A stretch of 64,000 nt of DNA from Planctomycetota bacterium (lineage in GTDB: Bacteria > Planctomycetota > UBA8742 > UBA2392): contig JABTUE010000003.1 of NCBI GenBank assembly GCA_015075515.1, positions 620,001-684,000 on the forward strand, given 5' to 3'. Under the pieces are notes generated by a model. That model saw nothing but the letters and a program-made list of their open reading frames with translations. It had not been told where the DNA came from and did no database searches. This document shows, piece after piece, positions 1 through 64,000 of the stretch. The first letter of the stretch is position 1, and every line of letters starts with the position of its first letter. Made by a program: the position numbers and the translations under genes.

Positions 1-1
1 C

Positions 2-562
2 AAGGAATTCAGCATCTCCAGCGTAATCGGCACCAAGACCATCACCAAAGGCCACCGCCTGCGCCAGAAGTTCTGGCGCAAGTCCGCAAAAATCACCAAC
101 CCGCTGAAGCTTTATTTCAGCCGGCAATTCACCGAGGCCGGCATCAGCCTGCCGCCGGACAGCCTGATGCTGGGCGAGGACAAGCACCCGCCCTTTGAAT
201 CCCAGTTTCATGTGGCGATTGAAAACTGCCGCGCCCCGGATTACTTCACCGAAAAGATCGTGGATTGCTTCCGCACGCGCACGGTGCCGATCTACTGGGG
301 CTGCACCAACATCGCCCAATACTTCAACCCGCGCGGCATGATTGTGGCGCGCACGCTGTGGGGGCTGATCCGCGCCTGCAACCGCGTGACGCCCCAAACG
401 TGGGATTCCATGCGCGACGCGATCGAGGACAACTACCGCCGCGCCGAACAGTACCTGGACCTTGACCTGCGTCTGGCCAAACTGATCCGCCAGCTTGTCG
501 AACCGGCGCCGGCACCAGACGCGGTCAGGCCGGAGCCCCAATCCCCGCAACGGACCGCGTAA
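2..562 (+). CDS. Glycosyltransferase family 10-like (fucosyltransferase-type), C-terminal part
   Basis: The reading frame is open from the left edge of the window, so the N-terminus is missing; about 186 residues are present. The segment FHVAIENCRAPDYFTEKIVD followed by a TVPIYWG block and a short Asn-rich turn resembles the C-terminal donor-binding half of GT10 alpha-fucosyltransferase-type enzymes, where an E-N box and a PIYWG box are conserved. An internal ATG at 167 exists, but coding similarity continues upstream of it, so it is not the true start. The 3' end overlaps the convergent GT4 gene by about 38 bp. The neighbours are all glycosyltransferases, which suggests polysaccharide or glycan assembly. 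The acceptor and sugar cannot be read from the sequence. Confidence 0.72.
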   Translation, partial: KEFSISSVIGTKTITKGHRLRQKFWRKSAKITNPLKLYFSRQFTEAGISLPPDSLMLGEDKHPPFESQFHVAIENCRAPDYFTEKIVDCFRTRTVPIYWGCTNIAQYFNPRGMIVARTLWGLIRACNRVTPQTWDSMRDAIEDNYRRAEQYLDLDLRLAKLIRQLVEPAPAPDAVRPEPQSPQRTA

Positions 563-1793
563 GCTCGTCATAGGCCCGGCCCATCTTGTCCAGACTGAAA
601 CGCGACGCACTGGCCAGAGACCGCGCCGCCGCGCTGCGCGGCGTGTCGCGCGACACCAGGCCGGCCACGGCGTCAGCCAGAGCGCGCGCGTCGCCGTGCG
701 GCACCAGCGGCCCGGCATCGCCAATCGTGTCCGGCAGCGCCCCGGTGCGCGTGGCCACCACCGCAAGACCGGTACACATGCCCTCCAGTGCCGCCAGACA
801 GAATGTTTCCTGCCAGCCGGTGGCCCCGATCCCCGACGGCACCAGAAGAATGTCGGCCCGGCGCATGCGCTCGGCCACTTCGGGCTGGGGCAGAACGCCG
901 GCAAACTCCACGTGCCCGGCCACGCCAAGCGACCGTGCCAGTTCCTCCAGGCCGGCGCGGGCCGGGCCGTCGCCGACCAGCATCAGGCGCCAGTCGCCGC
1001 CGCCGTCACGCAACAGCTTCAGCGCGCGCAGCGCCACATCCTGACCCTTGTAGTCAATCAGCCGCCCGACCACCAGCAGCCCGATCGAGGCCGGCCACTG
1101 CTCGGCGCGCGGGCGCGGCGAGAATGTTTCCACAGGCACGCCAAACGGCACGCGGTGCACCGCGCAATCCAGCACCGTAGCGGCGATTTCCTGCATGTAC
1201 CCGCTGTACACCACGGCGTGCGCCCCGCGCATGGCGCGGCGGTACACGGCGCGCGGGGCTTCGCTGCCGTGGCCCATCAGTTCTTCGCCGTGAAAACTCA
1301 CCAGCAGCGGAATGCCCAGCGCGCGGGCGGCCGGCGCCGCCAGCAGCCCGATGTTGCCGAAGTGCGCGTGCATGGCGTCGGGGCGTATTTGACGCGCGAT
1401 GTCGTACAACACGCAGGATTCGGCCGCGCGCTTCTTGCTTCGCGCCAGACCGAACACGCGCCAGTAATCCGCGCCAAAACGCCGCCACAGCGGCCACAAC
1501 CGCGCCGGCCCGCGCCGCGACGCCAGCGCCGCACCCAGAGGCCGCAGTTCGGTCACCTCCAGCGCCGGGCGGCCCGCCGCAAAACGCGCCAGTGCCCCCG
1601 CGTCCACCACCCGCGCGGCCACGCTGACGCGCCAGCCGCGGTCCTGCATCTGGGCCACATGCGAGGTGACAAACGGCTGGATCTCCATCGGAAAGATGTC
1701 GGTCAGCACCAGCAGATGCGGTCGCGCGGCGCCCACAGGCACTCCTTGCACACAGGCCGGAATGTATGTTGGCCGCCGGAGCGCGTCCAACAT
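525..1793 (-). CDS. Glycosyltransferase family 4 (GT-B fold)
   Basis: GT4 enzymes transfer a sugar from an activated donor with retention of configuration. The N-terminal half carries LLVLTDIFPMEIQPFV and HAHFGNIGLLA, typical of the acceptor domain. The C-terminal half carries VGRLIDYKGQD and the donor-site E-x7-E signature in ETFCLAALEG. I place the start at the ATG at 1793, about 422 residues; a GTG at 1751 is an alternative. The frame stays open further upstream, but that part is antisense to the divergent GT2 gene and looks like its shadow. The two divergent start codons sit on the same CATG palindrome. Likely role: cell-envelope or exopolysaccharide glycosylation in the cytoplasm or at the inner membrane. 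Confidence 0.85.
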   Translation of the reverse strand: MLDALRRPTYIPACVQGVPVGAARPHLLVLTDIFPMEIQPFVTSHVAQMQDRGWRVSVAARVVDAGALARFAAGRPALEVTELRPLGAALASRRGPARLWPLWRRFGADYWRVFGLARSKKRAAESCVLYDIARQIRPDAMHAHFGNIGLLAAPAARALGIPLLVSFHGEELMGHGSEAPRAVYRRAMRGAHAVVYSGYMQEIAATVLDCAVHRVPFGVPVETFSPRPRAEQWPASIGLLVVGRLIDYKGQDVALRALKLLRDGGGDWRLMLVGDGPARAGLEELARSLGVAGHVEFAGVLPQPEVAERMRRADILLVPSGIGATGWQETFCLAALEGMCTGLAVVATRTGALPDTIGDAGPLVPHGDARALADAVAGLVSRDTPRSAAARSLASASRFSLDKMGRAYDELTRSVAGIGAPA

Positions 1794-2778
1794 GCCAACA
1801 GCCTCCCCCACCGTCTCGATCATCATTCCCACTTTCAACCGCGCGAATCTGCTGCCCGCGGCCGTGCGCTCGGTGCTGGCCCAGACCTGGCGCCCGCTGG
1901 AACTGGTGGTGGTCAACGACGGCAGCACCGACAGCACGCCTGGTGTCCTGGCGACACTTGAGCCCGAAATCCGCGCCGCCGGCGTGACGCCGAACTTTGT
2001 CACCCGCGAAAACGGCGGGCTGGCCCGCGCCCGCGGCACCGGCGCCGACGCCGCCACCGGCGACTGGTTCGGCTATCTGGACGACGACGACAGCTTTGAC
2101 CCGCGCAAGACCGAACTGCAGGTGCGGGCGCTGCTGGCCAGCGGCGCCGACGCCGCCTGCTGCTTTCTGACGCGCGTCACTCCCGAAGGCAGCGAACGCC
2201 ACCCCGCCCCGCCCAAGCGCCTGCTGACCGGCAAGAACCCTGCCGCCTACGTGCGCGGCGAAACTTACGCCCACATCAACAGCATGCTGGTGCCGCGCCG
2301 GCTTTGGCCCGAAATCGGCCCGTTCGACCCGGAACTCAAGGTCTCGCAGGATGTCGAATGGTGCGCGCGGCTGGCCCATCTGGCCTCGTTCTGCGCCGTC
2401 GAACAGGAACTGGGCCGCTACGAATACAACCCCAACGCCGTGTCACGCGTCAGTTCACTGGATGACCTGATCCGCCGCGACCACTTTTTTGAACTGGTGC
2501 TGCGCAAAACGCGCGAGCGCAACCACACCCGCCCCAACTGGGACGAACAGGCCTGGCGCGACCGCGTGGCCAACGACTTTGACCAGTTCACCAAGCACCT
2601 GCTGTACGCCGGCAGACTGGACGAAGCCCGCGTCAAATGGCGCTGGGCCATGGACGCTACCGGCGGCCACACCGTGCTGCGCAAGACCGCGCGCAAGCTG
2701 CGCAAGGCCCGCTGGCTGGGCCTGTTCGGCCTGCGCCTGAAACACCCCAAGTTCGGCGACCAGGCGGTGCGGATGTGA
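1792..2778 (+). CDS. Glycosyltransferase family 2 (GT-A fold), first of a tandem pair
   Basis: The start at 1792 gives MPTASPTVSIIIPTFN, the classic GT2 opening strand, and a protein of about 328 residues. The nucleotide-sugar and metal-binding motifs are visible: VVNDGSTD near residue 37 and LDDDDSFDPRK near residue 100. An open frame upstream to 1666 is antisense to the GT4 gene and was not used. The C-terminus ends in a basic helix with LGLFGLRLKHPK, shared with the next gene. The gene lies two bases upstream of its paralogue at 2781, so the two are probably co-transcribed and arose by duplication. The substrate is unknown. Confidence 0.88.
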   Translation: MPTASPTVSIIIPTFNRANLLPAAVRSVLAQTWRPLELVVVNDGSTDSTPGVLATLEPEIRAAGVTPNFVTRENGGLARARGTGADAATGDWFGYLDDDDSFDPRKTELQVRALLASGADAACCFLTRVTPEGSERHPAPPKRLLTGKNPAAYVRGETYAHINSMLVPRRLWPEIGPFDPELKVSQDVEWCARLAHLASFCAVEQELGRYEYNPNAVSRVSSLDDLIRRDHFFELVLRKTRERNHTRPNWDEQAWRDRVANDFDQFTKHLLYAGRLDEARVKWRWAMDATGGHTVLRKTARKLRKARWLGLFGLRLKHPKFGDQAVRM

Positions 2779-2780
2779 AC

Positions 2781-3731
2781 ATGGCACAGACCGTCAGCGT
2801 GATCATGCCCACGTTCAACCGCGCGGAACTTCTGCCTGCGGCGGTGCGGTCGGTGCTGGCCCAGACCTGGCGCCCGCTGGAACTGTGCGTGGTCAACGAC
2901 GGCAGCCGCGACAACACCGCCGGTGTGCTGGCCGGGCTGGAGTCCGAAACCCGTGCCGCGGGTGTGACCCCGCGCTTTGTCACCCGCGAAAACGGCGGCG
3001 TGGCGGCGGCCCGCAACACCGGCCTGGAACTGGCCACCGGCCAATGGCTGGCGTTTCTGGACGACGACGACATGTGGGACCCCCGCAAGCTGGAACTGCA
3101 GATGGCCGCCCTGACGGGCAGCGGCGCTGACCTGTGCTGCTGCCAGGTGTTCCAGCCCGATTCACGCGGCGGCCGCCACGTTCCCGCCGACCCGGCACAT
3201 CTGCTGGAGGGTCACTGCGCGGCCGATTTTCTGGACCGCCGCCGTGACGCCCACATCTGCGGCATTGTCGCCCGGCGCGAACTGGCACCGCGCTTTGAGA
3301 CCGGGTTTCGCGTCGCCGAAGACCTGCTGTGGATCTACACCCTGCTGCTGCGCGCGCACTGCTGCAACGTGCCGCAAAGCCTGGTGAACATGGGCGGCCA
3401 GCCCGGCTCGCTGATGCGTACTCCCGGACTGCAACGGCTGGTGGAACTGGACGCCCACGTCGAGCGCTGGCTGGCGCGCGCGCGCGAAATCGGCATATCC
3501 ACCAGCCAGTGGGACGAAACCGTCTGGCGCCGGCGCGTGGCGCACGATTTTGCCCAGTTCGTCAAACATCGCCTGTATGTCGGCGACCGCAAAGGCGCCC
3601 GCGAAGTCTTTGACCGCGGCATGGCGCTGTGCGGCGGCCTGGAACCGCTGGTTCGCGTGCGCGGCAAGCTGCGCAAGGCCGCGTGGCTGGGGCTGTTCGG
3701 CCTGCGGCTGAAACACCCCAAATCAAGCTGA
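2781..3731 (+). CDS. Glycosyltransferase family 2 (GT-A fold), second of a tandem pair
   Basis: This 316-residue protein starts at an ATG two bases after the stop of the upstream GT2. It opens with MAQTVSVIMPTFN, keeps VVNDGSRD and a LDDDDMWDPRK metal-binding block, and ends with the same LGLFGLRLKHPK tail as its neighbour. The first about 100 residues are very similar between the two copies. The acceptor-side middle regions differ clearly, which fits duplication followed by change of acceptor or sugar specificity. The open frame that continues upstream to 2637 runs inside the preceding gene in another frame and was rejected as a start. Confidence 0.88.
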   Translation: MAQTVSVIMPTFNRAELLPAAVRSVLAQTWRPLELCVVNDGSRDNTAGVLAGLESETRAAGVTPRFVTRENGGVAAARNTGLELATGQWLAFLDDDDMWDPRKLELQMAALTGSGADLCCCQVFQPDSRGGRHVPADPAHLLEGHCAADFLDRRRDAHICGIVARRELAPRFETGFRVAEDLLWIYTLLLRAHCCNVPQSLVNMGGQPGSLMRTPGLQRLVELDAHVERWLARAREIGISTSQWDETVWRRRVAHDFAQFVKHRLYVGDRKGAREVFDRGMALCGGLEPLVRVRGKLRKAAWLGLFGLRLKHPKSS

Positions 3732-3908
3732 CGTATAAAGATCACGCTGTGGCATCGGCAGGCCGGGACGCAGGCGGGGCCACAGTTTGGGCCGCACGCC
3801 AAGATCTTTACAATTTCCTGTCAGAATACGGACGCGGCCGGAACCCTGTGGCGTGGCAGAAACCACGCCCTCCACCAGGGGCAATCCACTATTCAAGAGC
3901 GCGACACC

Positions 3909-6104
3909 ATGAGACTGGCGCTGCCGGCTGTGCTTTGTCTGTTTGTTTCCACCCTTTACGCCCAGGACCCGGCCGCGCCGGCCCCCGGCCGGGCCGACCC
4001 CCAGCCCAAAGAAACGGCCAACGAGGGCAGCACCGACGTAAAGGTGGTAACTGCCCGCGGCAGCGCCCAGGAACTGATGGACGTGCCCGACGCGGTGACG
4101 GTGTTGACCCGCCGCCAGATCCAGGAACGCATGTTCGGCCAGCTTCCTGACGTGATGGACGGCAGCACCGGCGTGTTTCTTCAGCACACCGCCGGCGGCC
4201 AGGGATCGCCGTTTCTGCGCGGGCGCACCGGCAAGGAGATCGTCATGCTGGTCAACGGCGTGCGCTTCAACACCAGCACGTTCCGCGGCGGCCCCAACCA
4301 GTACTATGCCAGCATTGACCCCGGCATGGTCGAGCGCATCGAGATCGTGCGCGGGCCGGCCAGTGTTCTGTACGGCAGCGACGCCCTGGGCGGCGTGATC
4401 AACGTGATTCTGGCCCAGCCCAGATTCACCGAGTTCGACTATGGCTTCGGCGCCCGTGGACGCTATGAAAGCGCCAGCGCCCGCAAGCAGGGCGGCGCGT
4501 TCGGCGAAGTGCACACCACCATGTTCAGCGGCATGGTCAACGCCACCTACGCCGACGTGGACGAACTGGTCGGCGGCAACAGCATCGGCCGCCAGCCCTT
4601 CACCAGTTACGAGGAGTGGGGCTTCGGCGCCGTGTTCGGCGTGCGCCTTGACCGCCACACGCTGTCCGTGACCTGGAGCCACTTTCAGCAACAGGATGTT
4701 AACCGCACCGACGCCGTCAGCGGCATCATGCCCAACCAGAAAGTTCTGCCCGCGCCCGGCGTCGGCACCGACCTGCGCCGTCTGTTCACGCTTCAAATGG
4801 ACGACATGGCGATTCTCAACTGGACCTGGGAAGGGCGCGACCTGCTGGAAGAACTGGCGCTCAACCTGTGGTACCACCGCCAGCAGGAAGACCTGCAGCG
4901 CATCCGTCGCAGCAGCCCCAACCGCCTTGAAGAAATGGCCTTCAACAACCACAGCCTGGGCATCAAAACCCAGGCCGTGCTGGACTTTCACGCTCTGGCG
5001 CGCCTGACCCTGGGCGCCGAGGCCATCCACGACATGGTCAGCACGCGCAGCGTGGACATCAACCGCACCACGAAATCGCACACCAACCACGACAACCGCG
5101 AGCAATACCCCGACTGGTGCAGCTACACCAGCTTTGGCGTGTACGCCCAGAACGAAACCAGCCTGGCGGACGACCGGCTGCAGTTCCGGTACGGCGTGCG
5201 CTGGTCCATGTACCGCGCGCTGGCCGACGTGGACCGGCGCTTTCCGCAGTTTGACGGCGTCAACGACGTCTACACCGACCTGACCGGCGCCGTGGCCGTG
5301 GTGGGCCGCCCGATGGATGAGCTGGCGCTGACGCTGAACCTGGCCCGCGGTTTCCGCGCCCCCAACACCGACGACCTGTCGGCCGTGCGCGCGTTCGGCG
5401 GCGGCCAGCAATTCCCCAACCCCGACATTGACCCCGAAGTGCAGTATTCCGTGGACCTCGGCGCGCGCCTGGTCATTCCCACCGCCGACCGCAAGGCCCA
5501 CGCGCCCTATGAAATGACCGCCCACGTGGTGGGGTTCTTCAACTATCTGGAAGACCTTTTGATCAACCAGCCGGTCACGATCAGCGGCGTCAACGGTGTG
5601 GCGCCCAAAAACGCCGGCCGCGGGCGCATCTTCGGTTTCGAGGCCGAAGCCGGGTTTTACCTGTCGGGCGCGCTGGGCTGGCTGGGCCTGCCCAGCGACC
5701 GTGTGTTCTTTGAGGGCGACGCGCTGGGCGTATTTGCCAACGTGACCTGGACGCGCGGCGACGACCTGAAGAACGACACGCCGATCCACCGCATCCCGCC
5801 GTTGTTTGCCGAAGTGCGCGTGCGCTACGAGGCGCTGCACGGCGAGGTGTACCTGGAACCCTACGTGACCATCGTGGGCCGCCAGGACCAGTACGCGCCC
5901 AACGTGAAGACCGATTCGCGCTTCACGCCCGGCGACGCACCGGGGTACGTGCTGTTCAACCTGCGCGCGGGCTGGGCGCCGTCGCGTCACGTCCGGTTCA
6001 ACATGGGCGTGCAGAACATCGGCAACCGCAGTTATCACCCCATGGGCAGCGGCACCTACGGCCCCGGCACCAACGTGATGCTGTCGGGGGAACTGCGGTG
6101 GTAG
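3909..6104 (+). CDS. TonB-dependent outer-membrane receptor
   Basis: A 731-residue receptor with a signal peptide (about residues 1-19, cleavage after LYAQ). The plug domain lies about residues 45-160, with the typical SVLYGSDALGGVINVI block that ends TonB-dependent receptor plugs. A long beta-barrel follows and ends in SGELRW with a terminal aromatic residue, as expected for outer-membrane insertion. The architecture resembles haem/transferrin-type receptors, but the ligand cannot be assigned. The gene is followed directly by a tonB-like gene whose Shine-Dalgarno overlaps this stop codon, so the pair forms an operon for energised import of iron, a cobalamin-like compound or a glycan. Confidence 0.9.
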   Translation: MRLALPAVLCLFVSTLYAQDPAAPAPGRADPQPKETANEGSTDVKVVTARGSAQELMDVPDAVTVLTRRQIQERMFGQLPDVMDGSTGVFLQHTAGGQGSPFLRGRTGKEIVMLVNGVRFNTSTFRGGPNQYYASIDPGMVERIEIVRGPASVLYGSDALGGVINVILAQPRFTEFDYGFGARGRYESASARKQGGAFGEVHTTMFSGMVNATYADVDELVGGNSIGRQPFTSYEEWGFGAVFGVRLDRHTLSVTWSHFQQQDVNRTDAVSGIMPNQKVLPAPGVGTDLRRLFTLQMDDMAILNWTWEGRDLLEELALNLWYHRQQEDLQRIRRSSPNRLEEMAFNNHSLGIKTQAVLDFHALARLTLGAEAIHDMVSTRSVDINRTTKSHTNHDNREQYPDWCSYTSFGVYAQNETSLADDRLQFRYGVRWSMYRALADVDRRFPQFDGVNDVYTDLTGAVAVVGRPMDELALTLNLARGFRAPNTDDLSAVRAFGGGQQFPNPDIDPEVQYSVDLGARLVIPTADRKAHAPYEMTAHVVGFFNYLEDLLINQPVTISGVNGVAPKNAGRGRIFGFEAEAGFYLSGALGWLGLPSDRVFFEGDALGVFANVTWTRGDDLKNDTPIHRIPPLFAEVRVRYEALHGEVYLEPYVTIVGRQDQYAPNVKTDSRFTPGDAPGYVLFNLRAGWAPSRHVRFNMGVQNIGNRSYHPMGSGTYGPGTNVMLSGELRW

Positions 6105-6110
6105 GAGGTT

Positions 6111-6827
6111 GTGTTGCGGCAATGGCTGGTCTGGTCGTTGTGCGTGCACGCGCTGCTGATCGCGGCGGCGCTGGGTCGCGCGCTGCCCCGGCCTGAAGTT
6201 GTCATGCCCCGGGTGGCCGCGGTTTCGATCACGAACGCGGCCACCCCTCCCGCCTTTGCCGTGGCTGAGCCGGCGGATCTGCCGCGGCCTGACCCGGCGC
6301 CGGCCCCCGACACGCCGCCGCCGGACACGGGCGACCTGGCGCCGCCCCCGCCGCCGCGCCAGCCCGAAGCCGAACCCGACCACACCCCCCCGCCGCCGGA
6401 CGAGTTCACCCCGCCGCCGGTCCATCCGGTACCGCCGCGGCCAATCCGCGCGCCGGTGCCGACACCCGAACCGGCACCGCTGCCTGATCCCCTGCCGGAG
6501 TCCCAGCCCGCTGTTCCCGCCGCGGCACCCCGGCCCGCGCCGGCGGGGCCGCTGGATTCCGCCGACTGCGACCGGGCACCGGTGCTGGACGAAGTCACCT
6601 GGCCGCGCGCCCTGCGCCGCGGCTTTGAGGGCAAAGTAATCGCCCGCGTCGAAATTGACGAACACGGCCGCGCCACGCGCGTCGAACTGCTGCAAGGCAC
6701 CGGCCGTGAAAACTGGGACGCCGAATTGCTGCGTGCTCTGCGTGAGGCCGCATACCGCCCGGCCTGGAAGGACGGCCGGGCCGTGGCCTGCCGCCACGTG
6801 TTCCGGATCGAGTTCGCGCGCCAGTAA
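6111..6827 (+). CDS. tonB: TonB-like energy transducer
   Basis: The protein (238 residues) has one N-terminal transmembrane helix (WLVWSLCVHALLIAAALG). A periplasmic spacer extremely rich in proline, with acidic residues, covers about residues 45-145. The C-terminal TonB domain includes VIARVEIDEHGRATRVELL and ends near VFRIEF. An AGGAGG at 6103-6108 overlaps the receptor's stop codon. GTG at 6111 is only 2 nt from it, so TTG at 6114 (5 nt spacing) may be the real start. Dedicated TonB next to its receptor suggests it serves that receptor; no exbB/exbD is visible here. Confidence 0.88.
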   Translation: MLRQWLVWSLCVHALLIAAALGRALPRPEVVMPRVAAVSITNAATPPAFAVAEPADLPRPDPAPAPDTPPPDTGDLAPPPPPRQPEAEPDHTPPPPDEFTPPPVHPVPPRPIRAPVPTPEPAPLPDPLPESQPAVPAAAPRPAPAGPLDSADCDRAPVLDEVTWPRALRRGFEGKVIARVEIDEHGRATRVELLQGTGRENWDAELLRALREAAYRPAWKDGRAVACRHVFRIEFARQ

Positions 6828-6885
6828 GGGCTTTTGTCCGCACAGGCGGGGCGCCGGCAGACGGAGTGTCCGGGTCAACAAGCAG

Positions 6886-6913
6886 ACGGCGCGGGGCAAA
6901 AGCCCCGCGCCGT
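6886..6913. terminator. GC-rich hairpin between convergent genes
   Basis: A perfect 12-bp inverted repeat with an AAAA loop (arms 6886-6897 and 6902-6913, core GGCGCGGGGC). It lies between the stops of tonB and the convergent large orphan gene. There is no clear U-tract on either side, so it may act as a weak bidirectional terminator or an mRNA 3'-end stabiliser. Confidence 0.6.
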
Positions 6914-6929
6914 GCAGCGACAGGCCGAG

Positions 6930-9833
6930 TTATTCGTTGTCCCAACTGGTGGTGATGTTGCCGTCCTGGTCCATCTCGATCCACAGGTCGCCCTGTTTGA
7001 TGCGCACGCGGAACTTGTCGCCCTTGGCCTCGATTTCCAGGCGCCGCGGGTTTTCCAGGTGGAACCATTCGTCGGGGCCGATGCCCAGCAACTGGCGCAG
7101 TTTGGCCAGCGGGTCTTCCTCTTTGCTGCCGTCAAAACGCAGTTCGAACTCGCGGCCTTCGGCCTTGGCGGCTTCAACGGCCCGGCGCACGTAATCCTGC
7201 GCGGCGTAGGTGTCCCAACGCTGGCGCGCCAGCCGGGCCTTGACCTTCCAGCGCGGCAGCTCGGCGGGTTCGGCCTCGGGCAGTTCGGCCACGCGGCGGC
7301 CGGCGGCGTTGGCCTGGCGGATGCGTTTGAAGTCAGCTTCTTCCAGCCACACCACGCGCAAAGCCGAGGCCGAAAACACGATGGCCGCGCGCCCGTTGCG
7401 CATCCAGTTGCCCTTGCTGGCGCAGACCATCCAGATGTCGCGCAACTCGCCCCAGCCGCGGTCCAGATCATCGCCAAAGGGCCAGGTAGCGGGCAGGCCG
7501 AACCAGTCGTAGCCGCTTTCCTTCATGTCGCCGGGGCCGCCCTCGCCGCCCAGTTCGTCGCCGCCGGATTCCAGCATGGCGGCAAAACGCCTGGCCAGGG
7601 CGGGGTCAAAGGCGCTGCGCATGCCGTCCTGGGGGCTGAAGAAGCCGGCGTCCATCAGCTTGGCGGGCGTGATCGCCGCCAGGGCTTCCTTGAGCTTGTC
7701 CGCCGGCAGGGCCTTGAGCGACTGTTCGTTCTGGCTCAGCCATGAGTTCAGGCCGTTGCTGAGATCCTGCAGCATGTCTTCGTCATGGCGCCAGGCGCGC
7801 TCGATTTCAAGTTCGCCGCACAGCGTTTCCAGCAGCGGGCGCAGGCTGTTTTCGCCGCTGGTGGAGGCGCTGAAGGTCAGGCGCGTGGGTGTTTCGCTGC
7901 TAAAGACACCCAGGCGCAACCCGCCCTTGAGCAGCTTGCGCACGTCAATCAGCGGCGTGATGAAGCGGCGTTCGCGTGTTTCCCAGCGCGCGGACTGCTG
8001 CTGGGTACGGGCCAGAAGCTCGGCCAGGTCAATGAACAGCAGCTTGCTGGCCACGGCGCCGCCGGGGATCACCGACGGCGAAAGCCCGCCGCCGCCGGCG
8101 TTGGCCTTCAGCACGCGCAGGGCGATTTCTTCGCTGCCGGCCATGCCGACCAGGTTGTCGCCAAAAAACAGGGTGAGACCTTCCAGGCCGCGCTCGCGCA
8201 GGATTTCGCCGCCGTCCACTTTCTTGAACAGCGTCTTTTCGGCGCGGCGTTTGGCCTCTTCTTTCTGCCAGTCGTCGGCGTCTTTGGGCAGGGCTTTGCC
8301 GGTCATCCAGTCCACCAGCTTCTTCTTCATTTCGGCGTGGCCCTCGCGCAGTTCGAGGTTCACAAACCAGTTGTGGCTGAACATGTCGTCCAGGGCGTCG
8401 CCGGTGGGATCAGGCAGGGCGACAAAGCCCGCCACGATCTCCGACCCGATCACCTGGGCCAGCGCCGCGCGCTCAATACCCAGTTCGCGCAGCCGCGCGT
8501 TGATCTCGTCGTAGAAGCGTTCGCCCTCGCTGGGCTCGCTGGTGCGGCCTTCGGGGTCGGGGCTGAAGCGCCGGGCCTTGAAGTCGCGCAGACGCTGTTC
8601 CAGCTCGGCGATTTCGGCCTTGGTCTGTGCGATTTCGCGGCGGATCCATTCCTTGGGGTCTTCGGGGTCTTCGCTGTCGCCGCCGGGCGCGGGTTCCGCC
8701 TTGGGTTCCGCAATTCTGGGCGTGGCAACGCGGTCCTGGCTGCGGGGCTTGCCGTCCTTGTCGTTGTCGTCTTCGGGCGGCATCGGTTCTTCGGGGTCGT
8801 TCAACTGGCGTTCCAGGTTCGCCAGCCGCTGGCGCGCCCAGTCCAGATTGCGGCGCAGGCGCTGGGGCTCGCCGCGCTGGGAGGTTTCGTGCAGCGCGCG
8901 GGCAATGTCGGTCAGCGTAGCCTCGACGTCGCCGCCCAGTTGCGCGGCCACCAGACCCAGGGTATCGGCGGGCACGCTGCGCAGCATGCGGAAGGCGCCG
9001 GCCGGGCGCTGCAGGTAAGTCAGTGTTTCGACAGGCTGGCTGAAGGTAAGGTCCAGTGTGGCGCTGATGCCGCCGCCCGATTTGGTGGGCAGGTTCGCCG
9101 ACCCGGTCAGCGTGTCCCACTTGTCCCATTCCATGAATGCCAGCGCCTCGCGCGTTTCGCCGTCCATGCGCATTTCTTCGCCCAGCTTTTCAATCGCGTT
9201 GCGCAGGGCCTTGAAGTCCAGCCACAGCTCGATGTCGGCGCTGGCCTTTTCGTTCCACTTGCGGAAGCGCTCGACGCGCGACAGGCTTTCTTCCAGGTCG
9301 CCGCGCAGGGCGTCTTCGGCGTGGCGCCGCGCCGCGCCGCCGATGGTCAGCACCGCAAGACCGGGCCGCAGCATAAACGCCACGTCGCTGGTGATGACTT
9401 CGGTGCGGGTGATCCTGAGGTCTTCGGCCTCGCGGGCTTCGTTCTTGACCCAGTTGACAAAGGCTTCGCTCAGTTCGCGCGGCGCGCCCTCGGACAAGTG
9501 CAGCACAAAGGTCATCTGCACGTGCGGGTCGCGCACCATCAGATCCACCAGTGCGACCTCAAGCGTGCCGGCGTGGTCCACAAAGCGCTTGAGTTCGCTG
9601 ATGATCGGGTCGGAATCGCCGCGTTCGGCCGCGCGCCGGGTGCGCAGGGCGCGGTCGAACAGCGTCATCCAGTCTTCGCCGGCCAGGCGTTTGGCGCCGT
9701 CGCCCAGGTTTTTGACCCGCCCGTAGCCCAGACTGCCGCGGGGCGCCAGGTCGCCGTGTTCCACGGCGCCCAGAGCGGGCACAAGCAGTCCACATGCCAG
9801 CAGCAACAGCCAGCCAGTTCGCGCAATTCGCAT
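6930..9833 (-). CDS. Large secreted protein of unknown function with coiled coil
   Basis: A 967-residue protein; GGAG lies 5 nt before the ATG at 9833. It has a signal peptide (TGWLLLLACGLLVPALGA, about residues 7-24). The first 300 residues look like a mixed alpha/beta domain. From about 310 to 470 there is a very charged stretch with E/R/Q-rich heptads (LDWARQRLANLERQL and EIAQTKAEIAELEQRL) flanking an acidic Pro-rich linker, likely a coiled coil. The remaining about 450 residues show no motif I recognise. The last 60 residues form a hydrophilic beta-rich tail (LWIEMDQDGNITTSWDN). It is monocistronic between a convergent tonB and a divergent ABC exporter. The function is not known; I would call it periplasmic or exported. 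Confidence 0.8.
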   Translation of the reverse strand: MRIARTGWLLLLACGLLVPALGAVEHGDLAPRGSLGYGRVKNLGDGAKRLAGEDWMTLFDRALRTRRAAERGDSDPIISELKRFVDHAGTLEVALVDLMVRDPHVQMTFVLHLSEGAPRELSEAFVNWVKNEAREAEDLRITRTEVITSDVAFMLRPGLAVLTIGGAARRHAEDALRGDLEESLSRVERFRKWNEKASADIELWLDFKALRNAIEKLGEEMRMDGETREALAFMEWDKWDTLTGSANLPTKSGGGISATLDLTFSQPVETLTYLQRPAGAFRMLRSVPADTLGLVAAQLGGDVEATLTDIARALHETSQRGEPQRLRRNLDWARQRLANLERQLNDPEEPMPPEDDNDKDGKPRSQDRVATPRIAEPKAEPAPGGDSEDPEDPKEWIRREIAQTKAEIAELEQRLRDFKARRFSPDPEGRTSEPSEGERFYDEINARLRELGIERAALAQVIGSEIVAGFVALPDPTGDALDDMFSHNWFVNLELREGHAEMKKKLVDWMTGKALPKDADDWQKEEAKRRAEKTLFKKVDGGEILRERGLEGLTLFFGDNLVGMAGSEEIALRVLKANAGGGGLSPSVIPGGAVASKLLFIDLAELLARTQQQSARWETRERRFITPLIDVRKLLKGGLRLGVFSSETPTRLTFSASTSGENSLRPLLETLCGELEIERAWRHDEDMLQDLSNGLNSWLSQNEQSLKALPADKLKEALAAITPAKLMDAGFFSPQDGMRSAFDPALARRFAAMLESGGDELGGEGGPGDMKESGYDWFGLPATWPFGDDLDRGWGELRDIWMVCASKGNWMRNGRAAIVFSASALRVVWLEEADFKRIRQANAAGRRVAELPEAEPAELPRWKVKARLARQRWDTYAAQDYVRRAVEAAKAEGREFELRFDGSKEEDPLAKLRQLLGIGPDEWFHLENPRRLEIEAKGDKFRVRIKQGDLWIEMDQDGNITTSWDNE

Positions 9834-10000
9834 GGTCTCTCCGTCCGGAAACTCCGCCGCGTTGTAGAACCGTCAGCGGATGGTTGTGGGTTCAGCCCCG
9901 TTGGTTGCAGAAACGGCGACTATAGCCTGTGGCGGCGGCGTCAACCAGCGGCCGTTGACAGGCAGGCAGGGGCGGCCAAGATGCCGCGCGAGGCAAAGCA

Positions 10001-11995
10001 TTGATCCGCAGGCTGTTTCATCTTCTGGCTTACTGCAAACCGTACTGGCGCCCGTACCTGATCGGCACGCTGGCGCTTTGCTTTGTGGACCTGCTGGACA
10101 CCTTTACACCGCAAGTCACCAAGTGGGCGATTGACCATCTGATGTTTGCCACCGGCGGCGGCGTCAGCGCCGGTTCGCCGCTGCAGGGCTGGCTGCCCTC
10201 AAGCTGGGTGGGCGAAAACGCCTTCATGGGCGGCATGTGGGTGTACGGCGTGCTGTACGTGCTGGTGGTCGCGCTGACGGGCGTGTTCCGCTGGTTCATG
10301 TCCATGTATTACAGCGAAGGGGCGGTGAACCTGACCCACGACCTGCGCGGGCGGTTTTTCGGCCACGTGCAGCGGCTGCACGCCGGCTATCACGACAAAC
10401 AGAAAACCGGCGACCTGATGACACTGGCCACCAGCGACATCAACGCCTGCCGCGAGTTTTACTGGGTGGGTCTGCTGATCGGCTTTGACACGCTGCTGTA
10501 CTTTCTGATCGTGCCCCTCTACATGGCCCAGATCAGCCCCAAGCTGCTGCTGGCCAGCCTGCTGACCCTGCCGCTGATTCCGGTGATCGTGGCGCGTCTG
10601 GCCAAACGCATTGAAAAGCGTTACGACGAAATGCAGGACCAGCTCAGCCTGGTGGCCGAACGCGCCCGTGAAAGTTTTGCCGGCGCCAAGGTGATCAAGA
10701 GCTTCACCCGCGAAGACGACGAAGTGCGCACCTTTGCGCGCCTCAGCGGCGAGTACCGCCGGCGCGCCCTGAAGCTGGCGGCTCTGGAGGCGCTGCAACA
10801 GCCCCTGCTGGTGCTGATGCTGGCGCTGGCCGACCTGGTGGTGGTCATGTACGGCGGCTGGCTGGTGCTGGAGGGTTTTGCCATCCAGCGCGAAATGGCA
10901 GCATCCGGCGCAAGCGCCGGAGAGATCAACGCCGCGGTGCGCCAGGCCGGGGCGATCACCGTGGGCGGGTTCATCGCGTTTTTCAGTTATCTGATCCGCC
11001 TGAGCGGCCCGATGATCGGCCTGGGCTGGGTGATCAGCCTGTTCCAGCGCGCCAACGTCAGCATGCAGCGGATTGAGGAAGTGCTGGACACAAAGCCGGC
11101 GATTGTCGAGCCCGCGCCGGCGGCGCCGCTGCAACGCTTGCGCGGCGAGATCGAGGTGCGCAACCTGAGCTTTGCCTATTTTCCAAGCGGCGATGCCGCG
11201 GGCAACGGCCGCGCCGGGGCGCGGCCATACGCCCTGCAGAACGTCAGTCTGCGCGTCGCGCCGGGCAAAACCCTGGCGATTGTCGGCCCCGTGGGCAGCG
11301 GCAAAAGCACGCTGCTGGGGCTGATCCCGCGGCTGTACGACCCGCCGCCGGGCACGGTGTTTCTGGACGGCGTGGACGTGCGCGAAATTTCGCTGGACGT
11401 GCTGCGCACGCAGATCGGGGCCGTGCCGCAGGAAACGTTCCTGTTCAGTGAAACCATCCTGCAGAACCTGGCTCTGGGGCTCGAGGGCGGCGATTACCGC
11501 AGCGGCGCAACCGAGGCCAATGCCGGCACCGGGATTCTGAACGTGTCGCTCACGCCGGAAAGCACCGAGTGGCTCAAGCAGTGCGCGCGCCTGGCGCAGG
11601 TGGAGGGCGACATTCTGGCCTTCCCCAAGCAGTACGAAACGCTGCTGGGCGAAAAGGGCGTGAACCTTTCGGGCGGCCAGAAACAGCGCGTGGCGATCGC
11701 GCGCGCCGTGGCGCGCCGGCCGGCGATTCTGCTGCTGGACGACTGCCTGAGCGCCGTGGACACCCAGACCGAGGAGGCAATCCTGGCCGGGCTGAAGGAA
11801 GTGATGAAAGAGCGCACGACGCTGATTGTCAGCCACCGTGTCAGCACCGTGGAGCACGCCGACGAAATCATCGTGCTGAACGAGGGCCGTGTGGCCGAAC
11901 GCGGCCGGCACGAGCAATTGCTGACCATGCAGGGCTATTACTTTGAGCTGCACCGCAAGCAGCAGCTCGAGCAGGAACTGGCAGGAAAGGAATAG
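10001..11995 (+). CDS. Type IV ABC exporter half-transporter, degenerate-site subunit
   Basis: A 664-residue membrane-ATPase fusion starting at a TTG. The N-terminal about 370 residues hold six membrane helices; the C-terminal domain is the nucleotide-binding domain. It has Walker A GPVGSGKST (429-437), canonical signature LSGGQ (556-560) and Walker B ending LLLDD. The residue after the Walker B Asp, normally the catalytic Glu, is Asp581. That substitution marks the non-hydrolytic subunit of heterodimeric exporters such as TM287/288. The partner gene begins 29 bp after this stop. Together they would export a lipid, peptide or drug-like substrate across the inner membrane; the substrate is unknown. 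Confidence 0.9.
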   Translation: MIRRLFHLLAYCKPYWRPYLIGTLALCFVDLLDTFTPQVTKWAIDHLMFATGGGVSAGSPLQGWLPSSWVGENAFMGGMWVYGVLYVLVVALTGVFRWFMSMYYSEGAVNLTHDLRGRFFGHVQRLHAGYHDKQKTGDLMTLATSDINACREFYWVGLLIGFDTLLYFLIVPLYMAQISPKLLLASLLTLPLIPVIVARLAKRIEKRYDEMQDQLSLVAERARESFAGAKVIKSFTREDDEVRTFARLSGEYRRRALKLAALEALQQPLLVLMLALADLVVVMYGGWLVLEGFAIQREMAASGASAGEINAAVRQAGAITVGGFIAFFSYLIRLSGPMIGLGWVISLFQRANVSMQRIEEVLDTKPAIVEPAPAAPLQRLRGEIEVRNLSFAYFPSGDAAGNGRAGARPYALQNVSLRVAPGKTLAIVGPVGSGKSTLLGLIPRLYDPPPGTVFLDGVDVREISLDVLRTQIGAVPQETFLFSETILQNLALGLEGGDYRSGATEANAGTGILNVSLTPESTEWLKQCARLAQVEGDILAFPKQYETLLGEKGVNLSGGQKQRVAIARAVARRPAILLLDDCLSAVDTQTEEAILAGLKEVMKERTTLIVSHRVSTVEHADEIIVLNEGRVAERGRHEQLLTMQGYYFELHRKQQLEQELAGKE

Positions 11996-12024
11996 GCCGG
12001 GGTTCAGAGCCCGGGCTGTCAGCC

Positions 12025-14058
12025 ATGAGCGACGCGTTTGAAGACGACCTGCTGGAAGAACGGATCAAGACCAACGTCTTTGACCCCGTGCTTCTGCGCC
12101 GCATGCTGCGCTACGCCCTGCCGTACAAGGGCCGGATCGCGGCCGGGCTGTGTCTGGTGCTGGTGTCATCGGCGCTGGCGATATCGCCGCCGCTGCTGGT
12201 GGGCGCGATGGTGGACATCGTGTTTGCCACCGGCCACAGCATTCCCGGCGACGCCGTGGCCCGCCTGCTGTCGCTGTTCGGCGCCGACGCGCGCGGCTGG
12301 GCCGACCGCGACAAGCTGGCGGCGTTCGGTCTGCTGTTTCTGGCCGTGCGCACCGGCACCTTTTGTGTGGACTGGGCCAACACCTACGTGCTGACCGGGT
12401 TCGGCCAGCGCGTGCTGTACGACATCCGCGTGCAGTTGTTCACGCACATCCAGGGCCTGTCGCTGTCGTTCTTTCACCGCAACCCGGTGGGCCGGCTGGT
12501 CAATCGCGTGGCCTACGACGTGGGCGCCATGGAACGCATGTTTTCGGTCGCCGTAGTCACGCTGTGCAAGGACGCAATGATGCTGACCGGCATCATTGTC
12601 ATGCTGTTTGTGATTGACACGCGGCTGGCACTGATCGTGCTGTCGGTGATTCCGTTCATGGTGATCGCCACGCTGGTGTTCCGCAAATATTCGCGCGGCG
12701 CCTACCGCCGCTGGTACGCCGCGCAAAGCAGACTCAACGCCTTCATGGCCGAAAGCATGGCCGGCGTGCGCGTGGTGCAGCTCTTCCACAAAGAACGGCG
12801 CAACGACGGCAGTTACGAGGCCATCGCCAGCGACTTCCGCCGTCACTTTCTGGCCCAGCGGCGGGCCTGGGCCTACTTTCGCCCCGTGGCCACCACACTC
12901 AGCGCCGCCGGCATCGGCCTGGTGTTGTGGGTGTGCGGCGACGCGGTGCTGCGCGGCAAGGGCATGGAGCCCGCCCAGATGGCCGCCGTGGGCGCGATCA
13001 GCGTGGGCGTACTGGTGACCTATCTGCAATATGCCGAACTGTTCTTTACCCCGATCCGCGACATCACCGAAAAATTCGACATTGTCGTCGGCGCCATGAC
13101 CAGCGCCGAACGCATCTTCACCATTCTGGACGAAAAGGTGGATGTGAAGGACCTGCCCGGCGCAACCGACCGCGGCCGGGTGAAAGGCGAAGTCACGTTC
13201 GACAACGTGCATTTTGAATACAAGCCCAACGAGCCCGTGCTGCGCGGCGTCAGCTTCAACATCCGGCCCGGACAGACCGTGGCGATTGTCGGCCACACCG
13301 GCGCGGGCAAAACCACGATCATCAACCTGGTCAGCCGCTTTTACGACATCCAGTCCGGCCGCGTGCTGGTGGACGGCGTGGACGCCCGCGACTACACGCT
13401 GAAATCGCTGCGGCGCAACATCGCCGTGGTCCACCAGGACGTGTTTCTGTTCGCGGGTACGGTTCTGGAAAACCTGCGCCTGGGCGATGAAAGCATCCCG
13501 CGCGCGCGCGTCGAGCAGGCCTGCCAGGCCGTGGGCGCCGACAGGTTCATTGAACGCCTGCCCGGCGGTCTGGACAGCAGGATAGAAGAAGGCGGCAAGA
13601 CCTTCAGCGCCGGCGAGCGCCAGTTGCTGAGCTTTGCCCGCGCGCTGGTGTTCGACCCGGCGATTCTGATTCTGGATGAAGCCACCAGCAGCATTGACAC
13701 CCACACCGAGGAACTGATTCAGGCCGCATTGACCAAGCTGACCCAGGGCCGCACCAGCATCGTGATCGCGCACCGCCTGAGCACAATCCAGCGTGCCGAC
13801 AACATTCTGGTGATGCACAAGGGCAAACTGGCTGAACAGGGCAGTCACCAGCAATTGCTGGCCCGGCGCGGCATTTACCATCACCTGTATGAGCTGCAGT
13901 ACAGCGCGCTTGAAGACACGCCCAAGGAAACCGGGCCGGCGGCACCGGTTTCTTCGCCGCATCTGCCGGCGCTGCCCGACACACAACGCGAAGCCGCCGC
14001 GGGCACGGTGGGCGTGGCGGGCCGGCTAGCCCACGAAATCGCCGACGAAGAACCGTAA
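12025..14058 (+). CDS. Type IV ABC exporter half-transporter, catalytic-site subunit
   Basis: A 677-residue half-transporter with six N-terminal helices and a C-terminal ATPase. Walker A is GHTGAGKTT (423-431). Walker B is LILDEATS with the catalytic Glu552 intact. The signature is altered to FSAGE (527-531) instead of LSGGQ. In a heterodimer with the upstream protein, this Walker A/B and the partner's LSGGQ form the working ATP site; the partner's Asp-type Walker B and this FSAGE form the degenerate site. The two defects therefore fall in the same site, which strongly supports a true heterodimer. The C-terminal about 40 residues after the ATPase are low-complexity and Pro/Ala-rich. Confidence 0.9.
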   Translation: MSDAFEDDLLEERIKTNVFDPVLLRRMLRYALPYKGRIAAGLCLVLVSSALAISPPLLVGAMVDIVFATGHSIPGDAVARLLSLFGADARGWADRDKLAAFGLLFLAVRTGTFCVDWANTYVLTGFGQRVLYDIRVQLFTHIQGLSLSFFHRNPVGRLVNRVAYDVGAMERMFSVAVVTLCKDAMMLTGIIVMLFVIDTRLALIVLSVIPFMVIATLVFRKYSRGAYRRWYAAQSRLNAFMAESMAGVRVVQLFHKERRNDGSYEAIASDFRRHFLAQRRAWAYFRPVATTLSAAGIGLVLWVCGDAVLRGKGMEPAQMAAVGAISVGVLVTYLQYAELFFTPIRDITEKFDIVVGAMTSAERIFTILDEKVDVKDLPGATDRGRVKGEVTFDNVHFEYKPNEPVLRGVSFNIRPGQTVAIVGHTGAGKTTIINLVSRFYDIQSGRVLVDGVDARDYTLKSLRRNIAVVHQDVFLFAGTVLENLRLGDESIPRARVEQACQAVGADRFIERLPGGLDSRIEEGGKTFSAGERQLLSFARALVFDPAILILDEATSSIDTHTEELIQAALTKLTQGRTSIVIAHRLSTIQRADNILVMHKGKLAEQGSHQQLLARRGIYHHLYELQYSALEDTPKETGPAAPVSSPHLPALPDTQREAAAGTVGVAGRLAHEIADEEP

Positions 14059-14159
14059 CAAGGCGTGCTCAACCGGTCGCCGGATACACCGGATACCGTA
14101 ACCGGTTCGGAACGATTCGCCGTGCAACCACCCCGCCTGCATGCGCATCCGGCCGCGCT

Positions 14160-15563
14160 TCAGCTTTCGCGGCGGCGAAGAACGGCCAGCCGCGCCACAA
14201 CGTAGGCCGCGGCCAGCACCAGACACGCCGCCACGTTGACCACAATCAGCATTCTGGGGCCGCCGCCGGCCACCAGCGCCAGCACCAGCGCCGGGGCCAT
14301 ACCCGCCAGCAACACCAGCGAATCCAGCAGCACCGGAACCCGCAGCCGGTTGCGCGCCACCAGAGCCTGGCTGATCACGATGCTCACCGGAATCACGCCC
14401 AGCGCCGGCGCCATCATGCGCAGATACGTGGCCGACCATTGCACCAGCGCCGGGTCATCGTTGAACCAGCCCGAAACCTCGGGCGCGAACACTACCAGTG
14501 GAATCACCATCGCAAGACCGATCAGCGTGGCGAACACCAGCGCCAGCCGTTCCTCGTGCCGGGCGCGGTCGGGTTTGTTGGCGCCCAGACTGGTAGCCAC
14601 CAGTGTCTGCGCCGCGGCACCCCAGCCAAAGGCCAGCAGCGTCAGCACCAGCTCAATCTTCAGGCCGACAAAGATACCGCCCACCACGGCCGGGTTGCCC
14701 TGGCCGGCTTCCTGCAGCGTGCGGATCAGCACGCCGCCGGCCAGACCGCGCGCGGCGATCTGGCCGTTGTTCCACAGGCCGATGCGCAACATTTCAAGCA
14801 CCGCCTTGCCCTGCGGCACCAGCCACATCAGCGAGCCGCGCAACGGCCCGCGCGCGACGGCAATCGCCAGCAGCAGCAGCGACGAAATCGCCCGGGCCCA
14901 GAACGTGGACCAGGCACTGCCGATCACGCCCAGACGCGGCGCGTTGACGGCTTCGGCGATTCCGCCCACAAACAAGGGCACAAAATCCGGGTACGGTCCC
15001 TGGCCGTAGATCAGAAACACGCCAAGCACCAGATTCAGCACGTTCGACAGCATGAAGAACGCCAGAAACACGCCGGTGCGCGCCACGGAACGTTCCACCG
15101 TGGTCAGATACAGAAACAGTCCCGCCGTCACGCCGCCACCCAGCAGGATCTCCAGATAGCGTGTGGACTGGCCAAGCTGCCAGCCCGGCTGGGCGCCCAT
15201 GGCGGCGGCAATCTCGCGCGCGAAAAAATACCCCGGCACGGACATCAGCGCCGAAAGCAGCAGCACAAACCCCGCCGCGCGCAACGCCACACTGCGCAGT
15301 TCAACGTCTTCGCGCCGGCCCACGGCACGGGCCAGCAGCACACCCGCGCCGGCAATCGGCCCGTTGAACAGAATCGTCTGGAACGTCGTGACGGGATCGC
15401 ACAGGCCGGTCACGGCAATGGACGCCGCGCCCTCGCTGCCGGCCAACTGACCCACCAGCAGCGTGTCCACCAGGTTGAACATCGAATGACAGGCCAGCCC
15501 GAGCACCAGCGGCAAGCCGAAGAACAGCACCTGCCGCGCCAGTCTGGAGTCCCACCGGATCAT
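14160..15563 (-). CDS. MATE family efflux transporter
   Basis: A 467-residue polytopic membrane protein with about 12 hydrophobic helices in two homologous halves. The opening LGLACHSMFNLVDTLLVG and the following GCGAAS-like segment (QLAGSEGAASIAVTG) are typical of MATE exporters, which expel cationic compounds in exchange for Na+ or H+. The start codon overlaps the stop of addA by 4 bp (15560-15563), so it is the last gene of an addB-addA-MATE transcript. A functional link to DNA repair is not evident and may be only transcriptional. The substrate is unknown. Confidence 0.88.
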   Translation of the reverse strand: MIRWDSRLARQVLFFGLPLVLGLACHSMFNLVDTLLVGQLAGSEGAASIAVTGLCDPVTTFQTILFNGPIAGAGVLLARAVGRREDVELRSVALRAAGFVLLLSALMSVPGYFFAREIAAAMGAQPGWQLGQSTRYLEILLGGGVTAGLFLYLTTVERSVARTGVFLAFFMLSNVLNLVLGVFLIYGQGPYPDFVPLFVGGIAEAVNAPRLGVIGSAWSTFWARAISSLLLLAIAVARGPLRGSLMWLVPQGKAVLEMLRIGLWNNGQIAARGLAGGVLIRTLQEAGQGNPAVVGGIFVGLKIELVLTLLAFGWGAAAQTLVATSLGANKPDRARHEERLALVFATLIGLAMVIPLVVFAPEVSGWFNDDPALVQWSATYLRMMAPALGVIPVSIVISQALVARNRLRVPVLLDSLVLLAGMAPALVLALVAGGGPRMLIVVNVAACLVLAAAYVVARLAVLRRRES

Positions 15564-18500
15564 GGGCTGATTTCAACCAGCCGCTGTTCCGGCGCAAGCG
15601 TGCGCGCCCCCGACAGGCACACGTACAGATCAACGCCGGAGCAGGGCCGGCCGCGCGATTCCAGATAGCTTCGCAACGCCCGGGCGTAGTCGCGCAACTG
15701 GGTGCCGTGCTTTTCGTCCATCACCTGCGCCAGACCGGCGCGGGGGATCTCGTCGGACTTGAAGTCAATGATCTGAAAGCGGTCGCCGGCCAGCACGCGC
15801 AGCAGATCCACGCGCCGCGCGCCCTCGGTCGTGACAAACGAGAACTCGGGCTTTTCCTCAATCGCCGGCGGCAGCGTGCGCAACGCCTCCAGCGCCGTCG
15901 CCACGTGTTCTCGCACCGTGGCATCGGCCAGGCCGGCCTCCGGGCTACCGGTGCGCAGGCAGTGTTCCAGCCCGGAATGCACCAGGCTGCCGAACTCGGC
16001 GGCCTCGGGGTCGTGGGCGCGAGCAGCAAACTGCGGCTGCTCCAGTGGTGTCACCAGTGACACATCCAACGGCGCGGGCACACCGACGCGCCCCTCTTGC
16101 AGGGCCCGGCGCAGCACCCCGATCTGCTCCTGGCGCGAGACAGGCAATGGTGCCTCGGCGGGCTGCTGCCAGTTCAGGGTCATTCCGCGGGGCAGACGGG
16201 TCGGCGTCTGGCCGAACTCGGTGACACCGATGGCGCGCAGAATCTGGGCACCCCAGGATTCGCCCTGCACTTCCCTGGTCATGGTGCCGATCAGAACCAG
16301 TTGGTGCTTGGCGCGAGTCCATGCCACATACAGCACGCGCTTTTCCTCGGCCCCGGAACGTTCGGCGGCATCCAGACTGGCCTGCCAGGCGGCAAAATCA
16401 GGCATGAACTGGCCCCGCGTATCGTCGGCAATCGCCTTGAGCCACAGACCCAGGGGCCGGGCGGGATCGGGCGGCACGTCACGCACCAGCCCGGCATCGC
16501 TGCCGGGACGCGAACCAATATCCGGCACGATCACCACGGAAAACTCCAGCCCCTTGCTGCGGTGCACGGTCATCAGGCGCACGCCGCCGGCGCTCTGTTC
16601 GGCAAGACCCTGCGGTTCGTCGTCAGAATCGGCGGCGCGCGCGGCCAGTTCACGCGCCAGCGAGCCCAGCACCGGCCAGCGGGTCTGCAACTCGCGCGTA
16701 ACCTCAACCAGGCGGTTCAGGTTGGCCAGCCGCTGGTCAGCTTCGTTACCGCAGCCGATGGCCAGGGCATAGCCCAGCGCGCCAATGGCATGTGCCAGCA
16801 ACAGCGCCGGCGGCTCGCGCCCGACCAGAGCCTGCAACTCGTCATACACACCCAGAAAACGCTGTCCGGCGGGACAGTCAGCAAGGCCGGACCATTTCCG
16901 CAAACGTTCCAGCAGCGGCCCGCGCCCGGACAGGGCCAGACGCGTCAGTTCAGGATCGCTCAGGCCGCCCAATGGCGAACGCAACACCGCCAGCGCTGCC
17001 ATGTCGTCCAGGGGATCGGCACACAACCGCAGCAGATTGATGCAATCCTGCGCTTCCTGGGTATTGAGCAGTCCGGAATCGCCCACCAGCAGCAGCGGAA
17101 TTCCGGCGTTGGCAAAGGCGGCGCGGTAGTCGTCGTTGCGTGTGCCGCGCCGCACCAGAATGGCAATGTCACCTGCCGGCACTCCTCCGGCCGTAAGTTC
17201 AAGCACGCGCCGGGCGACAAACTCGGCCTCGGTAGCAGTTCGTGCCGCGCCGGGGGCAGCCCGGCCGGCGGCCGCGATCATGTGCAGATGCACCGCGGGT
17301 CCGTCAAACGGTTGCACTTCCGGCGGGCGCATGGCCTGGGGCCGGGCGTCAAAGGGACGCACCACATCGCGGTGAAACACACGCGCGAACAGTTCGTTGC
17401 CGGCATCCAGCAGCGACTGGCGGCTGCGATAGTTGGTGTCCAGGCCGATCAAACCCAGACGCCGCCGCGGTTCGTCGCTTGTGGCAAGCCCCCAGGGCAG
17501 GCTCTGGGGCGTGCCGGCCAGGGCACGGTTGCGGGCCGCGATCTCGTGCTCGGCGTTGTTGAACACGCTCACGTCACTGCCGCGAAAACCGTAAATGGAC
17601 TGCTTGCTGTCGCCCACGGCAAAAAAACGCCCCGGCGTGGCATCGGCGGCAGCCAGCAACGCAAAAAGTTCCGCCTGGGCGGGGTTGGTGTCCTGGTATT
17701 CGTCCACCAGAATCAGCCGGATGTTCTGGCCGACCTCACGCGCCACGGCGGCATGATCGCGCAGCAGGGCAATCGCCCGCAGTTCAAGCTCCAGAAAGTC
17801 CAGTGCCCCGGCACATTCCTCGGCATAGGCCGCGCACACGGCCGCAAACACGGCGTCAAGATCCGCCAGAACCCCGCCGCAGCGGCGCTCGTGGGCTTCG
17901 TCAAAGACAAATCGCCCCAACATCGCCCGCGCCATGCCCAGCGCCTCGACGGCTTCGGTCATGGCCTGGCGCGCGGCTTCCAGCGTGTCTTTGGGCCAGT
18001 TGTTCTTGTTGCCCGCGTTGCCAAAGCTGCGCGGCTTGCCGTCCGACCGCAGCAGCGGGTCAAAGTCGCGCACGCCGGCATCGGACCGGCTCGCGATCTC
18101 CAGCGCCGTCTGCATGGCCTGGGCCAGCTTGTCGCCTGCACCGGCGGCCCGCGCGATCGCGGCACGGTCAAAACGCGCCATCGCCTGCAATACGGGTTCC
18201 AGCGCCCGCGCCTGCCACTGCCGCCACAGCACGCGGCGCCGGGCCAGCTCCGCCTCAGGGTCGCGCCATGCCGTCGCGGCGTTACGCAGGGCACGGCCGA
18301 ATGTCGCGCGCTCGGCCAGCCCTCCTCGCAGCGTGGCGACAAGCGCAAACATCCGCGCGTTGGCGCTCAGGCGTTCCAGCGGCCCCGCCAGCGGATCCTG
18401 CGCTCCGGTGTGCAGCAGCACCCGGCGCACCGCCGCGTCGCGACAGGCGGCCTGGTCGCGGGGTTCCAGCACCGGCGCGCCGGGTTCCAGGTTGGTTTCC

Positions 18501-18871
18501 CAGGCGTATTCGGCCAGCAACCGGTGGCAGAACCCGTGCACGGTGGTGATTCGGCTTTGGGCAAATTCGGCCCGCGCGCGTCGCAGGTTTTCCAGTTCCG
18601 GCGACGGGCCGGCGGCACGCAGTTCCTCCAGCCTTGCCAGCAGCAGCCCCTGCACGCGCTGGCGCATTTCGGCCGCGGCCTTTTCTGTGAACGTAAAGGC
18701 CACAATTTCAGGCACACGCGCGCGGCCGTACTCAAGAGCCGCCAGAATACGCAGCGCCAGCACCTGGGTCTTGCCCGCGCCGGCGCCGGCCGAAACCAGC
18801 AGGTCACGGCCCAGATCCAGCGCCGCGCGCTGACCGTCGTTGAGTTTGTCCGTCGCGGCCGGCGGCTTCAT
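15560..18871 (-). CDS. addA: AddA-type helicase-nuclease subunit
   Basis: A 1103-residue UvrD-like superfamily 1 helicase fused to a C-terminal RecB-type nuclease. Walker A is SAGAGAGKTQ (about 27-36), motif II is LVDEYQDTNPAQAEL, motif V is MTVHRSKGLEFSVVIVPD and motif VI is YVAWTRAKHQL. The nuclease core shows QIIDFKSDEI near residue 1045, containing the D-x-K pair. With AddB it would resect double-strand ends for recombination and degrade foreign linear DNA until stopped by a Chi-like site. Its start overlaps the addB stop by 4 bp (ATGA, 18868-18871), so translation is coupled. Confidence 0.92.
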   Translation of the reverse strand: MKPPAATDKLNDGQRAALDLGRDLLVSAGAGAGKTQVLALRILAALEYGRARVPEIVAFTFTEKAAAEMRQRVQGLLLARLEELRAAGPSPELENLRRARAEFAQSRITTVHGFCHRLLAEYAWETNLEPGAPVLEPRDQAACRDAAVRRVLLHTGAQDPLAGPLERLSANARMFALVATLRGGLAERATFGRALRNAATAWRDPEAELARRRVLWRQWQARALEPVLQAMARFDRAAIARAAGAGDKLAQAMQTALEIASRSDAGVRDFDPLLRSDGKPRSFGNAGNKNNWPKDTLEAARQAMTEAVEALGMARAMLGRFVFDEAHERRCGGVLADLDAVFAAVCAAYAEECAGALDFLELELRAIALLRDHAAVAREVGQNIRLILVDEYQDTNPAQAELFALLAAADATPGRFFAVGDSKQSIYGFRGSDVSVFNNAEHEIAARNRALAGTPQSLPWGLATSDEPRRRLGLIGLDTNYRSRQSLLDAGNELFARVFHRDVVRPFDARPQAMRPPEVQPFDGPAVHLHMIAAAGRAAPGAARTATEAEFVARRVLELTAGGVPAGDIAILVRRGTRNDDYRAAFANAGIPLLLVGDSGLLNTQEAQDCINLLRLCADPLDDMAALAVLRSPLGGLSDPELTRLALSGRGPLLERLRKWSGLADCPAGQRFLGVYDELQALVGREPPALLLAHAIGALGYALAIGCGNEADQRLANLNRLVEVTRELQTRWPVLGSLARELAARAADSDDEPQGLAEQSAGGVRLMTVHRSKGLEFSVVIVPDIGSRPGSDAGLVRDVPPDPARPLGLWLKAIADDTRGQFMPDFAAWQASLDAAERSGAEEKRVLYVAWTRAKHQLVLIGTMTREVQGESWGAQILRAIGVTEFGQTPTRLPRGMTLNWQQPAEAPLPVSRQEQIGVLRRALQEGRVGVPAPLDVSLVTPLEQPQFAARAHDPEAAEFGSLVHSGLEHCLRTGSPEAGLADATVREHVATALEALRTLPPAIEEKPEFSFVTTEGARRVDLLRVLAGDRFQIIDFKSDEIPRAGLAQVMDEKHGTQLRDYARALRSYLESRGRPCSGVDLYVCLSGARTLAPEQRLVEISP

Positions 18872-21800
18872 GGCGTCTCCACATCGGGCAGATACAGGCC
18901 CGTCATTGCCCTGCCCGCCGCGAAGCGCAGCCGGCGCTCGGCCGCCACCGGGCCGCGCACGGCGCAGCCCGCGGCGTAGTCGCAGTACTGGCAGGCCTTG
19001 TTCACCGGCACGAACGGCACATGCACAAACAGGCCCGCGGTCATGGCACTCACCATGTTCGCCAGCCGCTGCGGCAACCGGTTACGCACCAGATCCGCCA
19101 CGTCGTAGGCCGGCTGGCCGCGCAACAACGTCACATCGTCGCGTTCAAGTTCTTCTTCGACCGGGGTCTTCAGGTACGACATGCCCGCTGGCTCCGTGCC
19201 CGTAACGCGCGAAATCGCCGCCAGGTATAACGGCAACTGAAACGCCACACCGTCGCGCACTTCAGCCGTCGTTTTGGCCTTGCCCGTCTTGTAGTCCACG
19301 ATTTCAAGGCCCCGCGGGCCTTCGTCCACACGATCCACGCTGCCTTGCAGCCGGACACTGCCGCCGGGCACGGGCAGTTCCACCGGCGCGGACAACGCAT
19401 CCGGCCCGGTGGCATCCTTGCCGAAGCTGAACTCGGTAAAGCGCACGCCGTAGCCCTCGGCGTTTCGCGCCAGTTCGTGTTCCACAAACCGCGCCAGCAC
19501 TCCGCGGCCGAACTCGCCGCCCGCGCCCGCAAGACCGGAGGTAATCAGCCGGCTGAGACCCGACCAGAACGGGCCCTGCACCTGGTGCTCGGCACAGGCC
19601 TGTTCAAACGCCCGGGCAACCAGGCGGTGCCCCAACTCGCGCGCGGCGTCCGTGTTGCCGCCGGCAAGCTGCAACAGGTTCACGGGCTGGCGCGCGGCCG
19701 GGTCGGGCAGGGTTTCAGGCTGGCCGGCCTCGCGGCGCAGCAGCAGCACGAACTTCTCGAACGTGGTGTGCAGCAGCGTGCCGACGGCCCAGGCCGGGGT
19801 ATCCAGTGTGGGTTCCTGAACGGGTTTAACGCCGATCACATAGCGCGCCCAGAAGCGCTGGGGGCATTCGGCATAGACATCGAACTGGCTGGGGGAAAAC
19901 AACCGCGAGTCCGTGGCGCCCGGTCCGAAACGCCGGGCCAGTTCCGGCAGCGCGCCCACCATTCCCTCGAATTCGCCCGGCAGCGCCGCCGCATCACCAC
20001 GTGAAAGTTCCATCCGGCGGCCGTGCATTCCCGCCAACAGCGCCGGGTCAGTCAGTTCCACCGGCGCGGCGGTGGGCTCACCGGCTTCGACGCGGCACAG
20101 GTTTGCCGCCAGGCAAACCGCCAGCGCGTGGCGCGACACCGGCACGGCATCGTCGGCCGGAGGCAGTGCCGTCGGCTCCAGATCAAGACATGCCAGCAAT
20201 CGGGCGTGCGGCGTGGCGGGCACAAACGGTGTCTCGCCGTCGGCTGCCGGCAGCATCAGGGTTACGTGTTCGGCCGCGGCCAGGGCGCAGGCGTACAGAT
20301 AATCGGCCTGGGCCGGCGCGTCCACCGGCGCACACAACCGGGCCGCGGTCTCTTCACCCAGCACGGCGGCGACCTGGGCCTTGCGCGCGGCGGGCAAAAA
20401 CATGGTTTCCGGCCCGGGCAACGGAAGGTCGCCGTCGGTGAGCCCGAGCACCCACAGCCGCGCAAACGCGGCGCCGCGCACCTCGCGCAGGCCCAGCACG
20501 CGCACGCGTTCGCCGCCCTTTTCGGGCGGGCGCACGGTTCTGGCCCGGGCCTGTTCCGTCAACGCGCGGATCAGTTCCCCGGTCGTCAGCACCGGGTCAG
20601 CCTGGGCGGCAAACTGCGCGCGCATCTGCACCAGCAGCCGCGCAAACTGAAACAGCGCGTCCACGTGCATGGCCGCACGCGCCGTAGCGCCCTGCTGCGC
20701 GTCGGTGTTCGCCACGCGGCGGGCACCGCTGGCGCGCAGCAGATTTTCGACCGTGTCAAAAAAGCGTGACGCCTGCATCGCCCGACCGGACAACGGCACC
20801 AGCAGTTCCAGAATCTGCAGCAGCCACGCTGAGTGACGACGGCATTCTTCGGCCTTGCCCGGCATGGCCGCCTTGCACCAGTTCTCCAGCGGCTGACGCC
20901 AGTCTTTGGCCACGGAGGTGCCGCCCACAATGCCGGCTTCGCGCGTTGCGGCGGCAACGGCATCAAGGTGCGCCCCGGCCCCAAAGGGCAACCAGGGTGA
21001 CCGCAGGGCATCCAGCAACGGCAGGCGCTCCAGGCCGCCGTGGGCCACGCGCAGCAGTTCCAGCACCGCCGCCACGGGCGGCGCGTCGGCCAGCGGCAGC
21101 TCAAACGGAGAATCAAAGGCAATGCCGGCCTGTGAAAATTCCTGGGCCACCAAATCGGCATAGGCGTCGGTACGCGGCATCACCACCGCCATATGCGACA
21201 GCGGCACACCGTCGCGGGCGGCGCGCTTGATTTCGCGCGCGGTCTGGCGCACCTCGGCCGCGCGGGTGGCCGGCCTCAACAGGTTCAGAGCCGCGGGCCG
21301 CGCCAGCGGCTCCTCTCGCGCCCAGGCCAGCAGCGTGTCGGCCAGTTGCCGGCGCGGCAGATCCGGCGGCAGGGCCGGCGCCCCGCCCAGTGTGTCCACC
21401 AGCGCCGCCAGCGCTTCGTTGGGTTCGCGCACAAAGGGCAACAGGTCGGAGTTTCCGCGCGCGATACACAGGGCGCTTCGGCCGGCACGCAGTGCGGCCT
21501 CGACAAATGCCAGGCGCGCCGGCCAGACCCGATCCAGGTCCTGAACCACCACCAGTTGCGGGGCAAACCGGCGCGCGGCCCATTGGGGCATCAGCCGGGC
21601 CGCCAGCCACGGGGCGTCTTCGGGGTCGTGGGCGCCGGCAGCATCCAGCCGCGCCAGATAGCCCGCCATCACGGCCCGCAGCAGCGCGCCGCGTTCGCCC
21701 AGCGCATCCAGCCACGGGCCAGCACGATCCGGGCCGGGGGGCAGAACCTGGGCCACACGGCGCCAGGCCTCAAGCAGTTGCTCGACCAGCGAACGACTGA

Positions 21801-22122
21801 CGCGGCGCGACCCGCCGGTGGCGCGCAGTGCTTCGGCCAATGCGCCGAAAAAATCAAAGTCGCGTTCGACATCGCCGCGCAGACGTATGTGCGGCGCAAA
21901 GCGCCTGAGCAATTCGCGGCTCAGGCGTTCGGGTGTGCCTTCGGGGTAATCGTGGCCAACCAGTTTCTTGACTTCGCGGGCGCGACGCTCGGGGGTGGCC
22001 ATGTGCAGCGCCGGCGCGTCGGAAAACAGCGGCGCGGACAGCACGGCAGCGGTCAGGCGCGACGCGATCTCGCGATCCACGTCGTCGGCGATTCCGATTT
22101 TCCAAAGCACGGGCGAGGCCAT
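18868..22122 (-). CDS. addB: AddB-type helicase/nuclease partner with PD-(D/E)xK domain
   Basis: About 1084 residues from the ATG at 22122; an upstream ATG at 22191 would add 23 unlikely residues. The N-terminal region is an inactivated helicase-like fold. The C-terminal nuclease begins with FDVYAECPQRFWARY and has the PD-(D/E)xK core LEIVDYKTGKAKTT. Cysteines in ECPQRF and in KACQYCDYAAGC match the split four-Cys iron-sulfur staple that holds AddB nuclease domains together. It forms the heterodimer with the AddA encoded immediately downstream. A GC-rich hairpin lies 53 bp upstream of the start. Confidence 0.87.
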   Translation of the reverse strand: MASPVLWKIGIADDVDREIASRLTAAVLSAPLFSDAPALHMATPERRAREVKKLVGHDYPEGTPERLSRELLRRFAPHIRLRGDVERDFDFFGALAEALRATGGSRRVSRSLVEQLLEAWRRVAQVLPPGPDRAGPWLDALGERGALLRAVMAGYLARLDAAGAHDPEDAPWLAARLMPQWAARRFAPQLVVVQDLDRVWPARLAFVEAALRAGRSALCIARGNSDLLPFVREPNEALAALVDTLGGAPALPPDLPRRQLADTLLAWAREEPLARPAALNLLRPATRAAEVRQTAREIKRAARDGVPLSHMAVVMPRTDAYADLVAQEFSQAGIAFDSPFELPLADAPPVAAVLELLRVAHGGLERLPLLDALRSPWLPFGAGAHLDAVAAATREAGIVGGTSVAKDWRQPLENWCKAAMPGKAEECRRHSAWLLQILELLVPLSGRAMQASRFFDTVENLLRASGARRVANTDAQQGATARAAMHVDALFQFARLLVQMRAQFAAQADPVLTTGELIRALTEQARARTVRPPEKGGERVRVLGLREVRGAAFARLWVLGLTDGDLPLPGPETMFLPAARKAQVAAVLGEETAARLCAPVDAPAQADYLYACALAAAEHVTLMLPAADGETPFVPATPHARLLACLDLEPTALPPADDAVPVSRHALAVCLAANLCRVEAGEPTAAPVELTDPALLAGMHGRRMELSRGDAAALPGEFEGMVGALPELARRFGPGATDSRLFSPSQFDVYAECPQRFWARYVIGVKPVQEPTLDTPAWAVGTLLHTTFEKFVLLLRREAGQPETLPDPAARQPVNLLQLAGGNTDAARELGHRLVARAFEQACAEHQVQGPFWSGLSRLITSGLAGAGGEFGRGVLARFVEHELARNAEGYGVRFTEFSFGKDATGPDALSAPVELPVPGGSVRLQGSVDRVDEGPRGLEIVDYKTGKAKTTAEVRDGVAFQLPLYLAAISRVTGTEPAGMSYLKTPVEEELERDDVTLLRGQPAYDVADLVRNRLPQRLANMVSAMTAGLFVHVPFVPVNKACQYCDYAAGCAVRGPVAAERRLRFAAGRAMTGLYLPDVETP

Positions 22123-22591
22123 GGCCCGAGTGTACCCGGGGCCGCGACATCGGGGCAGGATTCCGGATAACAAACGGGGAGGGCTACACACCCTCCCCGC
22201 TCCCGGGGCGAGGAAGGGCCGAGGCGCCCCTCCTCAACAGCAAACCTTCAGCAAAACCTTCGCGCGAAAGTTCTACCTGTTTGATCCCGCGGGCCGGGGT
22301 GGCGGCACGGTCTGCACTGCCGCCGCCCTGGCCACGCATGACTGCGTTCGGGGTCCCCACCGGTTGCAACCGAATCCGGACAGACCATCGCCGCGGCGGA
22401 ATCTTCCGCCCTGCAACAGTCATCGGTTGTTACCCGGAGTGTCCGCCTGCTTGGCTGTCTGGTGGCTGTGCTCAGCGTACAGACGGCCGGTTTGGCGTGA
22501 CACCCATGCAAACGACAGCACGGGCCGAAGGTTCATGGCATGACGGAAAAAATCTGTCCCACGGACGGCCTGTTCATGACAGGCTTGGACC
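22123..22591. other. 469-bp intergenic region between divergent addB and ferredoxin-like gene
   Basis: No convincing gene. A strong hairpin (arms 22175-22183 and 22191-22199, GGGGAGGG/CCCTCCCC) lies in the addB leader. A short GCGGAA/TTCCGC inverted repeat is near 22396-22408. I compared the stretch by eye with RNase P, tmRNA and SRP RNA core motifs and found none. Small open frames here have no start context or recognisable composition. It presumably holds the two divergent promoters. Confidence 0.4.
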
Positions 22592-23650
22592 ATGCACACC
22601 GTCGTCTTTGCCAACGCACGTCGCACCGTGGATGCCCATCCGGGCGAGAACCTGCTGATGCTGGCCCGCCGCAGCGGCGTGCATATCGCCAGTTCGTGCG
22701 GCGGCAACGGGTCCTGCCACCAGTGCCGCGTGGTGCTGGACACCCCCGATCATTTCCGCGACGCGCAGGGCCGGCCCGTTGCGCCCCAGCACCAGCGCGA
22801 AGGCAAACCGGTGTGGCTGGCCTGCCGCGGCGGCGTGCACGGCCCTTTGACTGTGCAGGCCGCTCCCGTGGGGGCACCCGGCGCCGCTCCGTCACCGTCA
22901 CTGGTTGGCTGGCAGGTCAGCCCTGGTGGGGGCAACGGCCGCGTCACCGTGGCCGACCCCGAGGCCGGGCTCCGCCTGATCCTGGATCTGGCCGCCGGCG
23001 TGATTGCTGCCCAAGAGCCCGGCACCGACGGCGACGTGCGGATCGGGCGCGAGTTGAGCCGACCGCAGGCCCTGCGACTGGGAGCAGGCGCGCCCGAGCC
23101 GGCCTGTGTATTTGACCTTGGCGGCATTGCCCCCGCCGCCCTGCACGGCGACCTCGGCCACCAGGACGGCGCGATCTACTGGGTGGAATGGTCACCGCTA
23201 AGCACGCGCACAGTGCTGGAAACTCTTGGCGGCGCGCAGCCGACCGGCCTCTGTACCGGAGGCGTTCTGGCGACGGTGGCGGCGCTGGTTCAGGCGGGCA
23301 TGATCGCGCCCGACGGCACACTGCGGCCCTCGCGCTTTGCGCGCCCGACCACAGCCGGTCCCGCCGTCGCGCTGGTCGGGCCGGCCATGGAAGCCGTCAC
23401 GCCCGGGGGCCGCATCTGGACCAGCCCGTCTGAAATCACACTGACCCAGACCCGCATTCGCGCCGTGCTGGCAGCATTGGCCGAGTTGCACAGGGCTGTG
23501 GGCAGCGCGCAAGGCCGCAAAGTCCTGACCGGCCCGCCCGGCATGGTGTTGACCGAAAACCAGTTGCTGTGTCTCGGGTTTACGGGCTTTGAGTTTATCC
23601 CCTGGGCCGCGGGACTTGGTGCCGCGCGCTGGGCAACAGGGGCGCGTTAG
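22592..23650 (+). CDS. 2Fe-2S ferredoxin fused to a short RACo-like (DUF4445-type) ASKHA domain
   Basis: A 352-residue protein. The N-terminal 80 residues form a plant-type 2Fe-2S ferredoxin with ligands Cys36, Cys42, Cys45 and Cys78. The rest resembles the ASKHA region of reductive activators of corrinoid enzymes: CVFDLGG near residue 170, and ITLTQTRIRAVLAALAELHR near residue 295 corresponding to the I-x-x-(T/S)QxDIRxxQLAK segment of that family. Typical RACo proteins are near 600 residues, so this one is strongly shortened and the ATP-binding motifs are weak or missing. No corrinoid protein or methyltransferase is nearby. Its role may be electron delivery to an unknown partner. The stop overlaps the convergent SDR gene by 4 bp. 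Confidence 0.65.
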   Translation: MHTVVFANARRTVDAHPGENLLMLARRSGVHIASSCGGNGSCHQCRVVLDTPDHFRDAQGRPVAPQHQREGKPVWLACRGGVHGPLTVQAAPVGAPGAAPSPSLVGWQVSPGGGNGRVTVADPEAGLRLILDLAAGVIAAQEPGTDGDVRIGRELSRPQALRLGAGAPEPACVFDLGGIAPAALHGDLGHQDGAIYWVEWSPLSTRTVLETLGGAQPTGLCTGGVLATVAALVQAGMIAPDGTLRPSRFARPTTAGPAVALVGPAMEAVTPGGRIWTSPSEITLTQTRIRAVLAALAELHRAVGSAQGRKVLTGPPGMVLTENQLLCLGFTGFEFIPWAAGLGAARWATGAR

Positions 23651-24411
23651 CGCGCGGTCATGCCGCCATCCACGGGCAGAATCACGCCCGTCAGCCAGTC
23701 GGCTTCGGGGCCGCACAGAAAGAGCGCCGCCGACGCGACATCCTTGGGCCGGCCGATGGAGCGCATCGGGTGCAGGTGTTCCATCTGCGAGCGCCACTCC
23801 TGGTACCCCAGTTCACCCTTGATCCGGTCCTGGATCGGCGTGTCCACCACGCCCGGCGCGATCGCGTTAACACGAATGCCTTCGGGCGCGCAGTCCAGCG
23901 CCACACAGCGCGTGAGCATTTCCAGGCCGGCCTTGCTGATGCAGTACGCCACGCTGCTTTCTTCGGCCATGCTGCCCAGCGTGCTGGAGATATTCAGAAC
24001 GCACGCCCCGCGCCCGGCTTTGCGCAGCAGCGGCAGAAACGCGCGTGTGGTGATGATCGCGCCGCGCAGGTTGATGCTGAGCACGCGGTCTATGGCACGC
24101 AGCTCAAGTTCTTCAATCCGGCCGCGTTCATCCACGCCGGCATTATTGACCAGAACATCCAGGCCGCCCATCAGCTTTTCCACCCTGGCGGCCATGGCGG
24201 CAACATCTTCGGGGTCGCTCACGTCGCACTCGATCACGTGCACGCGGTCGCGGGCTTCGGCCATATCATCACGCGCGGCCTTGAGTGGCCCCGGGCGGCG
24301 GCCGCAGATGGCGACAATGGCGCCCTGGCGCGTAAATGCGTGGGCGATCTCGCGGCCGATGCCGGTGCCGCCTCCGGTGACCAGAACACGCTTGCCGTCA
24401 AATTGGCCCAT
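23647..24411 (-). CDS. SDR family NAD(P)-dependent oxidoreductase
   Basis: A 254-residue classical short-chain dehydrogenase/reductase. The cofactor motif TGGGTGIG spans 12-19 and NNAG spans 89-92. The catalytic Ser143, Tyr156 and Lys160 (YCISK) are in place. The C-terminus has the usual PEADWLTGVILPVDGG ending. The Arg-Arg pair after the second strand (CGRRP) suggests a preference for NADP(H). The gene is third in a minus-strand set VOC-queF-SDR with a 39-bp gap after queF. The substrate cannot be deduced; 3-oxoacyl reductase or sugar/alcohol dehydrogenase activity are both possible. Confidence 0.9.
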   Translation of the reverse strand: MGQFDGKRVLVTGGGTGIGREIAHAFTRQGAIVAICGRRPGPLKAARDDMAEARDRVHVIECDVSDPEDVAAMAARVEKLMGGLDVLVNNAGVDERGRIEELELRAIDRVLSINLRGAIITTRAFLPLLRKAGRGACVLNISSTLGSMAEESSVAYCISKAGLEMLTRCVALDCAPEGIRVNAIAPGVVDTPIQDRIKGELGYQEWRSQMEHLHPMRSIGRPKDVASAALFLCGPEADWLTGVILPVDGGMTAR

Positions 24412-24450
24412 GCGCGCAGTTAACCACCCCGGCGCGCCAAAGCCAAATGG

Positions 24451-24831
24451 TCAGGCCGTGATGGAATCCGGGCGGCTGCCGTGTTCGACCACCACCGTGG
24501 TGGTGATGCCGCCGTGGGCGTGAAAGGCGCCGGTCAGACGCAGCCAGCGCGGCTTGAGCGCCTTGACCAGGTCGTCGGCGATACGGTTGGTAACGGCCTC
24601 GTGAAAGATGCCCACGTTGCGCCAGGCATGGATGTAGAGTTTCCAGGCCTTGAGCTCGAGGCAGCGTTTGTCGGGCACGTACTCAAGGATCATGTTGGCG
24701 AAATCCGGGTGCCCGGTTTTGGGGCACACGCAGGTGAACTCGGGCGCCTCAATGCGAACCAGAAAGTCGCGCACCGAGGGACTGTCAAAGGTCTCCAGAT
24801 TCGCGCCCCTGGGCGGCTTGGCGTGGCTCAT
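24451..24831 (-). CDS. queF: NADPH-dependent 7-cyano-7-deazaguanine reductase (short QueF)
   Basis: QueF reduces preQ0 to preQ1 in queuosine synthesis. The 126-residue length matches the unimodular (YkvM-like) subfamily. The nucleophile Cys36 sits in FTCVCPKTG, the general acid Asp43 in HPDF (His replaces the commoner Gln in TGxPDF), and the QueF motif ELKAWKLY spans 59-66 with a downstream HE pair (77-78). The start overlaps the upstream VOC gene by 4 bp (24828-24831). No other queuosine genes are visible in the window. Confidence 0.93.
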
Positions 24832-25232
24832 ATCGGCTTGCCATCCTTGAAGGCCGGAAAGGCGCCGGTGGAATCAAGCTTGAGCGGCCCCACCCCGACA
24901 ATCCGGATATCGCCGGGGCTGACAAAGCCGACGCGCCGCATGCCGTCGCGGTCGTTCAAAGGGCGCGAGGCGTACTTGACGCCGCGGTTCCAGACCTCTT
25001 CGGCAAAGCGGTTCACGTTGTCCACGCTGATTTCAAAGTGCATGCCCCTGGTGGCCTCGGCGGGCGTGGCGGCCAGTTCAATCCGCACGACAAAACGGCC
25101 GGTGTCCACAAGGCGCGTGGTCTCGCCGGCGACCATGGCCGGGGCGTTGAACACGCGTGAAAAGAAATCGGCTTCGTCGGCCGGCCTGGCCACGCGGATC
25201 ACCACAAAGTGCTTGTTGCCCTGCTGTGTCAT
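24828..25232 (-). CDS. VOC-superfamily (glyoxalase/bleomycin-resistance-like) small protein
   Basis: A 134-residue protein with the paired beta-alpha-beta-beta-beta pattern of a vicinal-oxygen-chelate fold: [20 protein letters not shown] at the start, then [19 protein letters not shown] and [17 protein letters not shown]. It is the first gene of the VOC-queF-SDR set and overlaps queF by 4 bp. Metal ligands are not obvious, so it may bind rather than convert its ligand. The function is unknown and the fold assignment is moderate. Confidence 0.65.
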
Positions 25233-25314
25233 GCTGCGGGATTCTTAACAAGGAAGCCGCGCGCCGGATAGGCCCCCGCTGGCCCTTTGGCGGCGCACGG
25301 GGCACACTGATGGC

Positions 25315-26331
25315 ATGGCAATCCCCACGCCAACCGACACCCGTGGCCGTCACCTGCGCGACCTGCGCATTTCGGTGACCGACCGCTGCAACCTGCGCTG
25401 CGGCTATTGCATGCCCGCCGAGGTGTTCGGGCCGGACTACAAGTTTCTGCCCAAGGCCGACATTCTCAGCTACGAAGAAATCACCCGCCTGGCGCGGGCC
25501 TTTGCGGCGCTTGGCGTGACCAAGCTGCGCATCACCGGCGGCGAGCCGCTGCTGCGGCGCGACCTGCCCCAGTTGATTGCGCAACTGCGGGCCGTGCAAG
25601 GCATTGAAGACATTGCCCTGACCACCAACGGCCTGCTGCTGCCGGCCATGGCCCGTGACCTCAAGGCCGCCGGGCTGAACCGCGTGACGATCAGCCTGGA
25701 CAGCCTGGATGACGCCACCTTTGGCCGCATGAACGGCAAGGGCGTGGGCGTGGCGCCGATTCTCAAGGCCGTGGAAGCCGCCCAACAGACCGGCTTTGCC
25801 CCCGTGAAGCTGAACATGGTGGTGCAGCGCGGCGTGAATGATCACGAGATCGAGGCCATGGCCCTGCGCTGGCGCGGCACCGGCGTGGTCGTGCGTTTCA
25901 TTGAGTTCATGGACGTGGGCACCACCAACGGCTGGCGCATGGACGACGTGCTGCCGGCACGCGAGATCATGGCCCGCATCAACGCCCGCTGGCCCCTGCA
26001 AAGCGCCGACCCGAACTACCCCGGCGAAGTCGCCAGCCGCTGGCGCTACGCCGACGGCGCGGGCGAGATCGGCGTAATCAGCAGCGTAACCAACACCTTT
26101 TGCGGCGACTGCACCCGCGCAAGGCTTAGCGCGCGGGGTGAACTGTTCACCTGCCTGTTTGCCGCCAAGGGCCACGACCTGCGCGCCCTGGTGCGCAACG
26201 GCGGCAGCGACGAGTCACTGGCCAAGGCCATTGCCGCCATCTGGCGCGCCCGCGACGACCGCTACAGCGAGCTGCGCGCCGCCAACGCCTCCCCCGTGCC
26301 CAAAGCCGAGATGAGCTATCTGGGCGGGTGA
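25315..26331 (+). CDS. moaA: GTP 3',8-cyclase (molybdopterin biosynthesis)
   Basis: MoaA is a radical SAM enzyme that starts molybdenum-cofactor synthesis from GTP. The 338-residue protein has the radical SAM cluster CNLRCGYC (Cys25, Cys29, Cys32), the SAM-binding GGEPLLR block, and the C-terminal second 4Fe-4S ligands Cys263, Cys266 and Cys280. It ends in SYLGG, matching the conserved C-terminal Gly-Gly needed for activity. No other moa/moe genes are adjacent. It is the last host-like gene before the low-GC island. Confidence 0.95.
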   Translation: MAIPTPTDTRGRHLRDLRISVTDRCNLRCGYCMPAEVFGPDYKFLPKADILSYEEITRLARAFAALGVTKLRITGGEPLLRRDLPQLIAQLRAVQGIEDIALTTNGLLLPAMARDLKAAGLNRVTISLDSLDDATFGRMNGKGVGVAPILKAVEAAQQTGFAPVKLNMVVQRGVNDHEIEAMALRWRGTGVVVRFIEFMDVGTTNGWRMDDVLPAREIMARINARWPLQSADPNYPGEVASRWRYADGAGEIGVISSVTNTFCGDCTRARLSARGELFTCLFAAKGHDLRALVRNGGSDESLAKAIAAIWRARDDRYSELRAANASPVPKAEMSYLGG

Positions 26332-27632
26332 TTGCCTGTGTCCCGCTGCGCTCGTCCTCCGCAAACAGCATCGGTCACTCAAGGAATGGCCGCAATTTGG
26401 CTACATCAATGGCAATCTCGACGATTCCATTCGCGTTTGACAAGTCTACGTCGCACGTCGCAACCGGTCCATTCTCGGCGCCCCGGACGACGAAAGTGTA
26501 TGCCCGTCTCGGTAAGCCTTCCAGCGCCAGGGATCCAGCCGCGGTAGCTTTGATGTCTTGGAGCCTCGCGCCACCATTCATCGGTCGAATGTACGAGATC
26601 AGATAAAATCCAGGCGACAGGGCGTTCGTAAGTGTTACGGATACTCGACCTTTTGCTGGATGCAGGACACAGGTAACCTGAACAAACCCAGCGGCGGCGG
26701 GCGCAACCTGTACTTCCCCCACTTCAAAGCCTTCCGCCTCAACCACGAACTCCTGCGGCACGGGAGCGACCGCCAAAAGCTTCGCAGTGCCGGACGAGTC
26801 CGTTAGCTGCGCTCGTCCACCCAGCTGGCGGCCTGCTGGAAACACCGTGTACGCACCCGACGGGTAGCGTACCACGGCTCCGCTAATCGGTTTGCCGGTA
26901 GCGTCTGTGACTGAAACCAGTATCGTCGCGCCAACGTCCCACTCAAGTTCAACCGAAGTCATTTGACTGGGCATTACCACCGCCCTGCAGAATGCAACTC
27001 CGTTCCCGCTACGAACAGTTATCTCATATGTTCCCGGACGCGCTTGAGTCTTCTCGTAGCGTCCGACACCCAATTCTGAATAGTTCAAACGACCCTCAGC
27101 TACAACAGTGGGGCCAGGAAAGTAAACAATGGAGTACCGAACACTCAGCAGGTCGCCGCTTGCTGGTCGACCTATGGTGAAGCTCAAAGCTCCAAAATCG
27201 CGCGACATTCGCTGAACGGTGAGCGAAACAGAAGAGGTACCCTCAAGCGTGGCTGCGCGAACTACATAGAACAACACCTCATAACCGACTCGTTTCGGCC
27301 TGACAATGCACAGTAGGTCTTTCATTGGAACCAGGGCTGACCCACTTCGTCCAGATGTAACCCGCACCGCCCATTGCCACGCGTCACTTTCGATCGCAAC
27401 TTCGCCGTCATACAGCTCGCCATCTTCATACTTGACGTCAAAGTACAACTCTGCCGCAGGAACCACCTCTATCACGGCATCCATGATCTCGTCTTGCGGG
27501 AAAGCCTTGAAATCCGAAAGACCAATTTTGCGCGCGCCAAACCACTTGGCATCTTCGACATGCGCGCTAAGTGACTGAGGGGATTTGCTCAATTCAAAGG
27601 TGGCCCGGCCACCGGCGTCGGTAGCCCTTTGA

Positions 27633-28536
27633 GAGGCTGTTTCAAAACCAGTAAAGTTGGCTTGGGAGGCTGGCCGATAGGTTTGGCATAGGTCCATTAA
27701 CCTGGAGAATGCCATGCCTCGACCCTTGGTCAGCGATGAACTTTGGAGCGTCGTCCAACCCCTGCTTCCCCCCGAACGTCCCAAACCAAAGGGCGGGCGG
27801 CCCGTTGCCGATCCCCGTGCCTGTTTGCTGGGCATCCTCTTTGTGCTCAAGTCCGGCGGGGCCTGGAACAGCATCCCGGCCGAGCTTGGAGCCGCTAGCC
27901 CGGCCACCTGCTGGCGACGCTTCAAGGACTGGACCAAAGCCGGCATCTGGCAGACCATCTGGAAGCTTTCACTGGCCAGGCTCAACAGGCAGGGCAAGAT
28001 TGACCTCTCCCGCGCTGTTGCCGACAGCGTCTCCATGCGTGCGGTTTTTGGGGGGCCCACACCGGCCCGAACCCGACCGACCGTGCCAAGCAAGGCTGCA
28101 AGCACCACCTGATCACCGACGCCAACGGCGTGCCGCTGGCGCACTTCCTCACGGGCGCCAACGTGCCGGACGGGCACCTCGCGCTGCCCTTGCTGCACGC
28201 CATCCCGCCGATTCGCGGCCGTGCGGGACCACCGATCTGCCGGCCCGAGTACTACCTTGCGGATCGCGGCTACGGATGGGAGTGGAACATCATTCGGGTC
28301 AAGGCCATGGGCGTGAAGTCTCTGCTGGCAAGGCCCGGAGACAACACCCACGGCAGCGGGCTGGGTAAACTGCGGTACGTGGTGGAGCGCACGATCCCGT
28401 GGTTCAAGGCCTGGCGCAGGTTGCGCGTGTGTTACGAGAAGACGCCTCTGAGCCTGATCGGGTTTCATACCCTCGCCGCCGCCATGATCTGCTTCAACAA
28501 GGCATTACGGAGTTAGAATGGTTTTGAAACAGCCTC
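27633..28536 (+). mobile_element. IS5-family element (IS1031-like), copy 1
   Basis: A 904-bp insertion sequence bounded by perfect 18-bp inverted repeats GAGGCTGTTTCAAAACCA (27633-27650 and complement 28519-28536). It is flanked by a 3-bp direct repeat TGA (27630-27632 and 28537-28539), matching the TNA target of the IS1031 and ISL2 groups. It encodes an IS5-type transposase on the plus strand and interrupts the minus-strand carboxypeptidase-regulatory-like gene. A second copy lies at 32806-33703. Confidence 0.9.
27714..28516 (+). CDS. IS5-family transposase, two overlapping frames
   Basis: The first frame (27714-28112) gives an N-terminal domain (MPRPLVSDELWSVVQPLLPP) common to IS5/IS4-like transposases with a DDE core. 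The sequence then shifts by -1 at a T5G6 run (28045-28055) into the frame that gives TGPNPTDRAK, HHLITDANGVPLAHFL, YYLADRGYG and the C-terminal RYVVERTIPWFKAWRRL, ending at 28516. The YVVERTIPWF segment matches the Y-x2-R-x3-E-type signature around the last catalytic Glu. The shift may be programmed frameshifting or loss of one G from the run; a seventh G would give one continuous 267-residue protein. Confidence 0.8.
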
Positions 28537-29016
28537 TGAATCTCCAGCTGGCCGGTCTCACCAAAGTCCGGGTGTACCGTGGAGAGAAGAAGTACAACCC
28601 CGGGAACCGGCCTGCCGTCTCGATCGGCGCATGTCAGGCGGAAGCGTCGAAAACCGGCGTCTCCCGTCGGTGGATTGCCGTCCGCAATACCCGCTTCAAC
28701 GACGGTGTTACTGACATTGCTGCCCGGCGCATGCTCCGTCTTGAAGACTGACGGAACCTCAACGGGGCCGTCTGAGGGTGCGTACGACTGTTTAGGTTCT
28801 TGCACGCCTATATCACCAAGCACAAGGATGCCCAATCCAGCCCCGACAATGGCAATCACTAACGCCGCAGCGAGAAAACGACCGGATGCGAGAGGGCGTT
28901 GACTGCCTTGGGACTGGCTCATAGCGGACTCGGTCGGCTCTCGATACGCGGCGCGGGATGCAAAGCTCGCCTATAGCGGCTCAAAGTACACATCATTCGA
29001 CAAGCGGCGCCCGACA

Positions 29017-29667
29017 TCACCCAAACACTTGAAGAACTTCCAATGTTCCTGCTTGGCCATCATAACCCCAAGCCGTTCCTCGCAGCGCTGGGCCAACTAC
29101 CCCGTCATTCAAGTCCAGATCAACGTAGTTCGACGCAAGCGTACCGTCGTCCAGTCTTACTGCCCGGTTTGTCAGGCGCACGACGAATGCGTAGCACGTG
29201 GGACGCACAACAACCGATGAAGTGAACTCTTCGTACGTACCTGTTTCCACCCCGATTGTGCCGTCGTCTTCTATGGTTCCCGCCTTGAGTTCGCCACTGA
29301 CTCGCACCTTTTTCGCACATAGCAACTGTGTCGTTGGTGTTGCATCATACCTCCAAACACCATCGACACGAATCTCGTTGTTCCCTACTCTCAGGTATTC
29401 GCCTATGTAATTATCCATCACTACGCTGTTAACCTGCACGTACTGAACATACTCTATTTGGGCACAGTAGATGTATGAGCCAATCCACGTAGGTGATTGG
29501 CTGCCTTGCCCGTAGACACGGGCGTGATGAGAGCTTTCCGTGACTATCACCCAACGGGGTCGAGGTGATTCAATTCCTCCGGAATAGATTGACCAGTCAT
29601 GCACCGGCGTGTTCCAGGCATAGGATGACCTGGACGAACTGATGATTCCCGATGCCGTAGGCTTCAC
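29017..29667 (-). CDS. Hypothetical protein, probably 5'-truncated by the IS3 element
   Basis: A 216-residue frame starting at a GTG at 29667. The frame stays open further upstream to the IS3 boundary at 29687, so the original gene may have been longer. The product is rich in Tyr, Val and Thr with alternating beta-type segments (YVQYVQVNSVVMDNYIG, VVVRPTCYAFVVRLTNR) and no membrane helix. I do not recognise a family. It lies upstream of and on the same strand as the IS-split membrane protein, so the two were probably co-transcribed. Base composition is lower in GC than the host genes. Confidence 0.5.
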   Translation of the reverse strand: MKPTASGIISSSRSSYAWNTPVHDWSIYSGGIESPRPRWVIVTESSHHARVYGQGSQSPTWIGSYIYCAQIEYVQYVQVNSVVMDNYIGEYLRVGNNEIRVDGVWRYDATPTTQLLCAKKVRVSGELKAGTIEDDGTIGVETGTYEEFTSSVVVRPTCYAFVVRLTNRAVRLDDGTLASNYVDLDLNDGVVGPALRGTAWGYDGQAGTLEVLQVFG

Positions 29668-29704
29668 CGGAAATGCGGGCGCGTATTGTAGTGCTCCCCT
29701 GAAG

Positions 29705-30430
29705 TCAAGCCACCTGGTTTGCTTGTTGGGCCCGGAACTGTTCCGGGCTCATGTAGTTCAATGACTGGTGCGGCCGTTCTGAGTTGTAGAAGCGGATCCA
29801 GCTTGCTACTGCCGCCTTGGCCTGCTCAAAGTCATCGAAGTTCTGCAGCCACACGCACTCCTCTTTCAGGCTGCGGAAGAACCTTTCGATCATGCCGTTC
29901 TGCTCGGGCGTGTAGTAGGCGTGACGAACCTTGGCTGAGCCGATAGTCCTTGCAGGCCTTCGGAAGCGCTTGCTCTGGAAGATCAGCCGTTGTCGCTACG
30001 GGTCACGGGCGTTGCTCCATCCGGCCGCAGCGTGATGAATCTTGCCAGGCAGGCTTCTTCCTCGCACGTTCCGCTTTTTGGCCCGCGACCTCAACGCGAA
30101 CTCGTAGCCCACGATCTGTCGGTCATGGCAGTCGATCGGCAGCCGCCAGATGGCCCCAACCGTCAGCCCCGCAATCAATATGAGTTACGTCCATCGCCCA
30201 GCGTCTTTGTTGCTGACCGTCGCCGCGACGCTGCGGCTGGCCTTGGCCCTTGACCTTGCGTTGCCTTGCGCTGGGTCACAAACCAGCGTTTGAGCCTGAA
30301 GACGCGGTAGACGGCCTTCTTGTTCACGGTCAATCCTTCATGATGCATCAGCCATGCCCAGACGCGCCGGTAGCCCATGGGGAATCGCTGGATCAGCTGA
30401 TGGATGCGCTGCGCCAGCATCGTCATCTAT
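29705..30430 (-). pseudogene. IS3-family OrfB (integrase) remnant
   Basis: Three minus-strand fragments make up a broken DDE integrase. The first has RFPMGYRRVWAWLMHHEGLTV (HTH_21-type, about 30175-30426). The second has IDCHDRQIVGYEFA around the catalytic core (29996-30178). The third is the C-terminal block IERFFRSLKEECVWLQ with SERPHQSLNYMSPEQF, ending at 29705. Several frameshifts separate them, so activity is unlikely. Confidence 0.78.
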
Positions 30431-30559
30431 ACCGCGCGCACCGACGAGGGACGGGGACGGTGAACAGTTCGGCACAGGTTCAGCACTCGGCAAATCCTTC
30501 GCCCGCCTTGGGCAGAACCAGCCTTATTCGTTCAACGTCCTCCTGAGGGCGGTAGGGTT

Positions 30560-30855
30560 TCAGGGCCTCCTGCAGGATCGGTTGTCCATGACCAGGTCAC
30601 CGATCTTCCGCTTGGCGCGCTTGATCTCGTGATCCCGAGCTGTCTGTCGTTGCGGGGTGTGAGCGCAACGAGTTCTCGGCGCCGGCCAGAACTTCTCGCG
30701 CCATTGCTCGATTTCGGCCACGGTAAGTCCGTGCTTGCGTGCGGCGTCGGCCACGGACGCCCTGCACCTGAGGATGCTGTCAAGACCAGTGCCACACGGC
30801 GCTTGGCGGTCCAGCGCCGCACTTCGTCCTGCGGTAGTTCGGTTGCCATGTTCAT
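30560..30855 (-). pseudogene. IS3-family OrfA remnant
   Basis: The fragment starts MATELPQDEVRRWTAKRRVA and, after a frame change, continues SVADAARKHGLTVAEIEQWR. This is the helix-turn-helix transposase A subunit of IS3 elements of the RRWTAKRR type. At least two indels break the frame, so it cannot make a full OrfA. Confidence 0.75.
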
Positions 30856-31066
30856 ACCCTCCCAAAGCCATCATCGGCCCACGATAAGGGTGGCTGCAAC
30901 CTGTTGGAGGTATAGGCTCCAAGATTTGGCTCAGTAAGGATACTGACACCTATCAACAAGGTCACGTTTGGCTTGACGGCCACTACAATCTGAAGTGTCA
31001 ATGACTGTACCGCATTGGGCGGTATGGCAGCAATCAGACAGAAGCCGACGAGAGGAGGTGATGAAA

Positions 31067-31309
31067 ATGGCAAAGGCAAAAGGCAGCAAGCCGATGGTGT
31101 TCGTGTCCCCGACCCCCACTAAACAGTGGAAGGTCAAGAGCACGGACAGCGAACGCGCCGACAGTGTCCACCCGAAGAAGGCGGATGCTGTTGACCGCGC
31201 CCGCGAACTGAGCCGCAACAAGCAGGCGGAACTGGTAATCCAGAAACGCAACGGCCAGATCGGCGAGAAGGACAGCCACGGCAACGACCCGCGCAACATC
31301 AAAGGGTAG
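31067..31309 (+). CDS. DUF2188-type small protein
   Basis: An 80-residue basic protein. A near-perfect Shine-Dalgarno AGGAGGTGAT (31053-31062) selects the ATG at 31067; the in-frame ATG at 31061 is too close. The core KQWKVKSTDSERADSVHPKK followed by ADAVDRARELSRNK, ELVIQKRNGQIGEKDSHGND matches the DUF2188 pattern (HVVP..WAV, A..AA..A...G.ELVIH..DG.I...DSYGNDP). The family is widespread and functionally uncharacterised, often in plasmid or phage-like settings. It stands at the head of a small cluster with GIY-YIG and HAD genes. Confidence 0.8.
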   Translation: MAKAKGSKPMVFVSPTPTKQWKVKSTDSERADSVHPKKADAVDRARELSRNKQAELVIQKRNGQIGEKDSHGNDPRNIKG

Positions 31310-31315
31310 GCCGTA

Positions 31316-31515
31316 GTTGCAGGTAACCCGCCGGCGTTCGGCGGGATGCAGTGAAGCTTGACGGCGCCGTAAAGCAAAGCGACCCGAGGCGGTAACCTCA
31401 GGTCGCCAAGCAGGAGCCGGATCGACAACCCGGAGGTCGTGCGGTCAGTGTTGGCTCCCGTGGAAGCGCGAACATTATTGTTTCGCGGCCAGCACTTCAA
31501 GCCACGACCTCCACA
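31316..31515 (+). ncRNA. Candidate structured RNA or leader between DUF2188 and GIY-YIG genes
   Basis: The gap holds three consecutive inverted repeats. Stem 1 is CCCGCCG/CGGCGGG (31327-31333 with 31339-31345). Stem 2 is GCGACC-GAGG/CCTC-GGTCGC (31379-31389 with 31396-31406, one mismatch). Stem 3 is a long-range GGAGGTCGTG/CACGACCTCC (31432-31441 with 31503-31512). It could be a terminator plus leader, or an independent RNA. I found no group I intron or known riboswitch core. Confidence 0.35.
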
Positions 31516-31552
31516 TCATCGGCAGCAGGGACTGCCGGAGTGGAGGAGTTTC

Positions 31553-31879
31553 ATGATCACATTCACCGGAGTATCTGGCAGTAAGTACAGCGGCGGAGGT
31601 CCATTCGACAACACCAGTTGTTTGCAGGATACGTCAGGGGTGTACGTGATTCTTGGCCGCAACAAGGACTCCGAAAACTGGAATGTCATTGACGTCGGGG
31701 AGTCTGGCGGCGTGAAGGGTCGAGTGGAGAGCCACCCGCGTGCGAATTGTTGGAGCGGGCAAGGCTATAAACAGCTGGCCGTGTCCCCAATCTACACTCC
31801 CGGACGGCAGCAGGCCGGACGGATGGCGATCGAGCAGGACCTGCGGGATTACTACGACCCGCCTTGTGGAAAGCGGTAA
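31553..31879 (+). CDS. GIY-YIG-like domain protein
   Basis: A 108-residue protein; GGAGGA (31542-31547) lies about 6 nt before the ATG at 31553. The segment SGVYVILGRNKDSENWNVID then VGESGGVKGRVESH resembles the GIY-YIG nuclease core: G-V-Y for GIY, I-D-V-G for YIG, followed by the conserved Arg helix (VKGRVESH). The catalytic Glu of the family may be E in MAIEQDLRDYY. It could be a small nuclease of a mobile or defence element. The assignment is moderate because the protein is short. Confidence 0.55.
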   Translation: MITFTGVSGSKYSGGGPFDNTSCLQDTSGVYVILGRNKDSENWNVIDVGESGGVKGRVESHPRANCWSGQGYKQLAVSPIYTPGRQQAGRMAIEQDLRDYYDPPCGKR

Positions 31880-31889
31880 CGGATGGAGG

Positions 31890-31911
31890 GGGCCCCACGC
31901 GTGTGGGGCCC
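31890..31911 (+). terminator. Strong hairpin between GIY-YIG and HAD genes
   Basis: A perfect 9-bp stem GGGCCCCAC/GTGGGGCCC with loop GCGT (31890-31898 and 31903-31911). It lies 10 nt after the GIY-YIG stop and about 10 nt before the Shine-Dalgarno of the HAD gene. There is no U-tract, so it may attenuate rather than terminate. Confidence 0.5.
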
Positions 31912-31930
31912 TGACCTCATCGGAGGCTGT

Positions 31931-32794
31931 ATGAAGCGGAAGCCGGAAGTTGCCCTGATTTACGACTTCGATGGAACCCTTGCGCCCGGCAACATGCAGG
32001 AGCAGGCATTCATTCCAGACCTGAACATGTCGAAGAAGAAGTTCTGGATGACCGTTCGGGAGTTGGCCGAGAAACACAGTGGCGATGATGTTCTGATGTA
32101 CATGCAGCTGATGATCGATGAGGCGGACAAGAACGAGGTCAAGATTTCCAGAAAGGACATCAAGCGTTACGGGCGTAGCCTGAAGCTATTTCCCGGCGTA
32201 GAGGGCTGGTTCAAGCGGGTCAACGACTACGCACGTGCGCGTGGCCTTGTGGTCAGGCACTACATTATCTCAGCGGGTAACCAGGAGATGATCGAGGGAA
32301 CGAAGATCGCCAAAGAGTTTACCAAGATCTACGGCTCGTCCTTCCGTTACGACCACTACGGCAGGGCAGTCGGAATCGCCATGGCAATCAACTACACCAC
32401 GAAGACGCAGTTCCTGTTCCGCATCAACAAAGGCGCACTAGGCGTGACCGACCACGCCACGCTTAACGCGTGGACTGAACGCGAGACCCGCAAGGTTCCG
32501 TTCGAACGAATGGTTTTTCTGGGCGATGGTGCCAGTGACATCCCGTGTATGAGGTTGGTGAAGCAGCAGGGCGGGTTTTCAATCGCCGTCTATCGCCCCA
32601 GTTCATCAAAGGCAAAGGCCGAGGCCAAGAAGTTGATCGGGCATAAACGCGTTGATTTCGCAGTCGCGGCGGACTATCGCGAAGGCAAGAAGCTTGACAT
32701 CGCCGTAAGACGTCGCATCGACTTGATAGCTGCTGCGGTGAAGTTTCGCGACAGCATTGGCCAGCGGGCGGCGGCCAGCGATTCTGGCGTTTAA
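31931..32794 (+). CDS. HAD-superfamily phosphatase-like protein
   Basis: The ATG at 31931, preceded by CGGAGG (31921-31926), gives 287 residues. HAD motif I is YDFDGTLAPGN (Asp nucleophile and Asp+2 acid) and motif IV is LGDGASDIPCM. The large helical cap between them (about residues 25-110) and the IISAGNQEMIEG segment (motif II Ser) fit a phosphoserine-phosphatase-like HAD enzyme. The C-terminal 60 residues are Lys/Arg-rich. The substrate is unknown. The gene belongs to the island cluster and lies directly before IS copy 2. Confidence 0.8.
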   Translation: MKRKPEVALIYDFDGTLAPGNMQEQAFIPDLNMSKKKFWMTVRELAEKHSGDDVLMYMQLMIDEADKNEVKISRKDIKRYGRSLKLFPGVEGWFKRVNDYARARGLVVRHYIISAGNQEMIEGTKIAKEFTKIYGSSFRYDHYGRAVGIAMAINYTTKTQFLFRINKGALGVTDHATLNAWTERETRKVPFERMVFLGDGASDIPCMRLVKQQGGFSIAVYRPSSSKAKAEAKKLIGHKRVDFAVAADYREGKKLDIAVRRRIDLIAAAVKFRDSIGQRAAASDSGV

Positions 32795-32805
32795 CGAACT
32801 GCTAA

Positions 32806-33703
32806 GAGGCTGTTTCAAAACCAGTAAAGTTGGCTTGGGAGGCTGGCCGATAGGTTTGGCAGGTCCATTAACCTGGAGAATGCCATGCCTCGACCCTTGG
32901 TCAGCGATGAACTTTGGAGCGTCGTCCAACCCCTGCTTCCCCCCGAACGTCCCAAACCAAAGGGCGGGCGGCCCGTTGCCGATCCCCGTGCCTGTTTGCT
33001 GGGCATCCTCTTTGTGCTGGAGTCCGGCAGGGGGCCTGGAACAGCATCCCGGCTGAGCTTGAGCCGCCAGCCTGGCCACCTGCTGGCGACGCTTCGCTGA
33101 CTGGACCAAAGCCGGCATCTGGCAGACCATCTGGGCTTTCACCTGGCCAGGCCTCAACAGGCAGGGCAAGATTGACCTTCCCCGCCGCTGCTGCCGACAG
33201 CGTCCCGCGTGCGGAACAGCCCAGGCACTGGCCCGAACATGACCGACCGTGCCGCGCGCAAGGCTGCAAGCACCACCTGATCACTGACGCCAACGGCGTG
33301 CCGCTGGCGCACTTCTCACGGGCGCCATCGTGCCGGACGGGCACCCTGCGCGCTGGCCTTGCTGCACGCCATCCCGCCGATCTGCGGCCTGCGGGACCAC
33401 CGATCTGCCGGCCCGAGTACTACCTTGCGGATCAGGCTACGGATGGGAGTGGAACATCATTCGGGTCAAGGCCATGGGCGTGAAGTCTCTGCTGGCAAGG
33501 CCCGGAGACAACACCCACGGCAGCGGGCTGGGTAAACTGCGGTACGTGGTGGAGCGCACGATCCCGTGGTTCAAGGCCTGGCGCAGGTTGCGCGTGTGTT
33601 ACGAGAAGACGCCTCTGAGCCTGATCGGGTTTCATACCCTCGCCGCCGCCATGATCTGCTTCAACAAGGCATTACGGAGTTAGAATGGTTTTGAAACAGC
33701 CTC
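32806..33703 (+). mobile_element. IS5-family element (IS1031-like), copy 2, indel-rich middle
   Basis: This copy has the same 18-bp ends as copy 1 (32806-32823 and 33686-33703). The first about 200 bp and last about 300 bp match copy 1 almost exactly, but the central third carries many small insertions and deletions. The flanking bases (GCTAA on the left, TTAGC on the right) extend the inverted repeat rather than forming a direct repeat, so no target duplication is seen. Confidence 0.85.
32885..33683 (+). pseudogene. IS5-family transposase, multiply frameshifted
   Basis: It starts like copy 1 (MPRPLVSDELWSVVQ) and ends with the same RYVVERTIPWFKAWRRL tail, but frame changes break it around 33020-33440. 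It cannot encode an intact transposase as written. Because both ends are intact while only the middle is disturbed by indels, poor consensus over a repeat is as likely as true decay. Confidence 0.8.
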
Positions 33704-33877
33704 TTAGCCAGTATCTTGCGCATACTATCCCCTTGGTCAGCCTCATCGGCCAGAACAGTGTAGGGCGCCTAACAATCGGGTTCAAGCGTCGCTTCACGAG
33801 ATGACCGGCCCTTGCTGCTGTCACCGATCCGGAATCCGAAGTCCATAAATCTCCAATCGCCGCTATCATCCCAACCC

Positions 33878-35572
33878 ATGCCGGGCACCAAGGACGATCC
33901 TGAAGACCTCTCCGGTACCACGCTGGGCAAGTGCACGCTGATTTCGTGCATCGGCCGCGGCGGCATGGGGCTGGTGTATCGCGCGCGCCACACCGGCCTG
34001 GACAAGGACGTGGCGGTAAAAGTCCTGCCGCGCGAACTGGCCAACAACGAGGCCCTGCGCGCGCGCTTCATGAACGAAGCGCGGCTGGCCGGCCAGCTTG
34101 AACACCCCAACATCACGCCCGTCTACGCCGTCGAAGAAAGCAACGGCCAGCCCTACATCGTCATGCAGCTGATTGACGGCGTGCCGGTGTCGCGCCTGGT
34201 GTCGCGCCAGGGCGTGGACCCGCTGCTGGCCGTCAAAATCGCGGGCCAGGCCGCGCGCGGTCTGGCCTATGCCCACCGGCGCAATCTGGTGCACCGCGAC
34301 ATCAAGCCCGACAACCTGCTGATTCTCAGCAACGGCCGGGTCAAGATCAGCGACTTCGGCGTGGCCGCGGCCATGGGCACCGAATCCGCCAGCGGCCACA
34401 GCGGCAGCCCGCCGTACATGAGCCCCGAACAATGTCGCGGTGAAAAGGTGGACGGCCGCAGCGACATTTACAGCCTTGGCGTCACGCTGTACCTGCTGCT
34501 GACCGGACGGCGGCCGTTTCTGGGCGAGACCGCCCAGGCGCTGATTCTGATGCACCAGCAGGACGAATACCCGGCGATCAGCACCCTGCGGCCCGGCCTG
34601 CCGCGCGAGCTGGAACGCATTGTCAACCGCATGCTGGCCAAGAACCCCGACGCGCGCTACCCCGACGCCGAAGAACTGGCCGAAGACCTTGAGGCCGCGG
34701 CGGAACTGATCCGCAGCCAGCGCCGGCGCACGGTTACCGTGACACGCGGCGGGGAAAGCGGCATTTACAAGATGGCCCAGCAGGCCGAAGAACAGGCCAG
34801 CGAGGAAATGGATCGCAACGAAACGATCGAGCTTGCGATTCTGTCCATGACCACGCAGCTTGAAAACTCGGTGACCGACGCCCAGCAGGCCCTGCGGCGG
34901 GCGCGCTATGACGAAGCACTGAAGCAGATTGAACAGGCCATGCGCCTGAAGGCCGACGACGCGCGGCTGTTTCTGCTGCGCGGGCACATCCACCGCAAAA
35001 TGCGCAAGTTCGACCTGGCCACGGCCGACTACCAGCGCGCCGTGGAGATCAACCCCGACGACCCGCGCGCGCGCAGCTTTCTGGGCAGTCTGCAACGCAT
35101 GGCCGGCGACCTGAGCGGCGCGCGAGAAAACCTGACCTACGCCCTGAAACTGAACGCCCACAACGTCGAGGCGCGCATTTCACTGGGCAAGATTTACGAA
35201 AAGGGCAAAGCCTGGAAGGCCGCCGAGCGCGAGTACGAAAAATGCATCGAGCTGGTGCCCGCCGACGAACGGGGCTATGTGGCCCTGGCCGTGCTGCACA
35301 TCAGCCGCAAGGCACCCGAAAAGGCCCGGCCGCTTCTTGAACGCGCCCTGAGTGTCAACCCCAGCTTTGCCGAAACGCTGTTCTGGCTGGCGGTGATCAC
35401 GGCGCCGGAAAAACCCGAAGAAGGCCTGCGCCTGCTGGAACGCGCGGTGAAGAACGGCTTCAAGGACCGCAAGCGCCTGCACGACAACCCGGCCTTTGCG
35501 AAGCTGGAAGGCAACGCGGCGTACCAGAACCTGCTGAAGGTCTTTGGCCACAGCAAGACGACCAAGCGGTAA
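33878..35572 (+). CDS. Serine/threonine protein kinase with C-terminal TPR repeats
   Basis: A 564-residue protein from the ATG at 33878. The kinase domain covers about 20-290: P-loop IGRGGMGLVY, Lys48 in AVKVL, HRDIKPDN (139-146), DFG (159-161) and the activation segment SPPYMSPEQ. A short basic linker is followed by a coiled-coil-like stretch and at least four tetratricopeptide repeats (about 350-545; for example ARLFLLRGHIHRKMRKFDLA). No membrane helix is visible, so it is probably cytosolic. TPRs would recruit substrates or partners. Planctomycetes are rich in such kinases. The gene stands alone just after the island. Confidence 0.92.
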   Translation: MPGTKDDPEDLSGTTLGKCTLISCIGRGGMGLVYRARHTGLDKDVAVKVLPRELANNEALRARFMNEARLAGQLEHPNITPVYAVEESNGQPYIVMQLIDGVPVSRLVSRQGVDPLLAVKIAGQAARGLAYAHRRNLVHRDIKPDNLLILSNGRVKISDFGVAAAMGTESASGHSGSPPYMSPEQCRGEKVDGRSDIYSLGVTLYLLLTGRRPFLGETAQALILMHQQDEYPAISTLRPGLPRELERIVNRMLAKNPDARYPDAEELAEDLEAAAELIRSQRRRTVTVTRGGESGIYKMAQQAEEQASEEMDRNETIELAILSMTTQLENSVTDAQQALRRARYDEALKQIEQAMRLKADDARLFLLRGHIHRKMRKFDLATADYQRAVEINPDDPRARSFLGSLQRMAGDLSGARENLTYALKLNAHNVEARISLGKIYEKGKAWKAAEREYEKCIELVPADERGYVALAVLHISRKAPEKARPLLERALSVNPSFAETLFWLAVITAPEKPEEGLRLLERAVKNGFKDRKRLHDNPAFAKLEGNAAYQNLLKVFGHSKTTKR

Positions 35573-35616
35573 CCAGAACAGCCGCGAAAGAACCAAAAAC
35601 AAAGTGCAACAACCGT

Positions 35617-36510
35617 CTACTTCGCGCTGAGTTCCAGTGTCGCGCTGCCGCGCAGCACGGCCACGGAAACCCGCCCGCCGCGTGTGTATTCCAGTGCCGC
35701 GTACAAACCGGCCAGATCACGCACCGGCATGCCGTTTACGGCCAGCACCACATCGCCCGCGCGCAGCCCCAACCGCGCCGCCAGCGTCGGTTCCGGCTGG
35801 CCTTCAAAATCGCGCAGCACAGACGCGATCACCTCGGTCACCACCAGCGCGCGGCCGTCGGCCAGACCGGCCAGTCTGGCCTCGCTCATCGGCATCGGGT
35901 CAAACACGGCGCCGAAATCCAGCAGCGCGCCGGCATCGCCGCCCAGTGTCGCCAGACGCGCGGCGCGTTCCTGCGCGGGCGTCAGGTCCTGCACGAAGAA
36001 CAACTGGCCCCGGGCCGCCTCGCCGCTGACACGCACCCGCGAGTCAAAAATGCCCGCGGCCACAACCTCGGCCACGGTGCCGCCGGGGCCCCGCAGCCGG
36101 TCGCCCACGCGCAGCCCGTCCTTCAGGCCGGCATCCAGGCGCCAGCCGTTGCCGCTGGTGCCGCGCAGGCGTGCCGACAGCGCCGGCTGCGGCGCCCCGC
36201 GCTGCACCGTCGGCGTGTCCTGTGCCGCCGGGGTCACGGCGGGTGCCGGCACCGGAGCCGGCCCGCGTGAATCGTCAGGCCAGGCCGCCAGCACCACAAC
36301 CAGCACTGCCGCCGCCGCACCCGTGGCGGGCACCAGCCAGCGCCAGAGGGCAACCCGCCGACCGGCGGGCCGGCGGCGCAGGCGGCCCAGCACTTCGGCC
36401 GCGCCGCGGGCCGAGCTGCTGGGCGGCGGCGCGTAACGGCGCAACAGCGCCGCCATGGCCTCACCCTCGGGTGTGCGGTCAAAACCCGGCTCGTCGTGGT
36501 TCGTGTTCAC
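35617..36510 (-). CDS. Membrane protein with C-terminal PDZ domain, coupled to an ECF sigma factor
   Basis: A 297-residue protein. The N-terminal about 50 residues are cytoplasmic and include RTPEGEAMAALLRRYAPP. One membrane helix follows (WLVPATGAAAAVLVVVLAAW, about 58-77), then an extracytoplasmic part ending in a PDZ domain (ARLGLRAGDVVLAVNGMPV). Its ATG overlaps the stop of the sigma-factor gene by 4 bp, the usual position of an anti-sigma factor. A zinc-binding anti-sigma motif is not seen, so it may be a regulator of a new type or a downstream effector. The PDZ could sense misfolded envelope proteins. Confidence 0.75.
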   Translation of the reverse strand: MNTNHDEPGFDRTPEGEAMAALLRRYAPPPSSSARGAAEVLGRLRRRPAGRRVALWRWLVPATGAAAAVLVVVLAAWPDDSRGPAPVPAPAVTPAAQDTPTVQRGAPQPALSARLRGTSGNGWRLDAGLKDGLRVGDRLRGPGGTVAEVVAAGIFDSRVRVSGEAARGQLFFVQDLTPAQERAARLATLGGDAGALLDFGAVFDPMPMSEARLAGLADGRALVVTEVIASVLRDFEGQPEPTLAARLGLRAGDVVLAVNGMPVRDLAGLYAALEYTRGGRVSVAVLRGSATLELSAK

Positions 36511-37148
36511 GCCAGTTTTTCCTTTGCCTCAAGCAGTTCGCGCAGGCGCTTCAGCCCGCGGCACACGCGCTGGTACAGCGCGGCCTCGCTGGCGCCGGTT
36601 TGCTCGGCCATCTGTTCGTACTCAAGGTCCTGCCAGTAACGCATGACCAGAGCCTCGCGCATATCGTCGGGCAGTTCAGCCAGGGCGTCCATCAGTGCCC
36701 GGCGTTCCTCGCCCTGCACCATCGGCAGTTCGGGCGGACTGCCGGTCTGGGGCACGTCCGGCACCTCCGCCGCCGGTCTTACACGCTTGTGCTTGCGGAT
36801 GTGCTTGAGCGACGTGTCACGCGCGATCCGCCACACCCATCCGCCCAGCGCCCCGGGATCCCGAAGCGCCGCCAGCTTCTGGTACACCTGGACAAACGTC
36901 TCCTGCGCCATTTCTTCGGCATCGCCCGCGTTGTTCAGCACCGCCCAGGCACTGCCGTAGGCGGTGGCCCAATGGCGTTCCACCAGCGCCGCAAACGCGC
37001 CATCATCGCCGCGCAGGCTGCGCGCGATCAGTGCCGCATCATCGGGCGCTTCCGCCACTTCTTTTCCTGTTCTGGGTTCCACATCGCCGGGCCGCCTGAC
37101 CGGGATTCCGGCAAATCGGCCCGCCAGTCGCCAACTGAGTGTACTCAT
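36507..37148 (-). CDS. ECF-type RNA polymerase sigma factor
   Basis: A 213-residue protein from the ATG at 37148. Region 2 is visible as AFAALVERHWATAYGSAWAV with NAGDAEEMAQETFVQVYQ; region 4 is LAELPDDMREALVMRYWQDL with the helix-turn-helix QTGASEAALYQRVCRGLKRL. The N-terminal about 30 residues are extra. It is translationally coupled to the membrane PDZ protein. Together they form an envelope-signal module; the promoter regulon is not visible. Confidence 0.9.
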   Translation of the reverse strand: MSTLSWRLAGRFAGIPVRRPGDVEPRTGKEVAEAPDDAALIARSLRGDDGAFAALVERHWATAYGSAWAVLNNAGDAEEMAQETFVQVYQKLAALRDPGALGGWVWRIARDTSLKHIRKHKRVRPAAEVPDVPQTGSPPELPMVQGEERRALMDALAELPDDMREALVMRYWQDLEYEQMAEQTGASEAALYQRVCRGLKRLRELLEAKEKLA

Positions 37149-37200
37149 AACGCTGCAAACGGCCCGGTGCGACGCCGGTTCAGCCCTGTATGCTGAACGC

Positions 37201-37695
37201 ATGGCCGAAAGCTTCAAAGACCATGCCGCACGCCTGCTGCGCGAAAAACGCGCCGGGCGCTGGTACGAGGCCGGCCTGCGTTTTCGCTGCCTGGCCCCGA
37301 ACTGCGTGGACTGCTGCAGCGGCAAGCGCGGCGCGGGCTATGTCTGGGTCAAAATTGAAGAAATGCAGGCGCTGGCCGATTTTCTGCACCTGGAACTGAA
37401 CGCCTTCACACGCAAGTACGTTCGCCAGGCCGCCAACCGTTACAGCCTGATCGAAAAGCCGAACAAGGACTGCATCTTTCTGCGCGACGGCGGCTGCAGC
37501 GTGTACCCGGCCCGCCCCGGCCAATGCCGAACCTATCCCTTCTGGCACGAAGTAATGGCCGGCCCGGAAACCTGGGCCAAAGAATCCACCCACTGCCCCG
37601 GCATCCACAACGACGCGCCGATCGTGCCCGCCGACGAAGTCACCCGCCAGCTCAACCAGGACCGCGAAAACCGCGGTATCCCGGCCCGGGACTGA
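37201..37695 (+). CDS. YkgJ-family cysteine-cluster protein
   Basis: The ATG at 37201 gives 164 residues. The cysteine pattern CLAPNCVDCCSG followed later by DCIFL, GCSVYPARPGQCRTYPF and HCPG is that of the YkgJ / zinc- or iron-chelating domain family. The family is often near tRNA or protein-modification genes but its biochemical role is not established. It diverges from the sigma-factor gene with only about 50 bp between the starts, so both promoters are compact. Confidence 0.85.
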   Translation: MAESFKDHAARLLREKRAGRWYEAGLRFRCLAPNCVDCCSGKRGAGYVWVKIEEMQALADFLHLELNAFTRKYVRQAANRYSLIEKPNKDCIFLRDGGCSVYPARPGQCRTYPFWHEVMAGPETWAKESTHCPGIHNDAPIVPADEVTRQLNQDRENRGIPARD

Positions 37696-37759
37696 AACAG
37701 CGCATTGGTCCAAATCCGTTGCAGTTGGCAGTTAAGGAATACGCCGCTAGAACTCCCCC

Positions 37760-38356
37760 ATGCCGCTGCTGCAACGACCGGTGATTCTGGCCTCGGGCTC
37801 GCCTTACCGCGCCCAGATTCTGCGCGAGGCCGGCGTGGCGTTCACCGTGCAGGTCAGCAACGTGGACGAAGACCTTCACCCGATAGACAAACCCGAGCCC
37901 TATTGCCGGTCGCTGGCCGCGCGCAAGGCCATGGCCGTGGTGCCAACCGCTGCCCGTGAAAGCATCGTGATTGCCGCTGACACGATCTGCGCCATCGGCG
38001 ACGAAATCATCGGCAAGCCCAAAGATGCCGCCGACGCGCAACGCATGATCGAACGCGCCTGCGCCACGGGCATGCAGCGGGTGATCACCGGCGTGTGCGT
38101 GGTGGACGCCAATGACTTGACCACCATCAGCTTCACGGAAACCAGCCTGGTGGACATGAAACCCGCCACACGCGAGGCAATTGCGGCCTATGTGGCCGGT
38201 GGCGACCCGATGGGCAAGTGCGGCGCGCTGAGCATTGAAACCGGCGGCGATTTCGTGCGGGCGTGGCGGGGCAGCTATGCCAACATCATGGGGCTGCCGA
38301 TCGAGCGCCTGATCCCGATTCTGCTGCGGCTGGACCCGCCGCGCGCGGGGGAATGA
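37760..38356 (+). CDS. maf: Maf-family nucleoside-triphosphate pyrophosphatase
   Basis: Maf proteins hydrolyse non-canonical or methylated NTPs (house-cleaning) and can affect septation. The 198-residue protein has ILASGSPYRAQILREAG at the N-terminus (the usual ASxSPRR variant with Tyr), Asp74 in AADTI, the GKP turn and MGKCGALSIETGG near the C-terminus. It follows the YkgJ-type gene by 64 bp on the same strand, and a hairpin lies shortly after its stop. Confidence 0.9.
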   Translation: MPLLQRPVILASGSPYRAQILREAGVAFTVQVSNVDEDLHPIDKPEPYCRSLAARKAMAVVPTAARESIVIAADTICAIGDEIIGKPKDAADAQRMIERACATGMQRVITGVCVVDANDLTTISFTETSLVDMKPATREAIAAYVAGGDPMGKCGALSIETGGDFVRAWRGSYANIMGLPIERLIPILLRLDPPRAGE

Positions 38357-38367
38357 CCCCGGTAATA

Positions 38368-38431
38368 AAAAGCGCCCCCGTAATCCCGGGGGCGCTTCAA
38401 GGCTGGCTCCGCGGGCTGGACTCGAACCAGC
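38368..38431 (-). repeat. Duplicate of the tRNA-Asn 3' end plus its terminator (copy A)
   Basis: A 64-bp segment identical to 38520-38583 except for one base in the terminator loop. It contains the terminator stem AAGCGCCCCCG/CGGGGGCGCTT (38370-38380 with 38387-38397) and the complement of the acceptor 3' strand and T-arm of tRNA-Asn, including CCA. It stops inside the T-arm and is followed by a perfect 12-bp hairpin (38431-38442 with 38446-38457). It looks like an attachment-site-style duplication or a relic of a second tRNA. Confidence 0.8.
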
Positions 38432-38521
38432 GGCAACAGCCCGGTGGGCTGTTGCCGAAGCGCAACTCTGCGAAGCGTGGCGCGCGCAGCGCGCCGCAGG
38501 TTGCTGGCCCCCCATCAACAA

Positions 38522-38549
38522 AAGCGCCCCCGTAATCTCGGGGGCGCTT
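38522..38549 (-). terminator. Rho-independent terminator of tRNA-Asn
   Basis: An 11-bp stem CGGGGGCGCTT paired with AAGCGCCCCCG and a 6-nt loop. Read on the minus strand it lies 6 nt after the tRNA CCA end and is followed by TTTT. It belongs to the 64-bp repeat copy B (38520-38583). Confidence 0.8.
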
Positions 38550-38555
38550 CAAGGC

Positions 38556-38630
38556 TGGCTCCGCGGGCTGGACTCGAACCAGCAACCTGCCGATTAACAG
38601 TCGGATGCTCTACCATTGAGCTACCGCGGA
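38556..38630 (-). tRNA. tRNA-Asn (anticodon GTT)
   Basis: A 75-nt cloverleaf with CCA encoded. Acceptor TCCGCGG pairs with CCGCGGA, followed by discriminator G and CCA. The D-arm is GCTC/GAGC, the anticodon loop CTGTTAA carries GTT, and the T-arm is GCTGG TTCGAGT CCAGC. The outermost anticodon-stem pair (27-43) is a U-C mismatch. It reads on the minus strand and ends at its own terminator. Confidence 0.95.
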
Positions 38631-38723
38631 TCGGCGCGCAAACGTAGTTCACAAGGCCACCCCGTCAAGGGGGCGCGGCTTGCCGCGCCGGCCCGCCGCC
38701 CCTAGCATGGGGCCGGAGGTTCT

Positions 38724-40112
38724 ATGCGCCGCGGTCGTGTGCTTGCCCTTGGGCTGATGTTGCTGGGTCTGCTCGTGCCGGCGCTGGCCCAGGACGCTGA
38801 CAAGATCAACCGCACCGAGCGTGCCAAAATCCGCGACACGCGCGAGACCATGGCGCGGCTGGCCCGCGACATCAACCTGTACCAGCAGATCCACAACAAG
38901 TTTCCCGATACGCTCAAGACACTGGTGGACACCCAGTTGCGCGAGGATGTGCCCAAGGACGCCTGGGGGCGCGAACTGAGCTATGAGCTTTCCACGGACA
39001 CCGGCTTTCGCCTGGCCAGCCTGGGCGCCGACGGCAAGACCGGCGGCGACGGCGCCAACGCCGACATCGTGTGGACCCGCGACGGCGAACAGCGCACCCT
39101 GAGCGCCGACGAAGCCGCCGAACTGGAACGCCGCCGCAAGGAGGCCCTGTTTCAGGCTCACCGTTGCGTGGCCCTGCGCGAAATGGTCGTGGCCGGAACC
39201 GCCGTGGTGAACTTCCGGCGCGAACGCGGCGCCTGGCCGGCCACACTGGCCGACGCCAGGCCCACCGGAAACGACGAGGCCCAACTGGCGATCCAGCACT
39301 GCTTTGGCGATCCCTGGGGCAACCCGTACCAGTTGCGGCTGCTGGCGCACGAAAACTTCGCGATTGTGTGCCTGGGCGCCGACGGCAAGGAGGGCGGCAA
39401 AGACCAGGACGCCGATTTTGTGATCACGGAAAAGGAAGTGCGGCCTTCCTACCTGCGCGGCGGGCGTTTCAATCGCTGGGGCGGGCGCGGGCGCTGGTGG
39501 GACTGGCGCGCCGACGAACTGGCCTCGAACATCCGGCGTTTCAAGCGACTGGTGGGCCGGCTGCCGGCGGATCTGACCGAACTGACCAGGCCCGGCCTGA
39601 CCAAAAACGGCCAGCCGGTGATACAGAGCCTGCCCAAGGACCGCCACGGGCGCGACTACTGCTATGTGACCTACGGTGCCGACGAGTTTTACGTGGTCAG
39701 CCTGGGCAAGGACGGGCTGGAGGGCGGCGACGGCGAAGACAGTGACACCGTGGTTCCCGAACCCGGCACCACCGGGCGCGAATATGAGGAACACGAGCCG
39801 CCGGGCGAAGACCAGGACGCCCTGCGGGCCGAAGTGGCGCGCGAACAGGCGCTGGACATCGCCGACAAGCTGGTGGCACACCACGCCGAAAAGAGCGCGT
39901 ACCCGGAAACACTGGAGGCGATTAAAGACAAGTTCCCCGGCGAAGCGGTGCCGCTGGACCCCTGGGACCGGCCCTTTGCCTACGCCCTGACCCGTAACGA
40001 CAAGGGCGAGGTCACGGGCTTTACCGTCACGTGCCTTGGCCGCGACGGCGCCAGCGGCGGCGAAGACAGCGACGCCGATATTGTGGTGAACGAAAAGAAG
40101 GAAACGAAGTAG
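38724..40112 (+). CDS. Secreted protein of four tandem GspG-pseudopilin-like C-terminal domains
   Basis: A 462-residue protein with GGAGG 5 nt before the ATG and a signal peptide (about 1-22, ending ALAQ). It has four copies of one module. Each has a helix with NKFPDTLKTL-type sequence, a D-P-W-G-x-P-Y/F turn (DAWGRELSY, DPWGNPYQL, DRHGRDYCY, DPWDRPFAY) and a loop SLGADGKTGGDGANADI, CLGADGKEGGKDQDADF, SLGKDGLEGGDGEDSDT or CLGRDGASGGEDSDADI. That loop is the calcium-binding end of GspG major pseudopilins. The pilin N-terminal helix is absent in all four. I infer a periplasmic or surface calcium-binding scaffold, possibly a pilin-like adaptor; the function is unknown. Confidence 0.75.
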   Translation: MRRGRVLALGLMLLGLLVPALAQDADKINRTERAKIRDTRETMARLARDINLYQQIHNKFPDTLKTLVDTQLREDVPKDAWGRELSYELSTDTGFRLASLGADGKTGGDGANADIVWTRDGEQRTLSADEAAELERRRKEALFQAHRCVALREMVVAGTAVVNFRRERGAWPATLADARPTGNDEAQLAIQHCFGDPWGNPYQLRLLAHENFAIVCLGADGKEGGKDQDADFVITEKEVRPSYLRGGRFNRWGGRGRWWDWRADELASNIRRFKRLVGRLPADLTELTRPGLTKNGQPVIQSLPKDRHGRDYCYVTYGADEFYVVSLGKDGLEGGDGEDSDTVVPEPGTTGREYEEHEPPGEDQDALRAEVAREQALDIADKLVAHHAEKSAYPETLEAIKDKFPGEAVPLDPWDRPFAYALTRNDKGEVTGFTVTCLGRDGASGGEDSDADIVVNEKKETK

Positions 40113-40124
40113 AACACGGCAGCC

Positions 40125-40976
40125 TTGACCGACGCCGCGCCAACCACGCCAACCTACGCACGCAACAGTCTTCTGCTTGCCAACGTGATTGTCGGCCTGA
40201 ACGCCGTGGCCAGCAACATGCTGGGCATCGGCGGCGGGGCGATCATGGTGCCGCTGTTGATCTTCCTGATGAAGGTTCCGATCAAGCGCAGCGTGGGCAC
40301 CAGTCTGGCGGTGATTGTGCTGGTGATTGCCGTGGGGCTGTGCGCCCAGATCATCCTGCACCCCCACGACATCTACTGGCCGATCGCGGGCGTGCTGGTG
40401 GCGGGTTCGCTGGTCGGGTCGTTCATCGGCAAGTGGATGAACAAGGTTCTGCCGGAAAACGTGCTTCGGCTGGCGTTCGCGGCCGTGCTGCTGATTGTGG
40501 CCGTGCGCATGTTCGGGTTTTTGCCGACCGAGCCGCTGCTGGAAGGCGACCTGCACCTGAATGAAGCGCGCAGCCTGGCGTTTCTGGTGTTTACCGGCGT
40601 GCTGGCGGGGGTAGCCTCGGCGCTGTTCGGCCTGGGCGGCGGCATCGTGGTGGTGCCGGCGCTGGCTTTGGGCAGCGCGTACTTTGCCGGAGACATCCTG
40701 GCGGCGCGCGCCACCAGCATGGCGATGGTTCTGCCCACCAGCCTGCTGGGGGCGATACTGCACAACCGCGCGGGCAACGTGGACCGCGCGATGGTGATCA
40801 GAACCACGCCGCTGGCGCTGGCCGGCGCCGTGGGCGGCGTGCTGCTGGCTTACGTGGCGCCGACAACGGCGCTGAAAGTGCTTTTCGGCGCGCTGATGAT
40901 CGTGGCAGCGGGGCGTCTCATCTTTGCGGGTCCAAAGCGAGAGTCGGCACCGGTAAACAATTCCGGAAAAAAGTGA
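40125..40976 (+). CDS. TauE/SafE (TSUP) family membrane permease
   Basis: A 283-residue protein starting at a TTG 12 bp after the previous stop. About eight membrane helices and two repeats of the family signature are visible: MLGIGGGAIMVPLLIF (about 34-49) and LFGLGGGIVVVPALAL (about 168-183). TSUP proteins export or import sulfur oxyanions or organosulfur acids. No sulfur genes are adjacent, so the substrate is not known. Confidence 0.88.
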   Translation: MTDAAPTTPTYARNSLLLANVIVGLNAVASNMLGIGGGAIMVPLLIFLMKVPIKRSVGTSLAVIVLVIAVGLCAQIILHPHDIYWPIAGVLVAGSLVGSFIGKWMNKVLPENVLRLAFAAVLLIVAVRMFGFLPTEPLLEGDLHLNEARSLAFLVFTGVLAGVASALFGLGGGIVVVPALALGSAYFAGDILAARATSMAMVLPTSLLGAILHNRAGNVDRAMVIRTTPLALAGAVGGVLLAYVAPTTALKVLFGALMIVAAGRLIFAGPKRESAPVNNSGKK

Positions 40977-41093
40977 GTGCGCGGAGTTTGAGAAACAGCT
41001 ATACCGGCGCCCCACAGGAGACGCTTTCAGGGCCGAATATCGAAGTGCCTGCTGTTATGGGGGGGCGGGTATTTCGTCGGCCCGACTAACGCC

Positions 41094-41117
41094 GGGGCGC
41101 CGCGCAAGCGGCGCCCC
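41094..41117 (+). terminator. Strong rho-independent-like terminator after the TSUP gene
   Basis: A perfect 10-bp stem GGGGCGCCGC/GCGGCGCCCC with a GCAA tetraloop (41094-41103 and 41108-41117), followed by TTGTGTTT. It lies about 120 bp after the TSUP stop in a 343-bp region that has no gene. Confidence 0.75.
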
Positions 41118-41156
41118 TTGTGTTTGCCGGGCACGCGGCGCGCTGCTGCCTGCGGC

Positions 41157-41322
41157 TAGAGCTTTTTCATGGTTTGTATGCAGGGGTTCCGCGCCGCGCC
41201 GGGCAAGCAGACCAAGGAGCGCGAGCGCAGGTGTGGCTGGAGGCCACATTGAGCGAGCGCGACGCAGGGATGCGATGCCCGCCGCAAGCGGAAGCCTGTA
41301 GACGAACCATGAAAATGCTCTA
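41157..41322. other. 166-bp inverted-repeat element (long imperfect hairpin) at the malic enzyme 3' end
   Basis: The left arm from 41157 (TAGAGCTTTTTCATGGTT) pairs with the right arm ending at 41322 (complement TAGAGCATTTTCATGGTT). Pairing continues inward for about 35 bp with a few mismatches to a TTCCGC block. The centre holds a small TGTGGC/GCCACA hairpin (41232-41237 with 41243-41248) and near-repeats of GAGCGCGAGCGCAGG and GAGCGAGCGCGACGCAGG. The right arm overlaps the malic enzyme stop codon. It may be a structured 3' UTR or a small miniature repeat element. Confidence 0.5.
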
Positions 41323-43579
41323 TCCCTTTACCCTGGGGTGCAGGCCGCTTTCGCCCGCCAGCACCGGCATGGCCAGTGTAACCGCCGCCATGCTCACCGA
41401 GTCCTGCACCGAACTGCCGCGCGGCATGACGTTGGCCGGGCGCTTGAGCCCCAGCAGCAGCGGCCCCAGCGCCGTGGCCTCGCCGGCCACACGCACCAGA
41501 CGGAAAGCCGCGTTGGCCGCGTCCAGGTTCGGAAACACCAGAATGTTGGCCGGTTCGTTCCAGCGTTCGGCCTCCAGAATGTTGCGGAACTCTTCAGGGG
41601 CCAGGGCGATGTCAGCCTGGACTTCGCCAATCGCGTCCACGCCGGGGTTGCGCGCGGTGAACAGTTCGTAGGCCTGGCGCACCTTTTCGGCCTCGGGGTG
41701 GTTGCTGGAACCAAAGTTGTTGTAGCTGACAAAGGCCACGCGCGGTCGGATGCCAAGCGCCGAAACGGCCTCGACGCACAGACGGGCACAATCGGCCAGG
41801 TCTTCGCTGTCGGGGGTGATGTTCAGGGTGGTGTCGGCAAAGAACATCACGCGGTTCTTCAGCACCATGATGTGCATGCCGACCACGCGGCGGGTGTTGC
41901 TGCGGCGGCTGACATAGCGCAACACATGAGGCACGGTTTCGCGGTAGATGCGGTCGGCGGCCGACAGCATGCCGTCCACCATGCCAAGGTCGGTCATCAG
42001 GGCCGCCAGCGAATAGCTGTTCAGTTCGGCCTTGTCTGCAAACAGGCCGCTGCGTTCCTTGAACCGCGTGAGCAGCAGTTCGTTGCGCGGCGGGTCGCGC
42101 GGGTCAATCACCTCGTACTCGCCGTCGGCAAAGCCCTTCATGCCATCGCGGATTCTCTGGGCGTCGCCGACCAGAACCGGCCGGGCCACCCCGTCGCGCA
42201 GAATCTGGCGCGCCACGGCCAGCACGCGGGCGTCGGCGCCGTCGGGCAGGGCCAGGCGCTTGCGCAGTTCCTGGGCCTTGTGGATGGCCACGCTCATCAC
42301 GGCGCGGCCGGGCTCGGTCATCACGCGCAGGCGTTCGCGGTATTCATCCACATTGAGCACCAGACGCGCCACGCCGGTGTCCATGGCGGCCTTGGCCACG
42401 GCCGGGGCCACGTAGTACAGCACGCGCGGGTCAAGCGGCTTGGGGATCAGGTACTCGCGCCCGAACTTGAAGCGTTTGCCGCCGTAGGCGCGGCTGACGC
42501 TTTCGGGCACTTCGGCCTTGGCCAGGCGCGCCAGGGCAAAAGCCGCGGCAACCTTCATTTCCTCGTTGATGGCCGTAGAGCGCGTGTCCAGCGCCCCGCG
42601 GAAAATGAACGGAAAGCCCAGCACGTTGTTGACCTGGTTGGGGTAGTCGCTGCGGCCGGTGGCGATGATCGCGTCGCCGCGTACGGCACGGGCTTCTTCG
42701 GGCGTGACTTCGGGGTCGGGGTTGGCCATGGCAAAGATGATCGGGTCGCGCGCCATGGACTTCAGCGCCTCGGGCTTCAGCGCGCCCTTGACCGACAGGC
42801 CGTAAAACACGTCGGCGCCGGCCAGCGCGTCTTCCAGCGTGCGCCAGGGCGTCCTGCGGGCAAAGGGTTTCTTGACATCGTTCAGGTCCGTGCGCTGGTC
42901 CTGGATCACGCCCTTGGTGTCGCACAGAATCACGTTTTCGGGTCGCATGCCCAGGCGGATGGCAAAGTTGGCGCAGGCAATCCCCGCGGCGCCGGCGCCG
43001 TTGATCACAATCCGCATGTCCTCGAGAGTTTTGCCCACCAGCCTCGCCGGCGTTCATCAGCGCCGCGCCGGAAATGATGGCCGTGCCGTGCTGGTCGTCG
43101 TGGAACACCGGAATGTTCATGCGTTCCTTGAGCCGGCGCTCGATCTCAAAGCACTCGGGCGCCTTGATGTCCTCAAGGTTGATGCCGCCGAACGTGGGCT
43201 CCAGCAGCGCCACCGCATTGATGAAATCCTCGACGTTTTCGGTCTTCACCCGATGTCGTAGACGTCAATGTCGGCAAACTTTTGAACAGCACGCCCTTGC
43301 CTTCCATCACCGGCTTGCTGGCCAAAGCGCCCAGGTTGCCAATGCCCAGAATCGCCGTGCCGTTGCTGATCACCGCCACCAGGTTGCCCTTGTTGGTGTA
43401 ACGGTAGGCGTCGTTTTCCTGGCGCGCGATCTCGCGGCAGGGCTCGGCCACACCCGGCGAATAGGCCAGGGTCAGGTCGCGCTGGGTCAGTGTCGGCTTG
43501 GTCGGTACAACCGCGAGTTTGCCCGGGCGGCCCTTGGCGTGGTACTGAGGCTGGCCTTGTAGACGTCAAAGTCGCTCAT
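41320..43579 (-). CDS. maeB: NADP-dependent malic enzyme with phosphotransacetylase-like domain, frameshifted in this sequence
   Basis: The pieces give one MaeB-type protein of about 750 residues starting at 43579 (MSDFDVYKA). The malic domain includes [47 protein letters not shown] and [14 protein letters not shown](P) binding is [17 protein letters not shown]. The C-terminal about 330 residues are the phosphate-acetyltransferase-like regulatory domain ([30 protein letters not shown]). It would decarboxylate malate to pyruvate and make NADPH. Four single-base indels near 43546, 43280, 43250 and 43050 split the frame, one of them in an A-run; the largest intact piece is 41320-43038. I treat them as sequence errors. 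Confidence 0.85.
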
Positions 43580-43691
43580 GGTGTGCTCCCGGCGCACACG
43601 CTAGAACGCGCGCCCGCGCGTGCAATGGGAGTTCGGCAGGCAACAGGAGCCGGCACCGGGCCGGCTCCTGTGATGGTTCCAAAACAGTCTG

Positions 43692-46600
43692 CTAGCGCAG
43701 CAGCTCCGGCGGCAGGTACCGCCAGGGGTTGTCCACCGGCGCCAGCCAGCCCTCGGTCGGCGGGACGGCAAAGTCGCCCTCTTTCTGCGGCGCCGTCGGC
43801 GTAGGCACGGGCCCGGGCTGGGGGTTGGCCGGGTTGCGGATCTTGTCCAGCGCGACCTCGATCGCCTTTTCCAGTTGCGTGTCACGGCCGGCCAGCCTGT
43901 CGGCGGGCGTGATTTCGACCATCACATGCGGCTGGCAGCCGTTGCGTTCCTGGTTCATGCCGTCAATGTTGTAAAAGCCGCTGCTGGGCAGGCGCCAGTT
44001 CGTGCCGTCGCTCAGGCGGATGTCGCGGGTGCCGATCACCGCGCCCGGCGTGGGCATGCCCACCAGCGTGGCCATGCCCAGCACCTTCATCGCGTGCGGG
44101 AACACCTCGGCGTCGCTGTAGCTGCGCTCGTTGATCATCACCACGATCGGGCGGTTCCAGTACACCGGCGGCTGGCCGATGCGCCGGCCGTCGCGCAACT
44201 GCATATAGGCGTAAGGCCGCCGCGACAGGATATCAATCAACTGCTGGTGGATGTTGCCGCCGCCGTTGTCGCGCACGTCAATGATCAGCGCCTTGGCGGC
44301 CTGCACGGCGGGGTTGGCCAGTTCGTTTTCAAAGGCCTGCAGGTTGGGCGGCATCATGTTGGCAATGTGGATGTAGGCGACCTGGCCCGACGATTTCTGG
44401 GCCGAGGTGGTCTTGCAGGCGCGGATGTAGTCCTGGTAGCCGCGCTGGCGACGCTGGGCGAAGCTTTCGGTCTTGACCTTGACCTCGCGCACGCCGTTGC
44501 CTTCGGGGTTGTCGGCCACCCAGAAGGCAACTTCCTGGCCTTCCTTGCCCTCGAGGAAAGCATCCAGGTTGTCGGTGACGGCAAGCTGGCGGCCGTCCAC
44601 ACGGAAGATGTAGTCGCCCTTGCGGATCCAGGCCTGGTCGGCGGGCCCGCCCTTGTCCACGGCATCCACCCTCAGGCGCTGGCGGCCGCCCTGGACGGCC
44701 TCGGGCACCAGCGACATGCCCAGCAGGCCGGTGTTGGTCGGTCTGGCGCGCATGGTTTCAGCGTTGGCGCCGGTGTGGCTGGCGCTGACTTCGCCGACCA
44801 TGCGGTTCAGGTAGTACAGGTATTCTTCGCGTGCCGGCGGCCTGCACCAGTTCGCGGTACTTGCGGCCCAGCGCGGCCCAGTCCTTGCCGTGAAACTTGG
44901 GGTCATAGAACGACTGTTCGAACGAACGGTGGGCTTCGTCGAAGCTGCGGAGCATTTCTTCTTTCTGGCTGATGCGCTTGGTAGCAATGAACGGAATGCT
45001 GCGGCCGTTGTTGATGCCCGCGGGGGTGGGCGCGTACACAAGTTCGCCCGCCGGGTTGACGTACATGATGTGTTTGCCGTCAGGCGTGAAGCTGGCATAG
45101 GCGCCCTGGCCGATCAGAACCTCGCCGCTGCCGGCCAGGTCGGTGACCAGAACTTCCTGGCGCACAAACGTTGCGCCCTGGGTCACGCGGTCAAAGGCGA
45201 TAAAGCGGCCGTCGGGGCTGACCACCGGCACTTCTTCAATCGCGGGCGTGCTGCACACACGGCGCTGGCGCTGCGGCCGTCGGCGTCCATGATCCAGATG
45301 TCGGCGTTGTTGCCGCCGGCGCGGGCGGTATCAAACACAATCTGCTTGCCGTCGGGCGTGAACACCGCGTCGTCGTCGTTGGCCGGGTTGTTGGTCAATT
45401 GAACGGCGTTGGGGGCGCCAATCGCCTGCAGCCAGATGTCCTTGTTGCCGCTGCGGGTGCTGGTGAAAACAAGCGCCGTGCCGTCGGGGCTCCAGGACTG
45501 AAAGAAATCGTCGGCCGGGTCCTTGGTGAACTGGCGCAGGTTCTGCCGTCAACGTCCATCAGCCAGATATCGGCGTTGCCGCTGCGGTCACTGTAGAAGC
45601 TGATCGTCCTGCCGTCGGGAGAAAGCTGGGGGTTCTGGTTGTGCCACTGGTCGGCCGTGAGCTGGCGGGCCGAACCGCCGTTGGCGTCCATGATCCAGAT
45701 ATCGCCGCCCAGTGTGAACAACACGGTCTTGCCGTCACGGGACAGGCTGGCGCGCTCGACGCCGTTGGTGAAGGTGCGGTCAATCATGGTTTCGCCGCGC
45801 GAATCCTCGCGGATCTCCACCTTGATCAGCCGGGGTTTGGCGCCGGGAGTCTTGAGGTCCAGCGCGTGCAGATAGAACTTCCACACGAACACCGCCGTGC
45901 TTTCGTCGGCGCTGTAGCACACGTTGCTGGCGCCGTCGTCGCCCAGTCTGGTCAACTGTTCGCAGGTGCCCTTTTCGGTGTCGCACACGAACAGTTCAAA
46001 GCTGCCGTCCACCTCGCGCGTGAAGCGCAGGCGCTTGCCGTCCTTGCTGACGCTGGGCTCGCGCGAGTTGCCGTCGAACATCAGCATGTGCTCGGGCGCG
46101 TAGCCCGCCACCTGGCGGTACAGCCGGTCGTTGGCCGAACCCTTGTATTCCTGAACCTTGGCGTCGCTGGCGCCGTCCACAAAGTACAGCGTGGTGCCGT
46201 CGTCGGGCGTGGTGGCGTCGCGGCCGCCGGTGGTGGTCAACTGCACGGGTGTGCCGCCGGCCAGCGGAATCCGCCACACGTCATAGGTGCCGGCGCGATT
46301 CCAGCCCATGTTGCGGTTGGTGAAGAACAGCACGTGCTTGCCGTCGGCGGTAAAGCCGGTGGGCACTTCGGCCGCCGCGTGGTACGTAAGGCGGCGCGGC
46401 GGGCCGCCGTCAATCGGCATCACCCACAGGTCGTAGCTGCCGGCGCGGTCGCTGATGAACACCACCTGCTTGCCGTCGGGCGTGATCATGGGCCGGGTGT
46501 CAAAGGCCCTCGTTGAACGTCAGGCGCGTGGCGCGGCCGCCCTGGGCGGGCATGGACCAGATATCGCCGTGCAGCGTGAACACGATTGTCGCGCCGTCGG

Positions 46601-46775
46601 GCGACAACGAAGGAAAGCGCGCGCCGGGCACACCGTCACGCGGGTCAAGCACCGGCCGCGCCGGCGCGGCGCCGGGCTGGGCCGGTTGCGCGGGCTGGGG
46701 GGCACGGGGCGTGCGCTGGGCAAACAGGCCGCCCGCCATCAGGGCGACCACCATCACGACGATCACGGAACGCAT
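43692..46775 (-). CDS. Tricorn-like S41 protease with PD40 beta-propeller, frameshifted in this sequence
   Basis: About 1025 residues when the pieces are joined. A signal peptide (about 1-19, ending GLFAQ) is followed by WD40-like PD40 repeats (SLSPDGATIVFTLHGDIWSM; ITPDGKQVVFISDRAGSYDL and several more). The tricorn C1 segment is ALGRKYRELVQAA with EEYLYYLNRMVGEVSASHTG, then comes a PDZ (GPADQAWIRKGDYIFRVDG) and the S41 protease core with the Ser nucleophile in INERSYSDAEVFPHA. It probably degrades peptides in the periplasm. Indels near 46500, 45545, 45255 and 44840 break the frame. Confidence 0.85.
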
Positions 46776-46983
46776 GCGTTCACTCCATCCAGGAACAGCC
46801 GGACGCGCACCGGCGGCCGGCCAACAGAACCAATGTGAATAACCGTTGTACGAGCCGCGGGGCGTTTTCCCAACCAGAATCAGCCCTTACAAACAGGCCC
46901 CCGCCCAGTAGCGGCGCCGGGCCCGGTTGCCTTTCATACTGTCGGGGCCTTGCTAGACTCTGCGGCCCGACACGGGAGCAATC

Positions 46984-47835
<852 letters not shown>

Positions 47836-47852
47836 CCAAGGCAGGAGAGCCC

Positions 47853-49243
47853 ATGAACCAGCCCCCGAACGTTCCTCCCGGCTATGGCGCGCCCCAGCAG
47901 CCCGCGGGCTACGGCCCGCCGCCGGGCAACCCCGGATACCCGCCGGGGCCGGTGCCGCATTCGGGCAGTTACGCGCCCCCGCCGCAGGGCCACCCCCAGC
48001 CCGGCTATGCCCCGCACCCGCAAAGCTACCCTCAGCAGGGCTTCCGTGGCATGACACGCCAGATTTTCAACCCCGCCAGTTACCGCCAGCAGGGCAGCGG
48101 CTCGTGGGCCGCGGCGTCACTGATCCTCTCTCTGGTCAGCATCCTGTTCTGCGGCCTGCTTTCGCCGCTGTCGCTGGTGTTCGGCCTGGTCGGCATGGTG
48201 GGCAACAAGCGCGCCAAGGGCCTGGCCTTTGCGGGCTTTCTGATCTCGCTGTGCCAGGTGGGCCTGTGGGTCGCGGTGATGGGCCTTGGCTTTCACCAGG
48301 TCTACTGGGCCGAAGAATACGCCGCCCAGGCCGGCGCGCCGGTGGTGGCGGCCATTGACGAGTTCAAGAAAGACAACAACCGCGTGCCCCACAGTCTTGA
48401 GGAACTGGTGGCCAACGGCTATCTGCCCGAGGCCTGGACAACCGGCACGGACAGCCTCGACGGCGCGGTAAAGAAGGCCGTGGAGGGCCGCAAGTGGTCC
48501 GAGTTTTTGCGCTACAAACCCGGCGGCGACGCGGTGTGGGCGGGTGACACGGGGTTTGTCCAGGTCATGCGCAGCGGCGACGCCGACGACTGGGCGGATT
48601 TCCTGGGTGTGCCCGCTCGCGGTGACGGCCCGCCCAAAGAGTACCAGAGCTACGGCCTGGCGTTCATCGGCGTGGATAAAACCTGGCACACCACCGACGA
48701 CAAACCGGTGAAGCAGGAGACCAAGTTCGACCTGCAGACCCTGTTCGGCGGCGGCGACGCCAAAACGCGCGAGATCACGCAAAGCGCCGCGAACTGCAGA
48801 AGATGCTGCAAAGCCTCGAGAACAAGGCCAAATACTACGAAACCGCCCTGACCAAGGCGCAGAATGACCTGAAGGAAGCCGAAGCCGACCTGCGCAAGAT
48901 CACCAAGGAACGCGGCCTCAGGACACTGGAACAGGTCAAGGGCGACAAGGTGGCCAACGAGCATCTGCAACTGATCGGCGAAACCCAGAAGCGGCTGCTG
49001 ATCGTGCAGAAGAAGAACAAGGATGCATCGGACACCCACGCCCAGATCAAGGTCAAGATCAAGCGTCTGGCCAACCAGGAAGAAATGGCCAAGCTGGCCG
49101 ACAGCCCCGAAGAAATCGCCGCCCTGAACAACCTGATTGAGGAAAGCAAAAAGGCCCTGGACGAAAAATCCGGCCTGGGCGAGCTTGACCGCCTGTCCGA
49201 ACAGGACGCGGCCGAGCAGTGGTTCAAGGCCAACTTCCGCTAG
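47853..49243 (+). CDS. DUF4190-like membrane protein with Pro-rich head and coiled-coil tail, frameshifted
   Basis: About 463 residues when joined. The first about 65 residues are Pro/Gly/Tyr/Gln-rich repeats. Two membrane helices follow (AAASLILSLVSILFCGLLSP and about 115-140), a layout typical of DUF4190. A globular part then contains AIDEFKKDNNRVPHSLEELV, similar to a pseudopilin-like helix-and-turn. A one-base loss near 48781 shifts the frame; after it the product continues as a highly charged coiled coil (LENKAKYYETALTKAQNDLK) to 49243. It starts 17 bp after the hbd stop. The function is unknown. Confidence 0.65.
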
Positions 49244-49251
49244 TTTCTGCC

Positions 49252-49282
49252 GCAACCGGGGGCGCAACCCGCCCCCGGTTGC
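49252..49282 (+). terminator. Hairpin after the coiled-coil protein gene
   Basis: A perfect 12-bp stem GCAACCGGGGGC/GCCCCCGGTTGC with a 7-nt loop (49252-49263 and 49271-49282). It begins 9 nt after the stop codon at 49243. No U-tract follows. Confidence 0.65.
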
Positions 49283-49296
49283 ACGCGCAGGGGTTC

Positions 49297-49526
49297 ATGC
49301 CGCTTTCGCCAACAGCCGTGAAGTATCTGGCCATCGGCATTCTGGTGCTTCTGGGGGCCTGTTCATCGGCGCGCTGCTGTGGGACATACTCAAGATCGCG
49401 CTGGGGCTGCTGATCGGTCTTGGCCTGATCTATCTGGGTCTGCGGTTTCTGGCCGGAAAGGGTCTGCCCAGGGCAATGGAAGACGCGGCCAAAAAAGTGG
49501 TGGATGCCGGCAAGGACGGCAAATAG
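49297..49526 (+). CDS. Small membrane protein, frameshifted at a G-run
   Basis: The ATG at 49297 gives MPLSPTAVKYLAIGILVLLG, then the frame must change at a GGGGG run near 49354 to continue LFIGALLWDILKIALGLLIG and YLGLRFLAGKGLPRAMEDAA to the stop at 49526. One more G would give about 76 residues with two membrane helices and a basic cytoplasmic tail. No family is recognised. It sits between a hairpin and an ABC ATPase gene 45 bp downstream. Confidence 0.45.
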
Positions 49527-49571
49527 CCGGCTTGCCTTGCGCCGCGCCAATAACGATGATCCCGAACACCC

Positions 49572-50511
<940 letters not shown>

Positions 50512-50518
50512 GCCGCGC

Positions 50519-51136
50519 CTATTCTTCGGGCTGGTACACCTGCGGGCGTTTGTACGGGGCGGCGCCGATCACTTCCACGGCCGCGCCCTTCTTTTCAAAA
50601 CCCGCTATCTCAAGGTTCCACCGGCCGTTCTCGCGCCGGGGGCCGTTGTAAACCAGTCGCGGCGACTTGCCGTCCTTCAGTTGCGCGGACTTGTCGCCAA
50701 ACTCGAACTCGCCCAGCAGGCGAAACGCGGTCAGGCCCATGCCGCCCTCTTTCACGGCGGTGAACACTTCATGCGGCTCCACGACGCGGGGCAGCTTCCA
50801 TTCAAACCACAGCGCCCTGTCGTCCATGCTTGTCTGAACCTGCGCGCCGAACCGGCGCTGGAGTACAACCCGTACTCCGTCTACTCACTCTCATCACACT
50901 CAGCCCGCGACCAGCAGGTACACAATCGGCGGGCCCTGCAGCGCCACCGGAGGCAGGTCTTCCTTTTTGGGCGGGGTTTCGGTGGCCTTGACCTCGGTGG
51001 GGTGACCGTCGCCTCGTCTTCTTGCCAGGCCATGGCGCGGCGTCGCTCGGCGCTGTCAAAGCCCGCCCCGATGTGGCAGGGCCGCAACGGCCAGGGCCGT
51101 GCATCCAAACAACAGGGCTGTCAACGCGCGTTTCAT
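50519..51136 (-). CDS. Small secreted protein of unknown function, multiply frameshifted
   Basis: The C-terminal 102 residues (50827-50519, starting MDDRALWFEWKLPRV) are one open frame. Upstream, sequence in changing frames continues as GVRVVLQRRFGAQVQTS, LPPVALQGPPIVYLLVAG and EATVTPTEVKATETPPKKED, back to a signal peptide at 51136 (MKRALTALLFGCTALAVAA). At least three indels are needed to join them. The product would be an exported protein of about 200 residues rich in Pro and charged residues. No family is recognised. An ATG at 50827 could also be a genuine shorter gene. Confidence 0.45.
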
Positions 51137-51146
51137 GGTGTTCATA

Positions 51147-52126
51147 CTAGAACCGGTAAGACACGCTTGCACGGGCCGAAAGCTCACGGCCAAGCTGCAC
51201 GCCGTTCACATCGCGCCAGAGAATCACTTCAAACTTGGCCTTCATTTCCCACCAGGGTCGCGGGTGCCACTGGATTTTGGGCACCAGCACCAGCTCCTGG
51301 CCGCCGGAATCGCGCACCCGCGCGCCGTCGTCGCGGTCAAAGTCCGCGCGCTGGTACGCCAGCCCGAGCATCAGAAACATCGTGTTGCCGGGAAACTTTT
51401 CCTGGATCACCCGGTACTTCACCTCAAAGTCATGCGCGAAGCTGTCGCCGAAGTCATAGTTGCTGCGCCCCACGCCCACGCTGCGCCAGGTGTATTGCGT
51501 GGTCGAGATCAGCTCCAGCCGGTTACGCGAATAGGCGCTGATGTGCGCAAAGGTCAGCCCGACCGCGCCCTCGCCAAGCTGCATGTCCCGCGGCAGCCGC
51601 GCGCCGTCACGTCCGGCGTTGTTGTCGCCCGTGGGCAGCGTGGCCACACAGGCCAGGTTCAGGCTGGCGCCCTCTCCGCCGCGATCGCCGCCGGGCACCC
51701 ACCACAGGTACCGCATGCGCGCGGCTACGGCCACGTCGCCCAGACCGTGCAACTGGTCGCCCACGACGCCGCTTTCGGTCACGGCCCGGAAATCGCGGAA
51801 CACAAACGGCACCACGGCGCTGAGCGTCCACTCACCGGGGATCACGCGCGGCACGCCCTTGCCCAGTTCACGCCCAGGCCAAGCTGGTGGTCAACCTTGA
51901 ACAGACCCTCACGGTTGGCCCGCGGGCGCGCGCCGTCAAACAGGCGCGTGTGCATCTCGTGGCGATGGGCCAGATAAAACTGCACGCCTCCCGCAAACAG
52001 CGGCTCGCTTTCCAGCATGTTGACGCCCACGGCCGGTTCCGCCGCCACCGGCGCAGCCAAAAGCAGCAGCAGGCACCACGGCCCGAACGTGCGCCATACG
52101 CATCGCAGGCATCGTGGGGATCGCAT
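51147..52126 (-). CDS. Outer-membrane beta-barrel (transporter/porin-like) protein, frameshifted
   Basis: About 326 residues from the ATG at 52126. The signal peptide ends near VAAEP. The mature chain is alternating beta strands with aromatic girdles (VQFYLAHRHEMHTRLFDG; WTLSAVVPFVFRDF; MRYLWWVPGG) and ends ARASVSYRF, with the terminal Phe expected for BAM insertion. The pattern resembles outer-membrane proteins of the MetA-pathway/transporter-like class, but I cannot name a substrate. One indel near 51850 separates the N-terminal third from the rest (51147-51854). Confidence 0.65.
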
Positions 52127-52187
52127 GGCGCAAACATAGCAACCCCGGCCGCCAAATCCGTCACGCGTCTGCAACACATGAATCACG

Positions 52188-52556
52188 TTACTTGCGCTTG
52201 CGCCGCGCGGACCTTTCTGACCCCGAACGTCGCCGAGGCTTACCCGGCGCGGCCTTCAGGGCTTCTTTGGCCCATTGGGCCAGTTGGTCGCGATTCTCCT
52301 GCACGTCCACGGGCACGGTCCAGTAGCCGGCCATCACGTGGCCCGGCCAGGGCTCAAAGGGTTTGCAGCCGGCCTTCTGGAACTTCCCGCGCTGATCGGG
52401 CGCCGCTTTCAGGTACAGCACGTCGTTGTCGGCCAGGCCGAAAATCCTGCCGCCAAAGTATACGCCCGCGCCGCCGAACATGCGCTTGACCTCAATCGCG
52501 CCAAGGGCACTGAACTGGTCGCGCAGGTAGGCCACGAACTCTTCACTCACTGCCAT
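52188..52556 (-). CDS. TfoX N-terminal domain protein
   Basis: A 122-residue protein with the TfoX-N fold pattern: FVAYLRDQFSALGAIEVKRM, FGGAGVYFGGRIFGLADND, LYLKAA, then a KAGCKPFEP and MAGYWTVP segment. The C-terminal about 25 residues are Arg/Lys-rich. The TfoX C-terminal domain is absent, as in many small homologues of unknown function that are not competence regulators. It diverges from the DUF255 gene with only 23 bp between starts. Confidence 0.85.
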   Translation of the reverse strand: MAVSEEFVAYLRDQFSALGAIEVKRMFGGAGVYFGGRIFGLADNDVLYLKAAPDQRGKFQKAGCKPFEPWPGHVMAGYWTVPVDVQENRDQLAQWAKEALKAAPGKPRRRSGSERSARRKRK

Positions 52557-52579
52557 GCGCCCGATGCTAGCATCCGGGC

Positions 52580-54716
52580 ATGAACAAACACCGCGCGCCC
52601 AACGCCCTGATCCACGAATCCAGCCCCTACCTGCTGCAGCACGCCTACAACCCCGTGGCCTGGCTGCCCTGGGGCGAGGCCGCGTTTGCCAGAGCCGCGG
52701 CCGAAGACAAGCCGGTCTTTCTGAGCATCGGCTACGCCACCTGCCACTGGTGCCACGTGATGGAGCGCGAAAGTTTCGAAAACGACGAAGTCGCCGCGCT
52801 GCTCAATGAACACTTCATCCCGATCAAGGTAGACCGCGAAGAACGCCCCTGACGTGGACGCCGTCTACATGGCCGTCACCCAGGGCATGTCCGGCGGTCG
52901 CGGCGGCTGGCCCATGAGCGTCTTTCTGTTTCCGGACCGCCGGCCGATCACCGCCGGCACCTACTTTCCGCCCGAAGATCGCTGGGGCCGACCCGGCTTC
53001 AAAACCGTGCTGCGCCAGATTGCCGAAGTCTGGAAAACCCGCCGCCCCGAACTTGAGGAACAGGCCCAGGCCATCACCGAATGGCTCAACGCCCAGGGCA
53101 AGCCGCTGGGCAAGGCTGAACTCGGCATCGCCACGCTGGTCGAGAACGCCGCCGAGCACGCCCGCCGGTTTGACCACAAACACGGCGGGTTCGAAAGCGC
53201 GCCCAAGTTTCCGACCCCCACCGCCTGAGCGCCCTGATCCGCGCCGCCGGCATCCTGCCCGCCAAAGCTGACGCGGGCGCCCCGTCCGCACCCGAAGTTC
53301 TCAAGATGGCCGTCACCACGCTGGACGCCATGGCCGACGGCGGCATTCATGATCAGTGGGCGGCGGCTTTCACCGCTACTCCACTGATCGCCAGTGGCTG
53401 ACGCCCCACTTCGAGAAAATGCTCTACGACCAGGCACTGCTGGTGGAGGCCTACCTCGATGCCTGGCAGGTCACCGGCGAACAGCGCCACGCCGACATCG
53501 CCCGCGACATCCTTGAATACTGCCTGCGCGACCTGCGCGACGAAGGCGGGGCCTTTCATTCGGCCGAAGACGCCGACAGCGAAGGTGTAGAGGGCAAGTT
53601 CTACGTCTGGTCCATGGCCGAGCCAAGGCCCACCTGGGCGGCGACGCGGCCGTGGTCGCCTCGGCCTGGGGCTGCACTGAAGCCGGCAACTACCACGACG
53701 AGGCCAGCGGCACCCAGACCGGCGACAACATCCTGCATCTGCCCCGCCCGCTGGATCAAACCGCCAGGCTGCACGGCATGGAACCCGCGACCCTGCGCGC
53801 AACACTGGATCGTGCCCGCGAGATCCTGTTTCAGGTGCGTACCCACCGCGTGCGCCCGCTGCTGGACGACAAGGTACTGACGGACTGGAACGGCCTGATG
53901 CTGGGCGCAATCGCCCGCGCCGGCGTGCTGCTTGGCGAAAAACGCTATCTGCTGGCGGCCAACCAGTGCGCCGAGTTTCTCAGCCGCATGATGTGGCGCG
54001 ACGGCCGCCTGCTGCACCGTTATCGCAAGGGCAACGCGGGCATTGCCGGCTTTGTGGACGACTACGCGTTTTTCGGCAACGGGCTGTTTCAACTTTACCA
54101 GGCCACACTCGAGCCGCGCTGGCTGGAACTGGCGGCCGCCCTGGGCCGCGAATTGGTGCGCCTGTTCTGGCACGAAGACGAAGGCCTGTTCCACACCCAG
54201 GGCAGCGACGACCCCGACAAACTGATCGCGCCCAACCGCAGCGTGTACGACGGGGCGATTCCCAGCGGAAACTCGGCCGCGGCGCTGCTGCTGGCGCGCC
54301 TGGGCCGCACTTTGCAGGACAACAGGCTGCTGGAAATCGCCCGCCGCACTCTGGACGGCATGAGCCCCCAGATTTCCGGCCACACGCCGGGCTTTAATTA
54401 CGCGCTACAAGCGCTGGAACACTTCGTGCTGCCGGGCCAGGAGATCGTGATTGCCGGCGAGATGGCCGACAGCGCCACGCGCGCGCTGATTGCCGAAACC
54501 CGTAGGCACTTTCTGCCCCGGGCGATCCTGATCCACCACGAGCCCGGCCCCGACGGCGAAGCCATACGCAAACTGGTGCCCTTTGTGGCCAACCAGCAGC
54601 CCGTGCAGGGCCAACCCGCCGCCTACGTCTGCGAGCACTACACCTGCAAAGCCCCGGTAACCACACCTGAGACCCTGGCGGCAGTGCTTGCGCCCGCGTC
54701 ACGGGCTGCAGAGTAA
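52580..54716 (+). CDS. DUF255 thioredoxin-like / YyaL-SPATA20 family protein, frameshifted
   Basis: About 710 residues when joined. The N-terminal thioredoxin-like domain has [19 protein letters not shown] and the family hallmark [11 protein letters not shown]. The alpha/alpha-toroid part follows with [49 protein letters not shown] and [18 protein letters not shown]. The family is conserved from bacteria to mammals (SPATA20), with proposed sugar-epimerase-like or redox roles that are not established. Indels near 52850, 53225, 53360 and 53630 break the frame; the last piece (53652-54716) is intact. Confidence 0.88.
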
Positions 54717-54719
54717 GCG

Positions 54720-55953
54720 GCAACCCCGCCCGCGCCGGTGCGTGGTTGGCAACGGGCGCGCGCAACGGCACACGGCACGAAAACGAATCGCCTACGACGT
54801 CGTCGTCCACGCCGCGGCGGGCTTCGCGGCGGGCCTGGCGTTTCAGGTCGGCCTCCATGCGTTTGCGCCAGAACGTGATTTCGTGCCAGTAGTTCGGGTC
54901 TTGAGGTCGCGCGGCGATGCGCTGTTTCAGGTCTTCCACGGTCTTGATCGAAGACAGCCGGAAACTCTTGGCCAGGCTCAGCGGCGGCGCGCAGTAACAA
55001 TCCTGTGGATGTTTCTGAAATCGGCGGCGTTTCCTCCAGCAGCCGCCGGCACACATCCGGGTCGGTGTCGCTGCGGATCAGACCGTGCGCCGCCAGAACC
55101 TGCGCGTCATCACCCGGCAAAGGCCGTCATCTGGTCAAAGTACCGAAACGGCATCCAGTTGCCGAAACCCAGGTTCGCAAACACCTCGTCCATCTTGGTG
55201 ATCGCTGTCCAGCACAATGCACACCGCGCGGTCCTGCAGGAACTCCTGGCGCAGCTCGCCGTCGGCTTCCAGATAGGCGTACTTTGCTCGGTCTGCAACA
55301 GCACCGGCGCCAGCACCGAAAGCCGCGCGCCGCCCGCACGCCAAGGCTCACGGCGGCGGTCAGGCTGAAGGCCGTATCACACACGGGCGCGCGCGGGCGC
55401 GGATTCCGGGCGGTCTCTGTCGCAGGCGCGGCCGGGGTCGCATCCGATTCCGGCGCGGCTTCCGTGTCCGTTTCGTCCGTCGCCTCTGCGGCTTCCACCC
55501 TGGCGCGCGGCTTGCGCGGCTGGTTGGCGGCGGCCAGCGCGGCCTTGCGGATGTCGGGCGGCAGCTCGTCCAGGGTTTTGGCCTGGCTCAGGGTCCAGGG
55601 GCCAGCAGCCGGCGGGACTGGTTTTTCGATTTCGGTCGTCGCAGGCCGCGCCTTCGGCGGCGGCGGTCATGGCTTTGGCGGCGGCCTGCCCGGCGGCAAT
55701 CGCGGCGCGGTGCATGTCGGCGCACAGGCGCAGGTCGTGCAGCATGCGCTTTGGGTGCGCAGGACGTGGGCCGAGGCGGCCTTGTGGTGTTCGGAGTATC
55801 TCGGGCAGTTTGGGAGTTTCGCTGGGCGGATCCGCCAGGCAGAAAGGGCGGGTGCATTTCCTGATGGAAAGCGCAGCGGTTTGTTGTCCTGGTGACCCTG
55901 CTGAAGTATTCGCTGGGGTCATGCAGGTGAAAGTTGGGCAGGTCGTCGCTCAC
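54720..55953 (-). CDS. Unrecognised protein gene, heavily frameshifted
   Basis: Read from a GTG at 55953 (SDDLPNFHLHDPSEYFSRV), the minus strand shows coding-like pieces in changing frames: PPSETPKLPEIL with HPKRMLHDLRLCADMHRAAI and AAGQAAAKAMTAAA (55.9-55.6 kb), an Ala/Glu/Thr-rich linker, KYAYLEADGELRQEFLQDRA with KMDEVFANLGFGNWMPFRYF (55.3-55.1 kb), and SSIKTVEDLKQRIAARPQDP with YWHEITFWRKRMEADLKR (about 55.0-54.8 kb). At least five indels are needed. The layered helical pieces and ordered segments suggest one real soluble protein of about 400 residues. I know no family for it. Confidence 0.4.
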
Positions 55954-56107
55954 GCGTGCTCCCGCACACAGGCACGAAACGTGACAGTCCGGCGCGGCGT
56001 TTTTGCCGGCGCGGGCGCCAACCGGCCGCGCGGTCAGGGTTTGCGGCAAGGACGATTTTTCGATTTTGGGGCGAAAAAAGCGCGCGGGCGGGTGCCACGG
56101 GCAGGCA

Positions 56108-57901
56108 TCAATGGTTGGTGGCGAACTCGGTAGTGCTGATCAGGGCGAAAAACAGGTCTTCGTAGCCCTGGGCCGGCGCGGGCGCGGCCTTGACGGCCGC
56201 CAGCGCGCGTTCCAGTTCGCGCGCGTCAGGGCGGCGTGAAAGCACACTGAGGTACAGGGCCTCGACGCGGCGGGAGTCTTCGGAAAAATCGCGCATGACG
56301 GCAAACACCAGCGAGCCATTGAGCGACCCGCCCAGCCTGCGCGTGACCTCGCCGTTGAGGATCATCAGGGCCTGGTCCATGCTGCCGGTGAAGCCTTCGG
56401 TCTGGGCGCGTTCGTCGTCGCTGGAAAGCTGGGCGTACCGGGCGGCCAGACCGCGGCGGATCTGCCACAGCGGGCCCATCTGTTCCAGGCGCTGTTCGTA
56501 AACGCGCAGCAGTTCGTGGTTGAACTTCGGGTCGTATTCGCCGGGCGGGATGCCCTGTTTTTTCTGCTGTTCCTGCAACGCGGCAAAGCCGCCCAGTTTC
56601 TGGTAGGCGTTCTGGGTCTGGCGCGCAAAGGCGCGCACAAAACCGTCGCCGTCCACCAGCGTGAACAGCGCGCCGAAGAACTGCTCGGGCGTAAGCGGCC
56701 GCGGCCACCAGGCGGCAAAGTGCCAGTGCTGGGCTTTGGGGTCGGCGCCGCGGCCGGAAAGCTGCCAGGCGCGGGTGTTCAGAATCGCGCGGTACAGGCG
56801 CTTGACGCGAAAGCCGCCGGCCACCCAGTCAGCAGCCAGGTCATCCAGCAACTGGGGGTGTGTGGGCGTGTTCAGGCTGTTGAAGTCGTCCACCGGGTGC
56901 ACCAGCCCGCGCCCGAACAGAAACGACCAGAAGCGGTTCACCTGGTACTTCATGGCCGTGGTGTTTGATGGGCTGGTCAGCCACGCGGCCATCATGCGCC
57001 GCCAGCTTGCCGCGTCGCGGGTCTTGACGGGCCTGTCGCCGGGCAGGCGCGGCTGGTCGTAGGCCAGCAGGTCGTTGATGCGGTTGACGGTTTCGGGCTC
57101 GATCGCCGGCTGTTTGAGCAAAGCCTGCAACACCGCGCGCGGCGGCAGATCGCGCGTGACCACGGCCGGATCCACGGGCTGGGTGTAGAAATCGGCCGTG
57201 ATCTCAATGCTGGAAAAGAACCCCGCCACGCCGGCAAAGGCCTGCTGTGTCCAGGCCGGTTCATAGTGATGGTCGTGGCACTGCGCGCACTGGATCTGCA
57301 TGCCGGCAAAGTTGCGCAGTGTCAGACCGGCCATGTCGGCCACCGGGGGCGGAAAACCCATCAGGGCGTAGTAGGCACTGGGCGGATTGCGGCTGATCGG
57401 GCCCTGGGCGGTGACAATGTCGGTGATTGTCTGGTTGAAGGGGGTATCAGCGTTGAAGCGCCCGGCCAGCCACACCGCCATCACGTCGCCGGCGGAAACG
57501 CCAAGCTCGCCCAGGTCATTGCCGCGCTCGCGCAGGATCGGCATCCACAGATCGGCCAGATGCCGGCCGAAACGCTCGTCGGCCAGCAGGCGGTCAATCA
57601 GCGCCGCGCGCTTGCCCGGCGCGGTGTCGGCCAGAAAGGCCTCGGCCTCGGGGCGTGTGGGCGGAACCCCCACCGTGGAAAGATACACACGCCGCAGAAA
57701 CTCGGCGTCGGTGGCGGGGGCGGCGGGCTTGATGCCGTCGCGCTGCCACACGGCTTCGATCCCGGCGTCTATGCGCGCGCTCAGGGCCGCGGTGTCGGCG
57801 GGGCCGGGCCCGGCGGCGGCCGGATCGGCGGCCAGGCCAAGCCACAGGCAGACCGCACAGGCGGCGGGCAACAGCGCGCGGAACAGGCCACGGGGCGTCA
57901 T
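56108..57901 (-). CDS. DUF1549/DUF1553 cytochrome-like secreted protein
   Basis: A 597-residue protein from the ATG at 57901. A signal peptide (about 1-28) is followed by the DUF1549 (PSCyt2) domain, with EFLRRVYLSTVGVPPTRPEA and the single CxxCH haem motif CAQCHDHHYEP. The C-terminal DUF1553 (PSD1) domain has NRFWSFLFGRGLVHPVDDFN, NTPTHPQLLDDLAADWV and the final LSRRPDARELERAL. The pair is abundant in planctomycetes, usually next to a DUF1501 gene in polysaccharide or sulfatase loci. No DUF1501 gene is adjacent here. A role in haem-linked oxidation of complex substrates is inferred, not shown. Confidence 0.9.
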   Translation of the reverse strand: MTPRGLFRALLPAACAVCLWLGLAADPAAAGPGPADTAALSARIDAGIEAVWQRDGIKPAAPATDAEFLRRVYLSTVGVPPTRPEAEAFLADTAPGKRAALIDRLLADERFGRHLADLWMPILRERGNDLGELGVSAGDVMAVWLAGRFNADTPFNQTITDIVTAQGPISRNPPSAYYALMGFPPPVADMAGLTLRNFAGMQIQCAQCHDHHYEPAWTQQAFAGVAGFFSSIEITADFYTQPVDPAVVTRDLPPRAVLQALLKQPAIEPETVNRINDLLAYDQPRLPGDRPVKTRDAASWRRMMAAWLTSPSNTTAMKYQVNRFWSFLFGRGLVHPVDDFNSLNTPTHPQLLDDLAADWVAGGFRVKRLYRAILNTRAWQLSGRGADPKAQHWHFAAWWPRPLTPEQFFGALFTLVDGDGFVRAFARQTQNAYQKLGGFAALQEQQKKQGIPPGEYDPKFNHELLRVYEQRLEQMGPLWQIRRGLAARYAQLSSDDERAQTEGFTGSMDQALMILNGEVTRRLGGSLNGSLVFAVMRDFSEDSRRVEALYLSVLSRRPDARELERALAAVKAAPAPAQGYEDLFFALISTTEFATNH

Positions 57902-57976
57902 CGGGCACTCATTGTAGAAGCCGCCCCATGCTTGCGAAAACAAAGGCCGGAATTCCAGCCCGACGCGCCGCCCGGT

Positions 57977-59233
57977 TTACCAGGGCCTGGCCTTGAGCTT
58001 GAAGCTGAGCTCAAACGTCTTGCCGCCGCGCAGCACCTTGACCTTGACGGTGTCGCCGGCATTGCGGTTCAGGCGTATCCACAGCACCGGGTTGCAGGTG
58101 TAGGGGCACTTCGTCACGTCGTCCACGGCGCAGACCACGTCGCCGACCTGAAGCCCCGCAGCCTGGGCGTTGGTGCGAACCCAGAACTTGGTGACCTCGC
58201 AGGCGAAATCTTCTTTCTTGAGGCCGAGCTTGCGCTTGGCGTCTTCGTCGAGTTCCTTGCCCCAGAACTCGGGAAAGGGCTCCAGCGCGTGGGTTCCGCC
58301 CCGGCGCTCGATTTTGGTGACGCGCCAGTATTCGGGCAGCTTGAGTGTCACGGTTTCTTCGGCGTCGCCCCGCCGCACGACAAGCTCAAGCGTTCTGGCG
58401 TCGTGGGGCACCAGGTGCAGCCGCTGTTGCAGATCGCCGTAGGTCAGCACCGGCTTGCCCGCCAGCCTGACGATTTCGTCTTTGGCCTTCAGGCCGGCCT
58501 CTTTGGCGGCCTTTTCGACTTTTTTGATCACCGTGCCTTTTTCAGGGTCAAGGGTAATGCCCAGCGCCAAGACCTCGGGGTAGACCCACAGGTCCACCTG
58601 CTTGTCCAGTTTGCCCGCGGCCTGGGCGAGTTTGGTCTTTGCCGAACCGATGTTGTGGCAATGCACGCATTTGTCTTTGTCAATGATGTCGCGCTTGATG
58701 TCGGGGTAGTCGGCCGGCGTTTTTGCCGGGGCGCGGGGTTCGGGCTCAAGCTTGCCCTCTTTGGCCAGGCGGTACTGTGCCAGGCCGCGTTCCAGCGCGA
58801 GCTGCAGCGACTTTTCGTTGAAGTAGGTCTCGGCCGATTCGTCGTCACGCCCGCCATAGCGCAGCAGAATCTGTTCGTCGGCGTTGATTACAAACGTGTA
58901 CAGCGTGCTGTCGGGGTCAAAATCAAAGTGCCCGACATCCACCCCGCGCAGGTCGGTGACACGGGCCAGCACATACTGCCTGTACAGCTTGCTGATCGCG
59001 GCGTTCTTTGGATCCACCAGACCGGCGTAGAACGCGCGGCAGGGTACTCACGGCACGCAGCGGAAGACCAGAAAGACCGGCTTGTCCTGTTCGCGCGCGG
59101 CGGCCAGCGCGGCCTTGTAGTCGTCGTGCCACAGCGGCGGCTCGGCCCGGGCCATGTCGGTTCGGGCGGCGGCCAGGGCCACCGCGGCGGCAAGGAACAG
59201 CAGCAGCGGCAGGACAACACGGCGCGGTTGCAT
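57977..59233 (-). CDS. Thioredoxin-like/PDZ secreted protein with in-frame UGA, probable selenoprotein
   Basis: 418 residues if UGA is read through. A signal peptide (about 1-23) precedes a thioredoxin-like domain: PVFLVFRCVP, then codon 62 is TGA (59050-59048), then VPCRAFYAGLVDPKNAAI in the same frame. This gives U-V-P-C, a selenocysteine version of CxxC. A CxxCH motif (KDKCVHCHNIG) follows near residue 170. At least two PDZ-like segments follow (AGLKAKDEIVRLAGKPVLTY; AGLQVGDVVCAVDDV). A SECIS-like hairpin begins 9 nt after UGA. From memory, databases hold a family named Trx7/PDZ domain-containing (seleno)protein; I could not check. Without read-through, the ATG-less remainder would start at 59017. 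Confidence 0.8.
58997..59038 (-). promoter_or_regulatory. Candidate bacterial SECIS element
   Basis: On the mRNA this begins 9 nt after the UGA. The lower stem CGCGCGUUCU (59038-59029) pairs with AGAACGCCGCG (59007-58997, one bulged C). An upper stem CGCC/GGUG (59027-59024 with 59018-59015, one G-U) presents the apical loop GGUCU (59023-59019), 24 nt after UGA. GGUCU is also the loop sequence of the E. coli fdhF SECIS, where SelB contacts it at 18 nt. Confidence 0.65.
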
Positions 59234-59336
59234 GGCGCACTCCAGTCAGGGTCTACCAACAGAAATGACGCGGGCAGGCGGCAATGGGTCAGAAAACCGG
59301 GCCGCGCCGGCCGGCGCGGTGGTAAGGTGCACGGGC

Positions 59337-60998
59337 ATGAAGATTTCGCTCAAGCCCCAGCACCTGAAGCGTTACCGGCAGATTGCCTCGATGCTGCTGC
59401 GTTACGGCCTGGCCGAAGTCATGCGCGGCAGCGGGCTGGAAGACCTGCTGGGCGACGAGCTGGGGCGGCTGACACAAAAGGCCCACCCCAAGCCGGCGGA
59501 ACTGGCGGCCGAACTGGAGGAAATGGGCCCCACGTTCGTGAAGTTCGGCCAGGTGCTGTCCACGCGCGGCGACCTGGTGCCGCTGGAATATCTGGCGGCG
59601 CTGCAGACACTGCAGGACCGGGTGGGCCCCGTGCCGTACAGCGAAATCGAGCAGGTGATCGTGGAGGAGTTCGGCCAGGGCGTGGCGCAACTGTTCAATA
59701 CCTTTGAGCCCGCGCCGCTGGCCGCGGCGTCGCTGGGCCAGGTGCATGTGGCGACGCTGGCCGACGGCCGCAAACTGGCGGTGAAGGTGCAACGGCCGGG
59801 CATTCGCGCGAAACTGGCGGAAGACCTGGACGTGCTGGAAGAAATCGCGTCGGTGCTGGAAAGCGTCACCGGGTTTGCCGCGCGCTATCGTTTTCGCTCG
59901 ATTGTGGCGGACTTCCGCCGCACGCTGATGCGCGAACTGGATTACCGCACCGAGGCCGAAAACCTGCGCGCACTGGCGGCCAACCTGGCCGACTTTGATT
60001 CGATTGTCGTGCCCCGGCCGGTGGACGAGCTGACCACCTCGCGCGTGCTGGCGATGGATTTTGTGGCGGGCAAGAAAGTCACGGCCATCAACGATGAAGA
60101 CCGCAAGGCCGCGGACGGCAACAGACTGGCCAACGAGCTGCAAAAGGCGTGGATGAAGCAGGTGTGCATTGACGGTTTCTTTCACGCCGACCCGCACCCC
60201 GGCAACGTGATGCTGTGCCCCGACGGCCGGATCGGGCTGATTGACCTGGGCATGGTGGGACGGCTGAGCCCCGAAATGCGCGAGCGGCTGCTGCGGCTGC
60301 TGATCGCGCTGGGCGAGGGCCGGCCCGAAACGGCGGCGGACCTGGCGGTGAAGGTCGGACACCCCGGGCCTGATTTTGACGAAACACGCTTCCGCGGCAC
60401 GGTCAAAACGCTGGTCACGGCCAACGCCGGCGCGCCGGTGGCGCAGATCCAGCTTGGGCGCGTGATCATGGACCTGGCCCGCGCCAGCGCCGACTGCGGC
60501 CTGCACCCGCCGGGCGAACTGACCATGCTGGGCAAGGCTTTGCTGAGCCTGGACGAACTGGGCCGCGCGCTGGCGCCGGGGTTTGACCCCTACGAAAGCA
60601 TCCGGCGCGACGCGATTCCGCTGGTGCTGCAGATGCTGCGCCAAGGCGCCAACACCACCAGCCTGCTGGGCCGGATGCTGGAGGTCAACGAATTCGGGCG
60701 CGAGCTGCCTTCGCGCGTGAACAAGATTCTGGACCGCGTGGCCGACAACCGTCTGGAAGTGCGCGTGCGCAGCTTTGACGAACGCGAGCTGATCCAGGGG
60801 CTTCAGAAAGTGGCCAACCGCATCACCCAGGGTCTGCTGATCGCGGCGCTGGTGGTGGGCGCGGCGCTGCTGACCAACGTGCGCGGCGGGTTCACGATCG
60901 CGGGTTACCCGGCGCTGGCGGTGCTGCTGTTCGTGCTGGCGGTCGGCGGCGCGCTGGCACTGTTCTGGGATATCTGGCGCCACGACCGCAAACGCTGA
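59337..60998 (+). CDS. UbiB/ABC1 (ADCK)-family atypical kinase
   Basis: A 553-residue protein from the ATG at 59337. The family-specific KxGQ motif is FVKFGQVLS (Lys69-Gln72), followed by the Ala-rich loop LAAASLGQVH, the VKVQRPG block, and the catalytic FFHADPHPGNVML and IGLIDLGMVGR. Two C-terminal membrane helices (LLIAALVVGAALLTNV; about 525-545) anchor it. UbiB-type proteins support quinone-lipid biosynthesis or lipid handling with ATPase activity. No ubi or men genes adjoin it. Its promoter lies in the about 100 bp shared with the divergent selenoprotein gene. Confidence 0.93.
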   Translation: MKISLKPQHLKRYRQIASMLLRYGLAEVMRGSGLEDLLGDELGRLTQKAHPKPAELAAELEEMGPTFVKFGQVLSTRGDLVPLEYLAALQTLQDRVGPVPYSEIEQVIVEEFGQGVAQLFNTFEPAPLAAASLGQVHVATLADGRKLAVKVQRPGIRAKLAEDLDVLEEIASVLESVTGFAARYRFRSIVADFRRTLMRELDYRTEAENLRALAANLADFDSIVVPRPVDELTTSRVLAMDFVAGKKVTAINDEDRKAADGNRLANELQKAWMKQVCIDGFFHADPHPGNVMLCPDGRIGLIDLGMVGRLSPEMRERLLRLLIALGEGRPETAADLAVKVGHPGPDFDETRFRGTVKTLVTANAGAPVAQIQLGRVIMDLARASADCGLHPPGELTMLGKALLSLDELGRALAPGFDPYESIRRDAIPLVLQMLRQGANTTSLLGRMLEVNEFGRELPSRVNKILDRVADNRLEVRVRSFDERELIQGLQKVANRITQGLLIAALVVGAALLTNVRGGFTIAGYPALAVLLFVLAVGGALALFWDIWRHDRKR

Positions 60999-61030
60999 CA
61001 GAAAACCCGGCCGCGCGGAACCACTACAGT

Positions 61031-61873
61031 ATGGCCGAAACCGCCGACATCTTTGACGCCGCGTTTCTGCGCCAGTTGCAGGCGCTGGACGGCGCGCTGC
61101 TGCGGCTGCGCGGCCAGGCCGGCGAGGGTCTGGCCCGGCACGGCCGTGCCGCGGGTCAGCACGAGTTTCGCGGCCACCGTCCCTACGCGCCGGGCGACGA
61201 CCTGCGGCGGCTGGACTGGAACGCCTACGGCCGGCTGGGGCGGTTCTTTCTGCGCGAGTTTGAACGCGAACGGCTGGAACACCTGACGCTTGTGGCCGAC
61301 ACCTCGGCCAGCATGGCCGTGGCCGGCAAGCACGGGCTGGCCCGCCGCGCCTGCGCCGCGGCCGGGTACCTTACCCTGCGCGGCGGCGGAAGCGTTACCC
61401 ACCAGGGCATCACCGTGGAAGGCCAGGCCCGGTTCGCCCGGCTTCTGGACAGCCTGCGCGTGGCCGGCCCCGAGGGCGGGCCGCTGGCGGGGCAACTGGC
61501 CGATCTGGCCTCGCGCCCCCGCCCGCCGGCGGACCTGCTGGTGGCGACGGACGGGCTGGAAGAACCGGCGGCACTGGCGCCGCTGGCGGCGCTGGCGCAG
61601 CGGCGCTGCAACGTGACGCTGCTGTGCGTGCTGGCGCCGGACGAACTCAACCCGGCCGCGGCCGGCGCGGCCACGCTGCGCGCGCTTGAGGGCGGCGAAC
61701 TGGCCCTGAACCTGGATGACGCGACACTGGCGGCCTACGGCGCCGAACTGCAACGCCACCTGGACGGCCTGCGCGCGCTGGGCGAACGGCACGGCTGGAT
61801 CGTGGTGATCACGCCGTCCGACACTTCGCTGCGCGACCTGTTTCTGCGCGATCTGGCGGGGGCATCGGCATGA
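61031..61873 (+). CDS. DUF58 (vWA-like) protein
   Basis: A 280-residue protein with the DUF58 hallmark HRPYAPGDDLRRLDWNAYGRL (shown in two parts: HRPYAPGDDLRR and LDWNAYGRL), followed by VADTSASMAV, which resembles the MIDAS DxSxS of von Willebrand A domains (here DTSAS). It overlaps the next gene by 4 bp. DUF58 proteins usually act with a MoxR AAA ATPase and Bat-type membrane proteins in envelope stress or enzyme maturation. No moxR gene is visible in this window. Confidence 0.88.
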   Translation: MAETADIFDAAFLRQLQALDGALLRLRGQAGEGLARHGRAAGQHEFRGHRPYAPGDDLRRLDWNAYGRLGRFFLREFERERLEHLTLVADTSASMAVAGKHGLARRACAAAGYLTLRGGGSVTHQGITVEGQARFARLLDSLRVAGPEGGPLAGQLADLASRPRPPADLLVATDGLEEPAALAPLAALAQRRCNVTLLCVLAPDELNPAAAGAATLRALEGGELALNLDDATLAAYGAELQRHLDGLRALGERHGWIVVITPSDTSLRDLFLRDLAGASA

Positions 61874-63264
61874 CGCTGCTGTCGCCGTTGGGGTTGCTGC
61901 TGTTGCTGGCGCTGCCGGTGCTGGTGTGGCTGGCGCTGCGCGCGCAAAGGCCGCGAACGCTGGTCGTGGGCACGCTGCTGATCTGGCGCCGCGTGGCGGC
62001 GGTTGTGCCGCCGCAGCGCGAAAAATCGCGCCGGTTGGACCTGCTGCTGTACGTGCTGCTGGCGGCCTGCGCGCTGGCGGCCCTGGGCGCGGCCCGCCCG
62101 GCGCCGGGCGGCGCGGACGGGCCGGCCGGTCTGGCGATCTTTGTTGAAAGCCTGGGCGCCGGCGAACCGGGGCTGGATTCCGTGCTGGCCCGCGCCGCCG
62201 AACTGGCGGGCAACACCCCGGCGCGGGTGTACGCCGCGGCGCCGCTGCCGGGGCTGGAAACACTGGGGCCGGTCCAGCGGATTGTGCCCGGCCCGATCGA
62301 GGCCGAACTGGCCCAGTTTGAAACCGCCACACCAGGGGCCCCGCGGCTGCTGTTTCTGGCCGCGCCCACACCCCAGGCGCTGAGGCTGGGGCGGGTTCTG
62401 CCCCGGCTGGAAACACCGCGGGCCGGCGTGGTGTTCGAAGCCCGTGCCGAAGGCGAAACGCTGCTGCTGCGCCAGAGCGACGGCCCCGCGCCGGCGGTGT
62501 CAGGCGCGAGCCTGTCGGGCGTAAACACGGCCGGCGGCGAACAGTCGCGCGAATACCGCATCACGGCCGGGTCCGTGCGCGTGACCGCGCCGGGCCAGGA
62601 CATCACGCTGGCGCGCCGGGGGGCGGGCATCGGTGTCGGCCCGGACTGGAACACAGACCGCCACGCCGCGCTGCTGGCGGCGCTGCGGCCTGAACCCGGC
62701 GCGACGCCCGGGGTGTGGCTGGGTTCGCGCGACCGCGAGCCGGCCGTGCGCGTCAACCAGGGCAGCGCGGCCGACCTTTCCGGCACCCAGTGCCGGCTGG
62801 ACTGGCGCCACCCGCTGTTTGCCGAACTGCCGCTGGCGGGGCTGGATCTTGCGGCGGGCGGGCGCGTGCTGGAGCCCGCACCGTCTGAGCGCGTGCTGGC
62901 CCGGGCCTGGCGCGACGGCCAACCGGCGGGCGCGCTGGCGGTGCTGTCGGCCGACGGCCGCGTGCTGAGGTTTGCCGGTGACCCGTTTGCGGAACTGGGG
63001 CTGGCTTTGGCGGTGCTGCTGCTGGACAACGCCGTGGGCGTGGTGACGGGCACACGGCCGTCGCAGCGTCAGTCGTTTGCGGTTCAGGGCGATCTGCCGT
63101 CGCGGCGCCAGGCGCTGGCGGGGCCGTTTGAGCCGGAGGGCGAACTGTCGGGCGTCACAACCCCGGCCGAGCCCCGGTCAACGGCGCACTGGCTGCTGGC
63201 GCTGGCGGCGCTGGGCGCGCTGGCGGCGGCGCAAATCAGCGCGAGCGGTCCTCGTCAACCTTGA
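61870..63264 (+). CDS. BatA/aerotolerance-type N-terminal membrane protein
   Basis: A 464-residue protein. The first about 80 residues hold two membrane helices around VVGTLLIWRRVAA and PQREKSRRLDLLLYVLLAAC, the N-terminal pattern of BatA-like (DUF1550-type) proteins. A large soluble part follows with a degraded vWA or sandwich domain (GLAIFVESLGAG), and a last membrane helix lies near the end (about 440-458, LLALAALGALAAAQISA). It is translationally coupled to the DUF58 gene. Its last 29 bp overlap the convergent PH-like gene. The exact role is unknown. Confidence 0.75.
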   Translation: MTLLSPLGLLLLLALPVLVWLALRAQRPRTLVVGTLLIWRRVAAVVPPQREKSRRLDLLLYVLLAACALAALGAARPAPGGADGPAGLAIFVESLGAGEPGLDSVLARAAELAGNTPARVYAAAPLPGLETLGPVQRIVPGPIEAELAQFETATPGAPRLLFLAAPTPQALRLGRVLPRLETPRAGVVFEARAEGETLLLRQSDGPAPAVSGASLSGVNTAGGEQSREYRITAGSVRVTAPGQDITLARRGAGIGVGPDWNTDRHAALLAALRPEPGATPGVWLGSRDREPAVRVNQGSAADLSGTQCRLDWRHPLFAELPLAGLDLAAGGRVLEPAPSERVLARAWRDGQPAGALAVLSADGRVLRFAGDPFAELGLALAVLLLDNAVGVVTGTRPSQRQSFAVQGDLPSRRQALAGPFEPEGELSGVTTPAEPRSTAHWLLALAALGALAAAQISASGPRQP

Positions 63265-63973
63265 TGAAGCGCATGAACTCGCGCACCTTGGTTTCCACAT
63301 GGTTGACGCGAAACACGTTGTCCACCACCAGCGACTTGTTGGCGTCGGCACCCACACCGGGCTTGAAGATCAGCCGGCCGCTGCCGAACAGCAGAAACTC
63401 GAACACGTCGGGGATTTCCTTTTCCACCGCCATGTTGATCGTGGCGTAATGCCGCTCGTCGCCCAGAATGCCGTGCTTGTGCGTCAACTGATTGGGTGAA
63501 AGCACCCAGTAGTTGAAGCGCGTGGTCACAAACGCCATCACAAACAGCACCGCCAGCATCGCCGCCATCATGGCGTAAAAGTTGGGGTGCATGTCCAGTT
63601 CATAGGTATCAAAGAACCGGAAGATCGCGCCGTAGATCTCAACGTCGGTCTGAAGGTCCCACACCCACAGCCCCACAAACACCAGCGCCAGCGAGGCCAC
63701 GGTGGCGATGAAGTTGTTGCGCCCGAAGTCAAACGTCTGGACCAGCATGTTGAAGAAAAACACCACCACCCAGATCAGCCCCAGCACCGACGGGTCCACC
63801 ACCGGCTTTTCACTCACGCCGCCGCCCAGAAAGAAAAACACCAGCGACAGCAGCATCACCGGCCACATCAGCACGATCTTGGGAAACGGGTGAATCACAA
63901 TCCGGTCCGGCGCGCTCAGGCCGGTTTTGGTCATTGCCTCGCGCACCGAAATGTCGCCAGAGCTTCCGGCCAT
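63236..63973 (-). CDS. Membrane protein with PH-like (bPH-type) C-terminal domain
   Basis: A 245-residue protein. Four hydrophobic segments are visible (VLMWPVMLLSLVFFFLGGGV; VLGLIWVVVFFFNMLVQTF; FIATVASLALVFVGLWVWDL; FYAMMAAMLAVLFVMAFVTT). The C-terminus starts with TRFNYWVLSPNQLTHKHGIL and looks like a bacterial PH/DUF304-type domain (ERHYATINMAV). The function is unknown. Its stop lies inside the 3' end of the BatA-like gene. Confidence 0.7.
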   Translation of the reverse strand: MAGSSGDISVREAMTKTGLSAPDRIVIHPFPKIVLMWPVMLLSLVFFFLGGGVSEKPVVDPSVLGLIWVVVFFFNMLVQTFDFGRNNFIATVASLALVFVGLWVWDLQTDVEIYGAIFRFFDTYELDMHPNFYAMMAAMLAVLFVMAFVTTRFNYWVLSPNQLTHKHGILGDERHYATINMAVEKEIPDVFEFLLFGSGRLIFKPGVGADANKSLVVDNVFRVNHVETKVREFMRFIKVDEDRSR

Positions 63974-64000
63974 GGGATCCTCCGCGCGGCAGTGTAATTC

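Follow-up and report, generated by a model that had tools for sequence, protein, structure and literature searches.

A predicted Trx7/PDZ selenoprotein of a planctomycete and tandem hairpins in its relatives with two UGA codons

Within a 64,000-nucleotide stretch of DNA from a Planctomycetota bacterium (hereafter the window), a gene that appears to be truncated by an in-frame TGA was found to encode, very probably, a selenoprotein of the known family NF041199, with selenocysteine (Sec, U) at UGA62, the nucleophile position of a thioredoxin domain. A sequence-only reading of the window had regarded the Trx-CxxCH-PDZ selenoprotein arrangement as the unusual part; this arrangement is already catalogued. 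What is new is a group of relatives with two UGA codons, each with its own RNA hairpin.

Reading frame and family of the interrupted gene

The open reading frame runs on the reverse strand from an ATG at 59233 to a TAA at 57977-57979 and is broken only by the TGA at 59050-59048. When this codon is read as Sec, a single frame of 418 residues is obtained (MQPRR...KARPW), in which U is residue 62 in the context FRCVP-U-VPCR. The earlier proposal that the TGA lies in frame and joins two halves of one gene holds: the two halves fall within a single conserved family, and the TGA is found at the same place in every close relative. The features of the gene are listed in Table 1.

Table 1. Positions of the gene and its features in the window
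Feature	Position	Strand	Basis
Trx7/PDZ selenoprotein ORF, 418 residues with U62	57980..59233	-	Translation; NF041199, 429.7 bits (cut-off 300)
In-frame TGA, predicted selenocysteine codon 62	59048..59050	-	TGA in U62 relatives, TGC/TGT in Cys-only relatives
Cys59 codon (TGC)	59057..59059	-	TGA instead in 48 two-Sec relatives
Cys65 codon	59039..59041	-	Aligns with second Cys of thioredoxin CxxC
Probable signal peptide (hydrophobic N-terminus)	59140..59233	-	Sequence reading only; model helix at residues 10-22
Thioredoxin_7 domain, residues 35-91	58961..59131	-	Pfam PF13899, 1e-9
CVHCH (CxxCH), residues 189-193, candidate haem c site	58655..58669	-	CxHCH in 93/93 aligned relatives
First PDZ domain, residues 224-299	58337..58564	-	Pfam PF13180, 1.8e-15; DegQ/RseP PDZ folds in Foldseek
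Second PDZ-like domain, about residues 347-412	57998..58195	-	Pfam; NF041199 match (second stretch)
SECIS-like two-part hairpin (lower and upper stem)	58997..59038	-	Folding; hairpin at same spacing conserved in relatives
GGUCU apical loop, 24 nt after UGA	59019..59023	-	Folding; relatives have AGUU, AGGU or GGU at nt 26-29

The protein matched the NCBIfam model NF041199, "Trx7/PDZ domain-containing (seleno)protein" (trx7_PDZ_seleno), with 429.7 bits against a curated cut-off of 300. The match spans model positions 3-390 of 390, and the Sec or Cys that the model requires at the active site is present as U62, together with Cys59 and Cys65. This family is listed in two reviews, with the 2008 GOS survey as their source, under CxxU and a single Sec (PMC9312934, PMC13188914); in that survey, by Zhang and Gladyshev, apparently the same family was named secreted serine protease MucD (PMC2398784). 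The family as reviewed has the same domains and the same Sec site as the window protein. However, it is described with one Sec, whereas 48 of 90 relatives analysed here carry two UGAs and a second hairpin.

The nearest named relatives come from Planctomycetota metagenome genomes. A match was found in 191 of 392 genomes of the phylum, some of the weaker matches being confined to the PDZ part, and a class-level genome search gained few extra genomes. Relatives bearing the TGA are spread across the phylum. With its helical, hydrophobic N-terminus the protein is probably exported, and the invariant CxxCH motif marks a candidate haem-binding site. The hydrophobic N-terminus, the invariant CxxCH and the two PDZ domains resembling those of DegQ/RseP together suggest an exported redox protein that acts on protein partners and is possibly fed by haem c.

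Analysis of the operon context revealed no neighbour gene conserved across the phylum. A divergent gene (window 59154-60998, forward strand), which by sequence reading resembles a UbiB/AarF-like kinase, adjoins the selenoprotein gene, and within the same taxonomic family several genomes also have a UbiB/AarF-like gene close to it. Downstream, an ORF at 56108-57943 (reverse strand) looks from its sequence like a cytochrome-type protein of the planctomycete DUF1549/DUF1553 kind, with CAQCH. When the window was scanned for in-frame TGAs in coding-looking sequence, only the selenoprotein gene and one stretch with several TGAs around 50887 (reverse strand) were returned; the latter scored as coding-like and is probably noise.

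Residues 59, 62 and 65 of the active site

Across 90 distinct relatives the active-site motif reads [C/U]59-xx-[U/C]62-xx-C65. These relatives, whose hairpin regions are all non-identical, comprise 24 C59/U62, 48 U59/U62 and 18 C59/C62 genes; the combination of U59 with C62 was found in none of the 90. The in-frame UGA62 aligns with Cys in the 18 Cys-only relatives. No residue other than Cys or Sec occurs at positions 59 and 62 (93 of 93 aligned members), and the homologues with neither residue at the UGA position that the sequence-only reading had named as a sign against Sec did not turn up. Residue 65 is Cys in 87 of 93 members and Ser, Gly or Ala in the other 6. In L058, L059, L076, L094, L105 and L108, Cys65 is lost (Ser, Gly or Ala) and Cys/Sec59 and Sec62 are kept, leaving 59-62 as the only pair at the active site.

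In a gap-free alignment to the solved thioredoxins 3fk8 and 3f9u, U62 coincides with the first and C65 with the second Cys of CxxC. The alignment supports the earlier reading of a UxxC motif with Sec at the first Cys position, and UxxC fits the solved thioredoxins better than the CxxU label of the reviews. Both structures are thioredoxin-like disulfide isomerases with a Thioredoxin_7-like domain and their CxxC at the place of U62-C65, as in the window protein, but they have no Sec, no PDZ domain and no upstream Cys59. In an AlphaFold model, helix 2 starts at residue 63 with U62 at its start, the model being shallow (four sequences, mean pLDDT 66.5) and of low confidence just at residues 61-64.

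The upstream residue had escaped the sequence-only reading. Since residue 59 is absolutely conserved, Cys/Sec59 would also be part of the mechanism, as an extra upstream partner of U62. The redox pair could even be Cys59-xx-Sec62 (CxxU) with Cys65 in a secondary role, which we regard as a tenable but not the favoured arrangement; it concerns the mechanism and not the reading of UGA as Sec. Such a pair would agree with the label in the reviews (PMC9312934, PMC13188914) and with the constancy of residues 59 and 62 next to the six exchanges at residue 65, whereas the gap-free alignment places U62 and C65 on the two cysteines of CxxC.

With UxxC as the preferred reading, the following mechanism can be proposed. 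SelB, loaded with Sec-tRNA and attached to a hairpin with its loop about 25 nt downstream, would supply a ribosome at UGA62, and Sec would take the nucleophile position in the active site of the thioredoxin domain (Cys59-x-x-Sec62-x-x-Cys65). The redox chemistry would then fall to Sec62, with Cys65 and/or Cys59 as resolving residues; the CxxCH site may supply electrons by way of haem c, and the PDZ domains may bind exported protein partners. The reading frame, the Sec machinery, the conservation of Sec or Cys and the family-wide hairpin are observed, and Sec insertion itself, export, haem and substrates are inferred.

Sec machinery and the hairpin downstream of UGA62

The genes that a Sec codon had led the sequence-only reading to expect, selA, selB, selC and selD, were all found in the same genome (3.87 Mb, 92% complete), in which the Sec trait is thus complete: tRNA-Sec (73 bits, anticodon tca), SelA (545 bits, less than 1 kb from the tRNA-Sec gene), SelB (316 bits, full-length ORF) and SelD (392 bits; G000:C1:1077128-1078054, L016). 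The SelD of this genome is a selenoprotein too, since its motif GAGUGCK contains a UGA. SelA was present in 59 of 64 genomes with a U gene versus 6 of 18 with Cys genes only (Fisher p = 9e-7, in a test that treats genomes as independent and ignores relatedness). The five genomes that carry a U gene and gave no full SelA match (G082, G164, G212, G214 and G280) are all drafts, four of them less than 90% complete, and are probably incomplete assemblies.

In U62 genes a stem is formed at nt 19-37 after UGA62 (hairpin 2), with the loop AGUU, AGGU or GGU and the apical loop about 25 nt downstream. The mean stem length was 6.5-6.9 bp, compared with 3.1-3.3 bp in synonymous-codon nulls, and the same stem in Cys-only genes showed no excess (2.7 bp versus 3.0 bp in nulls). 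A stem of at least 5 bp was present in 64 of 72 U62 genes and in none of 18 Cys-only genes, a comparison that comprises only three independent U62-to-Cys contrasts with support in the tree. At its stated register hairpin 2 was paired at 0.92, against 0.26-0.46 when the register was slid, and clearly passed this control. The published bSECIS limits are a spacing of 16-37 nt, a G in the first two loop positions, a stem of 4-16 bp, a loop of 3-9 nt and an energy of -7.5 kcal/mol or lower (PMC13188914). The bSECIS model was matched by 55 of 72 U62 genes versus 4 of 18 Cys-only genes; elsewhere in these genes the background rate was 24%.

In the window gene, the hairpin with its GGUCU loop 24 nt after the UGA forms as it had been drawn from the sequence: the lower stem pairs nt 10-19 with nt 41-51 after the UGA, the upper stem pairs nt 21-24 with nt 30-33, the loop occupies nt 25-29 and the two-part structure has an energy of -16.3 kcal/mol. 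The same loop is presumably also that of the E. coli fdhF SECIS. When the bSECIS model was run on this hairpin, the proposed likeness stood for the spacing (24 nt), the G in the first two loop positions, the stem (4 bp) and the loop size (5 nt). For the energy the outcome depends on what is counted: the upper hairpin alone, at -4.6 kcal/mol or less stable, misses the limit of -7.5 kcal/mol, and with the lower stem the value is -16.3 kcal/mol. Compared with the bSECIS consensus and the fdhF SECIS the upper stem is weak; the MFE fold favours another upper stem, and the SECIS-like one has a probability of about 0.40. The window gene and its closest relative have a short stem, in a register shifted upstream by about one base relative to most relatives. 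Taken alone, the window hairpin was no better than chance, both in dinucleotide shuffles (z = -0.17) and against a synonymous-codon null (p = 0.20). The case for a putative SECIS in the window gene is therefore one of a family-wide conserved hairpin and not of single-sequence evidence.

The reading of the TGA as Sec, which had been put forward from the sequence, is supported by the complete Sec machinery, the conserved TGA, the Cys-only homologues from lineages mostly devoid of SelA and the family-wide hairpin. That the TGA is a true stop in a decaying gene or pseudogene, or an assembly error for TGC, would fit the chance-level score of the window hairpin on its own. This explanation is highly improbable and already largely refuted, since the same TGA occurs in independent assemblies of relatives 57-82% identical, which also speaks against the consensus error that the sequence-only reading had considered, the frame 3' of the TGA is intact with conserved CxxCH and PDZ, and TGA-bearing relatives occur across the phylum and together with SelA. 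Insertion of another residue (Trp, Cys) at the UGA by near-cognate decoding or a code change has nothing direct in its favour, the inserted residue being invisible to sequence comparison, and is just as implausible in view of the complete Sec machinery, the Cys that replaces it in lineages of which most have no SelA and the confinement of the hairpin to U62 genes.

Tandem hairpins in relatives with two UGA codons

In the U59/U62 relatives (UxxUxxC; UU genes), which make up 48 of 90 and include L023, L028-L034, L037, L039-L044 and L046-L049, the two UGAs are 9 nt apart and a tandem hairpin (hairpin 1) occupies nt 1-18 directly after UGA62. Examples are AAGGACU-GCA-AGUCCUU, GCUGGC-UGC-GCCAGC and GUCCU-GCA-AGGAC. 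The mean energy of hairpin 1 in UU genes was -5.3 kcal/mol versus -2.6 kcal/mol in synonymous recodings; the corresponding values were -1.5 versus -1.8 kcal/mol in C59/U62 (CU) genes and -1.8 versus -1.4 kcal/mol in Cys genes. At a threshold of -3, which was chosen after the first gene set had been seen and was then applied to newly fetched genes, hairpin 1 was present in 41 of 48 UU and 4 of 24 CU genes of the first set. The further genes gave 16 of 18 UU and 1 of 8 CU, one of these eight (L166) probably having a misplaced motif; both further Cys-only genes also passed the threshold (-3.4 and -3.2).

A tree-corrected regression was carried out on 115 genes, a set that excludes the two late Cys-only genes and L166. 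Hairpin 1 tracked U59 (-3.6 kcal/mol, p = 4e-13), with no dependence on U62 (p = 0.83); hairpin 2 tracked U62 (-6.5, p = 2e-7), with no dependence on U59 (p = 0.42). A control stretch showed no U59 effect. Independent pairs relating hairpin 1 to Sec59 stood at about 7 to 1 on supported branches (p about 0.07, above 0.05); the larger set gave about 6 to 1, in the right direction and again above 0.05 on supported branches. Pairing of hairpin 1 was best at the stated register (0.70 versus 0.25-0.55 when slid). Double-change counts were not above those of slid registers, so that covariation alone is no proof, and hairpin registers vary.

We consider it likely that in two-Sec members each UGA is provided with its own tandem hairpin, and that hairpin 1, whose loop follows UGA59 by about 15-16 nt, is dedicated to decoding UGA59. 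It may act as a second SECIS of compact form. Alternatively, it may reduce the spacing between UGA59 and hairpin 2, so that the SelB-binding hairpin 2 comes to lie at the proper distance as long as the ribosome is on UGA59, and melt once the ribosome has advanced to UGA62. The UGA59 hairpin would have been gained or lost with Sec59 several times. The loop distance of hairpin 1 is at or just below the lower bSECIS limit and, in contrast to the bSECIS model, the hairpin starts right at UGA62 and has no GGU loop.

In a literature search of open-licence full text, no description of a tandem hairpin in two-UGA genes was found. Other bacterial selenoproteins with UxxU are Prx-like proteins, the metal-binding NF041115 and FmdB (PMC13188914); like the UU relatives these have two Sec three residues apart, but they belong to different families. 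NF041115, which was tried as a second UxxU family for tandem hairpins, gave sub-threshold matches only.

On the family tree the Sec59/Cys59 state switches many times, the UU group accounting for 16 changes, of which supported branches force at least 11, and loss of Sec62 needs about 4 changes, counts that carry no direction. This repeated switching between Cys and Sec at residue 59, with the hairpin only where the second UGA is present, constitutes a natural experiment on the decoding of UGAs 9 nt apart, and it bears on what fixes the distance between a UGA and its SECIS.
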